A stretch of DNA of 64,000 nt from an uncultured Acidobacteriia bacterium (lineage in GTDB: Bacteria > Acidobacteriota > Terriglobia > Bryobacterales > Bryobacteraceae): assembly GCA_903892565.1 (NCBI GenBank), contig CAITIX010000006.1, positions 1-64,000 on the forward strand, given 5' to 3'. The position numbers and the translations under genes were made by a program. Shown in pieces: positions 1-64,000 of the stretch. Every line of letters starts with the position of its first letter. The first letter of the stretch is position 1. A model generated the notes under the pieces. That model searched no databases, had not been told where the DNA came from, and was given only the letters and a program-made list of their open reading frames with translations.

Positions 1-1
1 C

Positions 2-1279
2 GGCGCGCCGCTTGCCGCAGGACAGCAGGACGTCCCGTGGCCCTGCAATAAAGAAAAGCACATCGTGCATTTCCCGGAAACGCGCGAGATTTGGTCCTAC
101 GGTTCAGGCTACGGCGGCAACGCGCTGCTGGGCAAAAAATGCTTCGCGCTGCGCATCGCCTCCAACATGGCGCGCGATGAAGGCTGGATGGCGGAGCACA
201 TGTTGATCCTCGGCGTGGAAAATCCCGAGGGCGAAAAGACGTACGTCGCGGCGGCGTTCCCCAGCGCGTGCGGCAAGACGAACTTCGCGATGCTGATTCC
301 TCCCGCTGGATTCGACGGCTGGAAAATCTGGACCGTCGGCGACGACATCGCCTGGATTAAGCCCGATGCCAACGGCCGCCTGCGCGCCATCAATCCCGAA
401 GCCGGATTCTTCGGCGTTGCGCCCGGAACTTCCGTGAAGACGAATCCCAACGCGATGAAGACGCTCTCGCGCAATTCGATCTTTACCAACGTCGCGCTCA
501 CGCCTGAAGGCGGAGTGTGGTGGGAAGGCATGACGGACGAACCGCCTGCCGAATGCACCGATTGGCAGGGCAAGCGCTGGACTCCGCAAATCGCCAAGGA
601 AACCGGCGCCAAGGCCGCGCATCCCAACGCGCGCTTTACGTCGCCTGCATCGCAATGCCCCACGATCGACCCCGCGTGGGAGAATCCCGATGGCGTGCCG
701 ATCAGCGCGTTCATTTTCGGCGGACGCCGCCCCACCACGATGCCTCTCGTCTATCAGGCATTCAACTGGAGCGCCGGTGTGTACATCGGAGCCACGATGG
801 GTTCGGAAACCACGGCCGCTGCGGCTGGCGCGGTTGGTAAAGTCCGCCGCGATCCCATGGCCATGCTGCCTTTCGCGGGCTATCACATGGGCGATTATTT
901 CCGTCACTGGATCAAGATGCAGCGCAGCTTGACCGAAACTCCGCGCATCTTCCACGTGAATTGGTTCCGCAAGGACGCGCAAGGCAATTTTATTTGGCCC
1001 GGCTATAGCGAAAACATGCGCGTGCTGAAGTGGATCGTGGATCGTGCCCATGGCCGTGCCTTGGGTCGCGAAACGCCCATCGGCTGGATGCCTCGCTATG
1101 AGGACATGCACTGGAAGGGTATGGACTTCTCGAAGGAGCAGTTCGACGAGCTCCAGAAGTTCGACAACGCCGCCTGGCGCCAGGAAGTGCTCGGCCATGA
1201 GGAATTATTCCTCGACCTGCACGATCACCTGCCGCCGGAAATGATCTACGAGCGCGAATTGCTCATCTGCCGGATCTAG
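2..1279 (+). CDS. pckG: Phosphoenolpyruvate carboxykinase (GTP), 5'-truncated by window edge
   Basis: Frame is open from base 2 ([26 protein letters not shown]...), upstream of the listed ATG at 65; motifs [38 protein letters not shown] typical of GTP-PEPCK. Confidence 0.96.
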
Positions 1280-1300
1280 TTTCGGCTGCGTGAAACTCAC

Positions 1301-1332
1301 AGAGCCCCATGCGCGAGCGTGGGGCTCTTCTT
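1301..1332 (+). terminator. Putative intrinsic terminator after pckG
   Basis: AGAGCCCC (1301-1308) / GGGGCTCT (1321-1328) perfect 8-bp stem, weak T-tract after. Confidence 0.6.
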
Positions 1333-1403
1333 GCGAATGCAGGTCTTCGCCCAACGGCTCTTCACCCTTCTGCATCGCCCCGCATGTTAAAATTTCTTTA
1401 TCA

Positions 1404-2786
1404 ATGCACAAAGTATGTGCGCTTGCGTGCGTGTTCGCTGCCCTGGGGTTGGCCGAGGATAATTTATCCCTGGCGGACCGCGCCCATCAATATCTCATCG
1501 ATCTGGTTCGCCTGGATTCTTCCAATCCTCCGGGCAACGAAACTCGTGTTGCCGAATACCTGAAACAGGTTGCCGATTCTCAAGGCATCCCGGCCGAGCT
1601 TGTGGGAGCCGAGCCGCGCCGCATGAACTTCATCGCGCGCTTGAAGGGCAACGGCAAGAATCGGCCTTTATTATTGATGGCGCACTCCGACGTCGCGCCC
1701 GTCGACCGCGCGCAGTGGACCGTGGATCCTTTCTCTGCGGAACTGCGCAATGGCCTCATTTACGGCCGCGGCACATGGGACGACAAATCCCTCTTGGCCG
1801 CCGAACTCGCGGTGATGGTGGAGATCAAGCGCCGGAACATCAAACTGAACCGCGATATCATTCTCCTCTCGGAAGTGGACCAGGAAGAAGGCGCTGGAGG
1901 AATCCAGTGGCTTCTCCAGCACGTCCCGCAGAAGATTGACGCCGAATTCGCGCTCAATGAAGGCGGTTCGATTCTCGAGACCAAGGAAGGTCCCAAGATC
2001 TTTCAAATTCAGACTGCGGAGAAAATTCCCGTGCGGATCTTGCTGAATGCCAAGGGCACCGCAGGACATGCCGCAGTGCCGCGCGACGATAATCCGATCG
2101 TCAGGCTTTCGCGCGCGGTCGTGAAAGTGACGGATACCGAGCAGCCGGCGCGTTTGAATCCCGTCGCGCGCCGCTATTTCCACGAGATCGCAAAGCTATC
2201 CGAATATGCTTGGCTCACGCCGCTTCTGCCAAGGCTTGAAAATCCAGCGACCATCCAGGCCGCCGCCGCCCAAATCCGCATGCGCGATCCGGAGCTCGAC
2301 TCGTTCCTGCGCACCACCGTCTCTCCCACCATCACGCGCGCTGGGACCAAGATTAACGTCATTCCGAACGCCGCCGAAGCGCAGTTGGACGTCCGCCGCT
2401 TGCCGATCGAAACTCGCGACGAAGTTCTCGAACGCATCCGTCAAATCGTCAACGATCCTGCCGTCGATGTGAGCTTCGCTCCCGGTGCTTTGGCGCCAGG
2501 CGCGGAACCTAGCTCCACCACCACCACTCTTTACCGCGCCCTGGAGCACGCCATCTCCCACGTCTTCCCGCGCGATGTAGTGGCTCCCTATATTGCCCGC
2601 GCCGCGACCGATAGTCCCTTCCTCCGCGTTCGTGGCATTCCCGTCTACGGCGTCCCTATTTTCACCCGCGAATCCGAGGAAAGCCGCTCTCACGGTAACG
2701 ACGAGCACATCTCCGCGAAGAACATCGAAGATGGGGCGGAGCTGCTGTGGCAAATGGTCCTCGAAGGCGCCGGACCCGCTCTCTAA
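1404..2786 (+). CDS. M20/M25/M40 family metallopeptidase (secreted)
   Basis: MHKVCALACVFAALGLAEDN signal-like start; LLLMAHSDVAPVD, YGRGTWDDKS, LSEVDQEEGAGG M20 motifs; the ORF start at 1290 would run through the terminator hairpin. Confidence 0.9.
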   Translation: MHKVCALACVFAALGLAEDNLSLADRAHQYLIDLVRLDSSNPPGNETRVAEYLKQVADSQGIPAELVGAEPRRMNFIARLKGNGKNRPLLLMAHSDVAPVDRAQWTVDPFSAELRNGLIYGRGTWDDKSLLAAELAVMVEIKRRNIKLNRDIILLSEVDQEEGAGGIQWLLQHVPQKIDAEFALNEGGSILETKEGPKIFQIQTAEKIPVRILLNAKGTAGHAAVPRDDNPIVRLSRAVVKVTDTEQPARLNPVARRYFHEIAKLSEYAWLTPLLPRLENPATIQAAAAQIRMRDPELDSFLRTTVSPTITRAGTKINVIPNAAEAQLDVRRLPIETRDEVLERIRQIVNDPAVDVSFAPGALAPGAEPSSTTTTLYRALEHAISHVFPRDVVAPYIARAATDSPFLRVRGIPVYGVPIFTRESEESRSHGNDEHISAKNIEDGAELLWQMVLEGAGPAL

Positions 2787-2918
2787 CCGGCCCCGCCCTC
2801 TAAATCGTCCCGACGATCTGGACTGCACGCTCCGGCCACTTTCGGCGTCTAACTATCTGAAGGGCTACCCAAAGGTCGTGGTGTCCTTATTGGTTTCAAT
2901 CAGTTACCGCTTTCTGAC

Positions 2919-4133
2919 ATGGCCGAGTGGACGCTAAAATACGCCGACGCACGCGGGGAAATCCACCAACAGGTGGCCGAGGCGAATTCCGAGGGCGAAC
3001 TGAGGGATCGCTACACCCAGCAGGGTTACTTGGTCTATGCCGTCAAACCCCGTTCGGAAATCGCGGCCATCACCACCGGGTTCCGGCCCTCCGGACGGAA
3101 GCTGAACCTCGAAACCTTCCTCATCTTCAATCACCAATTCGTGACACTGATTCGTGCCGGGCTTCCGATTCCCAAGGCACTCGATCTGCTGGCCGATCGC
3201 CTCACGGATCCGAAACTTGCGCCGTATATCCGCGGCGTCCGCGACGAGGTCCGGAACGGGGCGTTGCTTTCGGAAGCCTTCGCGCGCCAGCATATCTTTC
3301 CACCCATCTATGTGACCAGCGTGCTGGCCGGGGAACGCAGCGGCGCGCTTGCCGACGTGATTGAGCGTTTCAACGCTTATCAGAAGCTCACGCTATCGGT
3401 CCGCAAGAAGCTGATGGTCGCGCTACGGTATCCGGCGTTGCTGGTTGTGATGGTCGTTGGGTTAATCACGTTGTTGATCACCTATGTGGTTCCGAACTTC
3501 GCCGAACTGTACTCCAGTATGAATGCGCAATTACCCGGACCCACGCTGTTCCTCATCGCGCTGGGAACCACGGCTCGCGGCTACGTGCTGTTCGTGATCG
3601 CAGCACTCGTCGTCGGAGCCTTCGCCTTTCGCGCCTGGTATCGCACGGCGCCTGGAAAAGAAGCGGTGGATCGCGTCATTCTGAAAATTCCCATCGCTGG
3701 CGAAGTGTGGCTCAAGTACGAAATCGCGCAGCTATCGCGCGTATTGAGCACGTTGCTTGTCGGTGGCATTCCCTTGATGCAAGCTCTTGTGACTTCGGCG
3801 GATTCACTAGGTACGCAAGTCATCAAGAAGGATCTCGACAAGGCCGCAAAGCTGGTGCGTGAGGGGCAATCTCTCTCGGGCTCGCTGCGCGCCACCGGCG
3901 TGTTTCCCGGGCTCGCGATTGACATGATCGAAGTCGGCGAATCCACCGGTGCGTTGCCCAGCATGCTCGGCAGCGTCGCCGAATTTTACGAGGACGACGT
4001 TGCGAATAGCGTCGCTTCGGCGCTCACTCTAATCGAGCCCGTCATCATGATCTTCATGGGCGTGTTCGTGGCCTATATCTTAATCTCGTTGTACCTGCCG
4101 ATCTTCTCGCTGGCGGATACCATTCGGCAATAA
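2919..4133 (+). CDS. pilC: Type II secretion/type IV pilus inner-membrane platform protein (GspF/PilC)
   Basis: Two GspF domains, FLIFNHQFVTLIRAGLPIPKALDLL and QLSRVLSTLLVGGIPLMQAL. Confidence 0.93.
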   Translation: MAEWTLKYADARGEIHQQVAEANSEGELRDRYTQQGYLVYAVKPRSEIAAITTGFRPSGRKLNLETFLIFNHQFVTLIRAGLPIPKALDLLADRLTDPKLAPYIRGVRDEVRNGALLSEAFARQHIFPPIYVTSVLAGERSGALADVIERFNAYQKLTLSVRKKLMVALRYPALLVVMVVGLITLLITYVVPNFAELYSSMNAQLPGPTLFLIALGTTARGYVLFVIAALVVGAFAFRAWYRTAPGKEAVDRVILKIPIAGEVWLKYEIAQLSRVLSTLLVGGIPLMQALVTSADSLGTQVIKKDLDKAAKLVREGQSLSGSLRATGVFPGLAIDMIEVGESTGALPSMLGSVAEFYEDDVANSVASALTLIEPVIMIFMGVFVAYILISLYLPIFSLADTIRQ

Positions 4134-4135
4134 CT

Positions 4136-5755
4136 ATGGCGACGGAACCCATTCTCCCCAAAGATCCCTCCCAGGAAATAGCGCAAGCCCGCGCGCTCGC
4201 CAAGCGCTATTTCCACGACTTTGTGGATCTCAAGGAAGAACGCATCGATCACGATCTCTTCCACTCCGTCCCCGTGGACTTGATGTTCCGTTACAACTTC
4301 GTGCCCATGCACGCGGAAAACGGGTCGATGGAAATTGCCCTCGCCGATCCGCGCAACCTCAGCCTGATCGACGAGCTCGCAGTGTTGCTCAACAAAAAGC
4401 TACGCGTAAGGGTTGCCACGCTGTCGCAGATCTCCGATCTTCTGAAGAAGACCGAGCAATCGCAGCGCGTGCTGGAAGAAGTCACCGAAGGTTTCACGCT
4501 CGACGTCATCAGCGAAGACAACGCCGACGAGACTCTTTCCATCGATCGCCTCGCTGCAGGCGATTCCGATATCGCGCCGGTCATCAAGCTGGTCGATACG
4601 ACCATCTTCAATGCGCTCGAACGGCGCGCCAGCGACATCCACATCGAAACGCGCGATCAGGAAGTCGCCATCAAGTATCGTATTGACGGTGTGTTGCATT
4701 ACGCCATGCCACCGATCTCCAAGGACTGGCACTCCACCATCATTTCGCGCATCAAGGTCATGTCCGAGCTCGACATCGCCGAGCGCCGCGTCCCGCAGGA
4801 CGGCCGTTTCCGCGTGCGCTACAAAACGCGTCTCATCGACTTCCGCGTGTCGATCATGCCGACGATTCATGGCGAGGACGCAGTGCTCCGCGTGCTCGAC
4901 AAAGAATCCATGAGTGAGAAGTTCGCGCAGCTTTCGCTCGAAGTTGTGGGCTTTTCGGATGCGGATCTGGTCAAATTCCGGCGCTACATCAAAGAGCCGT
5001 ACGGCATGGTGCTGGTCACGGGACCCACGGGCTCCGGTAAAACGACGACACTCTACGCCGCAGTTAGCGAAATCAAGAACGATGAGGACAAGATCGTCAC
5101 CATCGAAGATCCCGTCGAATACCAGCTGAAAGGCATCACGCAAATTCCGGTGAACGAAAAGAAAGGCCTGACGTTTGCGCGCGGCCTGCGCTCCATTTTG
5201 CGTCACGATCCCGACAAAATCATGGTCGGCGAAATTCGCGATCAGGAGACGGCGCAAATCGCGATCAACGCCGCGCTCACCGGCCACCTGGTGTTCACCA
5301 CCGTTCACGCCAACAACGTTCTCGATGTGCTCGGGCGATTTCTCAATATGGGCGTCGAGCCTTACAACTTCGTCTCGGCGCTGAATTGTATTTTGGCGCA
5401 GAGGCTGGTGCGCGTGATTTGCGACCATTGCAAGAAGCCGGTGAGTTATCCGGATTCGTATTTAGTCGAAAGCGGTCTCGATCCTGCGTTATGGCGAGAT
5501 GTTCCATTCTACGAAGGCGCCGGTTGTTTCGAATGCGGCGGCACGGGTTTCCGTGGCCGTAGCGCGATCCACGAACTGCTGGATCTATCCGAGCGTATCC
5601 GTGAAATGATCTTGAGCCGCCGGCCCGCGTCGGAAATCCGGCGCGCCGCACGCGAAGAAGGAATGACCTTTCTGCGGGAGTCGGCGCTGGCGAAGGCGCG
5701 CGAGGGAATCACCACGTTGCGAGAGATCAACAAGACCACGTTTATTGAGAGCTGA
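4136..5755 (+). CDS. pilB: GspE/PilB family assembly ATPase
   Basis: Walker A GPTGSGKTTTLYA, Asp box, Walker B ILRHDPDKIMVGEIRD, CxxC...CxxC zinc motif (CDHCKK / CFECGGTG). Confidence 0.96.
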   Translation: MATEPILPKDPSQEIAQARALAKRYFHDFVDLKEERIDHDLFHSVPVDLMFRYNFVPMHAENGSMEIALADPRNLSLIDELAVLLNKKLRVRVATLSQISDLLKKTEQSQRVLEEVTEGFTLDVISEDNADETLSIDRLAAGDSDIAPVIKLVDTTIFNALERRASDIHIETRDQEVAIKYRIDGVLHYAMPPISKDWHSTIISRIKVMSELDIAERRVPQDGRFRVRYKTRLIDFRVSIMPTIHGEDAVLRVLDKESMSEKFAQLSLEVVGFSDADLVKFRRYIKEPYGMVLVTGPTGSGKTTTLYAAVSEIKNDEDKIVTIEDPVEYQLKGITQIPVNEKKGLTFARGLRSILRHDPDKIMVGEIRDQETAQIAINAALTGHLVFTTVHANNVLDVLGRFLNMGVEPYNFVSALNCILAQRLVRVICDHCKKPVSYPDSYLVESGLDPALWRDVPFYEGAGCFECGGTGFRGRSAIHELLDLSERIREMILSRRPASEIRRAAREEGMTFLRESALAKAREGITTLREINKTTFIES

Positions 5756-5761
5756 TATCCA

Positions 5762-6634
5762 GTGTCCCTTCTTCATAGTCTCGAAAATCTTTTGAAAGAG
5801 CCGCCGCCGAGTTACGCTTTTGAACTCTCCGAGGCGGGCATCGCGTATTCGCGGCCTTCCGCCGGCAAAGATTTCGAAACCGGATTTGCTCCTTTCGATC
5901 CAGGTACGCTCGTCACATCGCCCACGGAAGACAACGTGCGTAGAGCGGATGTGATTGCCGCACAAATCGCGCGCATCTCGCCGTTGCAAGACGTAAAGAA
6001 ACGGCGCCCCGCGGCTCTTATTCTTCCCGATTACGCAGCCCGTGTCAGTGTTTTGGATTTCGATTCACTCCCCGACAAGCCGGACGAGCAACTGGCGTTG
6101 GTGCGGTTTCGTTTGAAGAAAACACTACCGTTCGATATCGATTCGGCCGCCCTGAGCTACTTCGTTCAGCCCAGCGCGGATCCCAAGCGCAAAGAAGTGG
6201 TCGCGGTGAGCGTCGCGCTCGAAATCATCGCCCGCTATGAAGCGCTTTTCCGCGCGGCGGCATTCCATCCCGGCACCGTCACCACCTCGGGACTCGCGGC
6301 ATTGAATCTCTATCGTGGCGAAGGGCCAACGGTGATCGCCAAGCTCGAAGGCCGCGTGCTCACGGTCATGGCTCTCGTCGAGGGATCTCTGAAATTGTTC
6401 CGCTGTGTCGAAATGGAAGATGCAACGGAAGAAGACGTCCTTGGCGTGCTGCAGCCCACCTTCGCGTATATGGAAGATGAGTTCGCGTCACCGAATAGCC
6501 GCTTGGTGTTGTGTGGATTTCCGGCAGGCGCTCTGGCCGGTTGGCGGGAGTCCGAGACCATGAGCGGGCGCTTCGGTGCACCCGGGCCCTTTAACGCCGG
6601 CCTGCTGGGCTATCTGGAAGGAGTGCGCAATTGA
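5762..6634 (+). CDS. PilM/GspL-like actin-fold pilus assembly protein
   Basis: Position directly after pilB and before PilN/PilO-like ORFs; GTG start; PilM-like hydrophobic/acidic pattern. Confidence 0.7.
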   Translation: MSLLHSLENLLKEPPPSYAFELSEAGIAYSRPSAGKDFETGFAPFDPGTLVTSPTEDNVRRADVIAAQIARISPLQDVKKRRPAALILPDYAARVSVLDFDSLPDKPDEQLALVRFRLKKTLPFDIDSAALSYFVQPSADPKRKEVVAVSVALEIIARYEALFRAAAFHPGTVTTSGLAALNLYRGEGPTVIAKLEGRVLTVMALVEGSLKLFRCVEMEDATEEDVLGVLQPTFAYMEDEFASPNSRLVLCGFPAGALAGWRESETMSGRFGAPGPFNAGLLGYLEGVRN

Positions 6635-7206
6635 GCGTTCGCATTCCCGTCAATCTCGCGAGTGAGCCCTTTCGTGGCGATCGGCCTCTGGTGGTCGTCT
6701 CCGCCGCGTGTTCCGTATTGCTCGCGTTGTTGCTCGGAACACTCAGCTATCTGATCATCGCGGAGCGCAGTCGCGCGGCGGATGCCCGTGTCGCCGTGGA
6801 ACGCTTGTCTGCCGATGTTCGCAATATGGCCACCCAGCAGGCCAAGCTCGACGGCGTGTTGCGGCAGCCCGACAATGCCTCTGTTCTGGAACGCAGCGTG
6901 TTGTTGAATACGTTAGTGGATCGCAAGTCCGTCAGTTGGACGCGCATCTTTGCGGATCTGGAAAAAGTTCTGCCGCCAAACGTGCGCGTGATTCAAGTGC
7001 GGCTTCCGCAAATCGACGCGCGCAATCAAGTGCTGCTCGATATGGTGATTGGCGCGCAAGGGCCCGGTCCCGTGATTGAATTTCTGCGCAACCTGCAAGC
7101 CTCGCCGCGTTTCGGACCAGCAACGGTCCACAATTCGACGTCGCCCACCGACAACGAACCTCTCTACCGCTACCGCGTGAGTGTGAATTATGCCCAGAAA
7201 CTTTAG
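6631..7206 (+). CDS. PilN-like pilus assembly protein
   Basis: N-terminal NLASEPFRGDRPL + single TM + coiled coil; overlaps PilM stop. Confidence 0.72.
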   Translation: MSVRIPVNLASEPFRGDRPLVVVSAACSVLLALLLGTLSYLIIAERSRAADARVAVERLSADVRNMATQQAKLDGVLRQPDNASVLERSVLLNTLVDRKSVSWTRIFADLEKVLPPNVRVIQVRLPQIDARNQVLLDMVIGAQGPGPVIEFLRNLQASPRFGPATVHNSTSPTDNEPLYRYRVSVNYAQKL

Positions 7207-7780
7207 CACACGCATGCCGGCGGCAACTCTGTGGCGCATCGTCCTGGGCGTCTTGCTCGCCGCGAATCTCATTGCCGCCGCGCTCGTGATGTATCCTCCG
7301 GGGGGCTCCGCCGATCAGTTGGAACTGGAGCGCTCGAACTTGCAGTTACAGGCCGCCACGCGCCGCGCGCAGCTGGCGCAAACCACGCAGCATGCGGCGT
7401 CGGTGGAAAAAGGACGCACGGAGGGCGATAAGTTCCTGGGCGATTATTTCCTGGCGCGCCGCACGGCATATTCCACGTTGCTCACGGAACTCGTTGCCGC
7501 GGCCGATGCCGCACACATCAAGCCTAAGGAACACGCCTACGCCACCGAACCGATCGAAGGCTCCGATACGCTCAGCATGATGACCATCACGGCGAACTAC
7601 GAAGGGACCTACGCAAACCTCATGCAGTTCGTGCATCAGATCGACGGCTCGCCGCGCATGTTGATTATTGAAGGGCTCAACGCCGCGCCGCAACAAGGTA
7701 GTGGTAATCTCGCGATCAGCATGAAGATCGATGCCTTCGTGCGCGAAGACGGCAGCGGGCTGGAGGCACCTTCGGAATGA
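7190..7780 (+). CDS. PilO-like pilus assembly protein
   Basis: Single N-terminal TM, coiled coil, ferredoxin-like C-terminal FVHQIDGSPRMLIIEGLNAAP; overlaps PilN. Confidence 0.7.
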   Translation: MPRNFSTRMPAATLWRIVLGVLLAANLIAAALVMYPPGGSADQLELERSNLQLQAATRRAQLAQTTQHAASVEKGRTEGDKFLGDYFLARRTAYSTLLTELVAAADAAHIKPKEHAYATEPIEGSDTLSMMTITANYEGTYANLMQFVHQIDGSPRMLIIEGLNAAPQQGSGNLAISMKIDAFVREDGSGLEAPSE

Positions 7781-8514
7781 AACTCGTTCCCTCCGGTCTC
7801 GGTGCGGAGCCGAAGAAACTCGCCTTCCTCGGCGGGCTTCTCGTCGTGCTCGTCACCGTCTATTTCATGAACCGCACGCCGGATTCAGGCTCCTCTGCCT
7901 CCGTGACGACTTCCCCCGCGGTGCCAGCGTTGAAATCTATGCCTGCGCCCGCGGGTGTCGCAAGCCGCGCGATCGATTCCGTGACGCCTATGCCCTCGCG
8001 ACGTTCGCAGCCTTCGCAACGCAGTTCGGAAACGTCGATTCAGGATTTCAAGCCCACACTGAAACCGGCAGACGGAGCCGATGTCAGCCGTATTGATCCT
8101 ACGCTGCATCTGGAGCAGATCGCAAAGCTTCGGACGCTCGCGCTCGAAGGCGGCGCGCGCAGCATTTTCGATTTCGGTGCAGCTCCGCCTCCGAAGCTCC
8201 CCACGGTTGCACCCATCAAGCCCGTGGCGGTGACGCCTGTGCCAGTGGTGCCCAGTCCCGTAGCTCCGGTGGTCCCGCCGCAACCGGTCGTGATCCCGAT
8301 TCCGCTGAGGTATTACGGATATGTGAATAGCTCGGCGGGTCCTGCGCGGCGCGCGTTTTTCCTCTTGAATGATGATATTTTTGTCGCTGGAGAAAATGAT
8401 GTGGTCGGCGGCCACTACAAAATTCTCCGCATCTCGGCCACTGCGGCGATTGTGGAAGATAGCACCACCAAAAACCAGCAGACCTTGCCGTTGACGGAGG
8501 AACTGCCCGGGTGA
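7777..8514 (+). CDS. PilP/GspC-like periplasmic protein
   Basis: N-terminal TM, Pro-rich linker, C-terminal HR-like domain IPLRYYGYVNSS...FVAGENDVVGGHYKILRI. Confidence 0.6.
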   Translation: MKLVPSGLGAEPKKLAFLGGLLVVLVTVYFMNRTPDSGSSASVTTSPAVPALKSMPAPAGVASRAIDSVTPMPSRRSQPSQRSSETSIQDFKPTLKPADGADVSRIDPTLHLEQIAKLRTLALEGGARSIFDFGAAPPPKLPTVAPIKPVAVTPVPVVPSPVAPVVPPQPVVIPIPLRYYGYVNSSAGPARRAFFLLNDDIFVAGENDVVGGHYKILRISATAAIVEDSTTKNQQTLPLTEELPG

Positions 8515-8555
8515 CTCTCGTGTCGAAAGTGTCTCGCGCCCATTCGGATCGCCGC

Positions 8556-10223
8556 ATGATCTTGCCACCGGCGTCGCGGCGAGGCGAACGCGGCTTTGCG
8601 CTTTTGGTCGTGATGCTGATGGCGGCGGCCATTGCCTTCAGTTTGTATATCCAGATTCCTCGCTACGCGTTCGAGACCATGCGCGAGCGTGAACAACTGC
8701 TGCAGGATCGCGGGAATCAATACAAGCGCGCCATCCAGGTTTACTACGGCGTCAACAAACGCTATCCGGCCCGCTTGGAAGACCTTGAGAAATCGAACGA
8801 CAAGCGTTTCCTGCGCCGGCGCTACAAAGATCCGATGACCGGCAAAGACGAGTGGCGCTTGATCCACACCAACGGGAGCGCCCTCACCGATTCTCTCGTG
8901 CAGAAGCCTCCGGCTCAGAATGCGAACGGAACTCCTGGAGCGGGAATCCTTCCTGGCGGCGGACCCTTGGGTGCGAACAATTTGAACTCGTTTTCGGCCC
9001 TATCCCCAGCATCCAATCCAACCGCTGCTGCCAATGGTGTTCCACAAAATGGTGTTCCGCAGCCAGTTCCCGTGAACCCCGCGGCGCTGCGTCGTCCCAG
9101 CGACCGGAACTCCGGTCTCCCAACGCCGATGCCGACGCCGAATCTGCCACAGGATTCAAACTACAATGCGGGTCTTTTTTCTCCCGGCTACAATCCCAAC
9201 GATCCGAGCACGTGGCCGGCGATCACGCTCGCGCCCACCACTCCGCAGAACGGTGTGTCAGGACAGCCGGGACCATCGGGGCAAATCCTGCAACCGGGGC
9301 AAAGTTTTCAGCAGGGACAGAATGCGCAGCCTGGGCAGCCCATGGGCATCCCAGGATTTGGCGGACAAAACGCAGCGCCCGGGCAGCCCACCACGCAGAT
9401 TACACCGTTGCCCTTTGGTCCCCAAGACCAAGGGGTGCAGACACCATTGCCGTTTGGGCCGCAGGCAACTCCGTTTGGTGATCCCTTCAATGGCTCACCG
9501 CAGCAAGGCAACAATGGTTTGCAACAAGGCAATGGGTTCCCACAACAAGGCACTGGCTTTCCGCAACAAGGGAACGGACTGGTGCAACCGAACCCTGTCC
9601 CACTGCAGGCGCAATCGGGGATTCCCGGCCAGGGTCCGGGGCAAGGCGGTCTCAATCCGCAGCCCACGCAAATCTACAACCCCGGATTCGGATTCGCGGG
9701 TAATCCACTGGCCCCGGATCCGACTCCGCAGCCAATCAACCCCGCAGTGCCCGTGGATATCGGCAATCAGTTGACGAATCCTCGGGCCCAGGTGCCAGTG
9801 CCCGGTGCAGCGCTGCCTGGCGGTGGGCTTCCCGGCGGTGCGAACGCGCAGAATCCGCAAGCAGGACCTGGAATTGCTGGCGTTGCCAGTACGTTTGAAG
9901 GCGTGAGTATCAAAACTTACAACAAACGCACCAAGTACAAAGAGTGGGAATTTGTTTTCGACCCATCCGCAGGTGCGATTCCCGGTCAGCAGCAAAATGC
10001 AGCAGGGCAAGGTCTCGGACAACCTGGACAAGGGCTGGGTCAAACTGGACAAGGCCAAGCGCCGGGTCAGCAGGGTGCAAGCGGCGCCTTTAACCTTGGG
10101 CAAAACCCGTTTGCGCCGAACCAGAATCCGCAAAATCCGAATCAACCAGGATCGATGAACGCCACGCCCGCACCGAATCCTTTTGGGCAGACACCGAATC
10201 CGTTTGGCGCGCCAACCCAATAG
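8556..10223 (+). CDS. Pseudopilin-like protein (no Glu5) with long Gln/Gly/Pro/Asn-rich tail
   Basis: RRGERG|FALLVVMLMAAAIAFSLYI prepilin-type N-terminus; ORF also open from GTG 8511, which overlaps the previous stop; repetitive QQGNG/GQGLGQ C-terminus. Confidence 0.75.
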   Translation: MILPPASRRGERGFALLVVMLMAAAIAFSLYIQIPRYAFETMREREQLLQDRGNQYKRAIQVYYGVNKRYPARLEDLEKSNDKRFLRRRYKDPMTGKDEWRLIHTNGSALTDSLVQKPPAQNANGTPGAGILPGGGPLGANNLNSFSALSPASNPTAAANGVPQNGVPQPVPVNPAALRRPSDRNSGLPTPMPTPNLPQDSNYNAGLFSPGYNPNDPSTWPAITLAPTTPQNGVSGQPGPSGQILQPGQSFQQGQNAQPGQPMGIPGFGGQNAAPGQPTTQITPLPFGPQDQGVQTPLPFGPQATPFGDPFNGSPQQGNNGLQQGNGFPQQGTGFPQQGNGLVQPNPVPLQAQSGIPGQGPGQGGLNPQPTQIYNPGFGFAGNPLAPDPTPQPINPAVPVDIGNQLTNPRAQVPVPGAALPGGGLPGGANAQNPQAGPGIAGVASTFEGVSIKTYNKRTKYKEWEFVFDPSAGAIPGQQQNAAGQGLGQPGQGLGQTGQGQAPGQQGASGAFNLGQNPFAPNQNPQNPNQPGSMNATPAPNPFGQTPNPFGAPTQ

Positions 10224-10239
10224 CGCGCGTTCATAACAC

Positions 10240-11256
10240 TCACACCGCGCGATTGGCGTAGTTGTTTTCGTAATAGCGTTGATACTCGCCGGACTTTACG
10301 CGAGCCACCCACGCGGCGTTTTGCCGATACCAATCAATGGTCGCCTTGAGGCCTTCTTCGAACCGTTGCGAGGCTGCCCATCCGGTTTCTCGCATGACCT
10401 TTTCGCTGGAAAGCGCATAGCGCCGATCATGTCCCGGCCGATCGGTCACCGTCTGCATAAGCGAATATGGCTTGCCCACCGCATCCAGAATCTTGTGGAC
10501 AACGTCAACATTCGGAAGCGAGCGGCTGCCGCCAATGTTGTAGACTTCGCCCTCGCGTCCGCGTTCGATCACGGCGAGGATCGCGCGGCAATGATCGTCC
10601 ACGTAAAGCCAATCGCGGATCTGCATCCCGTCGCCGTAAATGGGCAGCGCCTTGTCTTCGAACGCATTCGAGATCATCAGCGGAATCAGCTTTTCCGGAA
10701 ATTGAAACGGTCCGTAATTGTTCGATGCGCGCGTCACCGTCACGGGCATCTTGTACGTCACGAAGTAGGACAGCGCGAGCAAATCCGACCCGGCCTTCGA
10801 CGCCGAATACGGACTGCTGGCCTTCAATGGATAGTTTTCGTCGGCATCGTGCGGAGCATCAATGCTGCCGTAGACCTCGTCCGTCGAAACATGCAGGAAC
10901 CGCGGAGTTTTGTGCGTGCGCGCGGCTTCGAGCAGCGTAAACGTTCCGCGCAGATTGGTTTCGAATACCGGAGTGGGCGAAAGAATGCTGCGATCCACGT
11001 GCGACTCAGCGGCGAAGTTGACGATCACATCGGGCCGCTCCGCCTCCACCACTTCATTCACCAAATTGGCGTCGCAAATATCGCCCTGCACGAACCGGTA
11101 GCGCGGATCGTTCGCGACGGAAGCCAGATTTTCCAGATTTCCCGCGTAGGTCAGCTTGTCAAAATTGATCAAACGTGTGGCGCTCGTTGCGCCGAGCATC
11201 ATCCGGACGAACGCGCTGCCGATGAACCCGGCGCCGCCGGTTACAAACACTTTCAT
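10240..11256 (-). CDS. rfbB: dTDP-glucose 4,6-dehydratase
   Basis: MKVFVTGGAGFIGSAFVR, VSTDEVYG, YSASKAGSD; ORF extends to 11463 but homology starts at 11256. Confidence 0.96.
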   Translation of the reverse strand: MKVFVTGGAGFIGSAFVRMMLGATSATRLINFDKLTYAGNLENLASVANDPRYRFVQGDICDANLVNEVVEAERPDVIVNFAAESHVDRSILSPTPVFETNLRGTFTLLEAARTHKTPRFLHVSTDEVYGSIDAPHDADENYPLKASSPYSASKAGSDLLALSYFVTYKMPVTVTRASNNYGPFQFPEKLIPLMISNAFEDKALPIYGDGMQIRDWLYVDDHCRAILAVIERGREGEVYNIGGSRSLPNVDVVHKILDAVGKPYSLMQTVTDRPGHDRRYALSSEKVMRETGWAASQRFEEGLKATIDWYRQNAAWVARVKSGEYQRYYENNYANRAV

Positions 11257-11344
11257 GGGCGAAAGAATCCCTTCTCGTGGGCAATAGCCGCTCGCGAGCA
11301 TCGCGAAACAGCGCGCGAGTATCGCAAAACGGGGCTGTAGAAGC

Positions 11345-11905
11345 TCATTTGTGCTGCAGTTCCCAATCGTAGGCGATGGCCGGATCGTTGTACGGAATGC
11401 GCCCCTCATCTTTCGGGTCGTACAGACGGCTGGTGACGTAAACCAGCATGGCCGCGCTCTCACCCACCACTTTGTAGCCGTGTCCCACGCCAGGAGGAAT
11501 CAGAATCTGCCACGGCTTCAGCGCTCCTACGTAGAGCGTGTTCTTCAGTCCGTAGGTCGGCGAATCGGGACGCAAGTCCACCAGCGCGACCTGGAAAACG
11601 CCTTGCGATGGCACCCACAAATCGGTTTGGTGAAGATGAAAGTGGAATGCCTTTATTGCTGCCGGATAGCTCAGTGCCGCCGAAACTTGTGTCGTTTCCG
11701 GAGGAAAATCCGCCGCCAAGCCTTGTCCCAATCGCTGGACTTCCAAAAAGTAGCCGCGGTCATCCGGCCATAGATCAAAGGCTTTAACTCGGACTCCGGA
11801 GATTAAATCCTGTGAGTCGGGTGTGCGAATAATCTTTCCGATACCGGCCTCGCATTCCGGAATCGCAATCTGAACTGCCGAGGGAGTTGTACCGTGCTTA
11901 GTCAC
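11345..11905 (-). CDS. rfbC: dTDP-4-dehydrorhamnose 3,5-epimerase family protein
   Basis: DDRGYFLEVQR, FHFHLHQTDLWVPSQG, IPPGVGHGYKV. Confidence 0.9.
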   Translation of the reverse strand: MTKHGTTPSAVQIAIPECEAGIGKIIRTPDSQDLISGVRVKAFDLWPDDRGYFLEVQRLGQGLAADFPPETTQVSAALSYPAAIKAFHFHLHQTDLWVPSQGVFQVALVDLRPDSPTYGLKNTLYVGALKPWQILIPPGVGHGYKVVGESAAMLVYVTSRLYDPKDEGRIPYNDPAIAYDWELQHK

Positions 11906-11992
11906 GCTGAGCCTAGGTTAGCGCGGTTACAGTCTCCGAGGAAATCCCCCGCTTCAAGTTATGCTTGCGGCGCCTGCGCCACATCGCAAGAG

Positions 11993-12427
11993 TCAAACGC
12001 GCCAGTTGTCGGCCCGCCAGTTCTTCACCGACTCCTTGATTGCTTTTCGGTCCAGATTTCCCGCTAGCGTTTTTTCCACCAGCCCGGGGATTTCACTATC
12101 CGACGCAAAACGCAGCGCGATCAGTTGCCCTTCGTTCAATTCGCTGGCGCGAGCGCGTAGCGGTTCGGGCAGCAGTGTTTGCAAGCGCAGGCGTTCTTCC
12201 AGGCGAATCACGCGATCCTGTACTTTCATCGCATACAACCGCACTTTGAACATCAGCACAATCAGCCAGAGCGCCGCGAAGATCCCCAGCGCACTCCACC
12301 ACGTGGGATATTGCACCATGTGGACGATGGACGCCACCAACATCACGAGCGAGCCGACGAAAAGAAAGCCGTGAAAGGCGGGGTCGAATTTCGCGTGGTT
12401 CGCGAGGTTCTGTTCACTTTGTGCCAT
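11993..12427 (-). CDS. Small two-TM membrane protein (DUF6526-like)
   Basis: MAQSEQNLANHAKFDPAFHGFLF... two hydrophobic helices. Confidence 0.75.
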   Translation of the reverse strand: MAQSEQNLANHAKFDPAFHGFLFVGSLVMLVASIVHMVQYPTWWSALGIFAALWLIVLMFKVRLYAMKVQDRVIRLEERLRLQTLLPEPLRARASELNEGQLIALRFASDSEIPGLVEKTLAGNLDRKAIKESVKNWRADNWRV

Positions 12428-12454
12428 GGCGTGATAATAGAGTAGTTTCCCGCT

Positions 12455-13453
12455 ATGGTCAATCGTCAATTTGTACTCGCCGCCCGTCCCGAGGGAATGA
12501 TTCGGGAAACCGATTTCCGTATGGTGGAATCCACCGTTCCACCGATTCGCGAGGGAGAGTTCCTCGTGCGGGCTCGGTATCTTTCCGTGGACCCCTACAT
12601 GCGCGGTCGCATGAGCGCCGCTCGCAGCTACGCACCTTCCGTGGAGATTGGTCAGCTAATGACCGGCGGAGGCGTCGCGGAAGTCGTGGAATCGCGCAAC
12701 GCCAAATTTCGCACCGGCGACATCGTCAATTTCCAGATGGGCTGGCAGGAGTATGCGATCTCGAACGGCGAAAACGTGCGCAAGGTCGATCCCTCGCTCG
12801 CTCCGATATCCACGGCGGTGGGGATCTTAGGAATGCCCGGGCTCACGGCGTATTACGGCGTCACGGAAATTTGTGCCGTACAGCCGGGCGAAACCTTTGT
12901 CATCTCTGGAGCAGCCGGAGCCGTGGGATCTGCCGCCGGCCAACTCGCCAGCATTCGCGGCGCTCATGTTGTCGGAATCACGGGCGGGCCCAAGAAAGTC
13001 GACTACATCATCCGCGAGCTGGGCTTTCACGACGCCATCGACTACAAAGCGAACTCCGATATATCGGCCGCGTTGCGCGAGACGTGCCCGCATCGTATCG
13101 ATGCGTACTTTGACAACGTCGGCGGGACTACAACGGACGCCGTCGTCGCCTATCTGAACTTACATGCGCGCGTCGGCATCTGCGGACAAATTTCGCAAGC
13201 GAATGACAGCGCGCCATCGCTCGCACCTCGCATGTACCGGCATTTACTTGTTGCACGCGCGCGCGTGCAGGGCTTTCTCGTCTGGGATTTCACGCGCACG
13301 GAAGAGGCCTTGGTGGAACTTGCGGGTTGGATCGCATCCGGCGATCTCAAGTATCACGAGGACGTCATAGAAGGGTTTGAAAACATGCCGAAGGCCCTGA
13401 TCGGGCTCTTCCTCGGCGAAAACATTGGTAAGCGGGTTGTGCGAGTAGCATAG
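12455..13453 (+). CDS. Zinc-independent MDR NADP-dependent oxidoreductase (CurA/leukotriene B4 12-hydroxydehydrogenase type)
   Basis: SVDPYMRGRMS, GMPGLTAYYG, VISGAAGAVGSAAGQLA, YFDNVGG. Confidence 0.93.
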   Translation: MVNRQFVLAARPEGMIRETDFRMVESTVPPIREGEFLVRARYLSVDPYMRGRMSAARSYAPSVEIGQLMTGGGVAEVVESRNAKFRTGDIVNFQMGWQEYAISNGENVRKVDPSLAPISTAVGILGMPGLTAYYGVTEICAVQPGETFVISGAAGAVGSAAGQLASIRGAHVVGITGGPKKVDYIIRELGFHDAIDYKANSDISAALRETCPHRIDAYFDNVGGTTTDAVVAYLNLHARVGICGQISQANDSAPSLAPRMYRHLLVARARVQGFLVWDFTRTEEALVELAGWIASGDLKYHEDVIEGFENMPKALIGLFLGENIGKRVVRVA

Positions 13454-14630
13454 CCGCGCTTACAGCGTAAACGCCACGCACGCCAAGCCATGTCGCGCAG
13501 CTACCCGCAAAGAGCATGGCCGCTGCTTGTGCTGCGGACATCATCGATACGGATACCGAGCTGACGCGTCCCCGCAGCTCCTCCGGCGTAAATTCTTTGA
13601 GTACGGCACTGGCGGCGATCATCGCGCTCGAGGCTCCTAATCCAATCCCCGCGGCACCCACGAATGTCCCCAGCTGTGAGGGATACAGCGCAAGACTCAG
13701 GATGCACGCGCCCACAATTCCCATGCCTGTTGCGATCAGCGTTTGGCGAGAGCAAGAGTTCACGATCTTACCCGCAACCAACGTTCCTGCCAGTGTCCCC
13801 GCTGCCGTCAGCGAGCCAGCGATCGCATAGGAAGCGGCCGTTGCATGCAATACGTCGCGAATGTAAATCGCCACCAGCGATGAATAGCATCCCGCAGCGA
13901 ATGTCCCGCCCGCCATGGCGCATGTGGCGAACGATACTTCGGAGTTTGTCAAAAGAAAGGCGAGCCCGGAACGCATGTCGCGTGCGACGTGGCTCGCTTT
14001 CGGCGCGATTGCTGTGGGCAATACGTGGCACGAGACATTCGTCAACAACGCGGCGGAGACCAAGAAACTCGCGGAATTTCCCCAGTAGCACGCATTTTCG
14101 CCAAAGCGCACGACGAGGGTTCCCGCGACCGCGGGACTCGCGATTCTCGCCACGTGCATCGTCTGCTGCATCAGGACACTGACCGGCAATAGTTCCTCGC
14201 GCTTTATCAATCTTGGAATCACTACCGCCTGCGCGGGAACAAAAAACGCAGAGACGCAACTGATCGCAAAACAAATCGAACACAATCGAATGAAGTCTAG
14301 GTGGGTTGACGTGCCGGCGCCGCTGCGCGTGGACGCCGCAAGCAACAGCACGAGCACTGCTCGTAGGCAGTCGCTCACGATCATGGTTCGCCGCGGATTC
14401 CAACGATCCGCGAACACTCCGGCCACCGGGCCGATCACAATCGCGGGCAACAGCGATGCCAGCCATACGATGCTGACCCCGTGCGCGGATTCTCGCAGGC
14501 GAAATACCAGCGCCGCCTGCACGGAAAACATCGCGAGGTAATCGCCGAAGATGCTGATCCCCTGCGCTATCCACAGGCATCGAAAGCTCGCGTTCTCCAA
14601 CGGTCCAGTCGGCGCGCACAGTCCTTGCAC
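13365..14630 (-). CDS. MFS transporter (efflux type)
   Basis: ~12 hydrophobic segments, GPVAGVFADRWNPRR motif A; 3' end overlaps the convergent CDS by 89 bp. Confidence 0.88.
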   Translation of the reverse strand: MQGLCAPTGPLENASFRCLWIAQGISIFGDYLAMFSVQAALVFRLRESAHGVSIVWLASLLPAIVIGPVAGVFADRWNPRRTMIVSDCLRAVLVLLLAASTRSGAGTSTHLDFIRLCSICFAISCVSAFFVPAQAVVIPRLIKREELLPVSVLMQQTMHVARIASPAVAGTLVVRFGENACYWGNSASFLVSAALLTNVSCHVLPTAIAPKASHVARDMRSGLAFLLTNSEVSFATCAMAGGTFAAGCYSSLVAIYIRDVLHATAASYAIAGSLTAAGTLAGTLVAGKIVNSCSRQTLIATGMGIVGACILSLALYPSQLGTFVGAAGIGLGASSAMIAASAVLKEFTPEELRGRVSSVSVSMMSAAQAAAMLFAGSCATWLGVRGVYAVSAAMLLAQPAYQCFRRGRARSGPSACFQTLL

Positions 14631-14700
14631 GCTAGCAGCGTAAAGGCTCTGCCTGGTCTGCGGACGTTCCTGAAACCTCTAACTAGCGGACGCGTTAGGA

Positions 14701-15519
14701 CTATTCAGGCGGCGTCTGACTGTGATGGCGCGATTCGCGGCAAATGCCGCGCTTGCTCGATCGAATGAAGTGCGCCAGATGCAGCGTGTGCTCTGTCGGG
14801 ACTTCCGTTTCGATCTTCGTCAGTGCGTCAGCAAGCTTTAAGCCCGAGCGATACAGGATCTTGTACGCGTTCTTCAACGCCTGCATGTCACCGGCAGAAA
14901 ATCCCGCGCGCCGCAGGCCAACGCGATTCAACCCCATTGGCGTCACGTACAGCCCGGCGTACATGAAATACGGAGGCACATCCTTGTTCACGCGCGTTCC
15001 GCCACCGACCATCGCATAACATCCGATCTTCGAAAACTGGTGCGCGGCCACATTGCCCGAGACGAAAGCGTTGTCCGCCACCTCCACATATCCGGCCATG
15101 AGCGAACAACTGGCCAACACCACGCGGTTTCCAATGACGCAATTGTGCGCAATATGGCCCGATGTCATCACGTAGTTGTCATCGCCGATGATGGTGACCG
15201 ATTCGGGCTTCGTGCCGCGTGAAACGGTGAAATGCTCGCGGATAATATTACGGTGGCCGATCCGCAAATAGCTGCGATCGCCCTTGAAGTTCTTGTCCAG
15301 TGGATCACTGCCAAGGACCGTGCCTGCCGAAATTTCGTTGCCGTCTCCGAGCGTGGTCCAGCGTTTCACCCAAACATAAGGCTCCAGCTTCGTCGCCGCG
15401 CCGACGACCACGTCCTGTTCGACAATCGTGAAATCGCCAATCACAGAGCCTGGGCCGATCACCGCATCGGGATGAATGCGCGCAGTGGGAGCAATTTGTG
15501 CGGAAGGGTCAATGGGCAT
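14701..15519 (-). CDS. lpxA: Acyl-ACP--UDP-N-acetylglucosamine O-acyltransferase
   Basis: Hexapeptide repeats, IHPDAVIGPGSVIGDFTIVEQDV, GHIAHNCVIGN, VNKDVPPYFMYAG. Confidence 0.95.
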   Translation of the reverse strand: MPIDPSAQIAPTARIHPDAVIGPGSVIGDFTIVEQDVVVGAATKLEPYVWVKRWTTLGDGNEISAGTVLGSDPLDKNFKGDRSYLRIGHRNIIREHFTVSRGTKPESVTIIGDDNYVMTSGHIAHNCVIGNRVVLASCSLMAGYVEVADNAFVSGNVAAHQFSKIGCYAMVGGGTRVNKDVPPYFMYAGLYVTPMGLNRVGLRRAGFSAGDMQALKNAYKILYRSGLKLADALTKIETEVPTEHTLHLAHFIRSSKRGICRESRHHSQTPPE

Positions 15520-15529
15520 ACGTTCTTGT

Positions 15530-16141
15530 TCAGGATATCGCCAGTAGTACGCCGAACAGAATCAGCCACAGAACGGTAAGGAAATGCCAGTAGTAGGCGA
15601 CCACATCCACCAACTCGCGGCTGCGGTTGGGCCGCAGCACGACGTAAAACAGCGCGACCATTCCTCCCAGCAAATGGGCCGCGTGCAAGCCCGTGAATAG
15701 ATAGAAGAACGATCCATGAGGGTTCTCCATCATGTAAGCGCCCTGATCGATGAGACGCTTCCACGCCGTCAACTGGCTTGCGACAAACGCTGCGCCGATC
15801 GTTCCGGTCAACAGCAGCATGCGGGATGCGATCCGCCATTCTCCGGCACCGTAGAACCGCCGCGCGAGCTCAAAGGTGATGCTGCTCACGACGATCAAGC
15901 CTGTACTCAACCAAAGAACGTTTGGAAATACCACGGAATCCCAGTAAGGTGGTGTTTGCGAACGCCAGATGAACGCGGCGACGAGTGCGGCAAAGAAAGC
16001 GAAAATCGAAAGGCAAAGCGTCAGCAGTAAGATGGTGTACGTTCCAGGCGGCGACTTCGTTGGATCTTCCAACGAGAACGGCAACACCACGACCTGGTCC
16101 GTCTTCTCGGCACGTTGGCTGACGATTCTACGCATCCGCAA
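15530..16141 (-). CDS. Heme-copper oxidase subunit III
   Basis: Five TM; FFYLFTGLHAAHLLGGMVAL and YWHFLTVLWLILFGVL. Confidence 0.9.
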   Translation of the reverse strand: MRMRRIVSQRAEKTDQVVVLPFSLEDPTKSPPGTYTILLLTLCLSIFAFFAALVAAFIWRSQTPPYWDSVVFPNVLWLSTGLIVVSSITFELARRFYGAGEWRIASRMLLLTGTIGAAFVASQLTAWKRLIDQGAYMMENPHGSFFYLFTGLHAAHLLGGMVALFYVVLRPNRSRELVDVVAYYWHFLTVLWLILFGVLLAIS

Positions 16142-16175
16142 CCACTATTCTACGCCCGCGACGCGTAGCCCGCCC

Positions 16176-17009
16176 TCACGTTTTCGCCGCGAAAGACCGG
16201 GCCCGCTCGCGTCTTTTTCGCGCATAGTGGATCGATATCGAGCGCATCAACGGTCCGGGAGTCATCCGAATGAATCGCGTGATCCAGCGATAGCGCCAAT
16301 CCGGAATCACAATGAGCGAGTTGCGATCGAAGCCACGCAGCGACTCCGCCACCACGAACTCCGCACGCAGCCAAAACGATTTCGGAATGGCCCGGCGATC
16401 CATTTTTAAGACATCGTGGAACTCTGAGTATGTGAAACCCGGGCACAAAGCCTGCACGCGCACCGCTGATCCAGCGGCAGCCAACTCCATCGATAGTCCT
16501 TTCATGAAGCTGTTGATCCACGCCTTCGTGGCGCAGTAGCTCACGTTAAACGGGGCCTGTTCGAATGCTGCGACCGACGAAACGCTAATAATTCCTCGAC
16601 CTGTGGAAGTCGATTCGCCTTGCCGCGTGAACGTTCGGAGCGCCGCATGCGTCAGATCGAGCGTCGCCAGAATATGCAGGCGATGCATCTGTTCTTGCGA
16701 TGCCAGATCGGCATCTGAAAAAGCGCCCTGCGTCCCGAAGCCTGCATTATTCACCAACAACGCGAGGTTGTCCGCCGCGAGAATGCGCGCGGTGGCACGT
16801 TCCCGGTCGGCATCCGTTGCCAGGTCCGCAACCAGGATCTCCGAGCGCGCGTTGCACGACTGCGCCAACTCGTCTGCGAGAGCCTGCAGGCGATCTTGCC
16901 TGCGCGCGATCAGCAGGAGATCGAAGCCCCGTGCTGCAAGCTGGCGCGCAAATTCTGCACCGATGCCGCTCGAAGCGCCGGTGATCGCCGCCAGAGCTCG
17001 ATTATTCAT
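16176..17009 (-). CDS. SDR family oxidoreductase
   Basis: AITGASSGIGAEFARQLA, LLVNNAGFG, S-YxxxK (SYCATKAW). Confidence 0.93.
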   Translation of the reverse strand: MNNRALAAITGASSGIGAEFARQLAARGFDLLLIARRQDRLQALADELAQSCNARSEILVADLATDADRERATARILAADNLALLVNNAGFGTQGAFSDADLASQEQMHRLHILATLDLTHAALRTFTRQGESTSTGRGIISVSSVAAFEQAPFNVSYCATKAWINSFMKGLSMELAAAGSAVRVQALCPGFTYSEFHDVLKMDRRAIPKSFWLRAEFVVAESLRGFDRNSLIVIPDWRYRWITRFIRMTPGPLMRSISIHYARKRRERARSFAAKT

Positions 17010-17871
17010 GCGGTTCCTCCGTTGCCAGCGGTCCATCTAGCCTGTGGCCTCGTGCGGCCCACTCCGCGCCCCCCAAAACGAGCATCGACGCGAGGAAAGA
17101 CAGGAAAATCAGACTTGCCGAATACTGGAACACGCCGTACTCGCGAGACAGCTTTTGCTGAAATGCCGGCCACGCGAACGTATTGACGTATTTCATGAAT
17201 TCCAGGAGCAAGCCTACGCCGATTGCCGCCGGGATGATGCGACTCAGCGGTGGACGTCCATTCGGCAGGTAGCGGTACACCAAGAACAGAATCAGGACAG
17301 ACAGAGGTACCGCGGCCAGCTTGAAAAGGAGTAGCGAAAAAAGAGCCATTCCATGCCCGGCCGTGGATTGCAGCCAGCGCGGGAGCGCACCGGTTTGGAA
17401 GGATTGCTGGTTCAGAGCCGTAATCATCAACGACAACAATGCCAGGCCTCCGCAAACAAAGATGAGCGCAAGGCTGACGATCTGATTTCGCACGAAGCTG
17501 CGATTCTTGCGGATGCCCCAGATCCGGTTCAAAGCCACTTCCAGAGGTTCGAAAACCCCATTCGCGGTGAAGAGCAAGAGCGCAATCGAAATGAGGGGCA
17601 GTGGTCCTTGGTGCGGTAAATTTCGAACGAGGAAGACCTGCAGGGCGTCCGGGAAATAGTCGCGCAGCGCCAAATTGATGGCGCCCGATGCCGCTTGTTC
17701 TGGAAACACCATTCGCGACACCGAGAGACTGACCGTGAGGAAGGGAAAAAACGACAACAAAACGTTGGCGGCTACGGAAAATGCGTAGACGTGAACCTCC
17801 GTCTGCATCCAATAGTGCAAGGTAAGGCGGATGTTCTCGATGAAGCGCCGCATTTTTTCAGAGTAGTGCAT
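17002..17871 (-). CDS. YihY/BrkB family inner membrane protein
   Basis: SVAANVLLSFFPFLTVS, multi-TM, LYRYLPNGRPPLSRIIPAAIG. Confidence 0.9.
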   Translation of the reverse strand: MHYSEKMRRFIENIRLTLHYWMQTEVHVYAFSVAANVLLSFFPFLTVSLSVSRMVFPEQAASGAINLALRDYFPDALQVFLVRNLPHQGPLPLISIALLLFTANGVFEPLEVALNRIWGIRKNRSFVRNQIVSLALIFVCGGLALLSLMITALNQQSFQTGALPRWLQSTAGHGMALFSLLLFKLAAVPLSVLILFLVYRYLPNGRPPLSRIIPAAIGVGLLLEFMKYVNTFAWPAFQQKLSREYGVFQYSASLIFLSFLASMLVLGGAEWAARGHRLDGPLATEEPHE

Positions 17872-17941
17872 TGGGGCAGACGGCTGCGGAAATCGCGTGG
17901 ATCGGCCGATAAACGGTAAGATAGTCCTTTCACTTAAACTT

Positions 17942-19306
17942 ATGAATGTTTCAATCATTGGAACCGGATACGTCGGTCTAACGACAGGCGCCTGTTTGGC
18001 ATTTCTCGGGCATAAAGTGACTTGCGTCGATGCCGACGAAAGCAAAATTAAGACACTGCAAGCCGGTAAAGTTCCATTTCATGAGCCGCATATGGAAGAT
18101 CTGGTTGCCGACGCGCGTGCCAATCTGCGCTTCACCACCGACTACGCGAGTGCGATTCCCCAGTCGGATGTCGTGTTCATTGCGGTCGGCACGCCTCCCG
18201 GTGCGAACGGCTCGCCGGATCTGCGCTATTTAGAAGCCGCGGCCCGCAGCATCGGAGAGAATCTGGGCGACCACTTCACGGTTGTCGTGAATAAGTCCAC
18301 GGTGCCTATCGGAAGTGGCAACTGGGTGGGCGCATTGGTTCGCGATGCCTATGAGGCGGCCAAGGGGCGCAAAGCGAATGGAGTTTTTGCCGTTGCCTCC
18401 AATCCCGAATTTCTGCGCGAAGGATCAGCCGTTCTCGATAGCCTCTTTCCGGATCGCGTCGTGATCGGCGCAGACGAACCGCGCACATCGGAAGTGCTGT
18501 ACACCCTGTACCGTCCCATCCTGGAGCAGACGTTCCAAGCTCCGCCCTATCAGCGCCGGCCCGAAAGCATGACCGCGGTGCCGTTAATCTCTACCGATTT
18601 GGCGTCGGCGGAACTCATCAAGTATGCTGCCAATGCGTTTTTGGCGCTGAAAATCAGTTATATCAACGAAATCGGGAATGTTGCGGAAAAGGTGGGTGCC
18701 GATATCCGCCAGATCGCGCGTGGCATCGGCCTCGATGGACGCATCGGCCCGCGTTTCTTACAGGCGGGTCTGGGGTGGGGCGGATCGTGCTTTGGCAAAG
18801 ATACTGCGGCTCTTGTCGCTACCGCAGCGGAGTATGGCGTGGAAGCGCAGATCGTAAAGGCCGCGCGTGAGGTCAATCGTTTACAGCGCGAACGCGTCGT
18901 CGAAAAACTCTTGGCCGAATTGAAGATTTTGAAGGGGCGCACGATTGGGCTTCTCGGGCTCGCCTTCAAGCCTCATACGGACGATTTGCGCGAAGCTCCT
19001 TCGCTGGACATTGCGCGCAAATTAATCGAACGGGGCGCGCGCGTGAAGGCGCACGATCCGGTGGCAATGGAACGCTTCCGCCGCGAAAATCCAGACCTTG
19101 CGGTCACGTGTTGCGCGTCGCCACTCGAAGTTGCCGTGGATGCGGATGCCCTTGTGGTGGTGACGGAGTGGCCCGAGTATGCCGAGCTCCATTGGGAACA
19201 GTTGGGCCAGAGCATGCGTTCTTCCATCATTCTGGATGGACGCCAATTGCTGGATCGCGATCGTCTGACGCGCGCCGGATTCAAATACATCGGCCTTCCT
19301 GGCTAG
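17942..19306 (+). CDS. ugd: UDP-glucose/GDP-mannose 6-dehydrogenase
   Basis: MNVSIIGTGYVGLTTGACLA, VNKSTVPIGS, GWGGSCFGKDT, FKPHTDDLREAPSL. Confidence 0.95.
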   Translation: MNVSIIGTGYVGLTTGACLAFLGHKVTCVDADESKIKTLQAGKVPFHEPHMEDLVADARANLRFTTDYASAIPQSDVVFIAVGTPPGANGSPDLRYLEAAARSIGENLGDHFTVVVNKSTVPIGSGNWVGALVRDAYEAAKGRKANGVFAVASNPEFLREGSAVLDSLFPDRVVIGADEPRTSEVLYTLYRPILEQTFQAPPYQRRPESMTAVPLISTDLASAELIKYAANAFLALKISYINEIGNVAEKVGADIRQIARGIGLDGRIGPRFLQAGLGWGGSCFGKDTAALVATAAEYGVEAQIVKAAREVNRLQRERVVEKLLAELKILKGRTIGLLGLAFKPHTDDLREAPSLDIARKLIERGARVKAHDPVAMERFRRENPDLAVTCCASPLEVAVDADALVVVTEWPEYAELHWEQLGQSMRSSIILDGRQLLDRDRLTRAGFKYIGLPG

Positions 19307-19348
19307 CGTTGCCGCGTGGACGCGCGAAGCTTGCGAAAATAGAAGCAA

Positions 19349-20158
19349 GTGGAATTCAATCACCTGTGCCACATCCTCGAAGAGGACCCTCCGAAGGGCC
19401 GTCTGGACCGTGCAGCGCTGGAAATCGCCACCATCGACACTCCGGATCTCGAAGCCGAGCCCGTGCTGGAGCGTCTCAATGAGCTGGCCGCCAATCTCGG
19501 GGACCGGCTGCGCAATTTCAACGACGGGCGCGAGTTCGTCGAAAAAGCGCAAGCTTACCTGTTCGAAGAACTGGGCTTCCGCGGCAATGAGCAGGACTTC
19601 TTCGATTCCCGGAATAGCTGTCTGGACCAGGTGCTCGCGCGCCGCGTAGGGCTTCCCATCACGCTTTCCGTGCTCTACATGGAAATCGCCCGCAGACTCG
19701 CAATGCCTGTGTTTGGCATCGGCTTACCGCGCCATTTTGTGATTCAGTTCGACGACGGCAATTTCTCCGCCTATATCGATCCCTATCACGGCGGAAAAAT
19801 CGTTACGCCGGAGGAATGCTTTGCCTTGGCAGGCGTGCAGGTCGCGGATCCCATGCTGCTGCGCCCTGTTTCGAAGAAGGCGATTGTGATGCGCATGCTA
19901 CAGAATCTGCGCGGTGTCTATTTGCGGCGCGAGGACTGGACGAAGGCCGTGCGGACGCTGGATCTGCTACTGATCGGCGCGCCCGAAATGGCTTCCTGGT
20001 ACAAGCAGCGAGGAGTTCTGTACATGGAATTAAAACGCCAGCAGGCCGCACGCGCGGATCTGGAAACGTATCTCAAGATGGAGCCGGAAGCCCCCGATGC
20101 CGAAGCGATCCGCAAACAATTGCAGTCGATTCACGCGTGGCTCGCGCGTATGAACTAG
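19349..20158 (+). CDS. SirB1/transglutaminase-like family protein with TPR
   Basis: CLDQVLARRVGLPITLSVLYMEIARRL, GLPRHFVIQF; GTG start. Confidence 0.9.
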   Translation: MEFNHLCHILEEDPPKGRLDRAALEIATIDTPDLEAEPVLERLNELAANLGDRLRNFNDGREFVEKAQAYLFEELGFRGNEQDFFDSRNSCLDQVLARRVGLPITLSVLYMEIARRLAMPVFGIGLPRHFVIQFDDGNFSAYIDPYHGGKIVTPEECFALAGVQVADPMLLRPVSKKAIVMRMLQNLRGVYLRREDWTKAVRTLDLLLIGAPEMASWYKQRGVLYMELKRQQAARADLETYLKMEPEAPDAEAIRKQLQSIHAWLARMN

Positions 20159-20171
20159 TGCCCGGGATTCC

Positions 20172-20498
20172 TTATTCCGGCGTTGTCAGCTCGCGGTCCA
20201 GCCATGCCAGATAGGGTTCCGATCCTTCGACAATCGGGATCGCGATCAGCTCCGGCACTTCGTACGTATGCCGTTTTTCTACGGCAGCGCGCAGTGCGGG
20301 GAACAAGTCGCGCCGCGATTTGATCACTAGCAACCATTCGGTGGAATCCTCGATCTGTTCTTTCCAGCGATAGATGCTACGTGCGCCCGGCACTATGTTG
20401 ACGCATGCCGCTACGCGCTCTTCGACCAGGGCGCGGGCCAGCTCGGCGGCACTCTTCTCCGAATCGCACGTTGTCAGTACAACGATCTTGTCCGTCAT
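20172..20498 (-). CDS. cutA: Divalent-cation tolerance protein CutA
   Basis: LVEERVAACVNIVPGARSIYRWKEQIEDSTEWLLVIKS, HTYEVPELIAIPI. Confidence 0.96.
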   Translation of the reverse strand: MTDKIVVLTTCDSEKSAAELARALVEERVAACVNIVPGARSIYRWKEQIEDSTEWLLVIKSRRDLFPALRAAVEKRHTYEVPELIAIPIVEGSEPYLAWLDRELTTPE

Positions 20499-20962
20499 TT
20501 TTTCTTGTGTGGATCTTCCGGCAGCTTCTCGAGCTTTTTCTTCACCACTTCTGCGTCCTTGGCAGGAGGTTCAAGCGTCAAATATTTTGTGTAGGCTTCC
20601 CGCGCACCGGCGATATTGTGCAACTTCTCGTCGGCCTCGGCCAGCCTTAGCAGCGCTTCCTGCGATGTGGGATCCCACTTCGTGGCTTCCAAATAGCGGT
20701 TAGCCGCTGCCCGATAGTTGCCCTTCTTGAAGTAAAAATTGCCCGCGATGATGTTGCGTCCCGCTTCCAAAGGATTAAACGAGTATTCCTTAGGCTTGAG
20801 ATCGGGATCTTCTTCCGGTGGCTCCTGCTCCTCAGCGTTCGCCGGAGGCGTAGCGTCCTTGTGCGATTTCATCTGCGCCTGCGAAGGCAACACAAGGAAG
20901 AGCGCGCAGAAAAGAAGAAGGCTCGCTTTCAACTGCCAACCGAGCGGTAAGACGCGTGCCAC
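20495..20962 (-). CDS. Tetratricopeptide repeat protein, secreted
   Basis: Signal-like LKASLLLFCALFLVLPSQAQ then TPR; start uncertain: GTG 20962 (8 bp after a TATACT box) or 21016. Confidence 0.75.
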   Translation of the reverse strand: MARVLPLGWQLKASLLLFCALFLVLPSQAQMKSHKDATPPANAEEQEPPEEDPDLKPKEYSFNPLEAGRNIIAGNFYFKKGNYRAAANRYLEATKWDPTSQEALLRLAEADEKLHNIAGAREAYTKYLTLEPPAKDAEVVKKKLEKLPEDPHKKK

Positions 20963-21039
20963 AATTAAAGTATAAGGCTGAAAAAAGCCTTTGGCCGGAG
21001 CGGATTTCCGCCGCAACCGCCTCGCACGGATCTTCGCTC

Positions 21040-22854
21040 ATGACAGATCTCCGCCAGCGCGCCTCTGAGCTACCAACCGAGCCCGGAGTGTATCTGTACA
21101 AAGACGCCCACGGCACTGTCATCTACGTCGGCAAGGCCATCAATCTTCGCAATCGCGTCCGCAGCTATTTCTCGGCCGACAAAATGGCCGACATGAAAAC
21201 TGGGACGCTGCTTGGCGAAGCCCGCAATATCGATTTCATCCAGGTCGATAACGACCGCGAAGCGCTGGCGCTCGAAAACAACCTCATCAAGCAGTATCAA
21301 CCGCGCTTCAATGTTCTGCTGCGCGATGACAAGACCTACCCGTATATCAAATTGACCGGTGAGAAATCCCCCCGCGTCTATGTGACGCGCCGCATCAAGA
21401 AAGACGGGGCGCAATATTTCGGCCCGTATTTTCCGGCGAGCCTCGCGTACCGGCTGGTACATTTGATCCATCGCTACTTCAAAGTGCCTTCGTGCCGGAT
21501 CGACATGACGCGGACGCACACGCATCCATGCCTGGAGTATCACATCCACCGTTGCCTGGGTCCTTGCGTGCAGGGGCTGACGACGGACCACGCATACGGC
21601 GACGCTGTCCAGTCCGTGCGCCTCTTTCTCGAAGGCCGGCACAAGGACTTGGCGCGTGACCTCGAAGCCCGCATGACGGAGGCGAGCGCGGCGATGCGCT
21701 ATGAGGAAGCCGCGGCCCTCCACAATTTGAAGCAAACGGTGGAAGAGCTCGGGGAAAAGCAGAAGATGGCGACGGTGGATGGAGCCGACACCGATATTTT
21801 CGGCTATCATGCCGAGTCTCCCCTGGTTGCGGTAAACCTTTTTCACTTCCGCAACGCGCGCGTTGTGGATCGCCGCGAGTTCTTCTGGGAAGACCGGCAC
21901 GATTTCGATGCACCCGAGTTCTTTTCGTCGCTGCTCAAGCAGCTCTACTTGGATGAGCCCCATATTCCCGGGCAGATCCATGTGCCCGTGGATTTTGAAG
22001 ATCGCGAAACGCTCGAAGCTCTGCTCAGCGCGCGCCGCGGACGCAAAGTGGAAATTCACACTCCGCAGCGCGGAACCAAGAAGGCGATGCTCGATCTGGT
22101 GGAATCCAACTCCCAGTTGAGCTTTGAACAGCGTTTTCGCGTGCTCAAGCCTTCGGCCAAAGCGATTGAAGCCGCATTGCAAGATGCACTTTCCCTGGAA
22201 CAGGCGCCCCGGCGCATTGAATGCTTCGACATTTCGCACATCCAGGGGACCGATAAGGTCGCCAGCATGGTGGTGTGGGAAAACGGACGGATGAAGAAAG
22301 CGGACTACCGCAAGTTCATCATCAAGACCGTGGAAGGCAACGACGATTTCGCGTCGATGCGCGAAGTCATCACGCGCCGCTACGAACGTTTGCAGGAAGA
22401 GGGGAAGGAACGGCCGGGGCTCGTTTTAGTGGACGGCGGATTAGGACAGCTCCATGCGGCCTCGGGAGCACTCGAAGCGCTCGGCATCACGGATCAACCG
22501 CTTGCCTCCATCGCTAAGCGCGACGAATGGATCTACGTTTACGGGCAGGAGGACGAGCCCATCGTGCTCGACAAGTTCTCACCCGTGTTGCACTTGGTAC
22601 AAATGGTGCGCGACGAAGCGCATCGCTTTGCCGTGACGTTTCATCGCACACGGCGCAATGCCAGCCGCCTGCGCAGTGAACTCGATCAAATTCCAGGTGT
22701 GGGAGAAAAGACGGTAACGAAATTACTGCGGCACTTCGGAAGTGTGGAGTTAGTGCGGAAGGCGCCGGAGGAGGAACTCGCTGCCGTTGCCGGCGCCGCG
22801 ATCGCGCGGAAAATCAAAACCGGGATGCTGGAGAGCCTCGTTCCACCGGAATAG
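21040..22854 (+). CDS. uvrC: Excinuclease ABC subunit C
   Basis: GVYLYKDAHGTVIYVGKAINLRNRVRSYF, YPYIKLT, UvrC RNase H-like domain IECFDISHIQGTDKVASMVVWENGR, HhH. Confidence 0.97.
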   Translation: MTDLRQRASELPTEPGVYLYKDAHGTVIYVGKAINLRNRVRSYFSADKMADMKTGTLLGEARNIDFIQVDNDREALALENNLIKQYQPRFNVLLRDDKTYPYIKLTGEKSPRVYVTRRIKKDGAQYFGPYFPASLAYRLVHLIHRYFKVPSCRIDMTRTHTHPCLEYHIHRCLGPCVQGLTTDHAYGDAVQSVRLFLEGRHKDLARDLEARMTEASAAMRYEEAAALHNLKQTVEELGEKQKMATVDGADTDIFGYHAESPLVAVNLFHFRNARVVDRREFFWEDRHDFDAPEFFSSLLKQLYLDEPHIPGQIHVPVDFEDRETLEALLSARRGRKVEIHTPQRGTKKAMLDLVESNSQLSFEQRFRVLKPSAKAIEAALQDALSLEQAPRRIECFDISHIQGTDKVASMVVWENGRMKKADYRKFIIKTVEGNDDFASMREVITRRYERLQEEGKERPGLVLVDGGLGQLHAASGALEALGITDQPLASIAKRDEWIYVYGQEDEPIVLDKFSPVLHLVQMVRDEAHRFAVTFHRTRRNASRLRSELDQIPGVGEKTVTKLLRHFGSVELVRKAPEEELAAVAGAAIARKIKTGMLESLVPPE

Positions 22855-22973
22855 AAATTCCGCGCCGAGGCATCTCCTCCCCTTTTAGCCCGTGAACGCG
22901 GTCTTGCGAGAGACGGCGGGGCAAGCTCAATCCGCGCGCCGAGCTTCCCGCTCGGACACGCGGTCAGAACAAT

Positions 22974-23339
22974 CTAGAACAGCTCGCCAATTTCTTTTGC
23001 CGTGTTGCGCGCTTCCAGGTGAATGAGTCCAGCGTTGCCGCCTTGCGGACTCAGAACCGCCAGGACCGCCTTCGCACCTGCGGAGTACACGAACAACGCG
23101 CCCTCGTCCGCCTGCACGCTGACTTCGCCGAGCGTTCCCGCACTCATCGTTTCGCTGATGCGACGTCCGAGGCTGGATGCCGCTGCCGCCATCGCCGCCA
23201 CCCGATTGGGATCGGCACCGTTGGTGAGAGCGTGAGCGATCGGCAGTCCCTCGTTGGACGCCAATAATACGCCCTTCAGTTCGGGAATCGAATTACGCAA
23301 CCCCTCGAGGGCAATCTTCAAAGCTTCGCCTTTTGCCAT
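22974..23339 (-). CDS. Roadblock/LC7 domain protein
   Basis: GVLLASNEGLPIAHAL...AMAAAASSLGRRISETM; SD GAAAGGAAATC before ATG. Confidence 0.85.
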   Translation of the reverse strand: MAKGEALKIALEGLRNSIPELKGVLLASNEGLPIAHALTNGADPNRVAAMAAAASSLGRRISETMSAGTLGEVSVQADEGALFVYSAGAKAVLAVLSPQGGNAGLIHLEARNTAKEIGELF

Positions 23340-23565
23340 TTTGATTTCCTTTCTGGCCCGTTTCGGGGCCTGCGACCGATATCTGCGCGGTCTGCGCAGT
23401 GACTTATCGGCAGCAGTACTGAAGTTATCGGCGGCTAGGGAATAAACTTTATGCCGCTCTACGGCGAAACGGACGCCGACGGGCTGTAAAACCAGCGAGT
23501 TCGCTCTATTAGGAACGGCAGGACGCGCCAGACGCGGCGCCGGGTAGTTACGAAACCAAAGAACC

Positions 23566-23619
23566 AGCCCCTAAGGGCAATCCCTTAAGAGCGCACTGGG
23601 GGAAATCCCCAGAAGGGCT
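23566..23619 (+). ncRNA. Putative structured 5' leader element (three-way junction), class unknown
   Basis: P1 AGCCC/GGGCT (23566-70/23615-19), P2 TAAGGG/CCCTTA (23572-77/23582-87), P3 CTGGGG-GAAAT-CCCCAG (23596-23612). Confidence 0.35.
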
Positions 23620-23695
23620 CCATAAGCACTTTACCGTACAGAAACCTCAAAGATTGGTCTTTAGCATTTGGAGGAAAAGGACGATCAACTACATC

Positions 23696-25618
23696 ATGAA
23701 GTGTCTGTATTGCGGCAAGGACGTGCCGCTGTTGAAACGTTTGGCGAAAGGTGAATTCTGCTCGGATGAGCACCGCGTCAGCTATCAACAGGAATACAGC
23801 CAGTTGGCGCTCAATCGATTGCTGCAAACCTATTCGCCCGAAGAAACACGCAAGGCGGCTCAGGCCCAGGCGGATTCCAAGGTTACGGTAACCGAAAAGA
23901 CTTCGCCGAAGCACTCTTCCGAGAGTCGGACGGCGCCCGTGGAGCACGCTGCGACGGATCATTCCTCGGCTCCTCCACCACCGGCGCGTCCTGCTTCCCC
24001 GCGTCCTTCCGATGCCGCGCATCTTGCCCCTGTCGCGCATCTTGCCCCTGCCGCGCATCTTGCTCCGGCACCTCATTCTCCTGCACCTCATTCCAAGGAG
24101 GTGAGGGCGCTTCCAACGGCAACGATGGAGATCCAGCCGCAGCCTGCAAAAACGATTGAGCCGGCGCCCAAGTCATCGCGAAAGCCGGAGCCGAAGCCAA
24201 TGCTGTCGGAGCTACCTGCTCCTACCCATGCCCGGGGGGCGGAAAATCATACGCACGCTCAGGCGCCGAAGCTAACGCTCTCACTGAACCAATCTTCACC
24301 GGCAAATCAGACTGGCACTGCAACCCCAACTGCAAACCCAAGCCGGACGAAGAAAGCTCCGCAGCCCGCAGCAGGCGAAGATGGCCGGCCTGAACCGAAA
24401 CGATGGTCGTCGCCAAAGACCGGAGTCGCTGCACTGGCGCAAGCCGTCTCGCACCATCCGTCACAAGAGCACGCGCAGGAACACGCGCCGGTCACAACCT
24501 CTCTGGCGAATTCCACAACAGCGGTTTTGCCGGCGCAGGAAGCGTCGCCTGCGAGCTGTTCCTCGCCCACACCATCGCACGAGTTAACGCCCGAGTCATC
24601 GCACGGATCCGTGCCCGAGTTAACGCCTGAGTCAACCCACCCGCTCACGACGGAAGCTGCGCCCCCGTTGGCCACTGCGGCCGAGCCTGTTGAGTCTGAG
24701 CCTGTTGAGTCTGAGGCTGTTGAGTCTGAGCCTGTTGACTCTGAGCCTGTTGACTCTGACGCACGGCAACACCCATCCTTGGCCGACAACGTGTTCCTGC
24801 TTCCCCCCGGTGTTGACGAACCTTTCCGTTTGCGTCGAGCTGCGGAGACATTGATTTCATCGCTTTCTCCCGCGCTGCCGCGTGCAAGCATGAACCCGCT
24901 CCCGCCGAATGTAAGGATGGCGGATTGTCTCTCTTCCAGCACCTTTGTAGATGCGTTGAAACCGCCCCCGAATTCGCGCCCCGTGCGGCTGGAGTTTCGA
25001 GAGTTCGCCCGCCGAGAGCTGGTCTTTGAATTCCGCTCCACCATCCAGGGACCACGCCTGGATTTGGCGACGCAACCAACAGCCCTTCCTTTTACGCCCA
25101 TAACGCCGCGGTCGACGCCGCTGCTCTGGGTAGGTCCGGCTCTAGAATTTCCGCCGATGGAAGATCACAGTCACGCGACCGCAGCCTTGCACCTGCCTTT
25201 GCCCGAACGCCCGGCTGCGATCACCCCGCCAGCGGAGGGTCGGGCGGGAAGCTCGTCCACGCAAAGTGAATCTCCGGTAATCGTGGATGCCTCGGCGGAA
25301 CCCGAATCAATTTTGACCGCGTTGCCCATGGTGTTTGAAGGTATTCCAGGGGGGCGAGCAAAGCCCGTTCAAGTATTTGCGTCGACGCTTCGTGCTGCCG
25401 CGGTGGTGGACATCCCGCGCTACGAAGCGCTGCCCATGCGCGCCGTGATCGTCGTCGAGAGGACTGGCGCGCCGCAGGCCCCAGTCGCGAATCGGAATGG
25501 TGGGGTAGAGGAAAGCATCCACGGTTGGCTAAAATCTCGCGGCGACTCGACCTTCTTAGTGGAGTCTTTCGACGGTCTAGAAGAGGCTGTGGGATCGAGG
25601 ATGCAGCAAAAACCATAA
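23696..25618 (+). CDS. Hypothetical protein: N-terminal treble-clef-like zinc motif, long Ala/Pro/His/Glu-rich disordered region, conserved-looking C-terminus
   Basis: MKCLYCGKDVPLLKRLAKGEFCSDEHRVSYQQEY; SD GGAGGAAAAGG; internal tandem repeats. Confidence 0.8.
   Translation: MKCLYCGKDVPLLKRLAKGEFCSDEHRVSYQQEYSQLALNRLLQTYSPEETRKAAQAQADSKVTVTEKTSPKHSSESRTAPVEHAATDHSSAPPPPARPASPRPSDAAHLAPVAHLAPAAHLAPAPHSPAPHSKEVRALPTATMEIQPQPAKTIEPAPKSSRKPEPKPMLSELPAPTHARGAENHTHAQAPKLTLSLNQSSPANQTGTATPTANPSRTKKAPQPAAGEDGRPEPKRWSSPKTGVAALAQAVSHHPSQEHAQEHAPVTTSLANSTTAVLPAQEASPASCSSPTPSHELTPESSHGSVPELTPESTHPLTTEAAPPLATAAEPVESEPVESEAVESEPVDSEPVDSDARQHPSLADNVFLLPPGVDEPFRLRRAAETLISSLSPALPRASMNPLPPNVRMADCLSSSTFVDALKPPPNSRPVRLEFREFARRELVFEFRSTIQGPRLDLATQPTALPFTPITPRSTPLLWVGPALEFPPMEDHSHATAALHLPLPERPAAITPPAEGRAGSSSTQSESPVIVDASAEPESILTALPMVFEGIPGGRAKPVQVFASTLRAAAVVDIPRYEALPMRAVIVVERTGAPQAPVANRNGGVEESIHGWLKSRGDSTFLVESFDGLEEAVGSRMQQKP
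24017..24070 (+). repeat. 18-bp tandem repeat x3 (AHLAP[V/A])
   Basis: GCGCATCTTGCCCCTGTC / GCGCATCTTGCCCCTGCC / GCGCATCTTGCTCCGGCA. Confidence 0.9.
24683..24757 (+). repeat. 15-bp tandem repeat x5 (E[P/A]V[E/D]S)
   Basis: GAGCCTGTTGAGTCT units 24683-24757. Confidence 0.92.
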
Positions 25619-25636
25619 CGGGTGGCGGGTGGTGTG

Positions 25637-25720
25637 GAAGACGCCATGGAAGACGCCATGGAAGATGCCATGGAAGATGCCGTGGCAGATGCCGTGGCAG
25701 ATGCCGTGGCAGATGCTGTG
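25637..25720 (+). repeat. 12-bp tandem repeat x7 (EDAM / ADAV)
   Basis: GAAGACGCCATG x2, GAAGATGCCATG, GAAGATGCCGTG, GCAGATGCCGTG x2, GCAGATGCTGTG. Confidence 0.95.
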
Positions 25721-25832
25721 ACACCCAAACGGCAACGGACTGATGCGGGATATATCGCGTCAGCCAAAGATGACAAGTGAGACGGGCAGTTTCGCGAAGA
25801 TCCGCGAAGCACGTGGAATAGGGAATCAGGGA

Positions 25833-27512
25833 ATGTCGGATTCAGTTCAACAAAATGTCTTCTTCGTAGATGACGAATTAATTGAAAGGCTGATGCGTGG
25901 CGACGACCTCGCGCCAGCCGGCAAGCCCAAACGCGCTGTGCAATCCGTGGCCTTGGCGCGAGCGCTCGAGCTTGTGTCGAATGGTCTGTTGGAAGACGCC
26001 ATCCGCGAACTAGAGCAAGCCGCCCAGCAAGGTGAAAACACCACCGACATTCATTCCTCCCTCGCTCATCTCTATTTTGAGCGCCAATCCTGGGAACCGG
26101 CCGCAGCGGAATATCGCAAAGTTCTTGCACTCGATCCTTTCCATCGCGCCGCTCACTACAACTTGGGACTGTGTCTCGAGCGCATGGAAGCCTTCGAGGA
26201 AGCCTCACGGGAATTCGAGGCGGAATCGCAAATCGATCCCAACAGCTGGCAGTCGGTGCTCGGTCGCGGGTTCTGTCTCTTGAAGCTGGGCAAACCGGAA
26301 GACGCGCTTGCGTGCTTCGATACCGCTCTCGAACTCAGCGGCCGCCAAGAAAAAAGCGTGAATCAGGACCGCATCCTGACGGGCCGCGCGATTGCGTTAC
26401 AGCAAATGGGACGTATGGAGGAAGCCGCCGACCTCTACAAGAAGCTGCTGCCTGCGGACCCGAACTCGCCCGGCCTATTGAGTAACTTTATCGCCGTCTC
26501 CATGGGGCGCAAGGACGACGCGCGCGTGAAGGAACTCGCCGAACGCCTGTTAAAGGTGCAGCCCGACGCTCCGCTCGCGCTCCAAGGGCTCACTGCCGTT
26601 GCGATCTCGCGCGGGGATTATAGCGCCGCGGTGCAGCACTGTTCGCAGCTGGTGAAAGTTGCGCCCGATTCCTACATTGGATGGTTCAACCTCGGCATCG
26701 CGTATCAGAAGACCGGTCGCTGGGAACAAGCCGGGAACGCCTACAAGGAAGCTGCTCTCATTCGCCCGTCGGCGATTGAGGCGAGCGCCAATCTGGGTGG
26801 TGTCCTGCAAGAGCGTGGCGATCTGCCTGGAGCCCGGCGTGCCTACGAGCGCGTCTTGAATGCGGCGCCGGAGTTGCCCGGTGCATTGTGGAACCTCGCC
26901 TTGCTCGCCGAACGCGAAGATCGTCCGGATGAAGCCGAATCGCTCTACCGCAGATTGGTCGCCGTAAATCCAGACTGGGAAGACTCCGCCTTCCGTCTCG
27001 GATTTTTGCAGCTCAAGAAGGGCAAATACACGGATGCGGCGCGAAGCTTTGAAATCTGTTTCCAGAAGCAGCCGAATGCGCCGGAACCGCTGCTGAATCA
27101 AGCCTTGGCCTACTGGAAGGGCGGGGATCTGCAGGCGGCTGCCGTGACCTACCAAAAACTCTTGGCGCTGGATCCCTCTCACTTGGATGCCATGCGCGCG
27201 TTGACCGCGATTGCCATTGAACGCAAAGATGCGAATGATGCGCTGGCAGCGCACGAAACATTTGTAGCCGCGGGCGGGCGTTCGGCGGAACTTTCCTTCA
27301 ACCTGGGATTACTGTTGCAGTCGCTGGGCGATTCCGCCCGCGCTGCGCAATTGTATCGCGCAGCGCTTGAAGTCCGGCCTGAATTCGGCGAGGCCCTGCT
27401 CAATCTGGGCCATGCATTGAAAGCCTCCGGTCAGGAGCAAGACGCCAAACAGGCTTGGAGCAAAGCCGTAGAAGCATCCCCCGAACTCGCGGCAAAGTAT
27501 TTTCCGCGATAG
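25833..27512 (+). CDS. Multi-TPR repeat protein
   Basis: MSDSVQQNVFFVDDELIERLMRGDD... at least ten TPR-type helices (AAHYNLGLCLERMEAFEEASREFE etc.). Confidence 0.92.
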   Translation: MSDSVQQNVFFVDDELIERLMRGDDLAPAGKPKRAVQSVALARALELVSNGLLEDAIRELEQAAQQGENTTDIHSSLAHLYFERQSWEPAAAEYRKVLALDPFHRAAHYNLGLCLERMEAFEEASREFEAESQIDPNSWQSVLGRGFCLLKLGKPEDALACFDTALELSGRQEKSVNQDRILTGRAIALQQMGRMEEAADLYKKLLPADPNSPGLLSNFIAVSMGRKDDARVKELAERLLKVQPDAPLALQGLTAVAISRGDYSAAVQHCSQLVKVAPDSYIGWFNLGIAYQKTGRWEQAGNAYKEAALIRPSAIEASANLGGVLQERGDLPGARRAYERVLNAAPELPGALWNLALLAEREDRPDEAESLYRRLVAVNPDWEDSAFRLGFLQLKKGKYTDAARSFEICFQKQPNAPEPLLNQALAYWKGGDLQAAAVTYQKLLALDPSHLDAMRALTAIAIERKDANDALAAHETFVAAGGRSAELSFNLGLLLQSLGDSARAAQLYRAALEVRPEFGEALLNLGHALKASGQEQDAKQAWSKAVEASPELAAKYFPR

Positions 27513-27532
27513 CGAATCGCTATCATAGTTGT

Positions 27533-28549
27533 TTGGCTGACCAAGAATCGAAAAGCGTCCGCAAGAAGGCGCTGCTTGTCGTCATCAATGCACTTTCGAT
27601 CGCCAGTCTGTATTGGGCTCTGCGCGACGCGCACCTGAGCGAGCTCCGGGACGATCTGACAACGCTCAGTTGGTGGTGGGTTGTCATCGCATTGATCTGC
27701 GGAGCGGCCATGTACTTATGGCAGGCGGTTCGCTGGCAAACACTGCTGCGGCCTGTGGAAGGCATCGGCTTCTGGGAACTGGCTCGCGCCATCTACGTGG
27801 GCATGTTCGCCAACGAAATTTTGCCGCTGCGCGCAGGCGAAGTGCTCCGCTGCTATCTGCTCAGCTCGCGCACCCCTCTTCCCTTCTCCGTATCGCTGAC
27901 CAGCGCACTTCTCGAACGCGTCTTTGACGGCATCTGGTTGTGCCTGTCGATATTTCTGGTCGTGGGTTTCGTGCCCATGCCGCACGCCCAACATCTTTGG
28001 CTGGTGGATAGTGGCGCCGTGTTAGCGCTCCTTGTTTTTGCCGGTGCCCTGCTACTCAGTTTCGCTCTCTTCCGCCGGCATCATGCGCCCTCTGTGCTCC
28101 CGGAGGGCCGTTGGAAAAAGCAGTTTAACGTGCTGGTCGCCGATTTGGAAATCATCGGCCACTCGCGCTATCTTTCCATCTCGTTCCTGCAGAGCCTTCC
28201 CTTCTTGCTCATCCAAGCTGTCCCCATGTACGCTGCGTTTCGCGCGTATGGGTTCGATCTGCCGTGGGAAGCGGCGTTCGCTGTCGCCGTCATTCTGCGA
28301 CTGGGTTCGGCAGTGCCGCAAGCGCCCGGAAATCTCGGGTTGTTCCAATTCCTGACACGAGAATGTCTGGAAAAGATCTTCAACGTGGTGCCGGATGAAG
28401 CCGCGCGCTTCTCGCTTGTGTTGTGGGGGCTCGTAACACTGCCGCTGCTGGTTTCCGGCGCCATCTCGCTCGCCGTGACCGGAATCAAACTGGGCGACTT
28501 GCATCAGGCTGCGCAAAACCAGAACGAAGAACTATCGCGCTCCCGCTAG
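27533..28549 (+). CDS. Lysylphosphatidylglycerol synthase TM-domain/UPF0104 flippase-like protein
   Basis: Multi-TM, LRAGEVLRCYLLS, ALLERVFDGIWL, VPQAPGNLGLFQF; TTG start likely. Confidence 0.85.
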   Translation: MADQESKSVRKKALLVVINALSIASLYWALRDAHLSELRDDLTTLSWWWVVIALICGAAMYLWQAVRWQTLLRPVEGIGFWELARAIYVGMFANEILPLRAGEVLRCYLLSSRTPLPFSVSLTSALLERVFDGIWLCLSIFLVVGFVPMPHAQHLWLVDSGAVLALLVFAGALLLSFALFRRHHAPSVLPEGRWKKQFNVLVADLEIIGHSRYLSISFLQSLPFLLIQAVPMYAAFRAYGFDLPWEAAFAVAVILRLGSAVPQAPGNLGLFQFLTRECLEKIFNVVPDEAARFSLVLWGLVTLPLLVSGAISLAVTGIKLGDLHQAAQNQNEELSRSR

Positions 28550-29566
28550 GAGCGACTGGTAAACATCCCACGTCTTCGTAACCGCCGCTTCCCACGGAAA
28601 CATTCGCGCACGCACCAGTCCGCGTTGCGCCATCTGCGCGCGTAGTTCATCACTCGCCGCCAGTCGCTTCAACTCCACCGCAAGCTGATCCACGTTGGTC
28701 GGATCCACCAGAATCGCCGCATCTCCCGCGGCTTCCGGCAGCGCCGAGCGATCTGACGTGATCACGGGAATTCCATGTGCCATCGCCTCCAGCACCGGAA
28801 TGCCGAATCCTTCGTCGAGCGACGGGAACGCAAAGATGCTCGCGCGCGCATACAGCGATTCCAGCACAGCATTGCTCACGTAACCCAACACATCAATGCT
28901 GGCTTTGCGCGGGCTCTCCTCGATCGCACGCAACTCGGGCGCAGCTTCGAACCCATCCGTCGCGCCGGCTAGCGTGAGCCGCCAACCCGCGGGCATACTC
29001 TCAAACGCCCTCACTAGGCGAGCGACATTCTTGCGACGCTGAATGGCGCCCACAAAGAGCACCAGTTTTTCGCGCGCCACAGGAGCCCCCGCGCCTGCCA
29101 CCATGCGCACACCATGAGGGATCACGTGAATTCGCGAGGCTTCCACGCCCAGCAGTTCCTTCACGTGCGCGGCGGTGAACTGCGATACGGCGATGATCGC
29201 GTCGCTATTCTGCGCAGCGTGCCGTGCCTGCTCGGCAAACCGTGCCCGAAACTCGGGGGTGGAGTATTCTCCGGTGAGGGCGAACAGGTCGTGAAACGTG
29301 CACACGGTGCGACGCGCCCGAACATCCACACGCTGATTCAGCGCATGGAACAGGTCCCCGCCGGGAGCGCCGCGCAGAAGCCGCCGCGATGCGTTCGACG
29401 GCAGCGAATCCCCGAACGACTTCCACAGCCGGTGAGGACGATAGTAGTAAAGAAACCGCTGCTCCGGATGCGCGCGCGCCAATCCAAATAGGATTTCGCG
29501 CGAATACACGCCGACTCCCGAGAGATTCCGGCCAAGGCTATAGGTGGCGTCGAGGGCGATTCGCAA
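28532..29566 (-). CDS. Glycosyltransferase family 4/1
   Basis: LDATYSLGRNLSGVGVYSREIL, IPHGV, LFVGAIQRRKNVARLVRAF, FPSLDEGFGIPVLEAMAHGIPVITS; ORF runs to 29926 but homology begins near 29566. Confidence 0.9.
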   Translation of the reverse strand: MRIALDATYSLGRNLSGVGVYSREILFGLARAHPEQRFLYYYRPHRLWKSFGDSLPSNASRRLLRGAPGGDLFHALNQRVDVRARRTVCTFHDLFALTGEYSTPEFRARFAEQARHAAQNSDAIIAVSQFTAAHVKELLGVEASRIHVIPHGVRMVAGAGAPVAREKLVLFVGAIQRRKNVARLVRAFESMPAGWRLTLAGATDGFEAAPELRAIEESPRKASIDVLGYVSNAVLESLYARASIFAFPSLDEGFGIPVLEAMAHGIPVITSDRSALPEAAGDAAILVDPTNVDQLAVELKRLAASDELRAQMAQRGLVRARMFPWEAAVTKTWDVYQSLLAGAR

Positions 29567-29574
29567 CTCGACTG

Positions 29575-30438
29575 TTATGTTCGCATGGCCATGACCTTCG
29601 GCGTAAGGTCCATCTCGGCCTGTTCGATCAATATTTCGAGCGGAGCGGGATGCGAAAAATCGAACATTGCCGCGCCAATCGCAATCTGGTTCTCGCGGGC
29701 GGCAGTATGAATGCGTGACCAGGCGGCTTCGAGCGATTCGCCAGCGGAGTCGAACAAGGTCAGCCCAAAACGAAACTCTGCCACGCGCGCGACAATGTCG
29801 GTCGGCGCAGCGACGCGCCGCAACCACTCCGCGCTTTCGATCAAGAGAAGATCCTGCCGCTCGCCCACATCCTGCGCCCGCGCCATACTTTCGCGTGGTT
29901 CGGCGATCACCAGCATCCAGCGGCAACAGAATCTTTCCGCCAGCTTGCGGTCGCGTTCGGCCAGCGCCAAAAATGCCGTGCGATTCAGTAAGCCGGTCAG
30001 TGGATCATCCATGCGTGCCGCCCGCGCCCCCGCCAGTATCCGATGCCGCTCGATGGCGTTCCCCAGCGAGCGCGCCAAAGGCTCCGCGTCCACGTCGTGT
30101 GAGATCAGGAAGTCCTGCGCCCCTTCGCGCATGAGCCGGATCGCAAGGTCCACATCATCCGGTTGCGCAATCAGCACGACGGGCGTTTGTGGCGCGGCGG
30201 CTTGCAGACGGCGGAATTCATCCAGCGCCCGAGTGCCGCATAGTGCCAAGTCCAGCACAATCGCATCCACGGGCGAGTCCGTCACAATCTCCACCGCGAA
30301 GTCAATCGACAGCGCGTGCAGTGCTTGAATATTCACCCAGCCCCGCCAATGCCTGCCGTTCTGGATCTCTTCCACAACATCCTGCAGAAATAGGATCTGT
30401 TCGGAACTGTCGGTTGCAATCAGGATCTTGAGACTCAT
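29575..30438 (-). CDS. Response regulator receiver + degenerate GGDEF domain protein
   Basis: VDAIVLDLALCGTRALDEF receiver; DPLTGLLNRTAF GGDEF N-motif, but signature replaced by VAEFRF. Confidence 0.75.
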   Translation of the reverse strand: MSLKILIATDSSEQILFLQDVVEEIQNGRHWRGWVNIQALHALSIDFAVEIVTDSPVDAIVLDLALCGTRALDEFRRLQAAAPQTPVVLIAQPDDVDLAIRLMREGAQDFLISHDVDAEPLARSLGNAIERHRILAGARAARMDDPLTGLLNRTAFLALAERDRKLAERFCCRWMLVIAEPRESMARAQDVGERQDLLLIESAEWLRRVAAPTDIVARVAEFRFGLTLFDSAGESLEAAWSRIHTAARENQIAIGAAMFDFSHPAPLEILIEQAEMDLTPKVMAMRT

Positions 30439-30525
30439 GGCTGACAAATTAGTGCGCGAAAAACAGGAAGTTTCTCAAGAGATTCTGGGAGCTTTCCGCA
30501 GCGCACGTCGGATTGCCCTGAAACA

Positions 30526-31539
30526 TTAACAGGCGAGTTCGTATTCCTTCAATTTCCGGTAGAGAGTCGTGCGTCCGATGCCCAGCAGATGCGCGGCCAC
30601 CGCTCGATCGCCCTTCGTGCAGTCCAGCGCATTGAGAATCGCGCGGCGTTCGAGTTCCGCCAGCGGAACAATGGTCGGCACAGACGATGGCTCCGTCGAC
30701 AAGTCTCCGAAATCCTGGCGCGACATGCCGGCGTCGGCTCCCGCAGCGGCCATCAGGTAGTTCGACTTCTTCTGGATCAGATGGTTCTGCAGATTCGAAG
30801 GGAGATCGGCCACGTGCAGCAGTGGACCCGAGTTCACGGCCACCATATGTTGCACGCAATTTTCCAACTCGCGGATGTTACCTGGCCAATCGTAGGAGAT
30901 CAGAACTTCCAGCGCTTCCGAAGTCAGCGAATAGTTGCCGCCGACGCGCGTCAGAAAGTGGTTGATCAACGATGGAATATCTTCCTTGCGTTCGCGCAGC
31001 GGCGAAAGGCGGATGTTGATCACGTTCAGGCGGAAGTACAGGTCGCGCCGGAACGTTCCTTTTTCCACTTCCTTTGCCAAGTCGCGATTCGTCGCCGCGA
31101 TGATGCGGAAATCCGAACGGCGGCTCGTGAGCGATCCCACCGGGCGGAATTCTTTTTCCTGCAACACGCGCAGCAGTTTGGCCTGCAAGTCCAGCGGGAG
31201 CTCGCCGATTTCGTCGAAGAAGGCCGTGCCACCATTGGCCGCTTCAATTAATCCGATCTTGGTCATTGCCGCGCCGGTAAAAGCACCCTTCACGTGACCG
31301 AACAATTCGCTTTCCATCAACGGCCCGACCATGGCCGAACAATCGATGGTGACGAACGGTCCCTGCGGGTTTATATTATGGATGGCGCGCGCCACTACCT
31401 CTTTACCAGTGCCGGTCTCTCCCAAAAGGAGAGCCGGCCACCGGCATTTGCCCAGTTTCTCGATCATGCGGATCACTTGACGAGTCCGCGGGGATTCTCC
31501 GATAAGGACGTGGCGAGTTTCTTCTAGATTCGCTAGCAT
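30526..31539 (-). CDS. Sigma-54-dependent transcriptional activator (AAA+ and Fis-type HTH, no receiver domain)
   Basis: LLGETGTGKEVVARAIH, ELFGHVKGAFTGA, FFDEIGELPLDLQAKLLRVLQE, C-terminal DRAVAAHLLGIGRTTLYRKLKEY. Confidence 0.96.
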   Translation of the reverse strand: MLANLEETRHVLIGESPRTRQVIRMIEKLGKCRWPALLLGETGTGKEVVARAIHNINPQGPFVTIDCSAMVGPLMESELFGHVKGAFTGAAMTKIGLIEAANGGTAFFDEIGELPLDLQAKLLRVLQEKEFRPVGSLTSRRSDFRIIAATNRDLAKEVEKGTFRRDLYFRLNVINIRLSPLRERKEDIPSLINHFLTRVGGNYSLTSEALEVLISYDWPGNIRELENCVQHMVAVNSGPLLHVADLPSNLQNHLIQKKSNYLMAAAGADAGMSRQDFGDLSTEPSSVPTIVPLAELERRAILNALDCTKGDRAVAAHLLGIGRTTLYRKLKEYELAC

Positions 31540-31672
31540 TTTTTAGGCTTCGATTAAGGTTTTTCGTACAGCGAAATTAAACTGTACGCCGGATTTCTCG
31601 CTTCCTCAAGACCCGCCAACCGGGACTACGACTCATGTTCTTTAGGGTGGTGGCTACCCCCCTCTGAGGGGG

Positions 31673-32650
31673 TTACGGCACAATTGCTTCCATTTCGGGA
31701 CTGTAGCCTCCCAATTCAGGCACCACAATGGCCGCGCCCGTCTGTTTCCGGACGCGCATGGCAAGCGCCGCGGCCTGCTCCCGGGTCATCTCGCGCCCCA
31801 CCAAAACCTTCCACAGAGGAGGATTGCGCGAGGCGTCCACCAGCGTGCGAGCTACCGCAAATGCTTCCGTCATTGTCATACGGAGCGCCTCGGCGCGTTC
31901 CCGATCCACGAAGGCTCCCGCTTGGACGACGAAACGCGGCATCGACACGGTTACTGATGTGGGTGCTGAGGTTGCTTTCGAACGTGTTTCGGCCCGTGCA
32001 TCAGACGATGCATCAGGCGCCGCATACGACGACGCCCCCGAAGTTTGCTCCAGCGGGGACGGTGGTGCAGCGGCCGATTTTGTTTCTGCCGCCGTCGTCG
32101 TCGAAATTGTCGGCGGAGAAATCGTCGGTGGCGAAACTGCTGTCGGAGAAATTATCGTGGGAGAAGAGATTGCCGGAGTAGACATCGTCGGCGAAGTTGA
32201 CGCTGGAGAAGATGACGCCGGAAAACGTTTTGCCGGACCTGCCACCACCGTTAATCGAACACGCGCCGTGCCCGTACCGAGCATGTCGATTTCTTTTGCC
32301 GCCGTCTGCGAGAGATCGATCACGCGATGTCCCACGAACGGACCTCGATCGTTGATGCGAACGTCCACGCGTTTTCCGTTCGAGAGATTTTCTACTTCAA
32401 CCCAAGTTTGAAACGGAAGCTTGCGATGCGCGGCGGTGAGATTGTACATGTCATAGGTCTCTCCTGAGGCCGTTTGTCTTCCGTGATACGGAGTGCCGTA
32501 CCAACTCGCGACACCAACTTCCGTTTTTTTTATTCGCGCTGGTGGCGGAGCAAGTGCGCCGCGATTTGTGTGGTGAGCGCAGCTCGCCACGATCGCGGCA
32601 AATGCGATGATGAGCGTCTCACCCGCATGAATAGGCCTTGTGATGCGCAT
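31673..32650 (-). CDS. rlpA: RlpA-like septal ring protein (DPBB + SPOR domain lipoprotein)
   Basis: Lipobox-like [42 protein letters not shown]-terminal [22 protein letters not shown]. Confidence 0.92.
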
Positions 32651-32753
32651 CCGTTCCTTGAAACAATTCTACTATTTTACGTTTTTGCGTGCCGAGCGAT
32701 GTTTGCTCTGCCTCCATCGTCCTCTTCGTGTCAAGAGGCGATGCATTTTTTTC

Positions 32754-32783
32754 TTGACATTCTTATGTAAACCACCTTATAAA
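32754..32783 (+). promoter_or_regulatory. Sigma70-like promoter TTGACA-N18-TATAAA
   Basis: -35 TTGACA 32754-32759, -10 TATAAA 32778-32783. Confidence 0.7.
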
Positions 32784-32844
32784 GGGGACACGACCGCGCT
32801 CTCTTTTGAGATGCGCGAAATCTGATGTAAAGGGAGAATCAATC

Positions 32845-32910
32845 ATGAAGAACGCAACCAAGAAGAAGGCGGCCCCGAAGAAGAAAGCTGCTGCGAAGAA
32901 AAAGAAGTAG
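32845..32910 (+). CDS. 21-aa lysine/alanine-rich basic peptide MKNATKKKAAPKKKAAAKKKK
   Basis: SD AGGGAG at 32831-32836 with 8-nt spacing, upstream consensus promoter, downstream terminators; below the 60-aa ORF cutoff. Confidence 0.65.
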   Translation: MKNATKKKAAPKKKAAAKKKK

Positions 32911-32947
32911 CTCTATCGGGCTCGCAATAGCGAGTTTGATCTAACCC

Positions 32948-32973
32948 GGCCCCGAGCAATCGGGGCCGTTTTT
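32948..32973 (+). terminator. Intrinsic terminator 1
   Basis: GGCCCCGA-GCAA-TCGGGGCC then GTTTTT. Confidence 0.88.
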
Positions 32974-32981
32974 ATTTGTGT

Positions 32982-33004
32982 CCCGAGCAATCGGGGCCGT
33001 TTTT
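32982..33004 (+). terminator. Intrinsic terminator 2 (tandem duplicate)
   Basis: CCCGA-GCAA-TCGGG GCCGTTTTT. Confidence 0.75.
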
Positions 33005-33012
33005 ATTTGTGT

Positions 33013-33033
33013 CCCGAGCAATCGGGGCTTTCT
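33013..33033 (+). terminator. Intrinsic terminator 3 (partial duplicate)
   Basis: CCCGA-GCAA-TCGGG GCTTTCTT. Confidence 0.6.
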
Positions 33034-33201
33034 TATTTGCAGAAAGCGATACTGAGCACAACGAACGCCCGGGCAGAGGCATGGTAAACCCCGGACGTGA
33101 GTGCGGGGATATACTTGCAGGCGCGATCACGCGTGGATATCTCCTCGGCTTCGCGGCTCGCGGTTCTACTTCCCGCCGTCCACCACAATGCCGAAGACGT
33201 C

Positions 33202-34134
33202 CTAGAGGATCTTCTGGATCGCCGCGCGCACATCCTCGTAGGTCATCACTCCGGGATGATAGAGCCGCACAACGCCCAGCTTGTCGATCAACACAAACGT
33301 CGGAATCGTACTCGCGCCGTAGCGGACGAAGTTGGTTTCGTTGACGATGGTCGGCCCTTCCATCAAGCCGCCATAGAGCGATTCGCGCACGTGTTCGATG
33401 TAGGCAAGCTCCACGCCGGGCGTTGCTTCCACACCGCCAGCGGCGTATCCGTACTTCTGTGTCGGGAAAACGATTTTCAATCCCTTCGCCGCAAACTCAG
33501 CCTTGATGCGCGCCAATACCGGGATATCGGTTTTGCAGTCTCCGCACCAGTGCGCCCAAAAGAAGAGCAGCGTCGGTTGTCCCTTGGGGATCGCGAAGCC
33601 GGCAACGGCCGGTGCGGGCTTGCCCTCTAACGTCAGCAGTAAAAGATTTTTGTGGATGCGCGTGCGGATTGACGTCGCGGCGTACATCATCTCCTGTTGT
33701 TCCAGGTAAGAGATCGCTTCGGCGCGGCGTCCTTGCGCGGCCAGCGTATCGGCCTGCACTTCGATGGCGGCACCCAGCGCAATGGGCAGATGCGGTTCGC
33801 GATCCAGCGGACGGCTTTTCAGTAAGGCCGTCGAAAGATCATAGACCTCTTGTGAGAACTGCGCCGCTTGCGCATAGCGGCGGCTGTTGAGCTCCACGCG
33901 CGCCAGCCAGCTTTCCGCTTCCAGGTATTCGGGAGTTGCGCCTCGCACCGAACGATAGGCCTGCAACTGTTGCAGTGCTCCCGCTTCACTGCCTTGCCCC
34001 AACGCAGCTTGTACCGATTCCACGATGCCCATCGGAGCCCGCGCCACTTGCGCAGAACCTGGGATCACGGCGGCGAAAAAGAAAATCGCCTCACCCAAGG
34101 CCAGTCCGATCCAGCGAGAAGAGATTCGCGGCAT
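33202..34134 (-). CDS. TlpA-like thioredoxin-fold protein with N-terminal helical repeats
   Basis: QPTLLFFWAHWCGDCKTDIPVLARI, C-terminal TIPTFVLIDKLGVVRLYHPG. Confidence 0.88.
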   Translation of the reverse strand: MPRISSRWIGLALGEAIFFFAAVIPGSAQVARAPMGIVESVQAALGQGSEAGALQQLQAYRSVRGATPEYLEAESWLARVELNSRRYAQAAQFSQEVYDLSTALLKSRPLDREPHLPIALGAAIEVQADTLAAQGRRAEAISYLEQQEMMYAATSIRTRIHKNLLLLTLEGKPAPAVAGFAIPKGQPTLLFFWAHWCGDCKTDIPVLARIKAEFAAKGLKIVFPTQKYGYAAGGVEATPGVELAYIEHVRESLYGGLMEGPTIVNETNFVRYGASTIPTFVLIDKLGVVRLYHPGVMTYEDVRAAIQKIL

Positions 34135-34147
34135 TACATTCGACGCA

Positions 34148-35032
34148 TTACAGCGGAAGATTTTTCAGATAGGCGCGGAACGCTTCGCCCAGATCGTGAC
34201 GCTTCAGCGCGAACTCCACCGTCGCCTGCAGGAATCCGAGTTTGTCACCCGCGTCGTAGCGCTTTCCTTCAAAGCGATAGCCGTAAATCGGACGGCTGCG
34301 CAGGACGTGCTTCAAGCCATCCGTTAACTGAATCTCGCCACCGCTGCCGGGCTCCACCGCGTCGAGAGACGTGAAGACTTCCGGCGTCAACACGTAGCGC
34401 CCGATAATCGCCAGGTTCGACGGAGCTTCCGAAGCTTTCGGTTTTTCCACCATATTGCGGATGCGATAGAGTCGATCTTTCCCACCGTTGTGTGAAATAG
34501 GTTCGGCATCCACCACGCCGTAGGACGAAATACTGTCGCGCGGCACTTCCATCAGTGCGACCACCGGAGCATTGTAGAACTCGTAAATATCCAGCAGCTG
34601 CCGCAGGCAGGGAGTATCGCCGTCAATGATGTCGTCGGACAGGATCACCGCAAACGGTTCATGCCCGACCAGTTCTTTCGCGCGCAACACGGCATGTCCC
34701 AAGCCAAGCGCTTCTTTCTGCCGGACGTAGGAAACGTCGATCATGTCGGAGATCGCACGAACCGTTGCCAGCAGGTCGCGCTTGTGGCGCGTTTCGAGCA
34801 AGTGCTCCAGTTCGAAGCTGACATCGAAGTGATCTTCAATGGCACTCTTGCCGCGTCCCGTGACGATGATAATATTCTGGACGCCCGATTGCATCGCCTC
34901 TTCGACGCCGTATTGGATCAGCGGCTTGTCGACCACCGGCAGCATCTCTTTCGGCTGCGCCTTGGTAGCCGGAAGAAATCGCGTGCCGAGTCCTGCTGCC
35001 GGGAATACCGCCTTACGAACTTTTGCAATCAT
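34148..35032 (-). CDS. galU: UTP--glucose-1-phosphate uridylyltransferase
   Basis: VRKAVFPAAGLGTRFLPATKAQPKEMLPVVDKPLIQY. Confidence 0.97.
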   Translation of the reverse strand: MIAKVRKAVFPAAGLGTRFLPATKAQPKEMLPVVDKPLIQYGVEEAMQSGVQNIIIVTGRGKSAIEDHFDVSFELEHLLETRHKRDLLATVRAISDMIDVSYVRQKEALGLGHAVLRAKELVGHEPFAVILSDDIIDGDTPCLRQLLDIYEFYNAPVVALMEVPRDSISSYGVVDAEPISHNGGKDRLYRIRNMVEKPKASEAPSNLAIIGRYVLTPEVFTSLDAVEPGSGGEIQLTDGLKHVLRSRPIYGYRFEGKRYDAGDKLGFLQATVEFALKRHDLGEAFRAYLKNLPL

Positions 35033-35107
35033 GCCGTTCCCATTCTATCGGTTGAATAAGGCAAAAGAATATGGCGGCCCACACATGGGGGCCCCGAAGA
35101 CGCCTGT

Positions 35108-36958
35108 TTACGGCGCGAACGCCAGTAAAACATTTCCGGAAATGCCGCCGAAGCGCGAGTATCCCGAATTCACCAGCACCATGCCTCCCACCACCACAGG
35201 CCCAGGGCCATCCATCGACCCGCCGCTGGCTTTCACGCCATTCACCGTGGTGAAAGATCGCACCGTGTTGAAGTCGTACAGGACCTTGCCGTCTTCCGCG
35301 TTGTACGCGCGCAGGTGCCCGTCCATCGATCCCGAGAACACCACGCCCGGGATCGCCGTCACCGCGGAAGATTGCGCGGGACTGCAACCCGACGGCGCGT
35401 CGTCCTTACAAACAATCGGCGGAGCGTACCAAACCTTACTGCCATCGGAGATGCGCAGCGCCGTCAGTCCTCCGCCCTGTTTGGGATCCAGAATGTTGCG
35501 CCGGATATCCAGCGGATCCTTGGGAGGCGTGCGCCCCGGAGACGACGTCGCCGCATACACCTTCTGTCCATCCGTCGCCATGCCCCACTGCACACCCACC
35601 GAGGGCGACGCGCCCGGAAATTGCGTCGCGATGCGGACCTGCCACAGCAGTTCGCCCTTCTTGTCGGGATCAAGCGCATACACCATTCCCGATTTCTGTC
35701 CCGCCAAAAGCACATCGCGCCCGTTCGGCAGCTTCGTGAGAATGGCCGAGGAGCCGAAATCGTAATCGGGTCCGTCTTCCTCGGGGCAGTTTTGTTTGTC
35801 GGTGCCGCAAGAAGAGTTGTAGGCGTCGTTCGGAAACGTCTGCTTCGACCACACCACTTTGCCCGTGGAGATCTGGATCGCCACGACTGCATCCGACATG
35901 TTCGTTGCCGGCGTGGAATAGTTATCGCCCGTGGTGATGTACATCAGCCCGCGCTTTTCATCCAGCGTCGGCGTAGCCCACACACCTGCGCCCGAGGGAC
36001 CGAACGTCGGCGTCCCGCGCTTGGTCTTGCCGGTCTGCTTGGGCGTCTCGGTGACCATGTACGATTTGTAGACTTGCGTGCCATCGCTGATCTTCAGCGC
36101 CATAATGCTGCCGCGGAACGTGCAGCATGGATAGTTCGGATCAAGCGAGCGCGTTTCCTCCCACGACGCGGCGGGAACGTACACCACTCCCTTGTACGCA
36201 ATCGGCGTGGCCGTCAGGCGTGCGGCGTCGTGCTCTTCGATTTTCCGTTTCCAGATTTGCTTGCCGGTCTCCGCCTCCAATCCGTAGAACCAACCGGTCT
36301 GATCGCCGAACAGAAGAGTGTGTTTCTCGCCCTGAGGCACGGAGATCACCGACGAGCGTACAGGTCCGTTTGTCTCGTAGGTCCACTGGATGCAGCCCGT
36401 GTCGGCGCGCAGCGCGTAGATCACGCCGCCGGCGCTGCCCACGAACACTTGTCCATCAATCACGGAAGGTTGCGAGAACGATGTGATGTCACCGTCAAAT
36501 CCAAACGCCCATTTCAGCTTCAGGTTTTTTACTTGATCGATGCTGAGCCCCGCTGCGCTCGCGGTTTGGTAGCGCGCGTTGTTCGCGCCGCTGCTCCATC
36601 CATTCCAGGAGAATTTTGGCGTGTTCGAAACCTTTACACTGCGATCGGAGCAATACGCGCTCGCCGGGAGCGAGATCAAGGGAGCCTTGGTGCCCAGGTA
36701 GGCCGCCACGGCCTCGCGATCCTCGCGCGCCATGGGATAGGCCACCGTCATCATGGCGCCGAAATCCAGCGTCTTCATGATGCGCGCCGCCGGCATCTGC
36801 GTGAGTGACGTGCGCGGAGGAATCCGCGGATTGGTTTGATCGTGACAACCCGCACAGCGCTGCTTATAGACTGCTTCGCCCGAAGGGGCGGCGGTGCCCA
36901 CGGACGCAAATAGTAATGTCAATCCGATGGAAGCCAGGACGAACGACGAGGTACGCAT
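35108..36958 (-). CDS. PQQ-type quinoprotein with N-terminal cytochrome c (polyvinyl-alcohol-dehydrogenase-like)
   Basis: Signal peptide, YKQRCAGCH heme motif, PQQ beta-propeller blades (GQVFVGSAGGVIYALRADTGCIQWTYE). Confidence 0.88.
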   Translation of the reverse strand: MRTSSFVLASIGLTLLFASVGTAAPSGEAVYKQRCAGCHDQTNPRIPPRTSLTQMPAARIMKTLDFGAMMTVAYPMAREDREAVAAYLGTKAPLISLPASAYCSDRSVKVSNTPKFSWNGWSSGANNARYQTASAAGLSIDQVKNLKLKWAFGFDGDITSFSQPSVIDGQVFVGSAGGVIYALRADTGCIQWTYETNGPVRSSVISVPQGEKHTLLFGDQTGWFYGLEAETGKQIWKRKIEEHDAARLTATPIAYKGVVYVPAASWEETRSLDPNYPCCTFRGSIMALKISDGTQVYKSYMVTETPKQTGKTKRGTPTFGPSGAGVWATPTLDEKRGLMYITTGDNYSTPATNMSDAVVAIQISTGKVVWSKQTFPNDAYNSSCGTDKQNCPEEDGPDYDFGSSAILTKLPNGRDVLLAGQKSGMVYALDPDKKGELLWQVRIATQFPGASPSVGVQWGMATDGQKVYAATSSPGRTPPKDPLDIRRNILDPKQGGGLTALRISDGSKVWYAPPIVCKDDAPSGCSPAQSSAVTAIPGVVFSGSMDGHLRAYNAEDGKVLYDFNTVRSFTTVNGVKASGGSMDGPGPVVVGGMVLVNSGYSRFGGISGNVLLAFAP

Positions 36959-37006
36959 GGGCGCAGTCTATCACGCCCGTGCGATCGTCTGCCGAAAACG
37001 GCCATG

Positions 37007-37834
37007 CTATTTTGACGCAGTACTAGCCGGGGCCGGGTCGTCGGGCTTGGCGGGTTCCCCGAGCACACCCTGCTCATTGAGGATGACGATATCCACGCGG
37101 CGATTCCGTGTCCGGCCCTCTTCGGTATCGTTCGAGGCGATGGGCGCCGTATCGGCATAGCCCGCCACCGAAATGTGCCCCTGCGGCACGTTGAAGCGGT
37201 GGGTCAGGATGTCGAGCAAGGCGATGCTGCGCGCGGTGGAGAGCTCCCAATTGCTATGAAAGCGCTTGGTATTAATGCGGCGCGAATCCGTGTGTCCTTC
37301 TAAGCGCACCGGATTGGGGATCTTCGTGATCGCCGCAGCAACTTTGTCCAGGCTCGGCAACGAGTCCGGGGCAATGCCATCTTCGCCGGAGGGAAACAAC
37401 GCCGCTTGCTTGAAACTCACCACCAGGCCACGTTGCTCCATGCTGACCTGAATGCTCCCCGCGTCGATCTCGGTTTTCAATTCCTGCGAAAGCACGTGTA
37501 GCGAGGGCAGCAATGCGACCAGTTTGTCCTCCTTCTTGGGCGGCTCCTCCTTCTTCGGCTCCATACGCTTTTCGCCGCCGGGGCCGTGCATCTGTGCGTT
37601 GCCCTGGCCCACATCGTCTTTCGTTCCGCCCAGCACCTTGGCGATCGCCGTCGTTACCTGATCATGGTCCAACGCGTTCTTGACGGAATCCGATACCTGC
37701 TGGGCCTTGCCCTTATCCGCTTGCGAGCTGGCAAACATCACCACGAAAAACGCGAACAGCAGCGTAATGAAGTCGGCATACGAGACCAGCCAGCGCTCGT
37801 GATTGACGTGCTCCTCGTGCTTCTTGCGGGGCAT
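37007..37834 (-). CDS. motB: Flagellar motor protein MotB
   Basis: ERWLVSYADFITLLFAFFVVMFA; OmpA-like VRLEGHTDSRRINT, SVAGYADTAPIASN. Confidence 0.95.
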   Translation of the reverse strand: MPRKKHEEHVNHERWLVSYADFITLLFAFFVVMFASSQADKGKAQQVSDSVKNALDHDQVTTAIAKVLGGTKDDVGQGNAQMHGPGGEKRMEPKKEEPPKKEDKLVALLPSLHVLSQELKTEIDAGSIQVSMEQRGLVVSFKQAALFPSGEDGIAPDSLPSLDKVAAAITKIPNPVRLEGHTDSRRINTKRFHSNWELSTARSIALLDILTHRFNVPQGHISVAGYADTAPIASNDTEEGRTRNRRVDIVILNEQGVLGEPAKPDDPAPASTASK

Positions 37835-37898
37835 TCTTGTTCGCCTTCTTCTTGCGATCTACTTCTAAACACCCCGCGTTGGGGTAGCGCGTCCGCCG

Positions 37899-38747
37899 TT
37901 ACGCGTTGGCTTCGGCGGGCGATCCTGCTTCCGCCGAATTCTGTGCGGACGCCGCGCTCTTGTGTGCTGCGGCACCGTGCGTAAATGCATCCAATTTTTG
38001 GCGGATCAATTTTGGATTCAGGCCCTCCACAATGCCGCACACACCCTCCAGAATCAGTTCCAGACGTTGCGTTTCCGTTTTCGCGCGCGCTTTCATCTTC
38101 GCCGCTGCGGGAAGAAAGACCAGGTTAGAGACGGCCACGCCGTAAATCGTCGCCACGAACGCCACCGCGATCCCGTGCCCCACTTCGTCGATGTTCGCCA
38201 GGTTCTTCATCACTTGGATTAATCCCAGTACGGCGCCGATGATGCCGATCGTCGGCGCAAAGCCGCCGGCATTTTCGAAAACCTTGGCCTCGGAATCCGC
38301 GTGATGCTCCAGCATGCCGATTTCGAGCTCCAGCATTTTGCGAATCTCCTGCAGATCCGTACCATCCACCGCCAGGTTTAACGCCTTCCGCAAAAATGGA
38401 TCGTTGATCCCGAGCGCTTCCTGCTCCAATCCCACTAGTCCCTGTTTGCGAGCCTTCGTGGCGTAGCCGATCATCTCTTCAATCAAGTCGTCGTAAGGCG
38501 CCGTGTTATCCATCAGCACGCCGCTGAAGCGTTTTGCGGCGCCCAGCAAAACATGCATCGGAGTGGACACCATCACGGCGCCGAGCGTGCCGCCCAGTAC
38601 AATCATCGCGGCCGTCACCTGCGCGATGTCCTTGATCTTGCCGCCTTCGAGCGTCAGACCACCGATGATGCACCCCAGCGCCACCACGATGCCCGCAATG
38701 CTCGCTAGGTCCGGTTTTGCTCCCGCCTTCTTCGTGTTCTCAGCCAT
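37899..38747 (-). CDS. motA: Flagellar motor stator protein MotA/PomA
   Basis: LASIAGIVVALGCIIGG, FENAGGFAPTIGIIGAVLGLIQVM, GHGIAVAFVATIYGVAVSNLVFLP. Confidence 0.96.
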   Translation of the reverse strand: MAENTKKAGAKPDLASIAGIVVALGCIIGGLTLEGGKIKDIAQVTAAMIVLGGTLGAVMVSTPMHVLLGAAKRFSGVLMDNTAPYDDLIEEMIGYATKARKQGLVGLEQEALGINDPFLRKALNLAVDGTDLQEIRKMLELEIGMLEHHADSEAKVFENAGGFAPTIGIIGAVLGLIQVMKNLANIDEVGHGIAVAFVATIYGVAVSNLVFLPAAAKMKARAKTETQRLELILEGVCGIVEGLNPKLIRQKLDAFTHGAAAHKSAASAQNSAEAGSPAEANA

Positions 38748-38967
38748 TTGTGTTTTGAGGTGCCGCGTGAGGTATCGCCTGAGGCATTGTGTGAATGAAT
38801 CGCCGGAAGTCGATCACGCGCTTCACCACTTCCTCCACGCTCTCCAGCACTACAAGCTTCTGCCCGTTCGTCAGACTGATGACCGTATCGGGCGTGGATT
38901 CCATATGCTCGATCAAGTCGGCATTCAGGACCAATGGCAGATGGTTAATGCGAGTCACCTGGATCAT
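38740..38967 (-). CDS. flbD: FlbD family flagellar protein
   Basis: MIQVTRINHLPLVLNADLIEHMESTPDTVISLTNGQKLVVLESVEEV; overlaps motA start. Confidence 0.93.
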   Translation of the reverse strand: MIQVTRINHLPLVLNADLIEHMESTPDTVISLTNGQKLVVLESVEEVVKRVIDFRRFIHTMPQAIPHAAPQNTNG

Positions 38968-39113
38968 AGGGCGCCGCACGGGTCGGCAATTTCCTTATCG
39001 GACGCTCCCCGTTGGTTATGAGAAAAGCAGGTTTTGAGAAGAACAGATAGGAGAAAAGCAGGGAAGAGAAAGCAGTGCAGAGAAAAGGAGATGCAGCGAA
39101 AAGCGCGCGACGC

Positions 39114-39533
39114 CTACTTCAGCATATCGACGATGGCGCGCAGTTCTTTGCGGATTTCTTCCACCAAAGGCCCAGGGTCGGGAGCGAACAAATCCGCCTG
39201 CTTCTTTTGGGCGGCGGGGCGCAGGCGCTTCGATGACGCGGGCACCACCTGCGGCTTGACGCGATCTTCCAAAAACTTCCGTGCGCCTTCGATCGTAAAA
39301 CGCTGTTCGTAAAGGAGCCGCTTGATTTCCAGTACCAGTTCGACATCCTTGCGGCGGAACAGGCGATGTCCCGTGCCCGACTTCTTCGGGCCCAGCCCCG
39401 GGAACTCGGTTTCCCAAAACCGCAGGACATAGGGCTTGATGCCCGCCAGTCGCGCCACTTCGCCAATCCGGAAATAGAGCTTATCCGGAATTTCCTGCGA
39501 AGGGCCAATCGGGATGTCTTCTTGCGCGTTCAT
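39114..39533 (-). CDS. MerR family transcriptional regulator
   Basis: YFRIGEVARLAGIKPYVLRFWETEFPGLGPKKSGTGHRLFRRKDVEL. Confidence 0.94.
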   Translation of the reverse strand: MNAQEDIPIGPSQEIPDKLYFRIGEVARLAGIKPYVLRFWETEFPGLGPKKSGTGHRLFRRKDVELVLEIKRLLYEQRFTIEGARKFLEDRVKPQVVPASSKRLRPAAQKKQADLFAPDPGPLVEEIRKELRAIVDMLK

Positions 39534-39617
39534 CTACAAACCATTCAGCTAGGACTGGGTGTCGCCCACCCATTACGCTACCGCACTATGTAAAGCCGTG
39601 TGCATGGCGTACCCTTA

Positions 39618-40379
39618 ATGATAGTGTCCCCGTTGGTAGGAATCCATCCCGTCCGCGAAGCCCTGCGCGCAGGCCGCGCTCTTGATCGTGTCTTGATTGC
39701 GAAAGGCGCCAAAGGCCCGCGCCTCGATGAACTGGTCGAGCTGTGCCGCGAACGTAAGATCCCCGTGCGCTACGAAGCGCGCGAGCAGCTCGATCGTTAC
39801 GGCAGCGGAGCGCAGCATCAGAACGTGGTGGCTTTCGGTGTCACGGAGCGCCAAGCGTCGCTCGAACAGACCATGGCCACCGGTGGCCTGCACATCGTGC
39901 TCGATGGCGTGGAGGATCCTCACAACCTCGGCGCGATCATCCGCACCGCGCACGCCGCGGGCGCTGCCGCCGTCATCATCCCCGAACGCCGCGCCGCCGG
40001 CGTCACGGAAACTGTCGCGCGCACCTCTGCCGGAGCGCTGGCGTACATTCCCGTGGTCCGCGTGGTGAACACCGGACGCGCGCTCGAACAGTTGAAAGCC
40101 AACGGCTACTGGATCTACGGGCTCGACGAACGCGGCACCGTTACGTATGATCGCGTGGAGTTCACCAAACCGTCGGCCATTGTGCTGGGCGCGGAAGGCA
40201 GCGGCCTCCACGAGCATGTGGCGAAGAAGTGCGACTTTCTGGTGCGCATTCCCATGGCCGGCGAAGCTGGCTCTGGCCAAGGACAATCCGGCAAAGGCCA
40301 ATCTGGCGTGGCTTCTTTGAACGTCAGTGTCGCGGCCGGGGTCGTGCTCTTCGAATGGAAACGCCGCCAAGGCGCTTAA
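39618..40379 (+). CDS. rlmB: 23S rRNA (guanosine-2'-O)-methyltransferase RlmB / SpoU family
   Basis: GIHPVREAL, GVEDPHNLGAIIRTAHAAGA, IVLGAEGSGL, RIPMAGE...SLNVSVAAGVVLFEW; contains internal insertion. Confidence 0.94.
   Translation: MIVSPLVGIHPVREALRAGRALDRVLIAKGAKGPRLDELVELCRERKIPVRYEAREQLDRYGSGAQHQNVVAFGVTERQASLEQTMATGGLHIVLDGVEDPHNLGAIIRTAHAAGAAAVIIPERRAAGVTETVARTSAGALAYIPVVRVVNTGRALEQLKANGYWIYGLDERGTVTYDRVEFTKPSAIVLGAEGSGLHEHVAKKCDFLVRIPMAGEAGSGQGQSGKGQSGVASLNVSVAAGVVLFEWKRRQGA
40272..40307 (+). repeat. 15-bp imperfect tandem repeat inside rlmB (SGQGQ SGKGQ SG)
   Basis: TCTGGCCAAGGACAA / TCCGGCAAAGGCCAA / TCTGGC. Confidence 0.85.
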
Positions 40380-40428
40380 CCGATAACACAGCACCGAACC
40401 GCGAATGTAAATGAGCGGACAAACGAGA

Positions 40429-41100
40429 TCAGCGTCCCGTCCGCTTCAACTTCGACAAATCCAGCAACGGCGCGCACGCGCCGCCCACGCGCCCCGCTTG
40501 AAACGTCCTGCCATCGGTCATCGCCAGGCTCTGCTCCATGACCTTCGTCAGGATCTTCGTATGCGGAATCGTCACCAAATGTTCGGGGATGGCCCACACG
40601 TCTTCGAACGTCGTCATCCATTTCACAGAACGATCGAAGCGCGCGAGATTCACTGGCTTGGAAAACGCCCGCAGCGATTTCTCGCCGCGCAGGTTGTAAT
40701 AGTCCTCGAAGTAACTCATTGCGAGTTCGCGAATCGTCGCATACACCGGTTCGCGTGAACGCAGTCCCGTATAATCCGATTTCGCGACCGATCCCCAATG
40801 CCCGTTCACACGATAGACCGCTAAGACGTGGTCGGAATCGCGCACGGCTTCTAAATCCAGAAGCAGCGGGGGGAATCCCAAGCGCCGCAGGGCCATCGCT
40901 GCCAGCAACGCGCCTTCCATGCAATGCGCCACACGTTCCTGCAACACTCTGCGAGGCGAATGGCACGTCTCACCGTGAGGCTCTTTGTTGTAGCCGATCT
41001 CCTCGTCGAGAAATTGCTGAATTTTCGCGGGCGAACTCAACTTGCGGAACGCGGCTTGTTCTGAGGCAGTATAGTCAGGCTGCTTGAGATCTTCGGTCAC
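40429..41100 (-). CDS. Transglutaminase-like hypothetical protein
   Basis: RVAHCMEGALLAAMALRRLG (Cys) and DSDHVLAVYRVNGHWGSVAKSDY (His/Asp) arrangement. Confidence 0.65.
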   Translation of the reverse strand: MTEDLKQPDYTASEQAAFRKLSSPAKIQQFLDEEIGYNKEPHGETCHSPRRVLQERVAHCMEGALLAAMALRRLGFPPLLLDLEAVRDSDHVLAVYRVNGHWGSVAKSDYTGLRSREPVYATIRELAMSYFEDYYNLRGEKSLRAFSKPVNLARFDRSVKWMTTFEDVWAIPEHLVTIPHTKILTKVMEQSLAMTDGRTFQAGRVGGACAPLLDLSKLKRTGR

Positions 41101-41143
41101 ATTTGTCAGACTAGCGTAGTTGGTGGGGCGGCCTTTAGGCTGC

Positions 41144-41161
41144 GGCAGGCTTCAGCCTGCC
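41144..41161. repeat. REP-like palindrome GGCAGGCTTCAGCCTGCC
   Basis: 7-bp perfect arms with TTCA loop. Confidence 0.6.
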
Positions 41162-41189
41162 CGTCACTCACAGAGGAGAGGTTTCGATC

Positions 41190-41600
41190 ATGACCCTGGC
41201 ACGATTTGCTTTTTTCGCCGCGATGGCCGCGGGCTGCACGGTGGCCTCGGCCCAGTCGCTCGACTTCGACTATTACAAGACCAAGGTCGAACCCATCTTC
41301 TCCAAACATCGTGAAGGACACGCGCGCTGCGTGGTGTGCCATTCGCAATCGAGCAATTCGTTCCGCTTGGCCGAGTGGGGTCCCGATACCACGGCCTTCA
41401 CCGAAGAACAATCGCGCGCCAACTTTGCGGTGATCTCGAAGCTCGTCAATAAGAATGACGCAGACAAGAGCGTACTGCTGCTGCATCCTCTGTCGAAAGA
41501 CGCTGGCGGACACGAGTTCCACAGCGGCGGTCGCCAGTTCGAGTCGAAGGACGATCCCGATTGGAAGACGCTGCAGGCTTGGGTGAAGGGCGCGAAATAG
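41190..41600 (+). CDS. Secreted single-heme c-type cytochrome-like protein
   Basis: Signal peptide ...TVASAQ, HARCVVCHSQ heme motif; SD GAGGAGAGG. Confidence 0.8.
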   Translation: MTLARFAFFAAMAAGCTVASAQSLDFDYYKTKVEPIFSKHREGHARCVVCHSQSSNSFRLAEWGPDTTAFTEEQSRANFAVISKLVNKNDADKSVLLLHPLSKDAGGHEFHSGGRQFESKDDPDWKTLQAWVKGAK

Positions 41601-41631
41601 CGCCGCGAGCGTGTTCCGAGTGCAGCCAACA

Positions 41632-41758
41632 GCAGATTCCTCACTGCGTTCGGAATGACCGGGCGCGACAGAAATAGAGAAAGCTGAGGACGCTCTCTAC
41701 GCTATTCAAACGCTAAACGCCGGGTCATCCCGAACCGCGAAGCGCGTGAGGGATCTGC
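41632..41758. repeat. Imperfect inverted repeat pair between convergent genes
   Basis: Left GCAGATTCCTCACTGCGTTCGGAATGACC (41632-41660); right GGTCATCCCGAACCGCGAAGCGCGTGAGGGATCTGC (41723-41758). Confidence 0.8.
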
Positions 41759-41787
41759 TTTTTTGAGCGAAAACTTCCGGTAGAAAG

Positions 41788-42783
41788 CTACGGCAAAATC
41801 GCCGTGCTGTTACGCTTCGGCACTTGACCCACGTGAATCTTGGCGACCTCGCGCTTTGCTGCGATATCCACCACCGACACTGAATCCGCCGCCGCGCACG
41901 CCACGTAGGCCATCTTGCCATCCGGCGTCAGCGTGACCCAATCGGGCGATTTGCCCACTTCGATGCTGGCTTGCAGTTTCAAATCCGGCAGCGAGTACAA
42001 GTACACGGAGCTGTTCAAGCGGCTATTGACCACCAGCGTCTTTTGATCGGGCGTCACCGCCATACCGTGCGATTCGTTGCCGCCGAACATGTACTTCGCT
42101 TTGCCCGCGGGCAGTTCCGGCAGGGTAATGCGTTGAAGTTCCTTGTGCGTGGCGAAATCTACCACGGCGAAGCCGTTGAAATCCGACAACTGCACCAGGA
42201 TCCATTTCGTGGACCCATCGGCATTGGTTGTAAACGCCATCGGCCGGATGCCGAGATCCATCTCCATCACCCATGCAATCTCTTCGGTCTTCTGATTGAT
42301 CACGGTAATGGTTTTGCCGGGGATCGATCCAGCCACAACCCATTGCCCATCGGGCGTGACGTAGGTGTTGTGCACGCCGCCCTTGATTGGAATCGTCTTC
42401 ACGCGCTCCTGCGAAGCGGTATCGATGACGTCGACGTAGCCCGGAGCCCGCACGATCGCGACATACACGCGCTTGCCGTCTTTGCTGATGGAAATGTTGT
42501 TGGGATGCGCAGTGAGCGGCACGCTCTTGATGATCTTCAGAGTCTTCGCGTCCACGATTTCGAGCGTGCTGCGCGATTCGTTGCTGATATAGAACTTGCT
42601 GCCGTCGGGAGCGGCGGCGGCGCCGTGGTTTACCTCGATGCCCTTGATCGTGCCGACCACCTTATTGGTGGCGGGGTCTATCAGCGAAACGTCGTCGCCC
42701 GCGCTATTCGTCTGGATGATGCGAACGCTGGCGGCATGCATGCACAGCGACGCCGAAAGCAGCAGGGAAAGAGACCATTTCAT
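41788..42783 (-). CDS. YncE-type beta-propeller repeat protein, secreted
   Basis: Signal peptide MKWSLSLLLSASLCMHA; repeated blades LIDPATNKVVGTI, VTPDGQWVVAGS, VTLTPDGKMAYVACAAADSVSVVD. Confidence 0.9.
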   Translation of the reverse strand: MKWSLSLLLSASLCMHAASVRIIQTNSAGDDVSLIDPATNKVVGTIKGIEVNHGAAAAPDGSKFYISNESRSTLEIVDAKTLKIIKSVPLTAHPNNISISKDGKRVYVAIVRAPGYVDVIDTASQERVKTIPIKGGVHNTYVTPDGQWVVAGSIPGKTITVINQKTEEIAWVMEMDLGIRPMAFTTNADGSTKWILVQLSDFNGFAVVDFATHKELQRITLPELPAGKAKYMFGGNESHGMAVTPDQKTLVVNSRLNSSVYLYSLPDLKLQASIEVGKSPDWVTLTPDGKMAYVACAAADSVSVVDIAAKREVAKIHVGQVPKRNSTAILP

Positions 42784-42911
42784 GGCGGATAAACCTCCTT
42801 GAATCAACGGGCTTAGGATACGAAGCGGGGCTGGTAAAGTCAAGCGCGACTGTCATATGTAATCTCATGCGCGGTGGCTCGAAACACACAGGCGATGTTA
42901 TACTCACGAAC

Positions 42912-43184
42912 GTGCGGGAGCTCCGCCTCGGCGATATTATCGATGACTGGTGCGTGAAATGCCGCCGGTTAACCAATCACGCGATCGTGTCGTTGTTGGA
43001 AAACGACGCCGCCAAGGTGCGCTGCCGTAGCTGTTACAGCGATCACGATTACCTCAAAGAGATCGCGCCGCCCTCCAAAAAAGATTTGAAGCGAATGGCC
43101 GAAGCCGCGCTTTCGGGCGAACCCGATATCGAGATCCCACCGCCCGCGCCCCCAAAAGTAAAAAGCATTCGCAAGCGCCGCTAA
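42912..43184 (+). CDS. Small zinc-ribbon-like hypothetical protein
   Basis: DDWCVKCRRLTNHAIVSLLENDAAKVRCRSCYSDHDYLK (two CxxC); GTG 42912 just after TATACT, longer ORF from 42867. Confidence 0.7.
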   Translation: MRELRLGDIIDDWCVKCRRLTNHAIVSLLENDAAKVRCRSCYSDHDYLKEIAPPSKKDLKRMAEAALSGEPDIEIPPPAPPKVKSIRKRR

Positions 43185-43392
43185 TTGCGGGCTGATTGGC
43201 CGAAACCGCGGTGTGCCAATTCGAGGAAGCCGCGTGCGATAAGTCACGGGCAATCAACTTGTTGAAAATAGACGCATCGCAAGGCCCTGTTTAGGGGTAA
43301 GGGTGCGGAAAATCGCCTCGTGCGCTCCTAGCAGCCCTAGCGCCTCAGGAAACACGTGTCGCGTATACGGGACAAAATTGCCCGATCTGCCT

Positions 43393-46300
43393 TTACGCTT
43401 TCATGCCGACTTCGTCGGGTGTCGAGGCAGCCGCCTCACTGGCCGTGAAATACGCGCAATCGGGATGCTGGAACACGAGCGCACTGACGCTCGCCTCGGG
43501 ATCCATCATGAAACCTTCAGTCAAGTGCACGCCGATTTCCTCGGGACGCAGCAGCGTCCAGATTCCCTGCTGATCTTCCAGGCTGGGGCATGCGGGATAG
43601 CCGAAGCTGTAGCGCTTGCCGCGATAGCGCGACGTGAAACGTTCCTGCATCGTGAGCGTTGCGGGATCCGGAAAGCCCCAATCCTCGCGCATGCGCCGAT
43701 GCAGCCACTCGGAACACGCTTCCGCCGTCTCGATGGCCAGCGCTTGAATGGCATGCGCTTTCAAATATTCGCCCCGATTCTTGGCATCTTCCGAACGCTG
43801 CCGCACGCCTTCGCCGGCGGTGACGACGAACAAGCCAATATGGTCACGGTGGCCGTCTTTCTTATCGAGCACGTAGTCGCTGAGACACAAGCCTCCCGCC
43901 ATGGGCTGGCGTCCGAAATGGAACACGTGAATCGGATCCGCGGCGCCCGGCGCGAACAATTGAATCGCATTCTCGCGGCGCTCGGCTTCGAAAAACTGCC
44001 ACACGGCGCGGACTTTCATCCAACCTGTGGCTTCTTCCTTCACGCGCTCGACTGCGGCGAACAGATCCATCGCTTTGGGATCGCGCTCGGCGAGTAATTT
44101 TTCGAAATTGCCCTTGAAGCCCAGGTGCCGTCCGTAGAGCATGAACGGATTGATGTAGCTCCACATTTCGCTCAGATTCGGGACGTCGCGCACGCGCCGA
44201 TCCAGATACGCCACCGACGGGATCGGAAGGTCTGTGCGCACCTTGGGGCTGCGCTCGGTGCTGAGGTTTACCATGGGCGCGGCGTCGTGGAGGGGGGCGC
44301 CCGCGGTTGTGAAAATATGCGTGCTGATGACGATGTCGCGCTGCGCCGGGTCCATCAATTCGTTCATGATGCGCAGTCCGGTCATGGCGTCCTTCGCGTA
44401 GAACGTGGGAGCTCCATAGGCAGGGCCGATGCGCGTCGTCGTGAATTTTTCGGAAAGCGCCGCGCCGCCCACCAGCAGCGGAGTTTCCACGCCGTGATCT
44501 TTGAAATCGGACGCGGTCGTGACCATTTGATGGGCGCTCTTGACGAGCAAGCCGGAAAGTCCAATGGCATCGGGCTTGTGCTCGCGCCACGCGCTGATCA
44601 AATCCTCGGGCGCCACTTTGATGCCAAGGTTCACTACCGTATAGCCGTTGTTCGACAGAATAATCTCGACTAGATTCTTGCCGATGTCGTGGACGTCGCC
44701 CTTCACTGTCGCGAGCACGATCTTGCCGCGCGCGGCCGTATCGGCCTTCTCCATGAACTGTTCCAGATGCCCAACGGCGGCTTTCATGGCTTCGGCCGAT
44801 TGCAGCACTTCGGCCACGATCAATTCGTTGTTGTTAAACAAGCGCCCGACTTCGGTCATGCCGGTCATCAACGGTCCGTTGATAATGTCGAGCGGCGCAG
44901 TGCCTTCGGCGCGCTTCAAGTCAAGATCGGGAATGAGTCCGTCTTTCGTGCCTTCGATGATGTAATTCGCCAGACGCTCGTTGAGCGGCAAGGCTGCGGC
45001 TTTGGTTTTTTCTTTCTTGACGGTCTTACGGAAGTAATCGGAAATCGCCGCGATGTGGAATTGATTGATGGCAGCGCGCGTTTCTTTAGACTGTTGTCTC
45101 CAGTCCTCAGGAGCCTTGCGTAAAGCTTCGTCCGCTGCAGGATCTTTCGGAGGAAAGTTGAACAGCAGGTCTTCCGCCAGGCGGCGTTCTTCTTCCGGCA
45201 GCGACGCGTAGCGTTCCAGCTTTTGCGAATTGACGATGGCCAGATCGAGCCCGGCTTTCGTCGTGTGATACAAGAACACGGAGTTGACCGTTTCGCGCGC
45301 GGTCGCAGGAAGTCCGAAGGAAATATTCGATACGCCGAGAATCGTTTTGACGTAAGGAATGTGCTGCTTGATCAGCCGCAGCGCCTCGATGGTTTCCACC
45401 GCGCCGCCAATGTAGTTCTCGTCGCCGGTAGCGCAAGGAAATACAAGTGGATCGATGATGATGTCCTCGGGCGGCACGCCGTATTTTTCGGTCAGGAGCT
45501 TGACGGAACGCTGCGCCACGGCCAGTTTACGTTCGCGCGTGAAGGCCTGGGCTTGCAGCTTATCTTCGTCGATGGTGCCGACCACCAGCGCCGCGCCGTA
45601 GGTTTTCGCGATGGGGCAAATGCGCTCGAACTTCTCTTCGCCGTCCTCCAGGTTGATGGAGTTGATGATGCTCTTGCCCTGGCACCACATCAACGCGCTC
45701 TCAATGGCCTGAGGGTCCGTAGTGTCGATCATCACCGGAGCCTTGATCTTCGGCATCAGCTTGCCATAGAACGGATTGATATCGCCGAGCTCTTCGCGAT
45801 CGGACGACTGCAAGCAAACATCCACGATATGCGCGCCGTTGCGGACCTGCCAGCGCGCCACTTCACTCGCCTCTTCCCATTTCTCTTCGGCCACCATCTG
45901 CTTGAAGAGCCGTGAGCCAATCACATTAGTGCGCTCGCCGACGATCAACGGACGATTGCTGTCTTCGGCCTCCACCAGATCGATGCCCGAATAGTAAGCG
46001 CGGTGCGATGGAGGATTCACTGCATGAGGCTTGCGCCCTTCCGCCGTTTGCGCGATGGCGCGAATATGATCGGGCGTAGTGCCGCAGCATCCGCCGACAA
46101 TATTCAGCCAGCCGCGGTCCATGAACTTTTCGAGCTGCTTGGCCAGGGAATCGGGCGTTTCGAGATACTTATCTTCTTCGTTCGGCAGGCCGGCGTTGGG
46201 ATAGCAGGAAATCCGCGTGGAGGCCATTTCGGCCAGCGTGCGGATGTGGTCGGTCATCAGATCCGGGCCCGTGGCGCAGTTCAGGCCGATCGACATTAAG

Positions 46301-46965
46301 TCGGCATGCGCGAGCGAAGCATAGAACGCGTCCACCGGCTGGCCGGCGAGCATCGCGCCCCAACGTTCGATGGTGCCAGAGACCATCACCGGCAGTTTGT
46401 GGCCGAGCTCTTTTTCCAACTGCTGGATCGCGACCAGTGCCGATTTCACGTTGCGCGTGTCGAATCCTGTTTCTATTAAGAGGATGTCCGCGCCGCCTTC
46501 GATCAAGCCCTTCGCCTGGACGTAGTAGCTATCGCGCAGTTCCCCGAACGTCACATCGCCGCGCAGTGTGATGGATTTCGTGGTCGGCCCGAGCGATCCG
46601 GCCACAAAGCGGGGCTTGTCGGGTGTCGAAAACTCGTCTGCTGCTTTGCGCGCCAGTTGCGCGGCCAAGACGTTCAGGTGGTGGCTTTTATCGGCTAAGT
46701 CGAATTCCGCCAGGACGATGGGCGATCCCTGAAAGCTATTCGTTTCAATGATATCGGAGCCTGCGGCCAAATAGGCGCGGTGCACGTCGATGACCCATTC
46801 CGGGCGTGTCTGGCACAGGTTCTCGTTGCAGTTTTCCAGATGCGCGCCGCCGAAATCCTCGAGCGTGGGACGATGTTCTTGCAGCATGGTGCCCATCGCG
46901 CCGTCGAGCACAAGAATCCGCGAGGCGAGCGAGTCTTCGAGCAGCTGATGGCGTGAATGGGTCAT
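43393..46965 (-). CDS. metH: Cobalamin-dependent methionine synthase
   Basis: Hcy domain ILVLDGAMGTMLQ...GGCCGTTPDHI; pterin domain; KGDVHDIGKNLV B12 motif; C-terminal activation domain RYSFGYPACPSLEDQ. Confidence 0.98.
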   Translation of the reverse strand: MTHSRHQLLEDSLASRILVLDGAMGTMLQEHRPTLEDFGGAHLENCNENLCQTRPEWVIDVHRAYLAAGSDIIETNSFQGSPIVLAEFDLADKSHHLNVLAAQLARKAADEFSTPDKPRFVAGSLGPTTKSITLRGDVTFGELRDSYYVQAKGLIEGGADILLIETGFDTRNVKSALVAIQQLEKELGHKLPVMVSGTIERWGAMLAGQPVDAFYASLAHADLMSIGLNCATGPDLMTDHIRTLAEMASTRISCYPNAGLPNEEDKYLETPDSLAKQLEKFMDRGWLNIVGGCCGTTPDHIRAIAQTAEGRKPHAVNPPSHRAYYSGIDLVEAEDSNRPLIVGERTNVIGSRLFKQMVAEEKWEEASEVARWQVRNGAHIVDVCLQSSDREELGDINPFYGKLMPKIKAPVMIDTTDPQAIESALMWCQGKSIINSINLEDGEEKFERICPIAKTYGAALVVGTIDEDKLQAQAFTRERKLAVAQRSVKLLTEKYGVPPEDIIIDPLVFPCATGDENYIGGAVETIEALRLIKQHIPYVKTILGVSNISFGLPATARETVNSVFLYHTTKAGLDLAIVNSQKLERYASLPEEERRLAEDLLFNFPPKDPAADEALRKAPEDWRQQSKETRAAINQFHIAAISDYFRKTVKKEKTKAAALPLNERLANYIIEGTKDGLIPDLDLKRAEGTAPLDIINGPLMTGMTEVGRLFNNNELIVAEVLQSAEAMKAAVGHLEQFMEKADTAARGKIVLATVKGDVHDIGKNLVEIILSNNGYTVVNLGIKVAPEDLISAWREHKPDAIGLSGLLVKSAHQMVTTASDFKDHGVETPLLVGGAALSEKFTTTRIGPAYGAPTFYAKDAMTGLRIMNELMDPAQRDIVISTHIFTTAGAPLHDAAPMVNLSTERSPKVRTDLPIPSVAYLDRRVRDVPNLSEMWSYINPFMLYGRHLGFKGNFEKLLAERDPKAMDLFAAVERVKEEATGWMKVRAVWQFFEAERRENAIQLFAPGAADPIHVFHFGRQPMAGGLCLSDYVLDKKDGHRDHIGLFVVTAGEGVRQRSEDAKNRGEYLKAHAIQALAIETAEACSEWLHRRMREDWGFPDPATLTMQERFTSRYRGKRYSFGYPACPSLEDQQGIWTLLRPEEIGVHLTEGFMMDPEASVSALVFQHPDCAYFTASEAAASTPDEVGMKA

Positions 46966-47001
46966 GCGTCCTTAATTTATTATCGAGTATCACTTCTTAC
47001 C

Positions 47002-47023
47002 GATGCCTTTTGGGCAAGGCATC
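47002..47023 (-). promoter_or_regulatory. Perfect 8-bp hairpin in metH 5' leader
   Basis: GATGCCTT/AAGGCATC arms with 6-nt loop. Confidence 0.5.
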
Positions 47024-47044
47024 AACGAATCCAGATATGTTGAT

Positions 47045-47074
47045 ATGATAAGTGACGCAACGGCCGACCGTCAA
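47045..47074 (-). promoter_or_regulatory. Putative metH promoter TTGACG-N18-TATCAT
   Basis: Complement of CGTCAA 47069-47074 and ATGATA 47045-47050. Confidence 0.5.
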
Positions 47075-47158
47075 CCTTGCGGCGTGTTGGGCAGCGCGCC
47101 GCTTCCGGAGATTCTCGGGATTTTAACAAGGCATTTAAAGACGACTTGCGGCCTATAT

Positions 47159-47232
47159 CCCCGCTCCATGACTGTCGCGGCTCCGTTATGTAAGCAAGGC
47201 CCAAATCGAGCCGCGAGAATCATCGAGCGGGG
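47159..47232. other. Long imperfect hairpin, intergenic
   Basis: CCCCGCTC/GAGCGGGG outer, ATGA/TCAT middle, TCGCGGCTC/GAGCCGCGA inner, 24-nt loop. Confidence 0.6.
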
Positions 47233-47389
47233 GTTCGTGCGTTTCAGTACGCGCATCGCCGGCCATGACGCATGCATTTGGGATCATGCATCCGGCTCAT
47301 GTCCTGAAGGAGTTCTGCGAGCAAACGGAAAGAATCTTTTTTTTATTCATTCCAAAGGAGATCTGTCGTGTCCTGGGGCCCTTGTCGGC

Positions 47390-47419
47390 TTGACAGAAAT
47401 CGCGTTACGGCGGTAATAT
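47390..47419 (+). promoter_or_regulatory. Sigma70-like promoter TTGACA-N18-TAATAT
   Basis: -35 47390-47395, -10 47414-47419, ~58 nt upstream of ATG 47477. Confidence 0.65.
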
Positions 47420-47476
47420 CAGACATTTGAAGTGTCCCCGCATCGAATCGCCATCTTTTAGTAAAGGAACTACAAC

Positions 47477-48526
47477 ATGAAACAAATCAACTTAGGCATC
47501 ATTGGAACCGGTTGGTGCGGCGGTATTCGCGCCGTCACCGCCGCGAACAGCCCGTGGGTGAAGGATCTCCACATTGCGGAGATCAAGCCGGAGCGTCTCA
47601 AAGAGATCGCGGATATGACGAATCCGAAGACCGCTTCGATCGACTATGCTCCCATCATTGCGGACAAGTCCATCGACGCCGTGATGATCTCCACCACGCC
47701 GGAGCCGACCCACTACCCCATCGCCAAGGAAGCGCTGAACGCGGGCAAGCATGTGTTCCTCGAAAAGCCGATCGCCATGGAAATGTGGGAAGCCGACGAG
47801 CTGATCGCACTCGCGAAGAAGAAGGGCCTTTCCTTCACCATTGGATATTCGCAGCGTTTCAATCCCAAGTTTGCCTATGTGAAGCGTTCCATCGAAGACG
47901 GCACCATCGGCGAGCCGGTGAGCGCGCTGGTCAGCCGCCACATCACGCGTGGCCTGGGCAAGAAAATCGGCGGACGCGTGAAGCTCTCGCCGGCCGCGAT
48001 GGAAGCGACGCACGATATCGATTTCGTGCTGTGGTGCCTTGCTCCGCGCAAGCCGATTCGTGTGTATGCGCAGGAAGTGCGCAAGATCATGAAGGGCGAG
48101 TTCAACGTGCCCGATTGCGTGTGGATCGTGGTCACGATGGACGATGGCACGGCGTTCACGATCGGCGCCGGTTGGGTGCTGCCGCCCGCCTATCCGAACT
48201 TCTCTTCGACGTGGATCGAATTCGTCGGAACCGAAGGCGCCGTGATGGTCGATGACACGCATCGCGATGTTTACTCCACCACGCTGCAGAGGGGCATCCA
48301 GTTCCCGATTTCGTCCATGCCGGGCGAATTCGTGAATCACACCTACGCGGGTCCCATGGAACGCGAGACGATTCACTTTGTGGAATGCATCGCAAAGGGG
48401 CGTCAGCCGCTGGTGACGGGCGAACAGGCTCGCATGGCAATGATGGTCTATCAGGCTGCCGATGTTTCCGTGGAAACCAACCAGCCGGTGGATCTGGTGC
48501 ACGAACCCGCTGCGCAGCTGGTCTAG
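47477..48526 (+). CDS. Gfo/Idh/MocA family oxidoreductase
   Basis: INLGIIGTGWCGGIRA, STTPEPTHYPIAKEALNAGKHVFLEKPIAMEM. Confidence 0.95.
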   Translation: MKQINLGIIGTGWCGGIRAVTAANSPWVKDLHIAEIKPERLKEIADMTNPKTASIDYAPIIADKSIDAVMISTTPEPTHYPIAKEALNAGKHVFLEKPIAMEMWEADELIALAKKKGLSFTIGYSQRFNPKFAYVKRSIEDGTIGEPVSALVSRHITRGLGKKIGGRVKLSPAAMEATHDIDFVLWCLAPRKPIRVYAQEVRKIMKGEFNVPDCVWIVVTMDDGTAFTIGAGWVLPPAYPNFSSTWIEFVGTEGAVMVDDTHRDVYSTTLQRGIQFPISSMPGEFVNHTYAGPMERETIHFVECIAKGRQPLVTGEQARMAMMVYQAADVSVETNQPVDLVHEPAAQLV

Positions 48527-48576
48527 TATCACGTAAGAAACGCCGCATAGAACCGTAACGGGAATCGGGAGCTAAA

Positions 48577-49929
48577 TTGGCCTCGCAACGCACTGCCGTG
48601 TCCGACAAAGCCGCTGGCAGTAATGGTGGCTTAGCTCCCGATTCCCTTTCCTCCCGTCCCACCAAGGTTCGCTGGTGGATCCTGCTGCTGATCAGCTTCA
48701 TGTACCTGATCTGCTATATGGACCGCAGCAACATCTCCGTCGCACAACCTGAAATCGCCAAAGCCTTCGGCCTGAGCAAGAAAGACATGGGCTATGTGCT
48801 GGCGGCGTTCGCCTGGGCTTACGCTCTGGGGCAAGTACCCGCTGGATGGTTCGGCGATCGCTTCGGGCCCAAGAAAGTTCTTACGGTCATCATGTCGTGG
48901 TGGTCCGTTGCGGCCATCGCTACGGGCGCCGCTTTGGGAATGCCGACACTTTTCGGCGCACGCTTCTTACTTGGACTCGGCGAGGCCGGAGCATTTCCCG
49001 TGGCAAGCCGCGGCATGCAAACCTGGTTTGCTCGCGTGGAACGAGGCCGCGTGCAGGGCATCACCCATTTTTTCAGCCGTTTTGCTGTGGCGATTACGCC
49101 CTTTGTGGCCGGAACGATTCTGACCGCCTTCGGCTGGCGCTGGATCTTCTACATTTTCGGATCGCTCGGTGTGGTTTGGGCACTGGCCTTCTTTACGATG
49201 TATCGCGATCATCCCGAAGATCAAAAGGCCGTGAATCAGGCGGAGCTTGCAGAAATTCGCGGGCTGAATGCGGATGGAACGGTGAAGGTGCTTGATCGGT
49301 CGCGGCCGGCGACGCCGTGGAAGTCGATCCTGGGATCGTCCAACATGTGGTTTATCGCCGTGGGCTACGGCTGCTTCTTCTTCGGTTCGAATTTCTATTT
49401 AACGTGGTACCCCACGTATCTGCGCGAGTATCGTCATCTTTCGATTAAGTCGCTGGGCTTGCTCGGTTCGCTGCCGCTCTTTATTGGCATGACGGGCGAT
49501 GTCATCGGTGGATGGCTCACCGACAGGATTTATCACAAGACAGGAAATGCGAAGCTGGCGCGGCGTGCCGTTGCTGCGCCTGCGTTTATTCTCGCCGGTA
49601 TTTTTGTGATTCCGGCGGCGATGACGACCGATACCACGACGTCGATCCTGTGTCTTGCGGCCTCGTTCTTCTCGCTCGAAATGGTGATTGGCCCGGCCTG
49701 GGCTGTTCCTATGGATGTCGGTGGACAATTTAGCGGCACCGTGACGGGGATCATGAATATGGTGGGTGCGCTCGGCGCGTCCATGACGGCCTTGATCTAC
49801 GGGTACTTGTTCGACAAAGGGCTGTGGGTGGCTCCGTTTTTGGTTTCCGCTGGGGTGATGGCGCTGGGCGCGTTGATTTGGATTTTCCTGATCGATCCCG
49901 AAAAGTCGGTGGTGGACGGGGTTGCATAA
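48577..49929 (+). CDS. MFS transporter (ACS/anion:cation symporter type)
   Basis: YLICYMDRSNISVAQPEI, GWFGDRFGPKKVL, GLGEAGAFPVASRGMQTWF. Confidence 0.93.
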   Translation: MASQRTAVSDKAAGSNGGLAPDSLSSRPTKVRWWILLLISFMYLICYMDRSNISVAQPEIAKAFGLSKKDMGYVLAAFAWAYALGQVPAGWFGDRFGPKKVLTVIMSWWSVAAIATGAALGMPTLFGARFLLGLGEAGAFPVASRGMQTWFARVERGRVQGITHFFSRFAVAITPFVAGTILTAFGWRWIFYIFGSLGVVWALAFFTMYRDHPEDQKAVNQAELAEIRGLNADGTVKVLDRSRPATPWKSILGSSNMWFIAVGYGCFFFGSNFYLTWYPTYLREYRHLSIKSLGLLGSLPLFIGMTGDVIGGWLTDRIYHKTGNAKLARRAVAAPAFILAGIFVIPAAMTTDTTTSILCLAASFFSLEMVIGPAWAVPMDVGGQFSGTVTGIMNMVGALGASMTALIYGYLFDKGLWVAPFLVSAGVMALGALIWIFLIDPEKSVVDGVA

Positions 49930-50056
49930 AGATCCGGTTGTATAAATATCGCCCTGTCAAAAGCAGGGGTTGCGCTTGTGGAATTCGCGGTTTTCGGGCC
50001 GATTCTTGCCCCGTACTGCAAGAAGAAACAGAAATCGATATAGTATGAGGAGGTCT

Positions 50057-51121
50057 ATGTTAAAGCCACGTTGGGCGTCTCGCCCGCAGCTAGCCGCACT
50101 AGCGGTGCTTGTGATGTCCGCCCTGCCTGTCTCCGCGCAATTGTCAGGCAAATGGGAGCAAATCGCTCCATTCCCCGAACAGCACGAAGAATTGTTCGGC
50201 GCCACGGCGAACAACAAGCTCTACGTCTTCGGCGGATTCATTCCGTTCTGGAAGGTCGCGGGCGTCGTGTACGAATACGATCCTGCAACCAATAAGTGGA
50301 CCGAGAAAAAGAAAATGGCGCGTCCGGCGCATCACTTGGCGCTGACGGGCTACAACGGCAAAATCTATATTTTTGGTGGATTTGAGCCTCCTCCGGGAAC
50401 CACGCCGGGTTGGGTGCCGCTCAACAATGCCTGGGAATACGATCCGGTTGCCGACACGTGGAAGGCGCTCGCGCCCATGCCCACCAAGCGCGGAGCCGCG
50501 CAGGCTGCCGAAATCAACGGCAAGATCTACGTGATCGGCGGAGGCACGCTCGCGCCAGGGGCCGAAAAGCCGTACCTGGATTTCCAAACTCCGCAGAACT
50601 CGCTCAATATCGTGGAAGAATACGATCCGAAGACCAACACGTGGCGCACGCGGTCGCCCATGCCGACGCCCCGCAATCACGTGGCGATGGGCGCGATCAA
50701 TGGAAAAATTTATGTGGCTGGCGGCCGTGTGGGAGCGCCGTACATTTCGCTCGGTACCGACGTTTCGCTGGTGGAAGTGTACGATCCGGTGAAGGACAAC
50801 TGGTACGCCACGTTGCCGCAGCGCATGCCGACCGCTCGGAGCGGCGTCGGATTTGGAGTTTACAACGGACGTTTGCTGGTGGCTGGCGGAGAGTTCCAGG
50901 ACAGTATCCAGCAGACCGCGTTCCGCGCTTTTGAAGCCTACGATCCCGTGACGGATACGTGGCAATCGCTGCCGTCGATGGTGATCGCGCGTCATGGCGT
51001 GGCCAGTGCGGTGGTGGGCGATAAGTTTTACGTAGTCAGTGGTGATGTTCAATCCTCGGGCAGCGGCATCATGGCCTCAACCACCAGAGCCGACGCATTT
51101 GTGTTTTCTCCCGGCAAATAA
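50057..51121 (+). CDS. Secreted Kelch-repeat beta-propeller protein
   Basis: Kelch units NNKLYVFGGF, NGKIYIFGGFEPP, NGKIYVIGGG, NGKIYVAGG; SD AGGAGG 5' of ATG 50057; Sec signal. Confidence 0.92.
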   Translation: MLKPRWASRPQLAALAVLVMSALPVSAQLSGKWEQIAPFPEQHEELFGATANNKLYVFGGFIPFWKVAGVVYEYDPATNKWTEKKKMARPAHHLALTGYNGKIYIFGGFEPPPGTTPGWVPLNNAWEYDPVADTWKALAPMPTKRGAAQAAEINGKIYVIGGGTLAPGAEKPYLDFQTPQNSLNIVEEYDPKTNTWRTRSPMPTPRNHVAMGAINGKIYVAGGRVGAPYISLGTDVSLVEVYDPVKDNWYATLPQRMPTARSGVGFGVYNGRLLVAGGEFQDSIQQTAFRAFEAYDPVTDTWQSLPSMVIARHGVASAVVGDKFYVVSGDVQSSGSGIMASTTRADAFVFSPGK

Positions 51122-51372
51122 GGGGTAGAGAAGCAAAGCGAAGAAGCAAGGGGAAAGAGTTTCGCGCAATCCCCGCCGGGTTGTTGTGTGCTTGGCGGGA
51201 CGATTGCGATGTAGTGGCGCGCCGATTGTTCTTTGGGCCTGGTAGTTCGCTGGCTCGCGAACAGAGGGGCGTGGTTCGTAAGGCAAGTTGTTGTTAGGGG
51301 CGTTGCTCCGCTAAAAGTTTATTCGCAGAAAAAATACCGATCTATTGGAACTTCCAGGAAGAAAAGGACAAC

Positions 51373-52737
51373 ATGAGCTATAACCTTGATCAATACTTCA
51401 TTCAGCATCCGCATGAATACGACCCGAAGCGGTTGTATAGCCAGAACAACGCGGATTGGCAGTATCGCGTCGATCACGACCGGATGCGCAAGGAGCGTCT
51501 TTCCAAGCTGCAGACGCAGCTGAAGACCCGCGACATCGGTGCGATGGTGGTCTACGCCGGCGCCAACGTGCGCTACGCCACGGGTTCTTATCAGGGTAAC
51601 TGGAAGTACAACATCAACATCCGTTACGCCGTTGTGCCGGCCTCGGGCGATCCGGTGCTGTTTGAAACCGCTGGATCGGATTTCCACTGCGCGCACATCG
51701 ATCTTCCGTGGATGGGCAGCAACAACATCCGTCCCGCGATGACGTGGCAGTGGGCTGAAGGCGCCGTGCCGCACATGGTGGGCAAGATGGTCGGCGGCAT
51801 CGTCGACGTGCTGAAGGAACACAACCTGATGAAGGAGCGCGTCGCCATCGATAACCTCGATATGGCTGCTCTCCGCGGCTTCCAGGAAGCGGGCGTCAAC
51901 ATCGTGGACGGCTGGCCGGTGATCTCGGCTGCCCGCGTCATCAAGACGCGCGACGAAATCGAATTGCTCAAGATGGCCTCGTCGATTGGCGACGCCGCCA
52001 TGTGGAAGATCAAGCACGAATGGCTGAAGCCGGGCGTTCGTGAACGTGAAATCGAAGCCAAGGTGCACGAGTTCATGCTCGAGCGCGGCTGCGAAATCAT
52101 CTATGACATCATCGTGGCGTCGGGCGGTAACACCAGCCCCTATCGCCGTTGGGCCACCGATAAGATGATCCGCCAGGGCGACATGGTCATCATCGACATC
52201 AATGCCGTTGGACCTGGTGGTTACTTCATCGACTTCGTCCGCAACTTCAAGTGCGCCCAGAAGATGAACCAGCAGGAAATCGATCTGTACAAGGAAGTTT
52301 ACGATTCCATGTACGCCGGTATCGAAATGCTGAAGCCGGGCAACACGACGGCCGACGTGGTCGCGAAGTTCCCCAAGTACGACGACGACGTGTACGGCAC
52401 TTGCACCCTGCAGCAGTTCGCGCACTCCATCGGTCTCACGCTGTACGAAGGCATGTGGATGTCCCGCGGTTACTCCTTGAAGTACCCGGCCGAGATCAAA
52501 GAGAACATGTACTTCGCGATCGAAACCTTCGCCGGCCACCCGAAGCTCCGCCAGACGTCGCGTCTGGAAGAGAACGTTCTGGTCAGCAAGGACGGCCCCG
52601 TGGTGTTCACCCAGATGGAACACATGGAAGAAACCGGTTGCAAGTGGGAACCGACGCACGGCATCTACGCCCCGGTTAAGTGGACCGCTGACGACGTCAC
52701 CGTGGTTCCGGAAGGCATCACATGGCAAAAAAAGTAA
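51373..52737 (+). CDS. M24 (creatinase/prolidase-fold) family enzyme
   Basis: Metal ligands readable: IDINAVGPGGYFIDFVRNF, FAHSIGLTLYE, MYFAIETF, RLEENVLVSKDG. Confidence 0.88.
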   Translation: MSYNLDQYFIQHPHEYDPKRLYSQNNADWQYRVDHDRMRKERLSKLQTQLKTRDIGAMVVYAGANVRYATGSYQGNWKYNINIRYAVVPASGDPVLFETAGSDFHCAHIDLPWMGSNNIRPAMTWQWAEGAVPHMVGKMVGGIVDVLKEHNLMKERVAIDNLDMAALRGFQEAGVNIVDGWPVISAARVIKTRDEIELLKMASSIGDAAMWKIKHEWLKPGVREREIEAKVHEFMLERGCEIIYDIIVASGGNTSPYRRWATDKMIRQGDMVIIDINAVGPGGYFIDFVRNFKCAQKMNQQEIDLYKEVYDSMYAGIEMLKPGNTTADVVAKFPKYDDDVYGTCTLQQFAHSIGLTLYEGMWMSRGYSLKYPAEIKENMYFAIETFAGHPKLRQTSRLEENVLVSKDGPVVFTQMEHMEETGCKWEPTHGIYAPVKWTADDVTVVPEGITWQKK

Positions 52738-53699
52738 TCGCCGTTACCGACTCTCCGTTTCCGAATCTGGATTCCGCCCGCGCGACGGTAGCCAAGATCG
52801 GCGGCGAAATTGTCCAGGCAAAATCCGGCACACCCGAGGCGATCCTAGAGGTCGCCCGGAATGCCGATGCGATTTTGACCACGTACGCGAAGGTCACGAC
52901 CGAAGTGGTTTCGGCCTTGACCCAGTGCAAGATCATTGCGCGCTTCGGCATCGGCGTGGATAACGTCGATATCGATATGGCCACCAAGAAGGGAATCGTC
53001 GTCACGAAGGTTCCCGACTATTGCATCGACGAAGTTTCGGATCACGCGATGGCGCTGTTGCTCTCCATCGTGCGCAAGATTCCGTATTCCAACAAGCTGG
53101 TGCAGGGCGGACGTTGGGAAATGCCGGCCGTGGTGCCGATCGCGCGTTTGCGCGGACGGACGCTCGGTTTGGTGGGCTTCGGACGCATCCCGCAGCTGGT
53201 CGCTCCCAAGGCGCAAGCGTTCGGGATCAACGTGGTCACCTACGATCCGTTTGTTCCCAAGGACGTTCTGGCGAAGGCCAACGTAAAGCACGTGGAGTTT
53301 GAGGAACTGCTCAAGATCTCCGATTACGTTTCGCTGCACTGCCCGTTGATGCCGGAAACCAAGCACATCATGAACGCCAAAACGTTCGCCATGATGAAGC
53401 CGGGTTCCTACATCGTAAACACCGGCCGCGGTCCACTGATCGACGAAGCCGCTCTCGCGGTAGCGCTCGATAAGGGCCAGCTCGCTGGTGCGGCGCTCGA
53501 CGTGGTGGAGAAGGAACCACCGACCGATTCGCCGATTATGGGACGCGATAACGTAATCATCACGCCCCACACTGCGTTCTATTCCGAAGAAGCGCTTCTC
53601 GACCTGCAGACCAAGGCAGCCGAGGAAGTGGTGCGCGTTCTCTCCGGTGAGGCTCCGAAAAATCCCGTTAATCCCGACGCGTTGAAAGTGGCGGGCTAG
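52722..53699 (+). CDS. D-2-hydroxyacid dehydrogenase (phosphoglycerate dehydrogenase/CtBP-like)
   Basis: GRTLGLVGFGRIPQLVAPKAQAFG, HCPLMPETKHIMNA, NTGRGPLIDEAAL, PHTAFYSEEA; 16-bp overlap with upstream CDS. Confidence 0.93.
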   Translation: MAKKVIAVTDSPFPNLDSARATVAKIGGEIVQAKSGTPEAILEVARNADAILTTYAKVTTEVVSALTQCKIIARFGIGVDNVDIDMATKKGIVVTKVPDYCIDEVSDHAMALLLSIVRKIPYSNKLVQGGRWEMPAVVPIARLRGRTLGLVGFGRIPQLVAPKAQAFGINVVTYDPFVPKDVLAKANVKHVEFEELLKISDYVSLHCPLMPETKHIMNAKTFAMMKPGSYIVNTGRGPLIDEAALAVALDKGQLAGAALDVVEKEPPTDSPIMGRDNVIITPHTAFYSEEALLDLQTKAAEEVVRVLSGEAPKNPVNPDALKVAG

Positions 53700-53730
53700 T
53701 TCGAAATTTATAGCAAAAGGAATATATAGA

Positions 53731-54975
53731 ATGTCCCAACAAGAACCCTGGAAGACAGATAAGTGGTTTGTAAGCCCGTGGAACTTTGCTCCGGAAGTGG
53801 TGTCGCAACTCCACTTCCCCAAGCAGGTGAAGTTCTACGACATCACGCTGCGTGACGGCGAACAGCAGGCCGGCGTCATTTTCACGAAGGACGACAAGAT
53901 CCGCATCGCCGAAGGTCTGGCCGAAGCCGGTGTGCATCGCATCGAAGCCGGAATGCCGGTGGTTTCGCCCGCCGACACCGCTGCGATCAAAGAGATCGTG
54001 AAGCGCAACCTTGGACCGCAGGTGTTCGCGTTCTCCCGCTGCATGGTGGATGATGTGAAGCGCGCGGTGGATTGCGGCGTTTCGGGCATCGTCATGGAAG
54101 TGCCCTCCAGCCCGCACATCATCGAATACGCCTACAAGTGGCCGCTGCAGAAGGCCATCGATCTTTCGATCGAATCCACGGCGTATGCGAAGTCGCAGGG
54201 CCTGGAAGTGGTCTTCTTCCCGATCGACTTTACGCGTTCCGACATCAAGTGGGTGTTGGACCTCATCACGAAGGTCGCCACCGAAGGTCACATGGACGCT
54301 CTCGCGCTGGTCGACACGTTCGGCGTGACCTCGCCGCACGCCATGCAGTACCTGGTGCGCGAAGTGAAGAAGCGCGTCAACAAGCGTCTGGAAGCGCACT
54401 TCCACATGGACTTCGGCATGGGCATCGCGAACACCGTGATGGCCGTGGCGGAAGGCGTCGAAGTGATCCACTCCACCGTGCTCGGACTCGGCGAGCGCGC
54501 CGGCAACGTGCCGATGGAAGAAACCGCCATGGCGCTGTTGACCATGTACGGCCTCGACACCGGCATTAAGTACGACAAGCTGTTCGGCTTGTCCAAACTG
54601 GTCGAAAAGCTCTCCGGCCACAAGGTTCCGTCGAACCGTCCGGTCGTGGGCGACAGCCTGTTCCACGTCGAAAGCGGCATCATCGCCAGCTGGTGGATGA
54701 ATTGCGGTCAGGACAAACCGACCGAACTGTTCCCCTACACGTGGGACGTGGTGGGCCAGCCTCCTCCGAAGATCGTCGTCGGCAAGGGCAGCGGCATCGA
54801 CACCATCAAGGCGCGCCTGAAGGCCCTGAACGTCACCGCGACCGAAGAGGAAGCGATGAAGGTTGTGATGGCCGTGAAGGAATACTCCATGTCGACCAAG
54901 GATCTTCTCACCGACGAGGAGTTCAATAAGGTCCTCAAAGCCACGTTGCCCGTTGCGGCAGCGAGCGTGAAGTAA
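53731..54975 (+). CDS. DRE-TIM metallolyase family (HMG-CoA lyase/homocitrate synthase-like)
   Basis: VKFYDITLRDGEQQAGV, LEAHFHMDFGMGIANTVMAV, GLGERAGNVPMEE. Confidence 0.92.
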   Translation: MSQQEPWKTDKWFVSPWNFAPEVVSQLHFPKQVKFYDITLRDGEQQAGVIFTKDDKIRIAEGLAEAGVHRIEAGMPVVSPADTAAIKEIVKRNLGPQVFAFSRCMVDDVKRAVDCGVSGIVMEVPSSPHIIEYAYKWPLQKAIDLSIESTAYAKSQGLEVVFFPIDFTRSDIKWVLDLITKVATEGHMDALALVDTFGVTSPHAMQYLVREVKKRVNKRLEAHFHMDFGMGIANTVMAVAEGVEVIHSTVLGLGERAGNVPMEETAMALLTMYGLDTGIKYDKLFGLSKLVEKLSGHKVPSNRPVVGDSLFHVESGIIASWWMNCGQDKPTELFPYTWDVVGQPPPKIVVGKGSGIDTIKARLKALNVTATEEEAMKVVMAVKEYSMSTKDLLTDEEFNKVLKATLPVAAASVK

Positions 54976-54987
54976 TCAACCTTCCAC

Positions 54988-55998
54988 ATGAAAGCAATTG
55001 TTCTACGAGCCCCAGGTCAACTGGGGCTCGACTCTTTAGACCGGCCCGATCCAGGGCCGAATCGTGTGCTGGTGCGCGTGACGCACTCCGGCATTTGCGG
55101 AACTGACCTCGGCATCTTCAGCGGCCGGATTCCCGTGAAATATCCGCGTGTGATGGGTCACGAAATGGCCGGTGAAGTCGTTGAAGGCGGCGATTCCATC
55201 AAAGCCGGCACGCGCGTGATTATCGATCCCGCGTACAATTGCGGCACCTGCTTCTTCTGCAAAGAGGGCTTGTTCAATCTTTGCCCGAATGGTGGATTGA
55301 TTGGCCGCGACACGGACGGTGGCTTTGCCGAATACCTAGCCGTGCCGCGGAAGCTCGTATTTCCGCTGCCGGAATCTCTCCCCAATAAAAATGTGCCGTT
55401 GATCCAGGTCTTGACCACCTGCTATCACGGGCAGCAGCGCATTACGATTCGTCCGGGCGATACGGTTGTCGTGCTTGGCCTCGGCGTGGGTGGAATGCTG
55501 CACGCGCAATTGGCGAAGGCCGCGGGTGCGAAGGTCATCGGCGTGGCGCGTAGTGAATGGAAGCGTGGACTCGCGAAGAAGCTCGGCGCGGACATCGTTC
55601 TTCCGAGTGATGCGACTACGGTGGGCGCAGTGAAAGAAGCCACCGATGGGCGTGGTGCGGACATCGTCATCGAATGCACGGGGAAACTGCCTGTGCTGAG
55701 CGAAGGCATCGCGATGGCGCGTCCTGGCGCACAGATTCTGTTGTTCGGAATCACGTCGGCAAAAGAAGGCGCTCTGCCGTTTTATGATCTCTACTTCAAA
55801 GAGCTCACGGTGCAGAATGGCCGTGCGGCGGTGGGGAAAGATTTCGAACCGTCCATCGCACTCGCTGCGAGCGGGAAAGTGCAGCTTGATCCGTTGATCA
55901 CGCATCGTCTGCCGATTACCGAAGCGGTGGAATCGATGAAGATGCTGGAGAACGACGTGGATGGCCGGATGAAGATTATTCTCGAGAATACGTTCTAG
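54988..55998 (+). CDS. Zinc-binding medium-chain alcohol dehydrogenase
   Basis: SGICGTDLGIFSG, GHEMAGEVVEGG, CGTCFFCKEGLFNLC structural zinc, VVVLGLGVGGMLHAQLAKAAGAKVIGV. Confidence 0.94.
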   Translation: MKAIVLRAPGQLGLDSLDRPDPGPNRVLVRVTHSGICGTDLGIFSGRIPVKYPRVMGHEMAGEVVEGGDSIKAGTRVIIDPAYNCGTCFFCKEGLFNLCPNGGLIGRDTDGGFAEYLAVPRKLVFPLPESLPNKNVPLIQVLTTCYHGQQRITIRPGDTVVVLGLGVGGMLHAQLAKAAGAKVIGVARSEWKRGLAKKLGADIVLPSDATTVGAVKEATDGRGADIVIECTGKLPVLSEGIAMARPGAQILLFGITSAKEGALPFYDLYFKELTVQNGRAAVGKDFEPSIALAASGKVQLDPLITHRLPITEAVESMKMLENDVDGRMKIILENTF

Positions 55999-56015
55999 TA
56001 AAACGGATCTGCTCT

Positions 56016-56513
56016 CTACTCGAAGGTGCCCTTGGGGCCTAATTCTACTCCCAACTCGGGCACCTTCAAGCTTTCCACTTCCTGCAATCCGGATTCGTAC
56101 CTGTAAAGATGCCGCCCGTGCGGATCTACCAGCCACACGTGTGCCACGCCCCACTTTTGGAAGGCTTCGAGCTTGTCGCGCACCTGAGTAAGGCGATCAT
56201 CGGGCGATAGAATCTCAATAACAATTAACGGCGGCGCGTCCGGAATTTGCGAAGGCTCCACGCCGTGGAATACCGCGACGTCCGGGATCAGGTACAGGCC
56301 TTCGCGCAGCTTCATGCGCACTTCACTGCAGGGGAAGATCGAGAGCGATTGGCGCAAGGCTCCGAAAAACAGCAGCAGGAGCATCTGCGTTTTTCCGTGC
56401 AGGTAATCGGGCAAAGTTCTCTCCAGAACGTCGCCATCCCGATACTCACGATCCAAGTCCGGGTATGAAGTACGAAGATAAACTTCGACCGGCATTCCGG
56501 GTCCTGCGCTCAT
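56016..56513 (-). CDS. Uma2 family putative endonuclease (DUF820)
   Basis: LIPDVAVF, PLIVIEILSPDDRLTQVRDKLEAFQKWGVAHVWLVDPHGRHLYRY. Confidence 0.92.
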   Translation of the reverse strand: MSAGPGMPVEVYLRTSYPDLDREYRDGDVLERTLPDYLHGKTQMLLLLFFGALRQSLSIFPCSEVRMKLREGLYLIPDVAVFHGVEPSQIPDAPPLIVIEILSPDDRLTQVRDKLEAFQKWGVAHVWLVDPHGRHLYRYESGLQEVESLKVPELGVELGPKGTFE

Positions 56514-56573
56514 GGTTTCAGGATAGCTCGCAAGGGAGTAGTGTCGAAGCCGCGAGAAAACTCTCGACCCAAC

Positions 56574-57083
56574 TTAGCGCGCCCGTTCCCAGATGAGGCG
56601 GTTTTCGTTCGGACCGTTCGGATACTTGAGCAGTATCCGATCCTTGGTAAGAAATTCAGCGGATCGAACTCTATCAAGTCCCGCTGCTCCTGGTCTAACG
56701 TCTCCCCTTGTGTGATGTGTCACCGTGTGCTTCGTTTCGTCAACCTCGAAGGCGCCAAAGTATGAAATGCAGCCGCCCAAAACTTCTAAAGCATGTTCGA
56801 AATTCAGTTCCTTCACCCACGCTAGATTACCGCCCGGGTTGGGAAGTTTGCGGCGATCTGCATTCATAATCTGCGCTGACATCCGTCCACTCGCGTCATA
56901 GATAATCTGTCCAACGGCATTCTTGCCGCATGGGTACGTAATCTCTCCGGTCGCGGCGTTCGTTTCGTCCCAGGAGATCAGGTCCCACGCGCCAAGTATC
57001 CTCTCGCGAATCGACGGTTGCTTCGTTTGCGCGCCCACCAACGGTGCGGCGACGATCACTGAAAACACATGTCGGCGGTTCAT
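56574..57083 (-). CDS. Lipocalin-like domain protein, secreted
   Basis: MNRRHVFSVIVAAPLVGAQ, LGAWDLISWDETNAATGEITYPCGKNAVGQIIYDASGRMSAQIMN; SD AAGGAG before 57083. Confidence 0.85.
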   Translation of the reverse strand: MNRRHVFSVIVAAPLVGAQTKQPSIRERILGAWDLISWDETNAATGEITYPCGKNAVGQIIYDASGRMSAQIMNADRRKLPNPGGNLAWVKELNFEHALEVLGGCISYFGAFEVDETKHTVTHHTRGDVRPGAAGLDRVRSAEFLTKDRILLKYPNGPNENRLIWERAR

Positions 57084-57232
57084 CCGGAGCTCCTTGACTT
57101 GGGATGTTACCACACGCATCACGAACGACCACGTGCGCGGCGAGCCCGCGTCTTGACCCCTTCCCGCGGGCTGTGCTGTAATTGCCGACATCCGGTCCCC
57201 CGTTAAGGCCGGTCCCATCGGGAGGAACTAAA

Positions 57233-59659
57233 GTGTATCGAAAGACATCGGCAGTTACCTGGATATTCGCCGGCGCGGCCGCATTAGTTGTTTCCGTGAT
57301 GCCGCCGCAAGGGGCGGAGGCGCAACAGGCTGCACCGCCCGCAGCCACTTTCCGATTCCATTTGCAGGAAGCCACTATTAGCGACATCCATCGGGCCATA
57401 CGCGGAGGCCAGCTCACGTGCCACCAACTTGTGCAGCTATATCTGAATCGCGCGAAAGCATACAACGGCACAAGTGATCGTCTGATCACCGCAGACGGCG
57501 CGCCGATCCCGCAAGCGTTCGGGACCATGCGCGCGCTATCGCCCATCAAGTTTCCCACGGAGACGGTGGGTATTCGAACGCTCGTGCCCGATTACGATCA
57601 ATACATCGGCACGCCGCTGGAGTTCGGACGCATGGAATCCACGGCATCCGATCCGAGCGTGCAGCAGCAATATGGCATGACGATCGGCACGCCGAACTCG
57701 GCACAGATCAACGCGCTCGCGACGCTGAACATCCGGGGAGAGCGCTCCATCACCTGCAAAGGTGATCGCGATAAACCGCTGTCCGCAGGGCCGCTGCCTG
57801 TCGGGTCGCCTGCCGTCTGCGAACAATTTCGCCGCCTGCCCGATGCGCTCGAACGCGCGTCCGAGCTCGACCAGCAGTATGGCCGCAATCCCGATCTCAA
57901 TGCGATGCCCATGTACTGCGTCGTGTTTTCGTTCAAGGATCCCTTCGACACGATGGACATGCACAGCGCGGGCGGTGGCGACGCGCGTTACGACATCGAT
58001 TTCCCCGCGCGCGATCACACGCTCGTCGCCCAGTTGCGCAAAAAGGGCGCGATTATTTGCGCGAAGGCGGTCAATACGGAATACAATGGGCGTCCGGCGG
58101 ATCCGGGCGGAAAGAACAAGCCGACGGTGCAGTTGCTCTCGACGCAAGGGTATCAACGCAGCTCGTGGGCGGGAAATCCCAGTAGCGCGTATGACAGCAC
58201 TCGTGCGGGATCGCTGGGCTCGAGTTCAGGATCGGGCGCGTCGGTTAGCGCGAACCTCGTCACATGCAGCCTGTGCGAGGAAACCAGTTTGAGTTGTCGA
58301 GGGCCTGCGAATCACAACTCGGTAGCGCTGATCTTGCCACACAAGTCGATGATCTCGTTCCACGGCGGCGGCATCGGCGCGGACGTTTATGAGGACCGCA
58401 CTGGCATTCATTGCCGCTATATCGGCGATTCTGCCAAGGTGCTCGATGCGTTGAAAGATCCCGTGAACGGCTACTACGATCCACGCGATGTTTTCACGAC
58501 CGTTCCGCGAACCAGCATTTATCCCGGCTCCTTCGCAAAAGCCGCAGCCGAGCCGGGCGCGCGGGGATCGCTCAAGGGCATGCGCATCGGCGTGATTCGC
58601 GAATCGATGCTGAAATTCCCTGGCGTGAAGGCGGATGAGCCGATTGTGGATGCGGCGGCCAAGGAAATCAAGAACGTGCTGGGCGATTTCCTTGGGGCGA
58701 CGCTCGTGGAATCGACCGATCCTCTGTGGCCGGACGATCCGCAGATCGACAACATGAAGCCGTCCTACAATCAGGCGCTCGCGCAGTTGGTCAGCTTGTT
58801 CTATCCGGAGATGCTCTATCAACTGAACCGGGCGGGGCAGCCCGAGTTTCCGGAATTCGTAGCGCGCATCAAGCCGACCGAATTCGCGCCGGGAAAAGTC
58901 TTCGGCACGGGCACGATGGCGCCGATCGATTACATGCTGGCATTGGCCGAGGGCCGCGAGCCGCTGCCGAAGAATCTCAACATCCGTTATATCCAGCAGG
59001 TGGTGGAATCGAACGCCTTCCGCTACCATTTCACGCAGTACGCCGAGCGCCGCGCGGCCGATTGGAAAGAGCGCGGCTTCACGGAAACGCTTGTGAATTT
59101 CCACGAGCTCAACTTGCGCTCGAAGTTTTGGGGCGACGACCAACGGGCTGGGTTCAAGAACTGGGAAGAAATCGACGATATGCGGCGTCCGGTCGACGAG
59201 CGCCAGGGTGTCGATCACAAATTGAAGCTGCGCGAGTTGCTGCGTCGCCTCGACATGAAAGTGATGATGGAAAATAAACTGGACTTGGTGGTGCGGCTGC
59301 ATTATTCGTTGCCGCCCGGCAAGATCGGCCTCGCGCCGCAGCCTGCACCCGTGGGAGATGTGCGCGGCGAAATCCGTTACGGGCCGCACGCCGGCGTGAC
59401 CGAGGTGCTGATCCCTGCGGGCTACGTGCGCACGGTGTATGATCCGACGTACCGCCTCAGTCCCGATAAAAAGCGCTATATACCGACGAACAATGACACG
59501 CCGACGATGCTGCCGGAGCCCGGCGTGCCGTTTTCACTGGTGTTTCGCGCCGATCCGGGACGTGAGGATGTGATCCTGAAGGTCGCCTCGGCGTATCAGA
59601 TGGCTTCGAAACGGCGCGTTCCACCACCGATGTACAAGCCGCTGGCGGGCGAGCCGTAG
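57233..59659 (+). CDS. Large secreted amidase-signature family protein
   Basis: GTG start after GGGAGGAAC SD; signal peptide; FSFKDPFDTMDM (Lys), GSSSGSGASVSANLVTCSLCEETSLSCRGPANHN (Ser/cis-Ser). Confidence 0.88.
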   Translation: MYRKTSAVTWIFAGAAALVVSVMPPQGAEAQQAAPPAATFRFHLQEATISDIHRAIRGGQLTCHQLVQLYLNRAKAYNGTSDRLITADGAPIPQAFGTMRALSPIKFPTETVGIRTLVPDYDQYIGTPLEFGRMESTASDPSVQQQYGMTIGTPNSAQINALATLNIRGERSITCKGDRDKPLSAGPLPVGSPAVCEQFRRLPDALERASELDQQYGRNPDLNAMPMYCVVFSFKDPFDTMDMHSAGGGDARYDIDFPARDHTLVAQLRKKGAIICAKAVNTEYNGRPADPGGKNKPTVQLLSTQGYQRSSWAGNPSSAYDSTRAGSLGSSSGSGASVSANLVTCSLCEETSLSCRGPANHNSVALILPHKSMISFHGGGIGADVYEDRTGIHCRYIGDSAKVLDALKDPVNGYYDPRDVFTTVPRTSIYPGSFAKAAAEPGARGSLKGMRIGVIRESMLKFPGVKADEPIVDAAAKEIKNVLGDFLGATLVESTDPLWPDDPQIDNMKPSYNQALAQLVSLFYPEMLYQLNRAGQPEFPEFVARIKPTEFAPGKVFGTGTMAPIDYMLALAEGREPLPKNLNIRYIQQVVESNAFRYHFTQYAERRAADWKERGFTETLVNFHELNLRSKFWGDDQRAGFKNWEEIDDMRRPVDERQGVDHKLKLRELLRRLDMKVMMENKLDLVVRLHYSLPPGKIGLAPQPAPVGDVRGEIRYGPHAGVTEVLIPAGYVRTVYDPTYRLSPDKKRYIPTNNDTPTMLPEPGVPFSLVFRADPGREDVILKVASAYQMASKRRVPPPMYKPLAGEP

Positions 59660-59678
59660 AGTTGGTGTATTTGCCGAG

Positions 59679-60125
59679 CTACCTGCCCATCATGGCGTCG
59701 ACCGACAAGCCGTTGAGCTCTTCGCGATGCTTCAGCAGGAAATAATAGATGAGCGCGTAGGTTAACTGCAGTCCTGCGATGCCCCAGTCCTGCGCGAGGT
59801 TTGTGCCGAAGGCCAGCATCGCGAGCACGAGGCTTCCCGCGATCAACGCAAAGCGGGTGAAAGCGCCGAACAGGACCAGGGTGCCGAGGATCGTCTCCGC
59901 CCACGTGATGAAGATCGCGAAGAACGGGAGAATTTCTTTCGGCATGAGGGCCGTCTTCTCGAAGTAGTGGTTCAGGTAGGCGAGAAACGCGGCCTGCCCG
60001 CCAATCACGCGGCTGATGCCGTGCAGCGCGATGTTGATGCCCAAGGTCAGGCGCAGCACGCCGTACGCGATGGTGGCGTCGGACATGCCTTTCTTTGGCG
60101 AGTTGTTGCTGGCGGCTTCAGACAT
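59679..60125 (-). CDS. DoxX family membrane protein
   Basis: YGVLRLTLGINIALHGISRVIGG, FAIFITWAETILGTLVLFGAFTRFALI. Confidence 0.9.
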   Translation of the reverse strand: MSEAASNNSPKKGMSDATIAYGVLRLTLGINIALHGISRVIGGQAAFLAYLNHYFEKTALMPKEILPFFAIFITWAETILGTLVLFGAFTRFALIAGSLVLAMLAFGTNLAQDWGIAGLQLTYALIYYFLLKHREELNGLSVDAMMGR

Positions 60126-60199
60126 CGTGGTCTCCTGTTCGACTTGAGTGGTAGCGTTTATTATGCCTGATTGCGCGCACGCGGCGGGGAGCGTCGATG

Positions 60200-61186
60200 C
60201 TAAGGCCGAACTCCGGCGCCGGCAATATTGAGACGAATTTTGTAGATGCTGGTACGAGCCGTGATGTATAGCGTCTTGCCATCTGCATCGCCCCACGCGC
60301 AATTCGCGGGGATCTCGGGAGTCACGATCGTCCCTAGGCGCTTGCCGCTCGGCGAGAACACTTGAACGCCAGTCAGAGCTGTTCCGTAGATATTGCCCGC
60401 GCGATCCACTTTCATGCCGTCGGGAACGCCTTCGCCCGGTTCAGTCGTGACGTCGGCGAACTTGCGGCCGTTTGCGATGCCGCCATCGGGCTTCACGTCG
60501 TACACCATCCAATACTTGTCGGGACGCGAACTCGACACGTACATCTTCTTTTCATTGGGCGAGAAGGCAATGCCGTTGGGATATTGCACGTCCTTGGTTA
60601 ACAGCTCGACTTTGCCCGCGGCGGAAATGCGAAACACTCCGTTGTAGCCGAGCTCCGGCTGCGGCTTGCCGGGGCCATCGGGCCAGGTACGATACAGGCC
60701 AACCGGGTCGGTGAAATAAACATCGCCGTTCTTGCGCACGACTACGTCATTGGGGCTATTGATGCGCTTGCCTTCGTAGCGATCCGCGAGCGTCGTGATC
60801 TTGCCGTCCTTCTCCATGCGCGAGATGCGGCGATTGCCGTGCTCGGCGGCGACGATGCGCCCTTGCGGATCGAACGCTAAGCCGTTCGTCCCGATCTGCA
60901 CACCATCGGGGAACGAATCGGTGAACACGGGCTTACGAAACACTTCGGTCGCGCCGCCCGGGGTCCATTTCATCAAGGCGTTGCTGGGGAGGTCGCTGAA
61001 ATAAAGAAAACCTGCGCGTGCCCACAGAGGGCCTTCCGCAAACTTAATCCCGCTGACGACCTTTTCGATTTTGGCGTTCTTGGGAACGATCTTATCGAGC
61101 GCCGGATCCAGGCGCTCGATCTCGCCGGAGGGTGATTGTGCGAACAGAGGAAGTGCGGCAGCGAATACGAGAAATGCTTTTTTCAT
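60200..61186 (-). CDS. SMP-30/gluconolactonase family protein
   Basis: FAEGPLWARAGFLYFSDLPSNALMKW, NGLAFDPQGRIVAAEHGNRRIS, NSPNDVVVRKNGDVYFTDP. Confidence 0.95.
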   Translation of the reverse strand: MKKAFLVFAAALPLFAQSPSGEIERLDPALDKIVPKNAKIEKVVSGIKFAEGPLWARAGFLYFSDLPSNALMKWTPGGATEVFRKPVFTDSFPDGVQIGTNGLAFDPQGRIVAAEHGNRRISRMEKDGKITTLADRYEGKRINSPNDVVVRKNGDVYFTDPVGLYRTWPDGPGKPQPELGYNGVFRISAAGKVELLTKDVQYPNGIAFSPNEKKMYVSSSRPDKYWMVYDVKPDGGIANGRKFADVTTEPGEGVPDGMKVDRAGNIYGTALTGVQVFSPSGKRLGTIVTPEIPANCAWGDADGKTLYITARTSIYKIRLNIAGAGVRP

Positions 61187-61296
61187 GAGGAGGCTTCTAG
61201 GGCGGTATCGTACCACGGTGGCACGCGCTAGCGCCCCTTGGATCCTCACCGCGCTATTCTAGGGAGAGTTTGCCGACCTCTCCGAGTTCACCAGCC

Positions 61297-62601
61297 ATGA
61301 ACGAACTGGCCGAGCGCACGCGCCGCAAGATCACGCGCCGCCTAGTGCCGTTCCTTTTCATCCTGTACATCATTTCGTATTTGGATCGCGTGAACCTGGG
61401 CTACGCGTCGTTGAACATGACGCGCGAGCTCAATTTTTCCAACGAGATTTTCGGTATCGGCGCGGGCATCTTTTTCGTTGGCTATTTTTTGATCGAGATT
61501 CCGGCAACGGTTCTGGTGGAAGTGTGGAGCGCGCGGAAGTGGATCGCGCGCATCATGATCACCTGGGGCGTGCTCGCATCCATGACGGGACTGGTGCACT
61601 CGGCGCGGGAGTTGTACTGGGCTCGCTTCTTTCTGGGCCTCGCCGAAGCGGGATTCTTCCCGGGCATGATCGTTTACCTGACGCACTGGTTCCGTGCGAA
61701 AGATCGCGCACGAGCGGTCGCGTTGTTTATGACGGCGATCCCGATTTCGCAGTTGATCGGCGCTCCTGTTTCCGGATTGCTGATGCGCGTGAACTGGATG
61801 GGCTTGTCCGGCTGGCGCTGGCTGCTGATTTTAGAGGGCGTGCCTGCGGTGGTCTTCGGCGTGGTTACGATCTTCTATTTGACCGATTGGCCGAACGAAG
61901 CGCACTGGCTGCAGCCCGACGAGCGCGACTGGATCATGGGCGAGCTGGAGCGCGAAAAACAGGCCAAAAAGGCGGTCAAGGCGCTCACGGTTTGGAAAGC
62001 GTTGCGCGATCCCGATGTCTTGAAGTTGACGCTCGCGGCGTTTTGCGGGTTGACCTCGATTTACGGATTTGGTTTCTGGCTGCCGAAAATCGTGCAGCGG
62101 CTTTCCGGATTGAGTGTGTTGCAAGTGACGTTGATTGCAGGCATCCCCTATCTGGCGGCGTTTCCTGCCATGGTCTGGAATGGCTGGCACTCGGACAAAA
62201 CAGGCGAGCGGCGCTGGCATACGGCTCTCGCGCTTGCGTTCGGAGGAGTGCTGCTGGTGGCGAGCGCGGCGTTCAGCGGGAGCCTGGTGATTTCGATTCT
62301 GCTGTTCTCGCTCGCGGCGATGTGCGCGCATAGCTACATCCCTGTGTTCTGGCAGCTGCCCACAAGTTTTCTCACCGAGGCTGCTGCGGCGGCGTGTATT
62401 GGCATGATCAATTCCTTCGGAAATCTCGGCGGATTTGCTGGACCCTACGTCATCGGCTATCTGACAGATCGCACCAAGGGATACGGAGCCGGTATCATTT
62501 ATTTGGGCTTCATGGCGATTGCCGGCGCAGCGCTCGTGTTATCGGTTAGCGCAGCGCGTTCCGGGCGCCGCGAAGATTCTGCGGAAGGGAGTAACGCATA
62601 G
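61297..62601 (+). CDS. MFS transporter (ACS family)
   Basis: RRLVPFLFILYIISYLDRVNLGYASLNM, GLAEAGFFPGMIVYLTHWF; TTG 61270 also possible. Confidence 0.95.
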   Translation: MNELAERTRRKITRRLVPFLFILYIISYLDRVNLGYASLNMTRELNFSNEIFGIGAGIFFVGYFLIEIPATVLVEVWSARKWIARIMITWGVLASMTGLVHSARELYWARFFLGLAEAGFFPGMIVYLTHWFRAKDRARAVALFMTAIPISQLIGAPVSGLLMRVNWMGLSGWRWLLILEGVPAVVFGVVTIFYLTDWPNEAHWLQPDERDWIMGELEREKQAKKAVKALTVWKALRDPDVLKLTLAAFCGLTSIYGFGFWLPKIVQRLSGLSVLQVTLIAGIPYLAAFPAMVWNGWHSDKTGERRWHTALALAFGGVLLVASAAFSGSLVISILLFSLAAMCAHSYIPVFWQLPTSFLTEAAAAACIGMINSFGNLGGFAGPYVIGYLTDRTKGYGAGIIYLGFMAIAGAALVLSVSAARSGRREDSAEGSNA

Positions 62602-63114
62602 ATGGGCCTCGAAGAAGAGCTGAAAGAAAAGATGGAAGAAGCGCGCGATCCGTTCGATAAGCGCGTTGCCGGAACGATGGCCATTATGGCTGCCGCTCTT
62701 GCCGTGGTCTCGGTCATGGGACATATGGCGACGACGGAAGAGATCGTGAATCAGGCGAAGGCGTCCGATCAGTGGGCGTATTATCAGGCGAAATCCATCC
62801 GCCGCTACGAATCGGAAATCGCGCGCGACACGCTGGCGGCGCAACCGGCGAAGGTCGCGGAGTACTCCAAGAACGTCGAAAAATATACGAAAGAGGGCGA
62901 GGAGATCCAGAAAGAAGCGCAAGCGCTGGAGAACGAAAGCAAGGCGAAGGGCCACGAGGCGGCGCGCATGGAATTCGCCGAGATCTTCCTGGAAGTGGCG
63001 ATTGTATTGGCTTCGCTGGCGATTCTTACGAAAATCCCAACAGTGTGGTGGTTTTCGATTCTTACGGGATTAGGCGGCGTGGGTGTGGCGCTTACGGCGC
63101 TTGGCTTGAAGTAG
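62602..63114 (+). CDS. DUF4337-like membrane protein
   Basis: MGLEEELKEKMEEARDPFDKRVAGTMAIMAAALAVVSVMGHMATTEEI... with C-terminal TMs. Confidence 0.85.
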   Translation: MGLEEELKEKMEEARDPFDKRVAGTMAIMAAALAVVSVMGHMATTEEIVNQAKASDQWAYYQAKSIRRYESEIARDTLAAQPAKVAEYSKNVEKYTKEGEEIQKEAQALENESKAKGHEAARMEFAEIFLEVAIVLASLAILTKIPTVWWFSILTGLGGVGVALTALGLK

Positions 63115-63139
63115 CGGAGTTCTCGGCAGCGAAAAAAGA

Positions 63140-63175
63140 AAAGGGCGATGGTCTTCGCGACCGCCGCCCTTTCTT
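63140..63175. terminator. Terminator hairpin between convergent genes
   Basis: AAAGGGCG (63140-63147)/CGCCCTTT (63165-63172), inner GGTC/GACC, T-rich on both strands. Confidence 0.75.
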
Positions 63176-63194
63176 CTTTGTGGTGAGTCCGCTA

Positions 63195-64000
63195 TTATTT
63201 ACGGCGCGCGACGTTCGCTTCCGAACACAGCTCCATCGTCTGCAGGAACTTCTGGTATTCGGCTCCGCCCACGATGAACGGATTCGGATCGCCCTTCTTG
63301 CGGGACTGGATTTGGTCGAGCATGGCAGGCAGGTTGTACATCAGTGGGTGGTTCTGCATGATCGTATCCGCCTTGGCCTTTTTCGTTTCCGCCTGGAACT
63401 TCTTCACGGATTGCACGTACAGTTTCAGATTGTCGTCGGAGATCGGACCCGGCGTAAGGATCGTCCCGCCATAGATGCCGACCGTGTGCTTCTTGCCGTT
63501 GTCCATCACTTGGAATATGTAGCCCGTGGAGCCGGGCGTGTGGCCGGGGATCGCATACGGCGTCATCTTGAAATCGCCGAGCACGATCGGTTGGCCTTCC
63601 ACCACATCGGCATCATGTTTGGGGATTACCTGCGGAGGTCCCTTCTTCTTCGCGTCGGCCGGCGCCGGCTTCTCCATGACATCCCAGTCGGCCTTGGAGA
63701 TATACACCTTGGATCCGAAGTGCTCCTGGAAATAGGGCGAGCCGCCGAAGTGATCCGCGTGGCCGTGGCCCATCACGATGATCTTCACGTCCGCCGGATT
63801 CAGGCCGAGCTTCTGGAAGCCGGGGAGCAGTTGTGTCTCCACCTGATTCGTCGCCAGAGAATCGAACATCAGTAAACCGGCCGAGGTTTTGAAAACGTAG
63901 GCGGCGGTTCCCGAGTTCCCGATGATGTAACCGTTGTCGAAGATCTTCGTGGCCGGGATCACCGGATCGTCAGCGCGGTTGGCGCGCGGCGCTTCGCAAA
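63195..64000 (-). CDS. MBL-fold metallo-hydrolase (B3 beta-lactamase-like), 5'-truncated by window edge
   Basis: GHGHADHFGG motif, IPGHTPGSTGYIF; frame stays open through 64000 (AKRRANRADDPVIPATKIFDNGYIIG). Confidence 0.93.
   Translation of the reverse strand, partial: CEAPRANRADDPVIPATKIFDNGYIIGNSGTAAYVFKTSAGLLMFDSLATNQVETQLLPGFQKLGLNPADVKIIVMGHGHADHFGGSPYFQEHFGSKVYISKADWDVMEKPAPADAKKKGPPQVIPKHDADVVEGQPIVLGDFKMTPYAIPGHTPGSTGYIFQVMDNGKKHTVGIYGGTILTPGPISDDNLKLYVQSVKKFQAETKKAKADTIMQNHPLMYNLPAMLDQIQSRKKGDPNPFIVGGAEYQKFLQTMELCSEANVARRK

Follow-up and report, generated by a model that had tools for sequence, protein, structure and literature searches.

Between an RlpA-like and a TlpA-like gene, the window (the whole stretch of DNA analysed, 64,000 nucleotides) carries a short transcription unit which, on comparative sequence evidence, is a real gene conserved throughout the class. 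By the same comparisons, its open reading frame (ORF) is judged to be translated into a 21-aa lysine-rich peptide that is under purifying selection. With slightly better than even probability, the product may be regarded as a minimal polycation resembling a histone H1 tail, with DNA as its main partner or as one of several polyanions. Such a broadly conserved coding gene is easily missed because it falls below the usual ORF length limits and is of low complexity. In addition, trypsin would cut the peptide to near-single residues, making it invisible to ordinary proteomics. Literature searches did not turn up a publication on a peptide of this kind in Acidobacteria.

Anatomy of the unit

The promoter (TTGACA, 18 bp, TATAAA), the Shine-Dalgarno (SD) sequence AGGGAG and the ATG-to-TAG frame described in an earlier note on this DNA were confirmed at their coordinates by direct reading. 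The peptide is correctly described there as free of acidic residues, but it contains 11 lysines, not 12. The flanking genes also bear out the position given for it, as a plus-strand unit of its own between two minus-strand genes. The features are as follows.

31673-32650, minus strand: RlpA-like protein (DPBB and SPOR), flanking the ORF
32744-32753, plus strand: CATTTTTTTC tract directly 5′ of the -35 box, proximal UP-element-like; near-invariant across 41 aligned loci
32754-32759, plus strand: -35 box TTGACA, read from the sequence; TTGAC invariant in the 41 loci
32778-32783, plus strand: -10 box TATAAA, read from the sequence; TATA invariant in the 41 loci
32788-32791, plus strand: predicted transcription start, placed by promoter geometry (distance to the -10 box)
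32795-32817, plus strand: 5′ UTR stem-loop CGCGCTCTC-TTTT-GAGA-T-GCGCG, from the centroid fold and covariation of the basal stem
32831-32836, plus strand: SD AGGGAG within conserved GATGTAAAGGGAGAATCA; GGGAGAA invariant in the 41 loci
32845-32910, plus strand: 21-aa ORF MKNATKKKAAPKKKAAAKKKK, ATG at 32845 and TAG at 32908-32910, based on orthologs and synonymous excess
32915-32940, plus strand: 3′ UTR stem-loop ATCGGGCTCGC-AATA-GCGAGTTTGAT, from MFE and centroid folds; hairpins at the same place in many relatives
32947-32973 (hairpin 32947-32968), plus strand: first of three intrinsic terminators, CGGCCCCGAGCAATCGGGGCCG and T-run, from the hairpin scan; kept in relatives
32980-33005 (hairpin 32980-32997), plus strand: second terminator copy, from the hairpin scan
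33011-33038 (hairpin 33011-33028), plus strand: third terminator copy, from the hairpin scan
33202-34134, minus strand: TlpA/thioredoxin-like protein, flanking the ORF downstream on the opposite strand

The spacer between the -35 and -10 boxes is 18 bp in the window (32754-32783) and 17 bp in most relatives. A simple promoter scan passed over this promoter because the scan requires T at the final -10 position. Across the entire genome to which the window belongs, TTTTTYTTGAC-N15-19-TATA has a single occurrence, against none for the reversed control pattern. Strong expression of the gene is plausible given the consensus -35 box, the T-tract and the good SD. The dedicated near-consensus promoter would yield a monocistronic transcript of about 160-190 nt, and the 5′ hairpin, strong SD and terminator would make it a compact and probably stable mRNA.

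At the 3′ end, the terminators claimed earlier were found as three plus-strand intrinsic terminator hairpins, and the region holds five terminator-like hairpins compared with 1.1 expected from shuffles. The position of the first terminator is conserved in relatives, at 20-60 nt past the stop codon, and a terminator-like hairpin lies at most 130 nt 3′ of the stop in 131 of 142 loci. The terminator unit (CCCCGAGCAATCGGGGC and T-run) forms three tandem copies in the window (32947-33038) and two copies at the related loci L006 and L014. In the neighboring RlpA-like protein (31673-32650), a long low-complexity S/T/P/A linker separates DPBB from SPOR.

Conservation and coding evidence

BLASTN with a 221-base query recovered the unit in 21 of 22 genus relatives, the sole exception being a genome that is 65% complete (G002). 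A covariance model (R1) comprising the promoter, the leader including the SD, and the first seven codons matched 186 of 200 genomes of the family (136 of 141 good genomes; 74 of 76 genera), with a single copy per genome in almost every case, and its matches extended to other families of the class. A broader model (R2), rebuilt on class-wide matches, found the unit in 155 of 250 genomes of the class (132 of 203 good genomes; 72 of 94 genera), the matches of both models being biased towards lysine-rich starts through the seven codons that they contain. The remainder of the ORF and the terminator lie outside both models and constitute independent support. Conservation of the start, stop and lysine pattern in close relatives was checked, as the earlier note had suggested, and the finding survives; the class-wide spread had not been seen at that stage. 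The 41 aligned leaders have in common CATTTTTTTCTTGAC followed 17-18 bp later by a TATA box, together with a 5′ stem-loop, GATGT-AGGGAGAAT, and ATGAAG.

Elsewhere in the phylum, two genomes of a different family (f84) carry a similar unit whose ORFs, 29 and 26 aa long, are rich in K and A; the matches are weak (E = 1.7e-4 and 0.005), the noise limit of R2 in the phylum search being about E = 1e-3. This limit is set by two matches in f56 (L210, L211) that have no K-rich ORF and were rejected as false positives. A further phylum-level match, in a genome of f40, has a K-rich ORF of 148 aa. Of the weak secondary BLAST matches in relatives, the two inspected (L027, L026) were rejected as further copies of the unit, being K-rich stretches of longer frames; L027 is a longer open frame with a K/A/P-rich tail that the window DNA matches weakly.

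Selection was assessed in 18 genus orthologs of equal length, in which third codon positions make up 16 of the 22 variable columns (binomial p = 1.8e-4). Divergence in the genus requires a minimum of 25 synonymous versus 6 nonsynonymous changes, against a neutral expectation of 20-27% synonymous for random single-base change. This excess over the neutral expectation argues that the peptide is translated and selected. Changes in ORF length among relatives keep the frame, and the unit thus combines the marks of a protein-coding gene, namely synonymous excess, conserved start, stop and SD, and frame-preserving length changes.

Across 142 loci, picked by K/R content and including some near-duplicates, the products range from 10 to 148 aa (median 21; 10-28 aa in most species) and carry 7-94 basic residues (median 11). 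They are K/A/T/P-rich, with 48% K and 30% A, usually end in KKK, KKR or KKH, and contain no acidic residues, a property that was not a criterion for picking them.

Proposed function and resemblance to known polycations

The product would be a probably disordered 21-aa polycation with a net side-chain charge of about +11. It is likely to behave as a polyelectrolyte in which positive charge and the lysine-rich end are selected rather than a fixed length or sequence; across the 142 loci, charge is conserved while length varies. Polyanion binding is proposed because of this composition and the selection on charge rather than length. Lysine-phosphate contacts would allow binding of chromosomal DNA, RNA and ribosomes, or polyphosphate as candidate partners, in a mode likened to that of free histone H1 tails, Hc2/BpH1 and the AlgP C-terminus. 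Counting against a polycation of this kind, HU-type proteins are already present at 3-5 per genome in the genomes tested. On their own, its shortest forms (10-13 aa) may be weak binders.

No Pfam or NCBIfam family matches the 21-aa peptide. A 114-aa KKAAPA-repeat relative (L157; genome G067, genus g11) scores 12.5 bits (E = 0.16) against Pfam HC2, where the cut-off is 40, and 33.1 bits against NCBIfam NF038053, where it is 80, thus falling below the curated thresholds for H1-like family membership. The 142 loci do display the Lys/Ala-rich low-complexity repeats and size variation by which H1-like proteins are otherwise recognized. The likeness to bacterial H1-type tails that had been put forward is upheld in composition and in relatives of 38-114 aa that arose by KKAAPA-type repeat expansion. 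L157 has a similar GGGAGAAT site 5′ of its ATG; the model matches its downstream half only (positions 35-119), leaving the promoter part unmatched.

Hc2 (HctB) and BpH1, together with the Hc2-like proteins of Burkholderia and Herminiimonas, likewise lack a globular fold and carry low-complexity K/A/T/P repeats. Like the lysine-rich peptide, Hc2 and BpH1 are each encoded by a single small gene and vary in size (PMC2848022) through repeat number, but proteins of this type reach about 165-237 aa, whereas the peptide has 10-28 aa in most species. The C-terminal KPAA-repeat domains of AlgP and PhaF also share its H1-tail-like Lys/Ala/Pro composition. However, in AlgP (352 aa; PMC9239181) and PhaF a helical N-terminal domain precedes the tail in the same protein, whereas here the tail stands alone. 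The KPAA-repeat domain of AlgP binds DNA (PMC9239181).

Composition alone is also compatible with RNA-binding or ribosome-associated roles. It is somewhat unlikely that the main partner of a polyanion-binding peptide is the ribosome, RNA or polyphosphate granules instead of DNA, and the probability given to the H1-tail-like polycation overlaps with this alternative. The same compositional evidence serves both, and precedents exist in AlgP, whose lysine-rich H1-like tail accompanies an association with polyphosphate granules (PMC9239181), and in Hc2, for which stronger RNA binding than that of Hc1 is reported (PMC2848022). Yet the sequence favors no polyanion over another, and the fixed sequence expected of a dedicated ribosomal protein is absent.

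More generally, it is tentatively suggested, at well below even probability, that the whole class keeps a strongly expressed, free polylysine-like peptide as a gene-encoded counterion to nucleic acids or polyphosphate. This would amount to a minimal protamine or an H1 tail without its body, reduced to 10-13 residues in some families and possibly combined with a function of the structured mRNA. If it does bind nucleic acid or polyphosphate, the peptide would count as one of the smallest proteins of the H1-like type, and the natural series of lengths from 10 to 114 aa would provide a test of the charge requirement.

Transcript structure and alternative readings

The leader contains a covarying 5′ hairpin that the earlier note had not seen. 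Its basal stem shows changes on both sides in 27 cells, compared with 7.3 in shuffles, and is paired in 92.7% of cells, compared with 16-51% when the stem is slid; the window transcript has a folding z-score of -4.0. Loci in which this RNA frame survives without the ORF had likewise escaped notice. At L123/L230, L231 and L232 (three genomes of one genus) and at L225 (another family), the unit retains its promoter, leader hairpin, SD-like site and terminator, but its ORF has been deleted or is without a start. Recent pseudogene formation may explain these loci, or they may point to a separate role of the RNA. Because the ORF has decayed in these four loci, and some genomes of the family and class lack the unit by R1 and R2, the small lysine-rich gene is not strictly essential.

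The ORF-less loci that keep the RNA elements are the strongest evidence for a dual-function or mainly regulatory small RNA, in which conservation would concern the compact, structured transcript, with a peptide of secondary importance or locally lost. The sRNA-like anatomy of the unit, the covarying stem, the folding z-score and the conservation of GATGTTAGGGAGAATCA, which exceeds a simple SD in length, agree with such a role. It is nevertheless unlikely, given that synonymous changes in the ORF are in strong excess and its length changes preserve the frame, that leader sequence and stem differ widely among families, and that the decayed loci, three of four in one genus, may be recent pseudogenes.

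A short ORF rich in one codon and followed directly by terminator hairpins could also be a leader peptide or attenuator that senses lysyl-tRNA or ribosome stalling and controls a downstream gene. In the window, however, the next downstream gene lies on the opposite strand. In many family members the unit adjoins the same neighbors as in the window (the rlpA cluster and two further clusters), and in other relatives it is intact beside unrelated genes. Since the neighbors vary and no constant co-oriented downstream gene was found among the neighborhoods compared, the unit is regarded as independent. Peptides of 38-114 aa in relatives are also unfit for a leader, and attenuation, rejected on neighborhood, is very improbable. 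A chance ORF in an intergenic region, which the very short, low-complexity frame might suggest, is refuted by class-wide conservation and purifying selection and has a negligible probability.

Homology to the Rfam family sX6 (RF02225) was rejected. The score of the window, 26.3 bits, falls short of the gathering score, which is 40, and sX6 gave no match at 13 loci of relatives; the window match is judged to be due to chance. The sX6 transcript of Xanthomonas, originally regarded as an sRNA, encodes a protein (PMC5559785) and is an analogy only. The 16S gene in the assembly is partial and matches plasmid-borne 16S of other phyla at 74-78%. The host is probably a member of Acidobacteriota, conceivably of the Bryobacter/Solibacter group; the phylum assignment follows from Acido-1 RNA, reported from Acidobacteria (PMC2864571), which two genomes of this family contain above threshold (RF01686), each with two copies (L063, L064).
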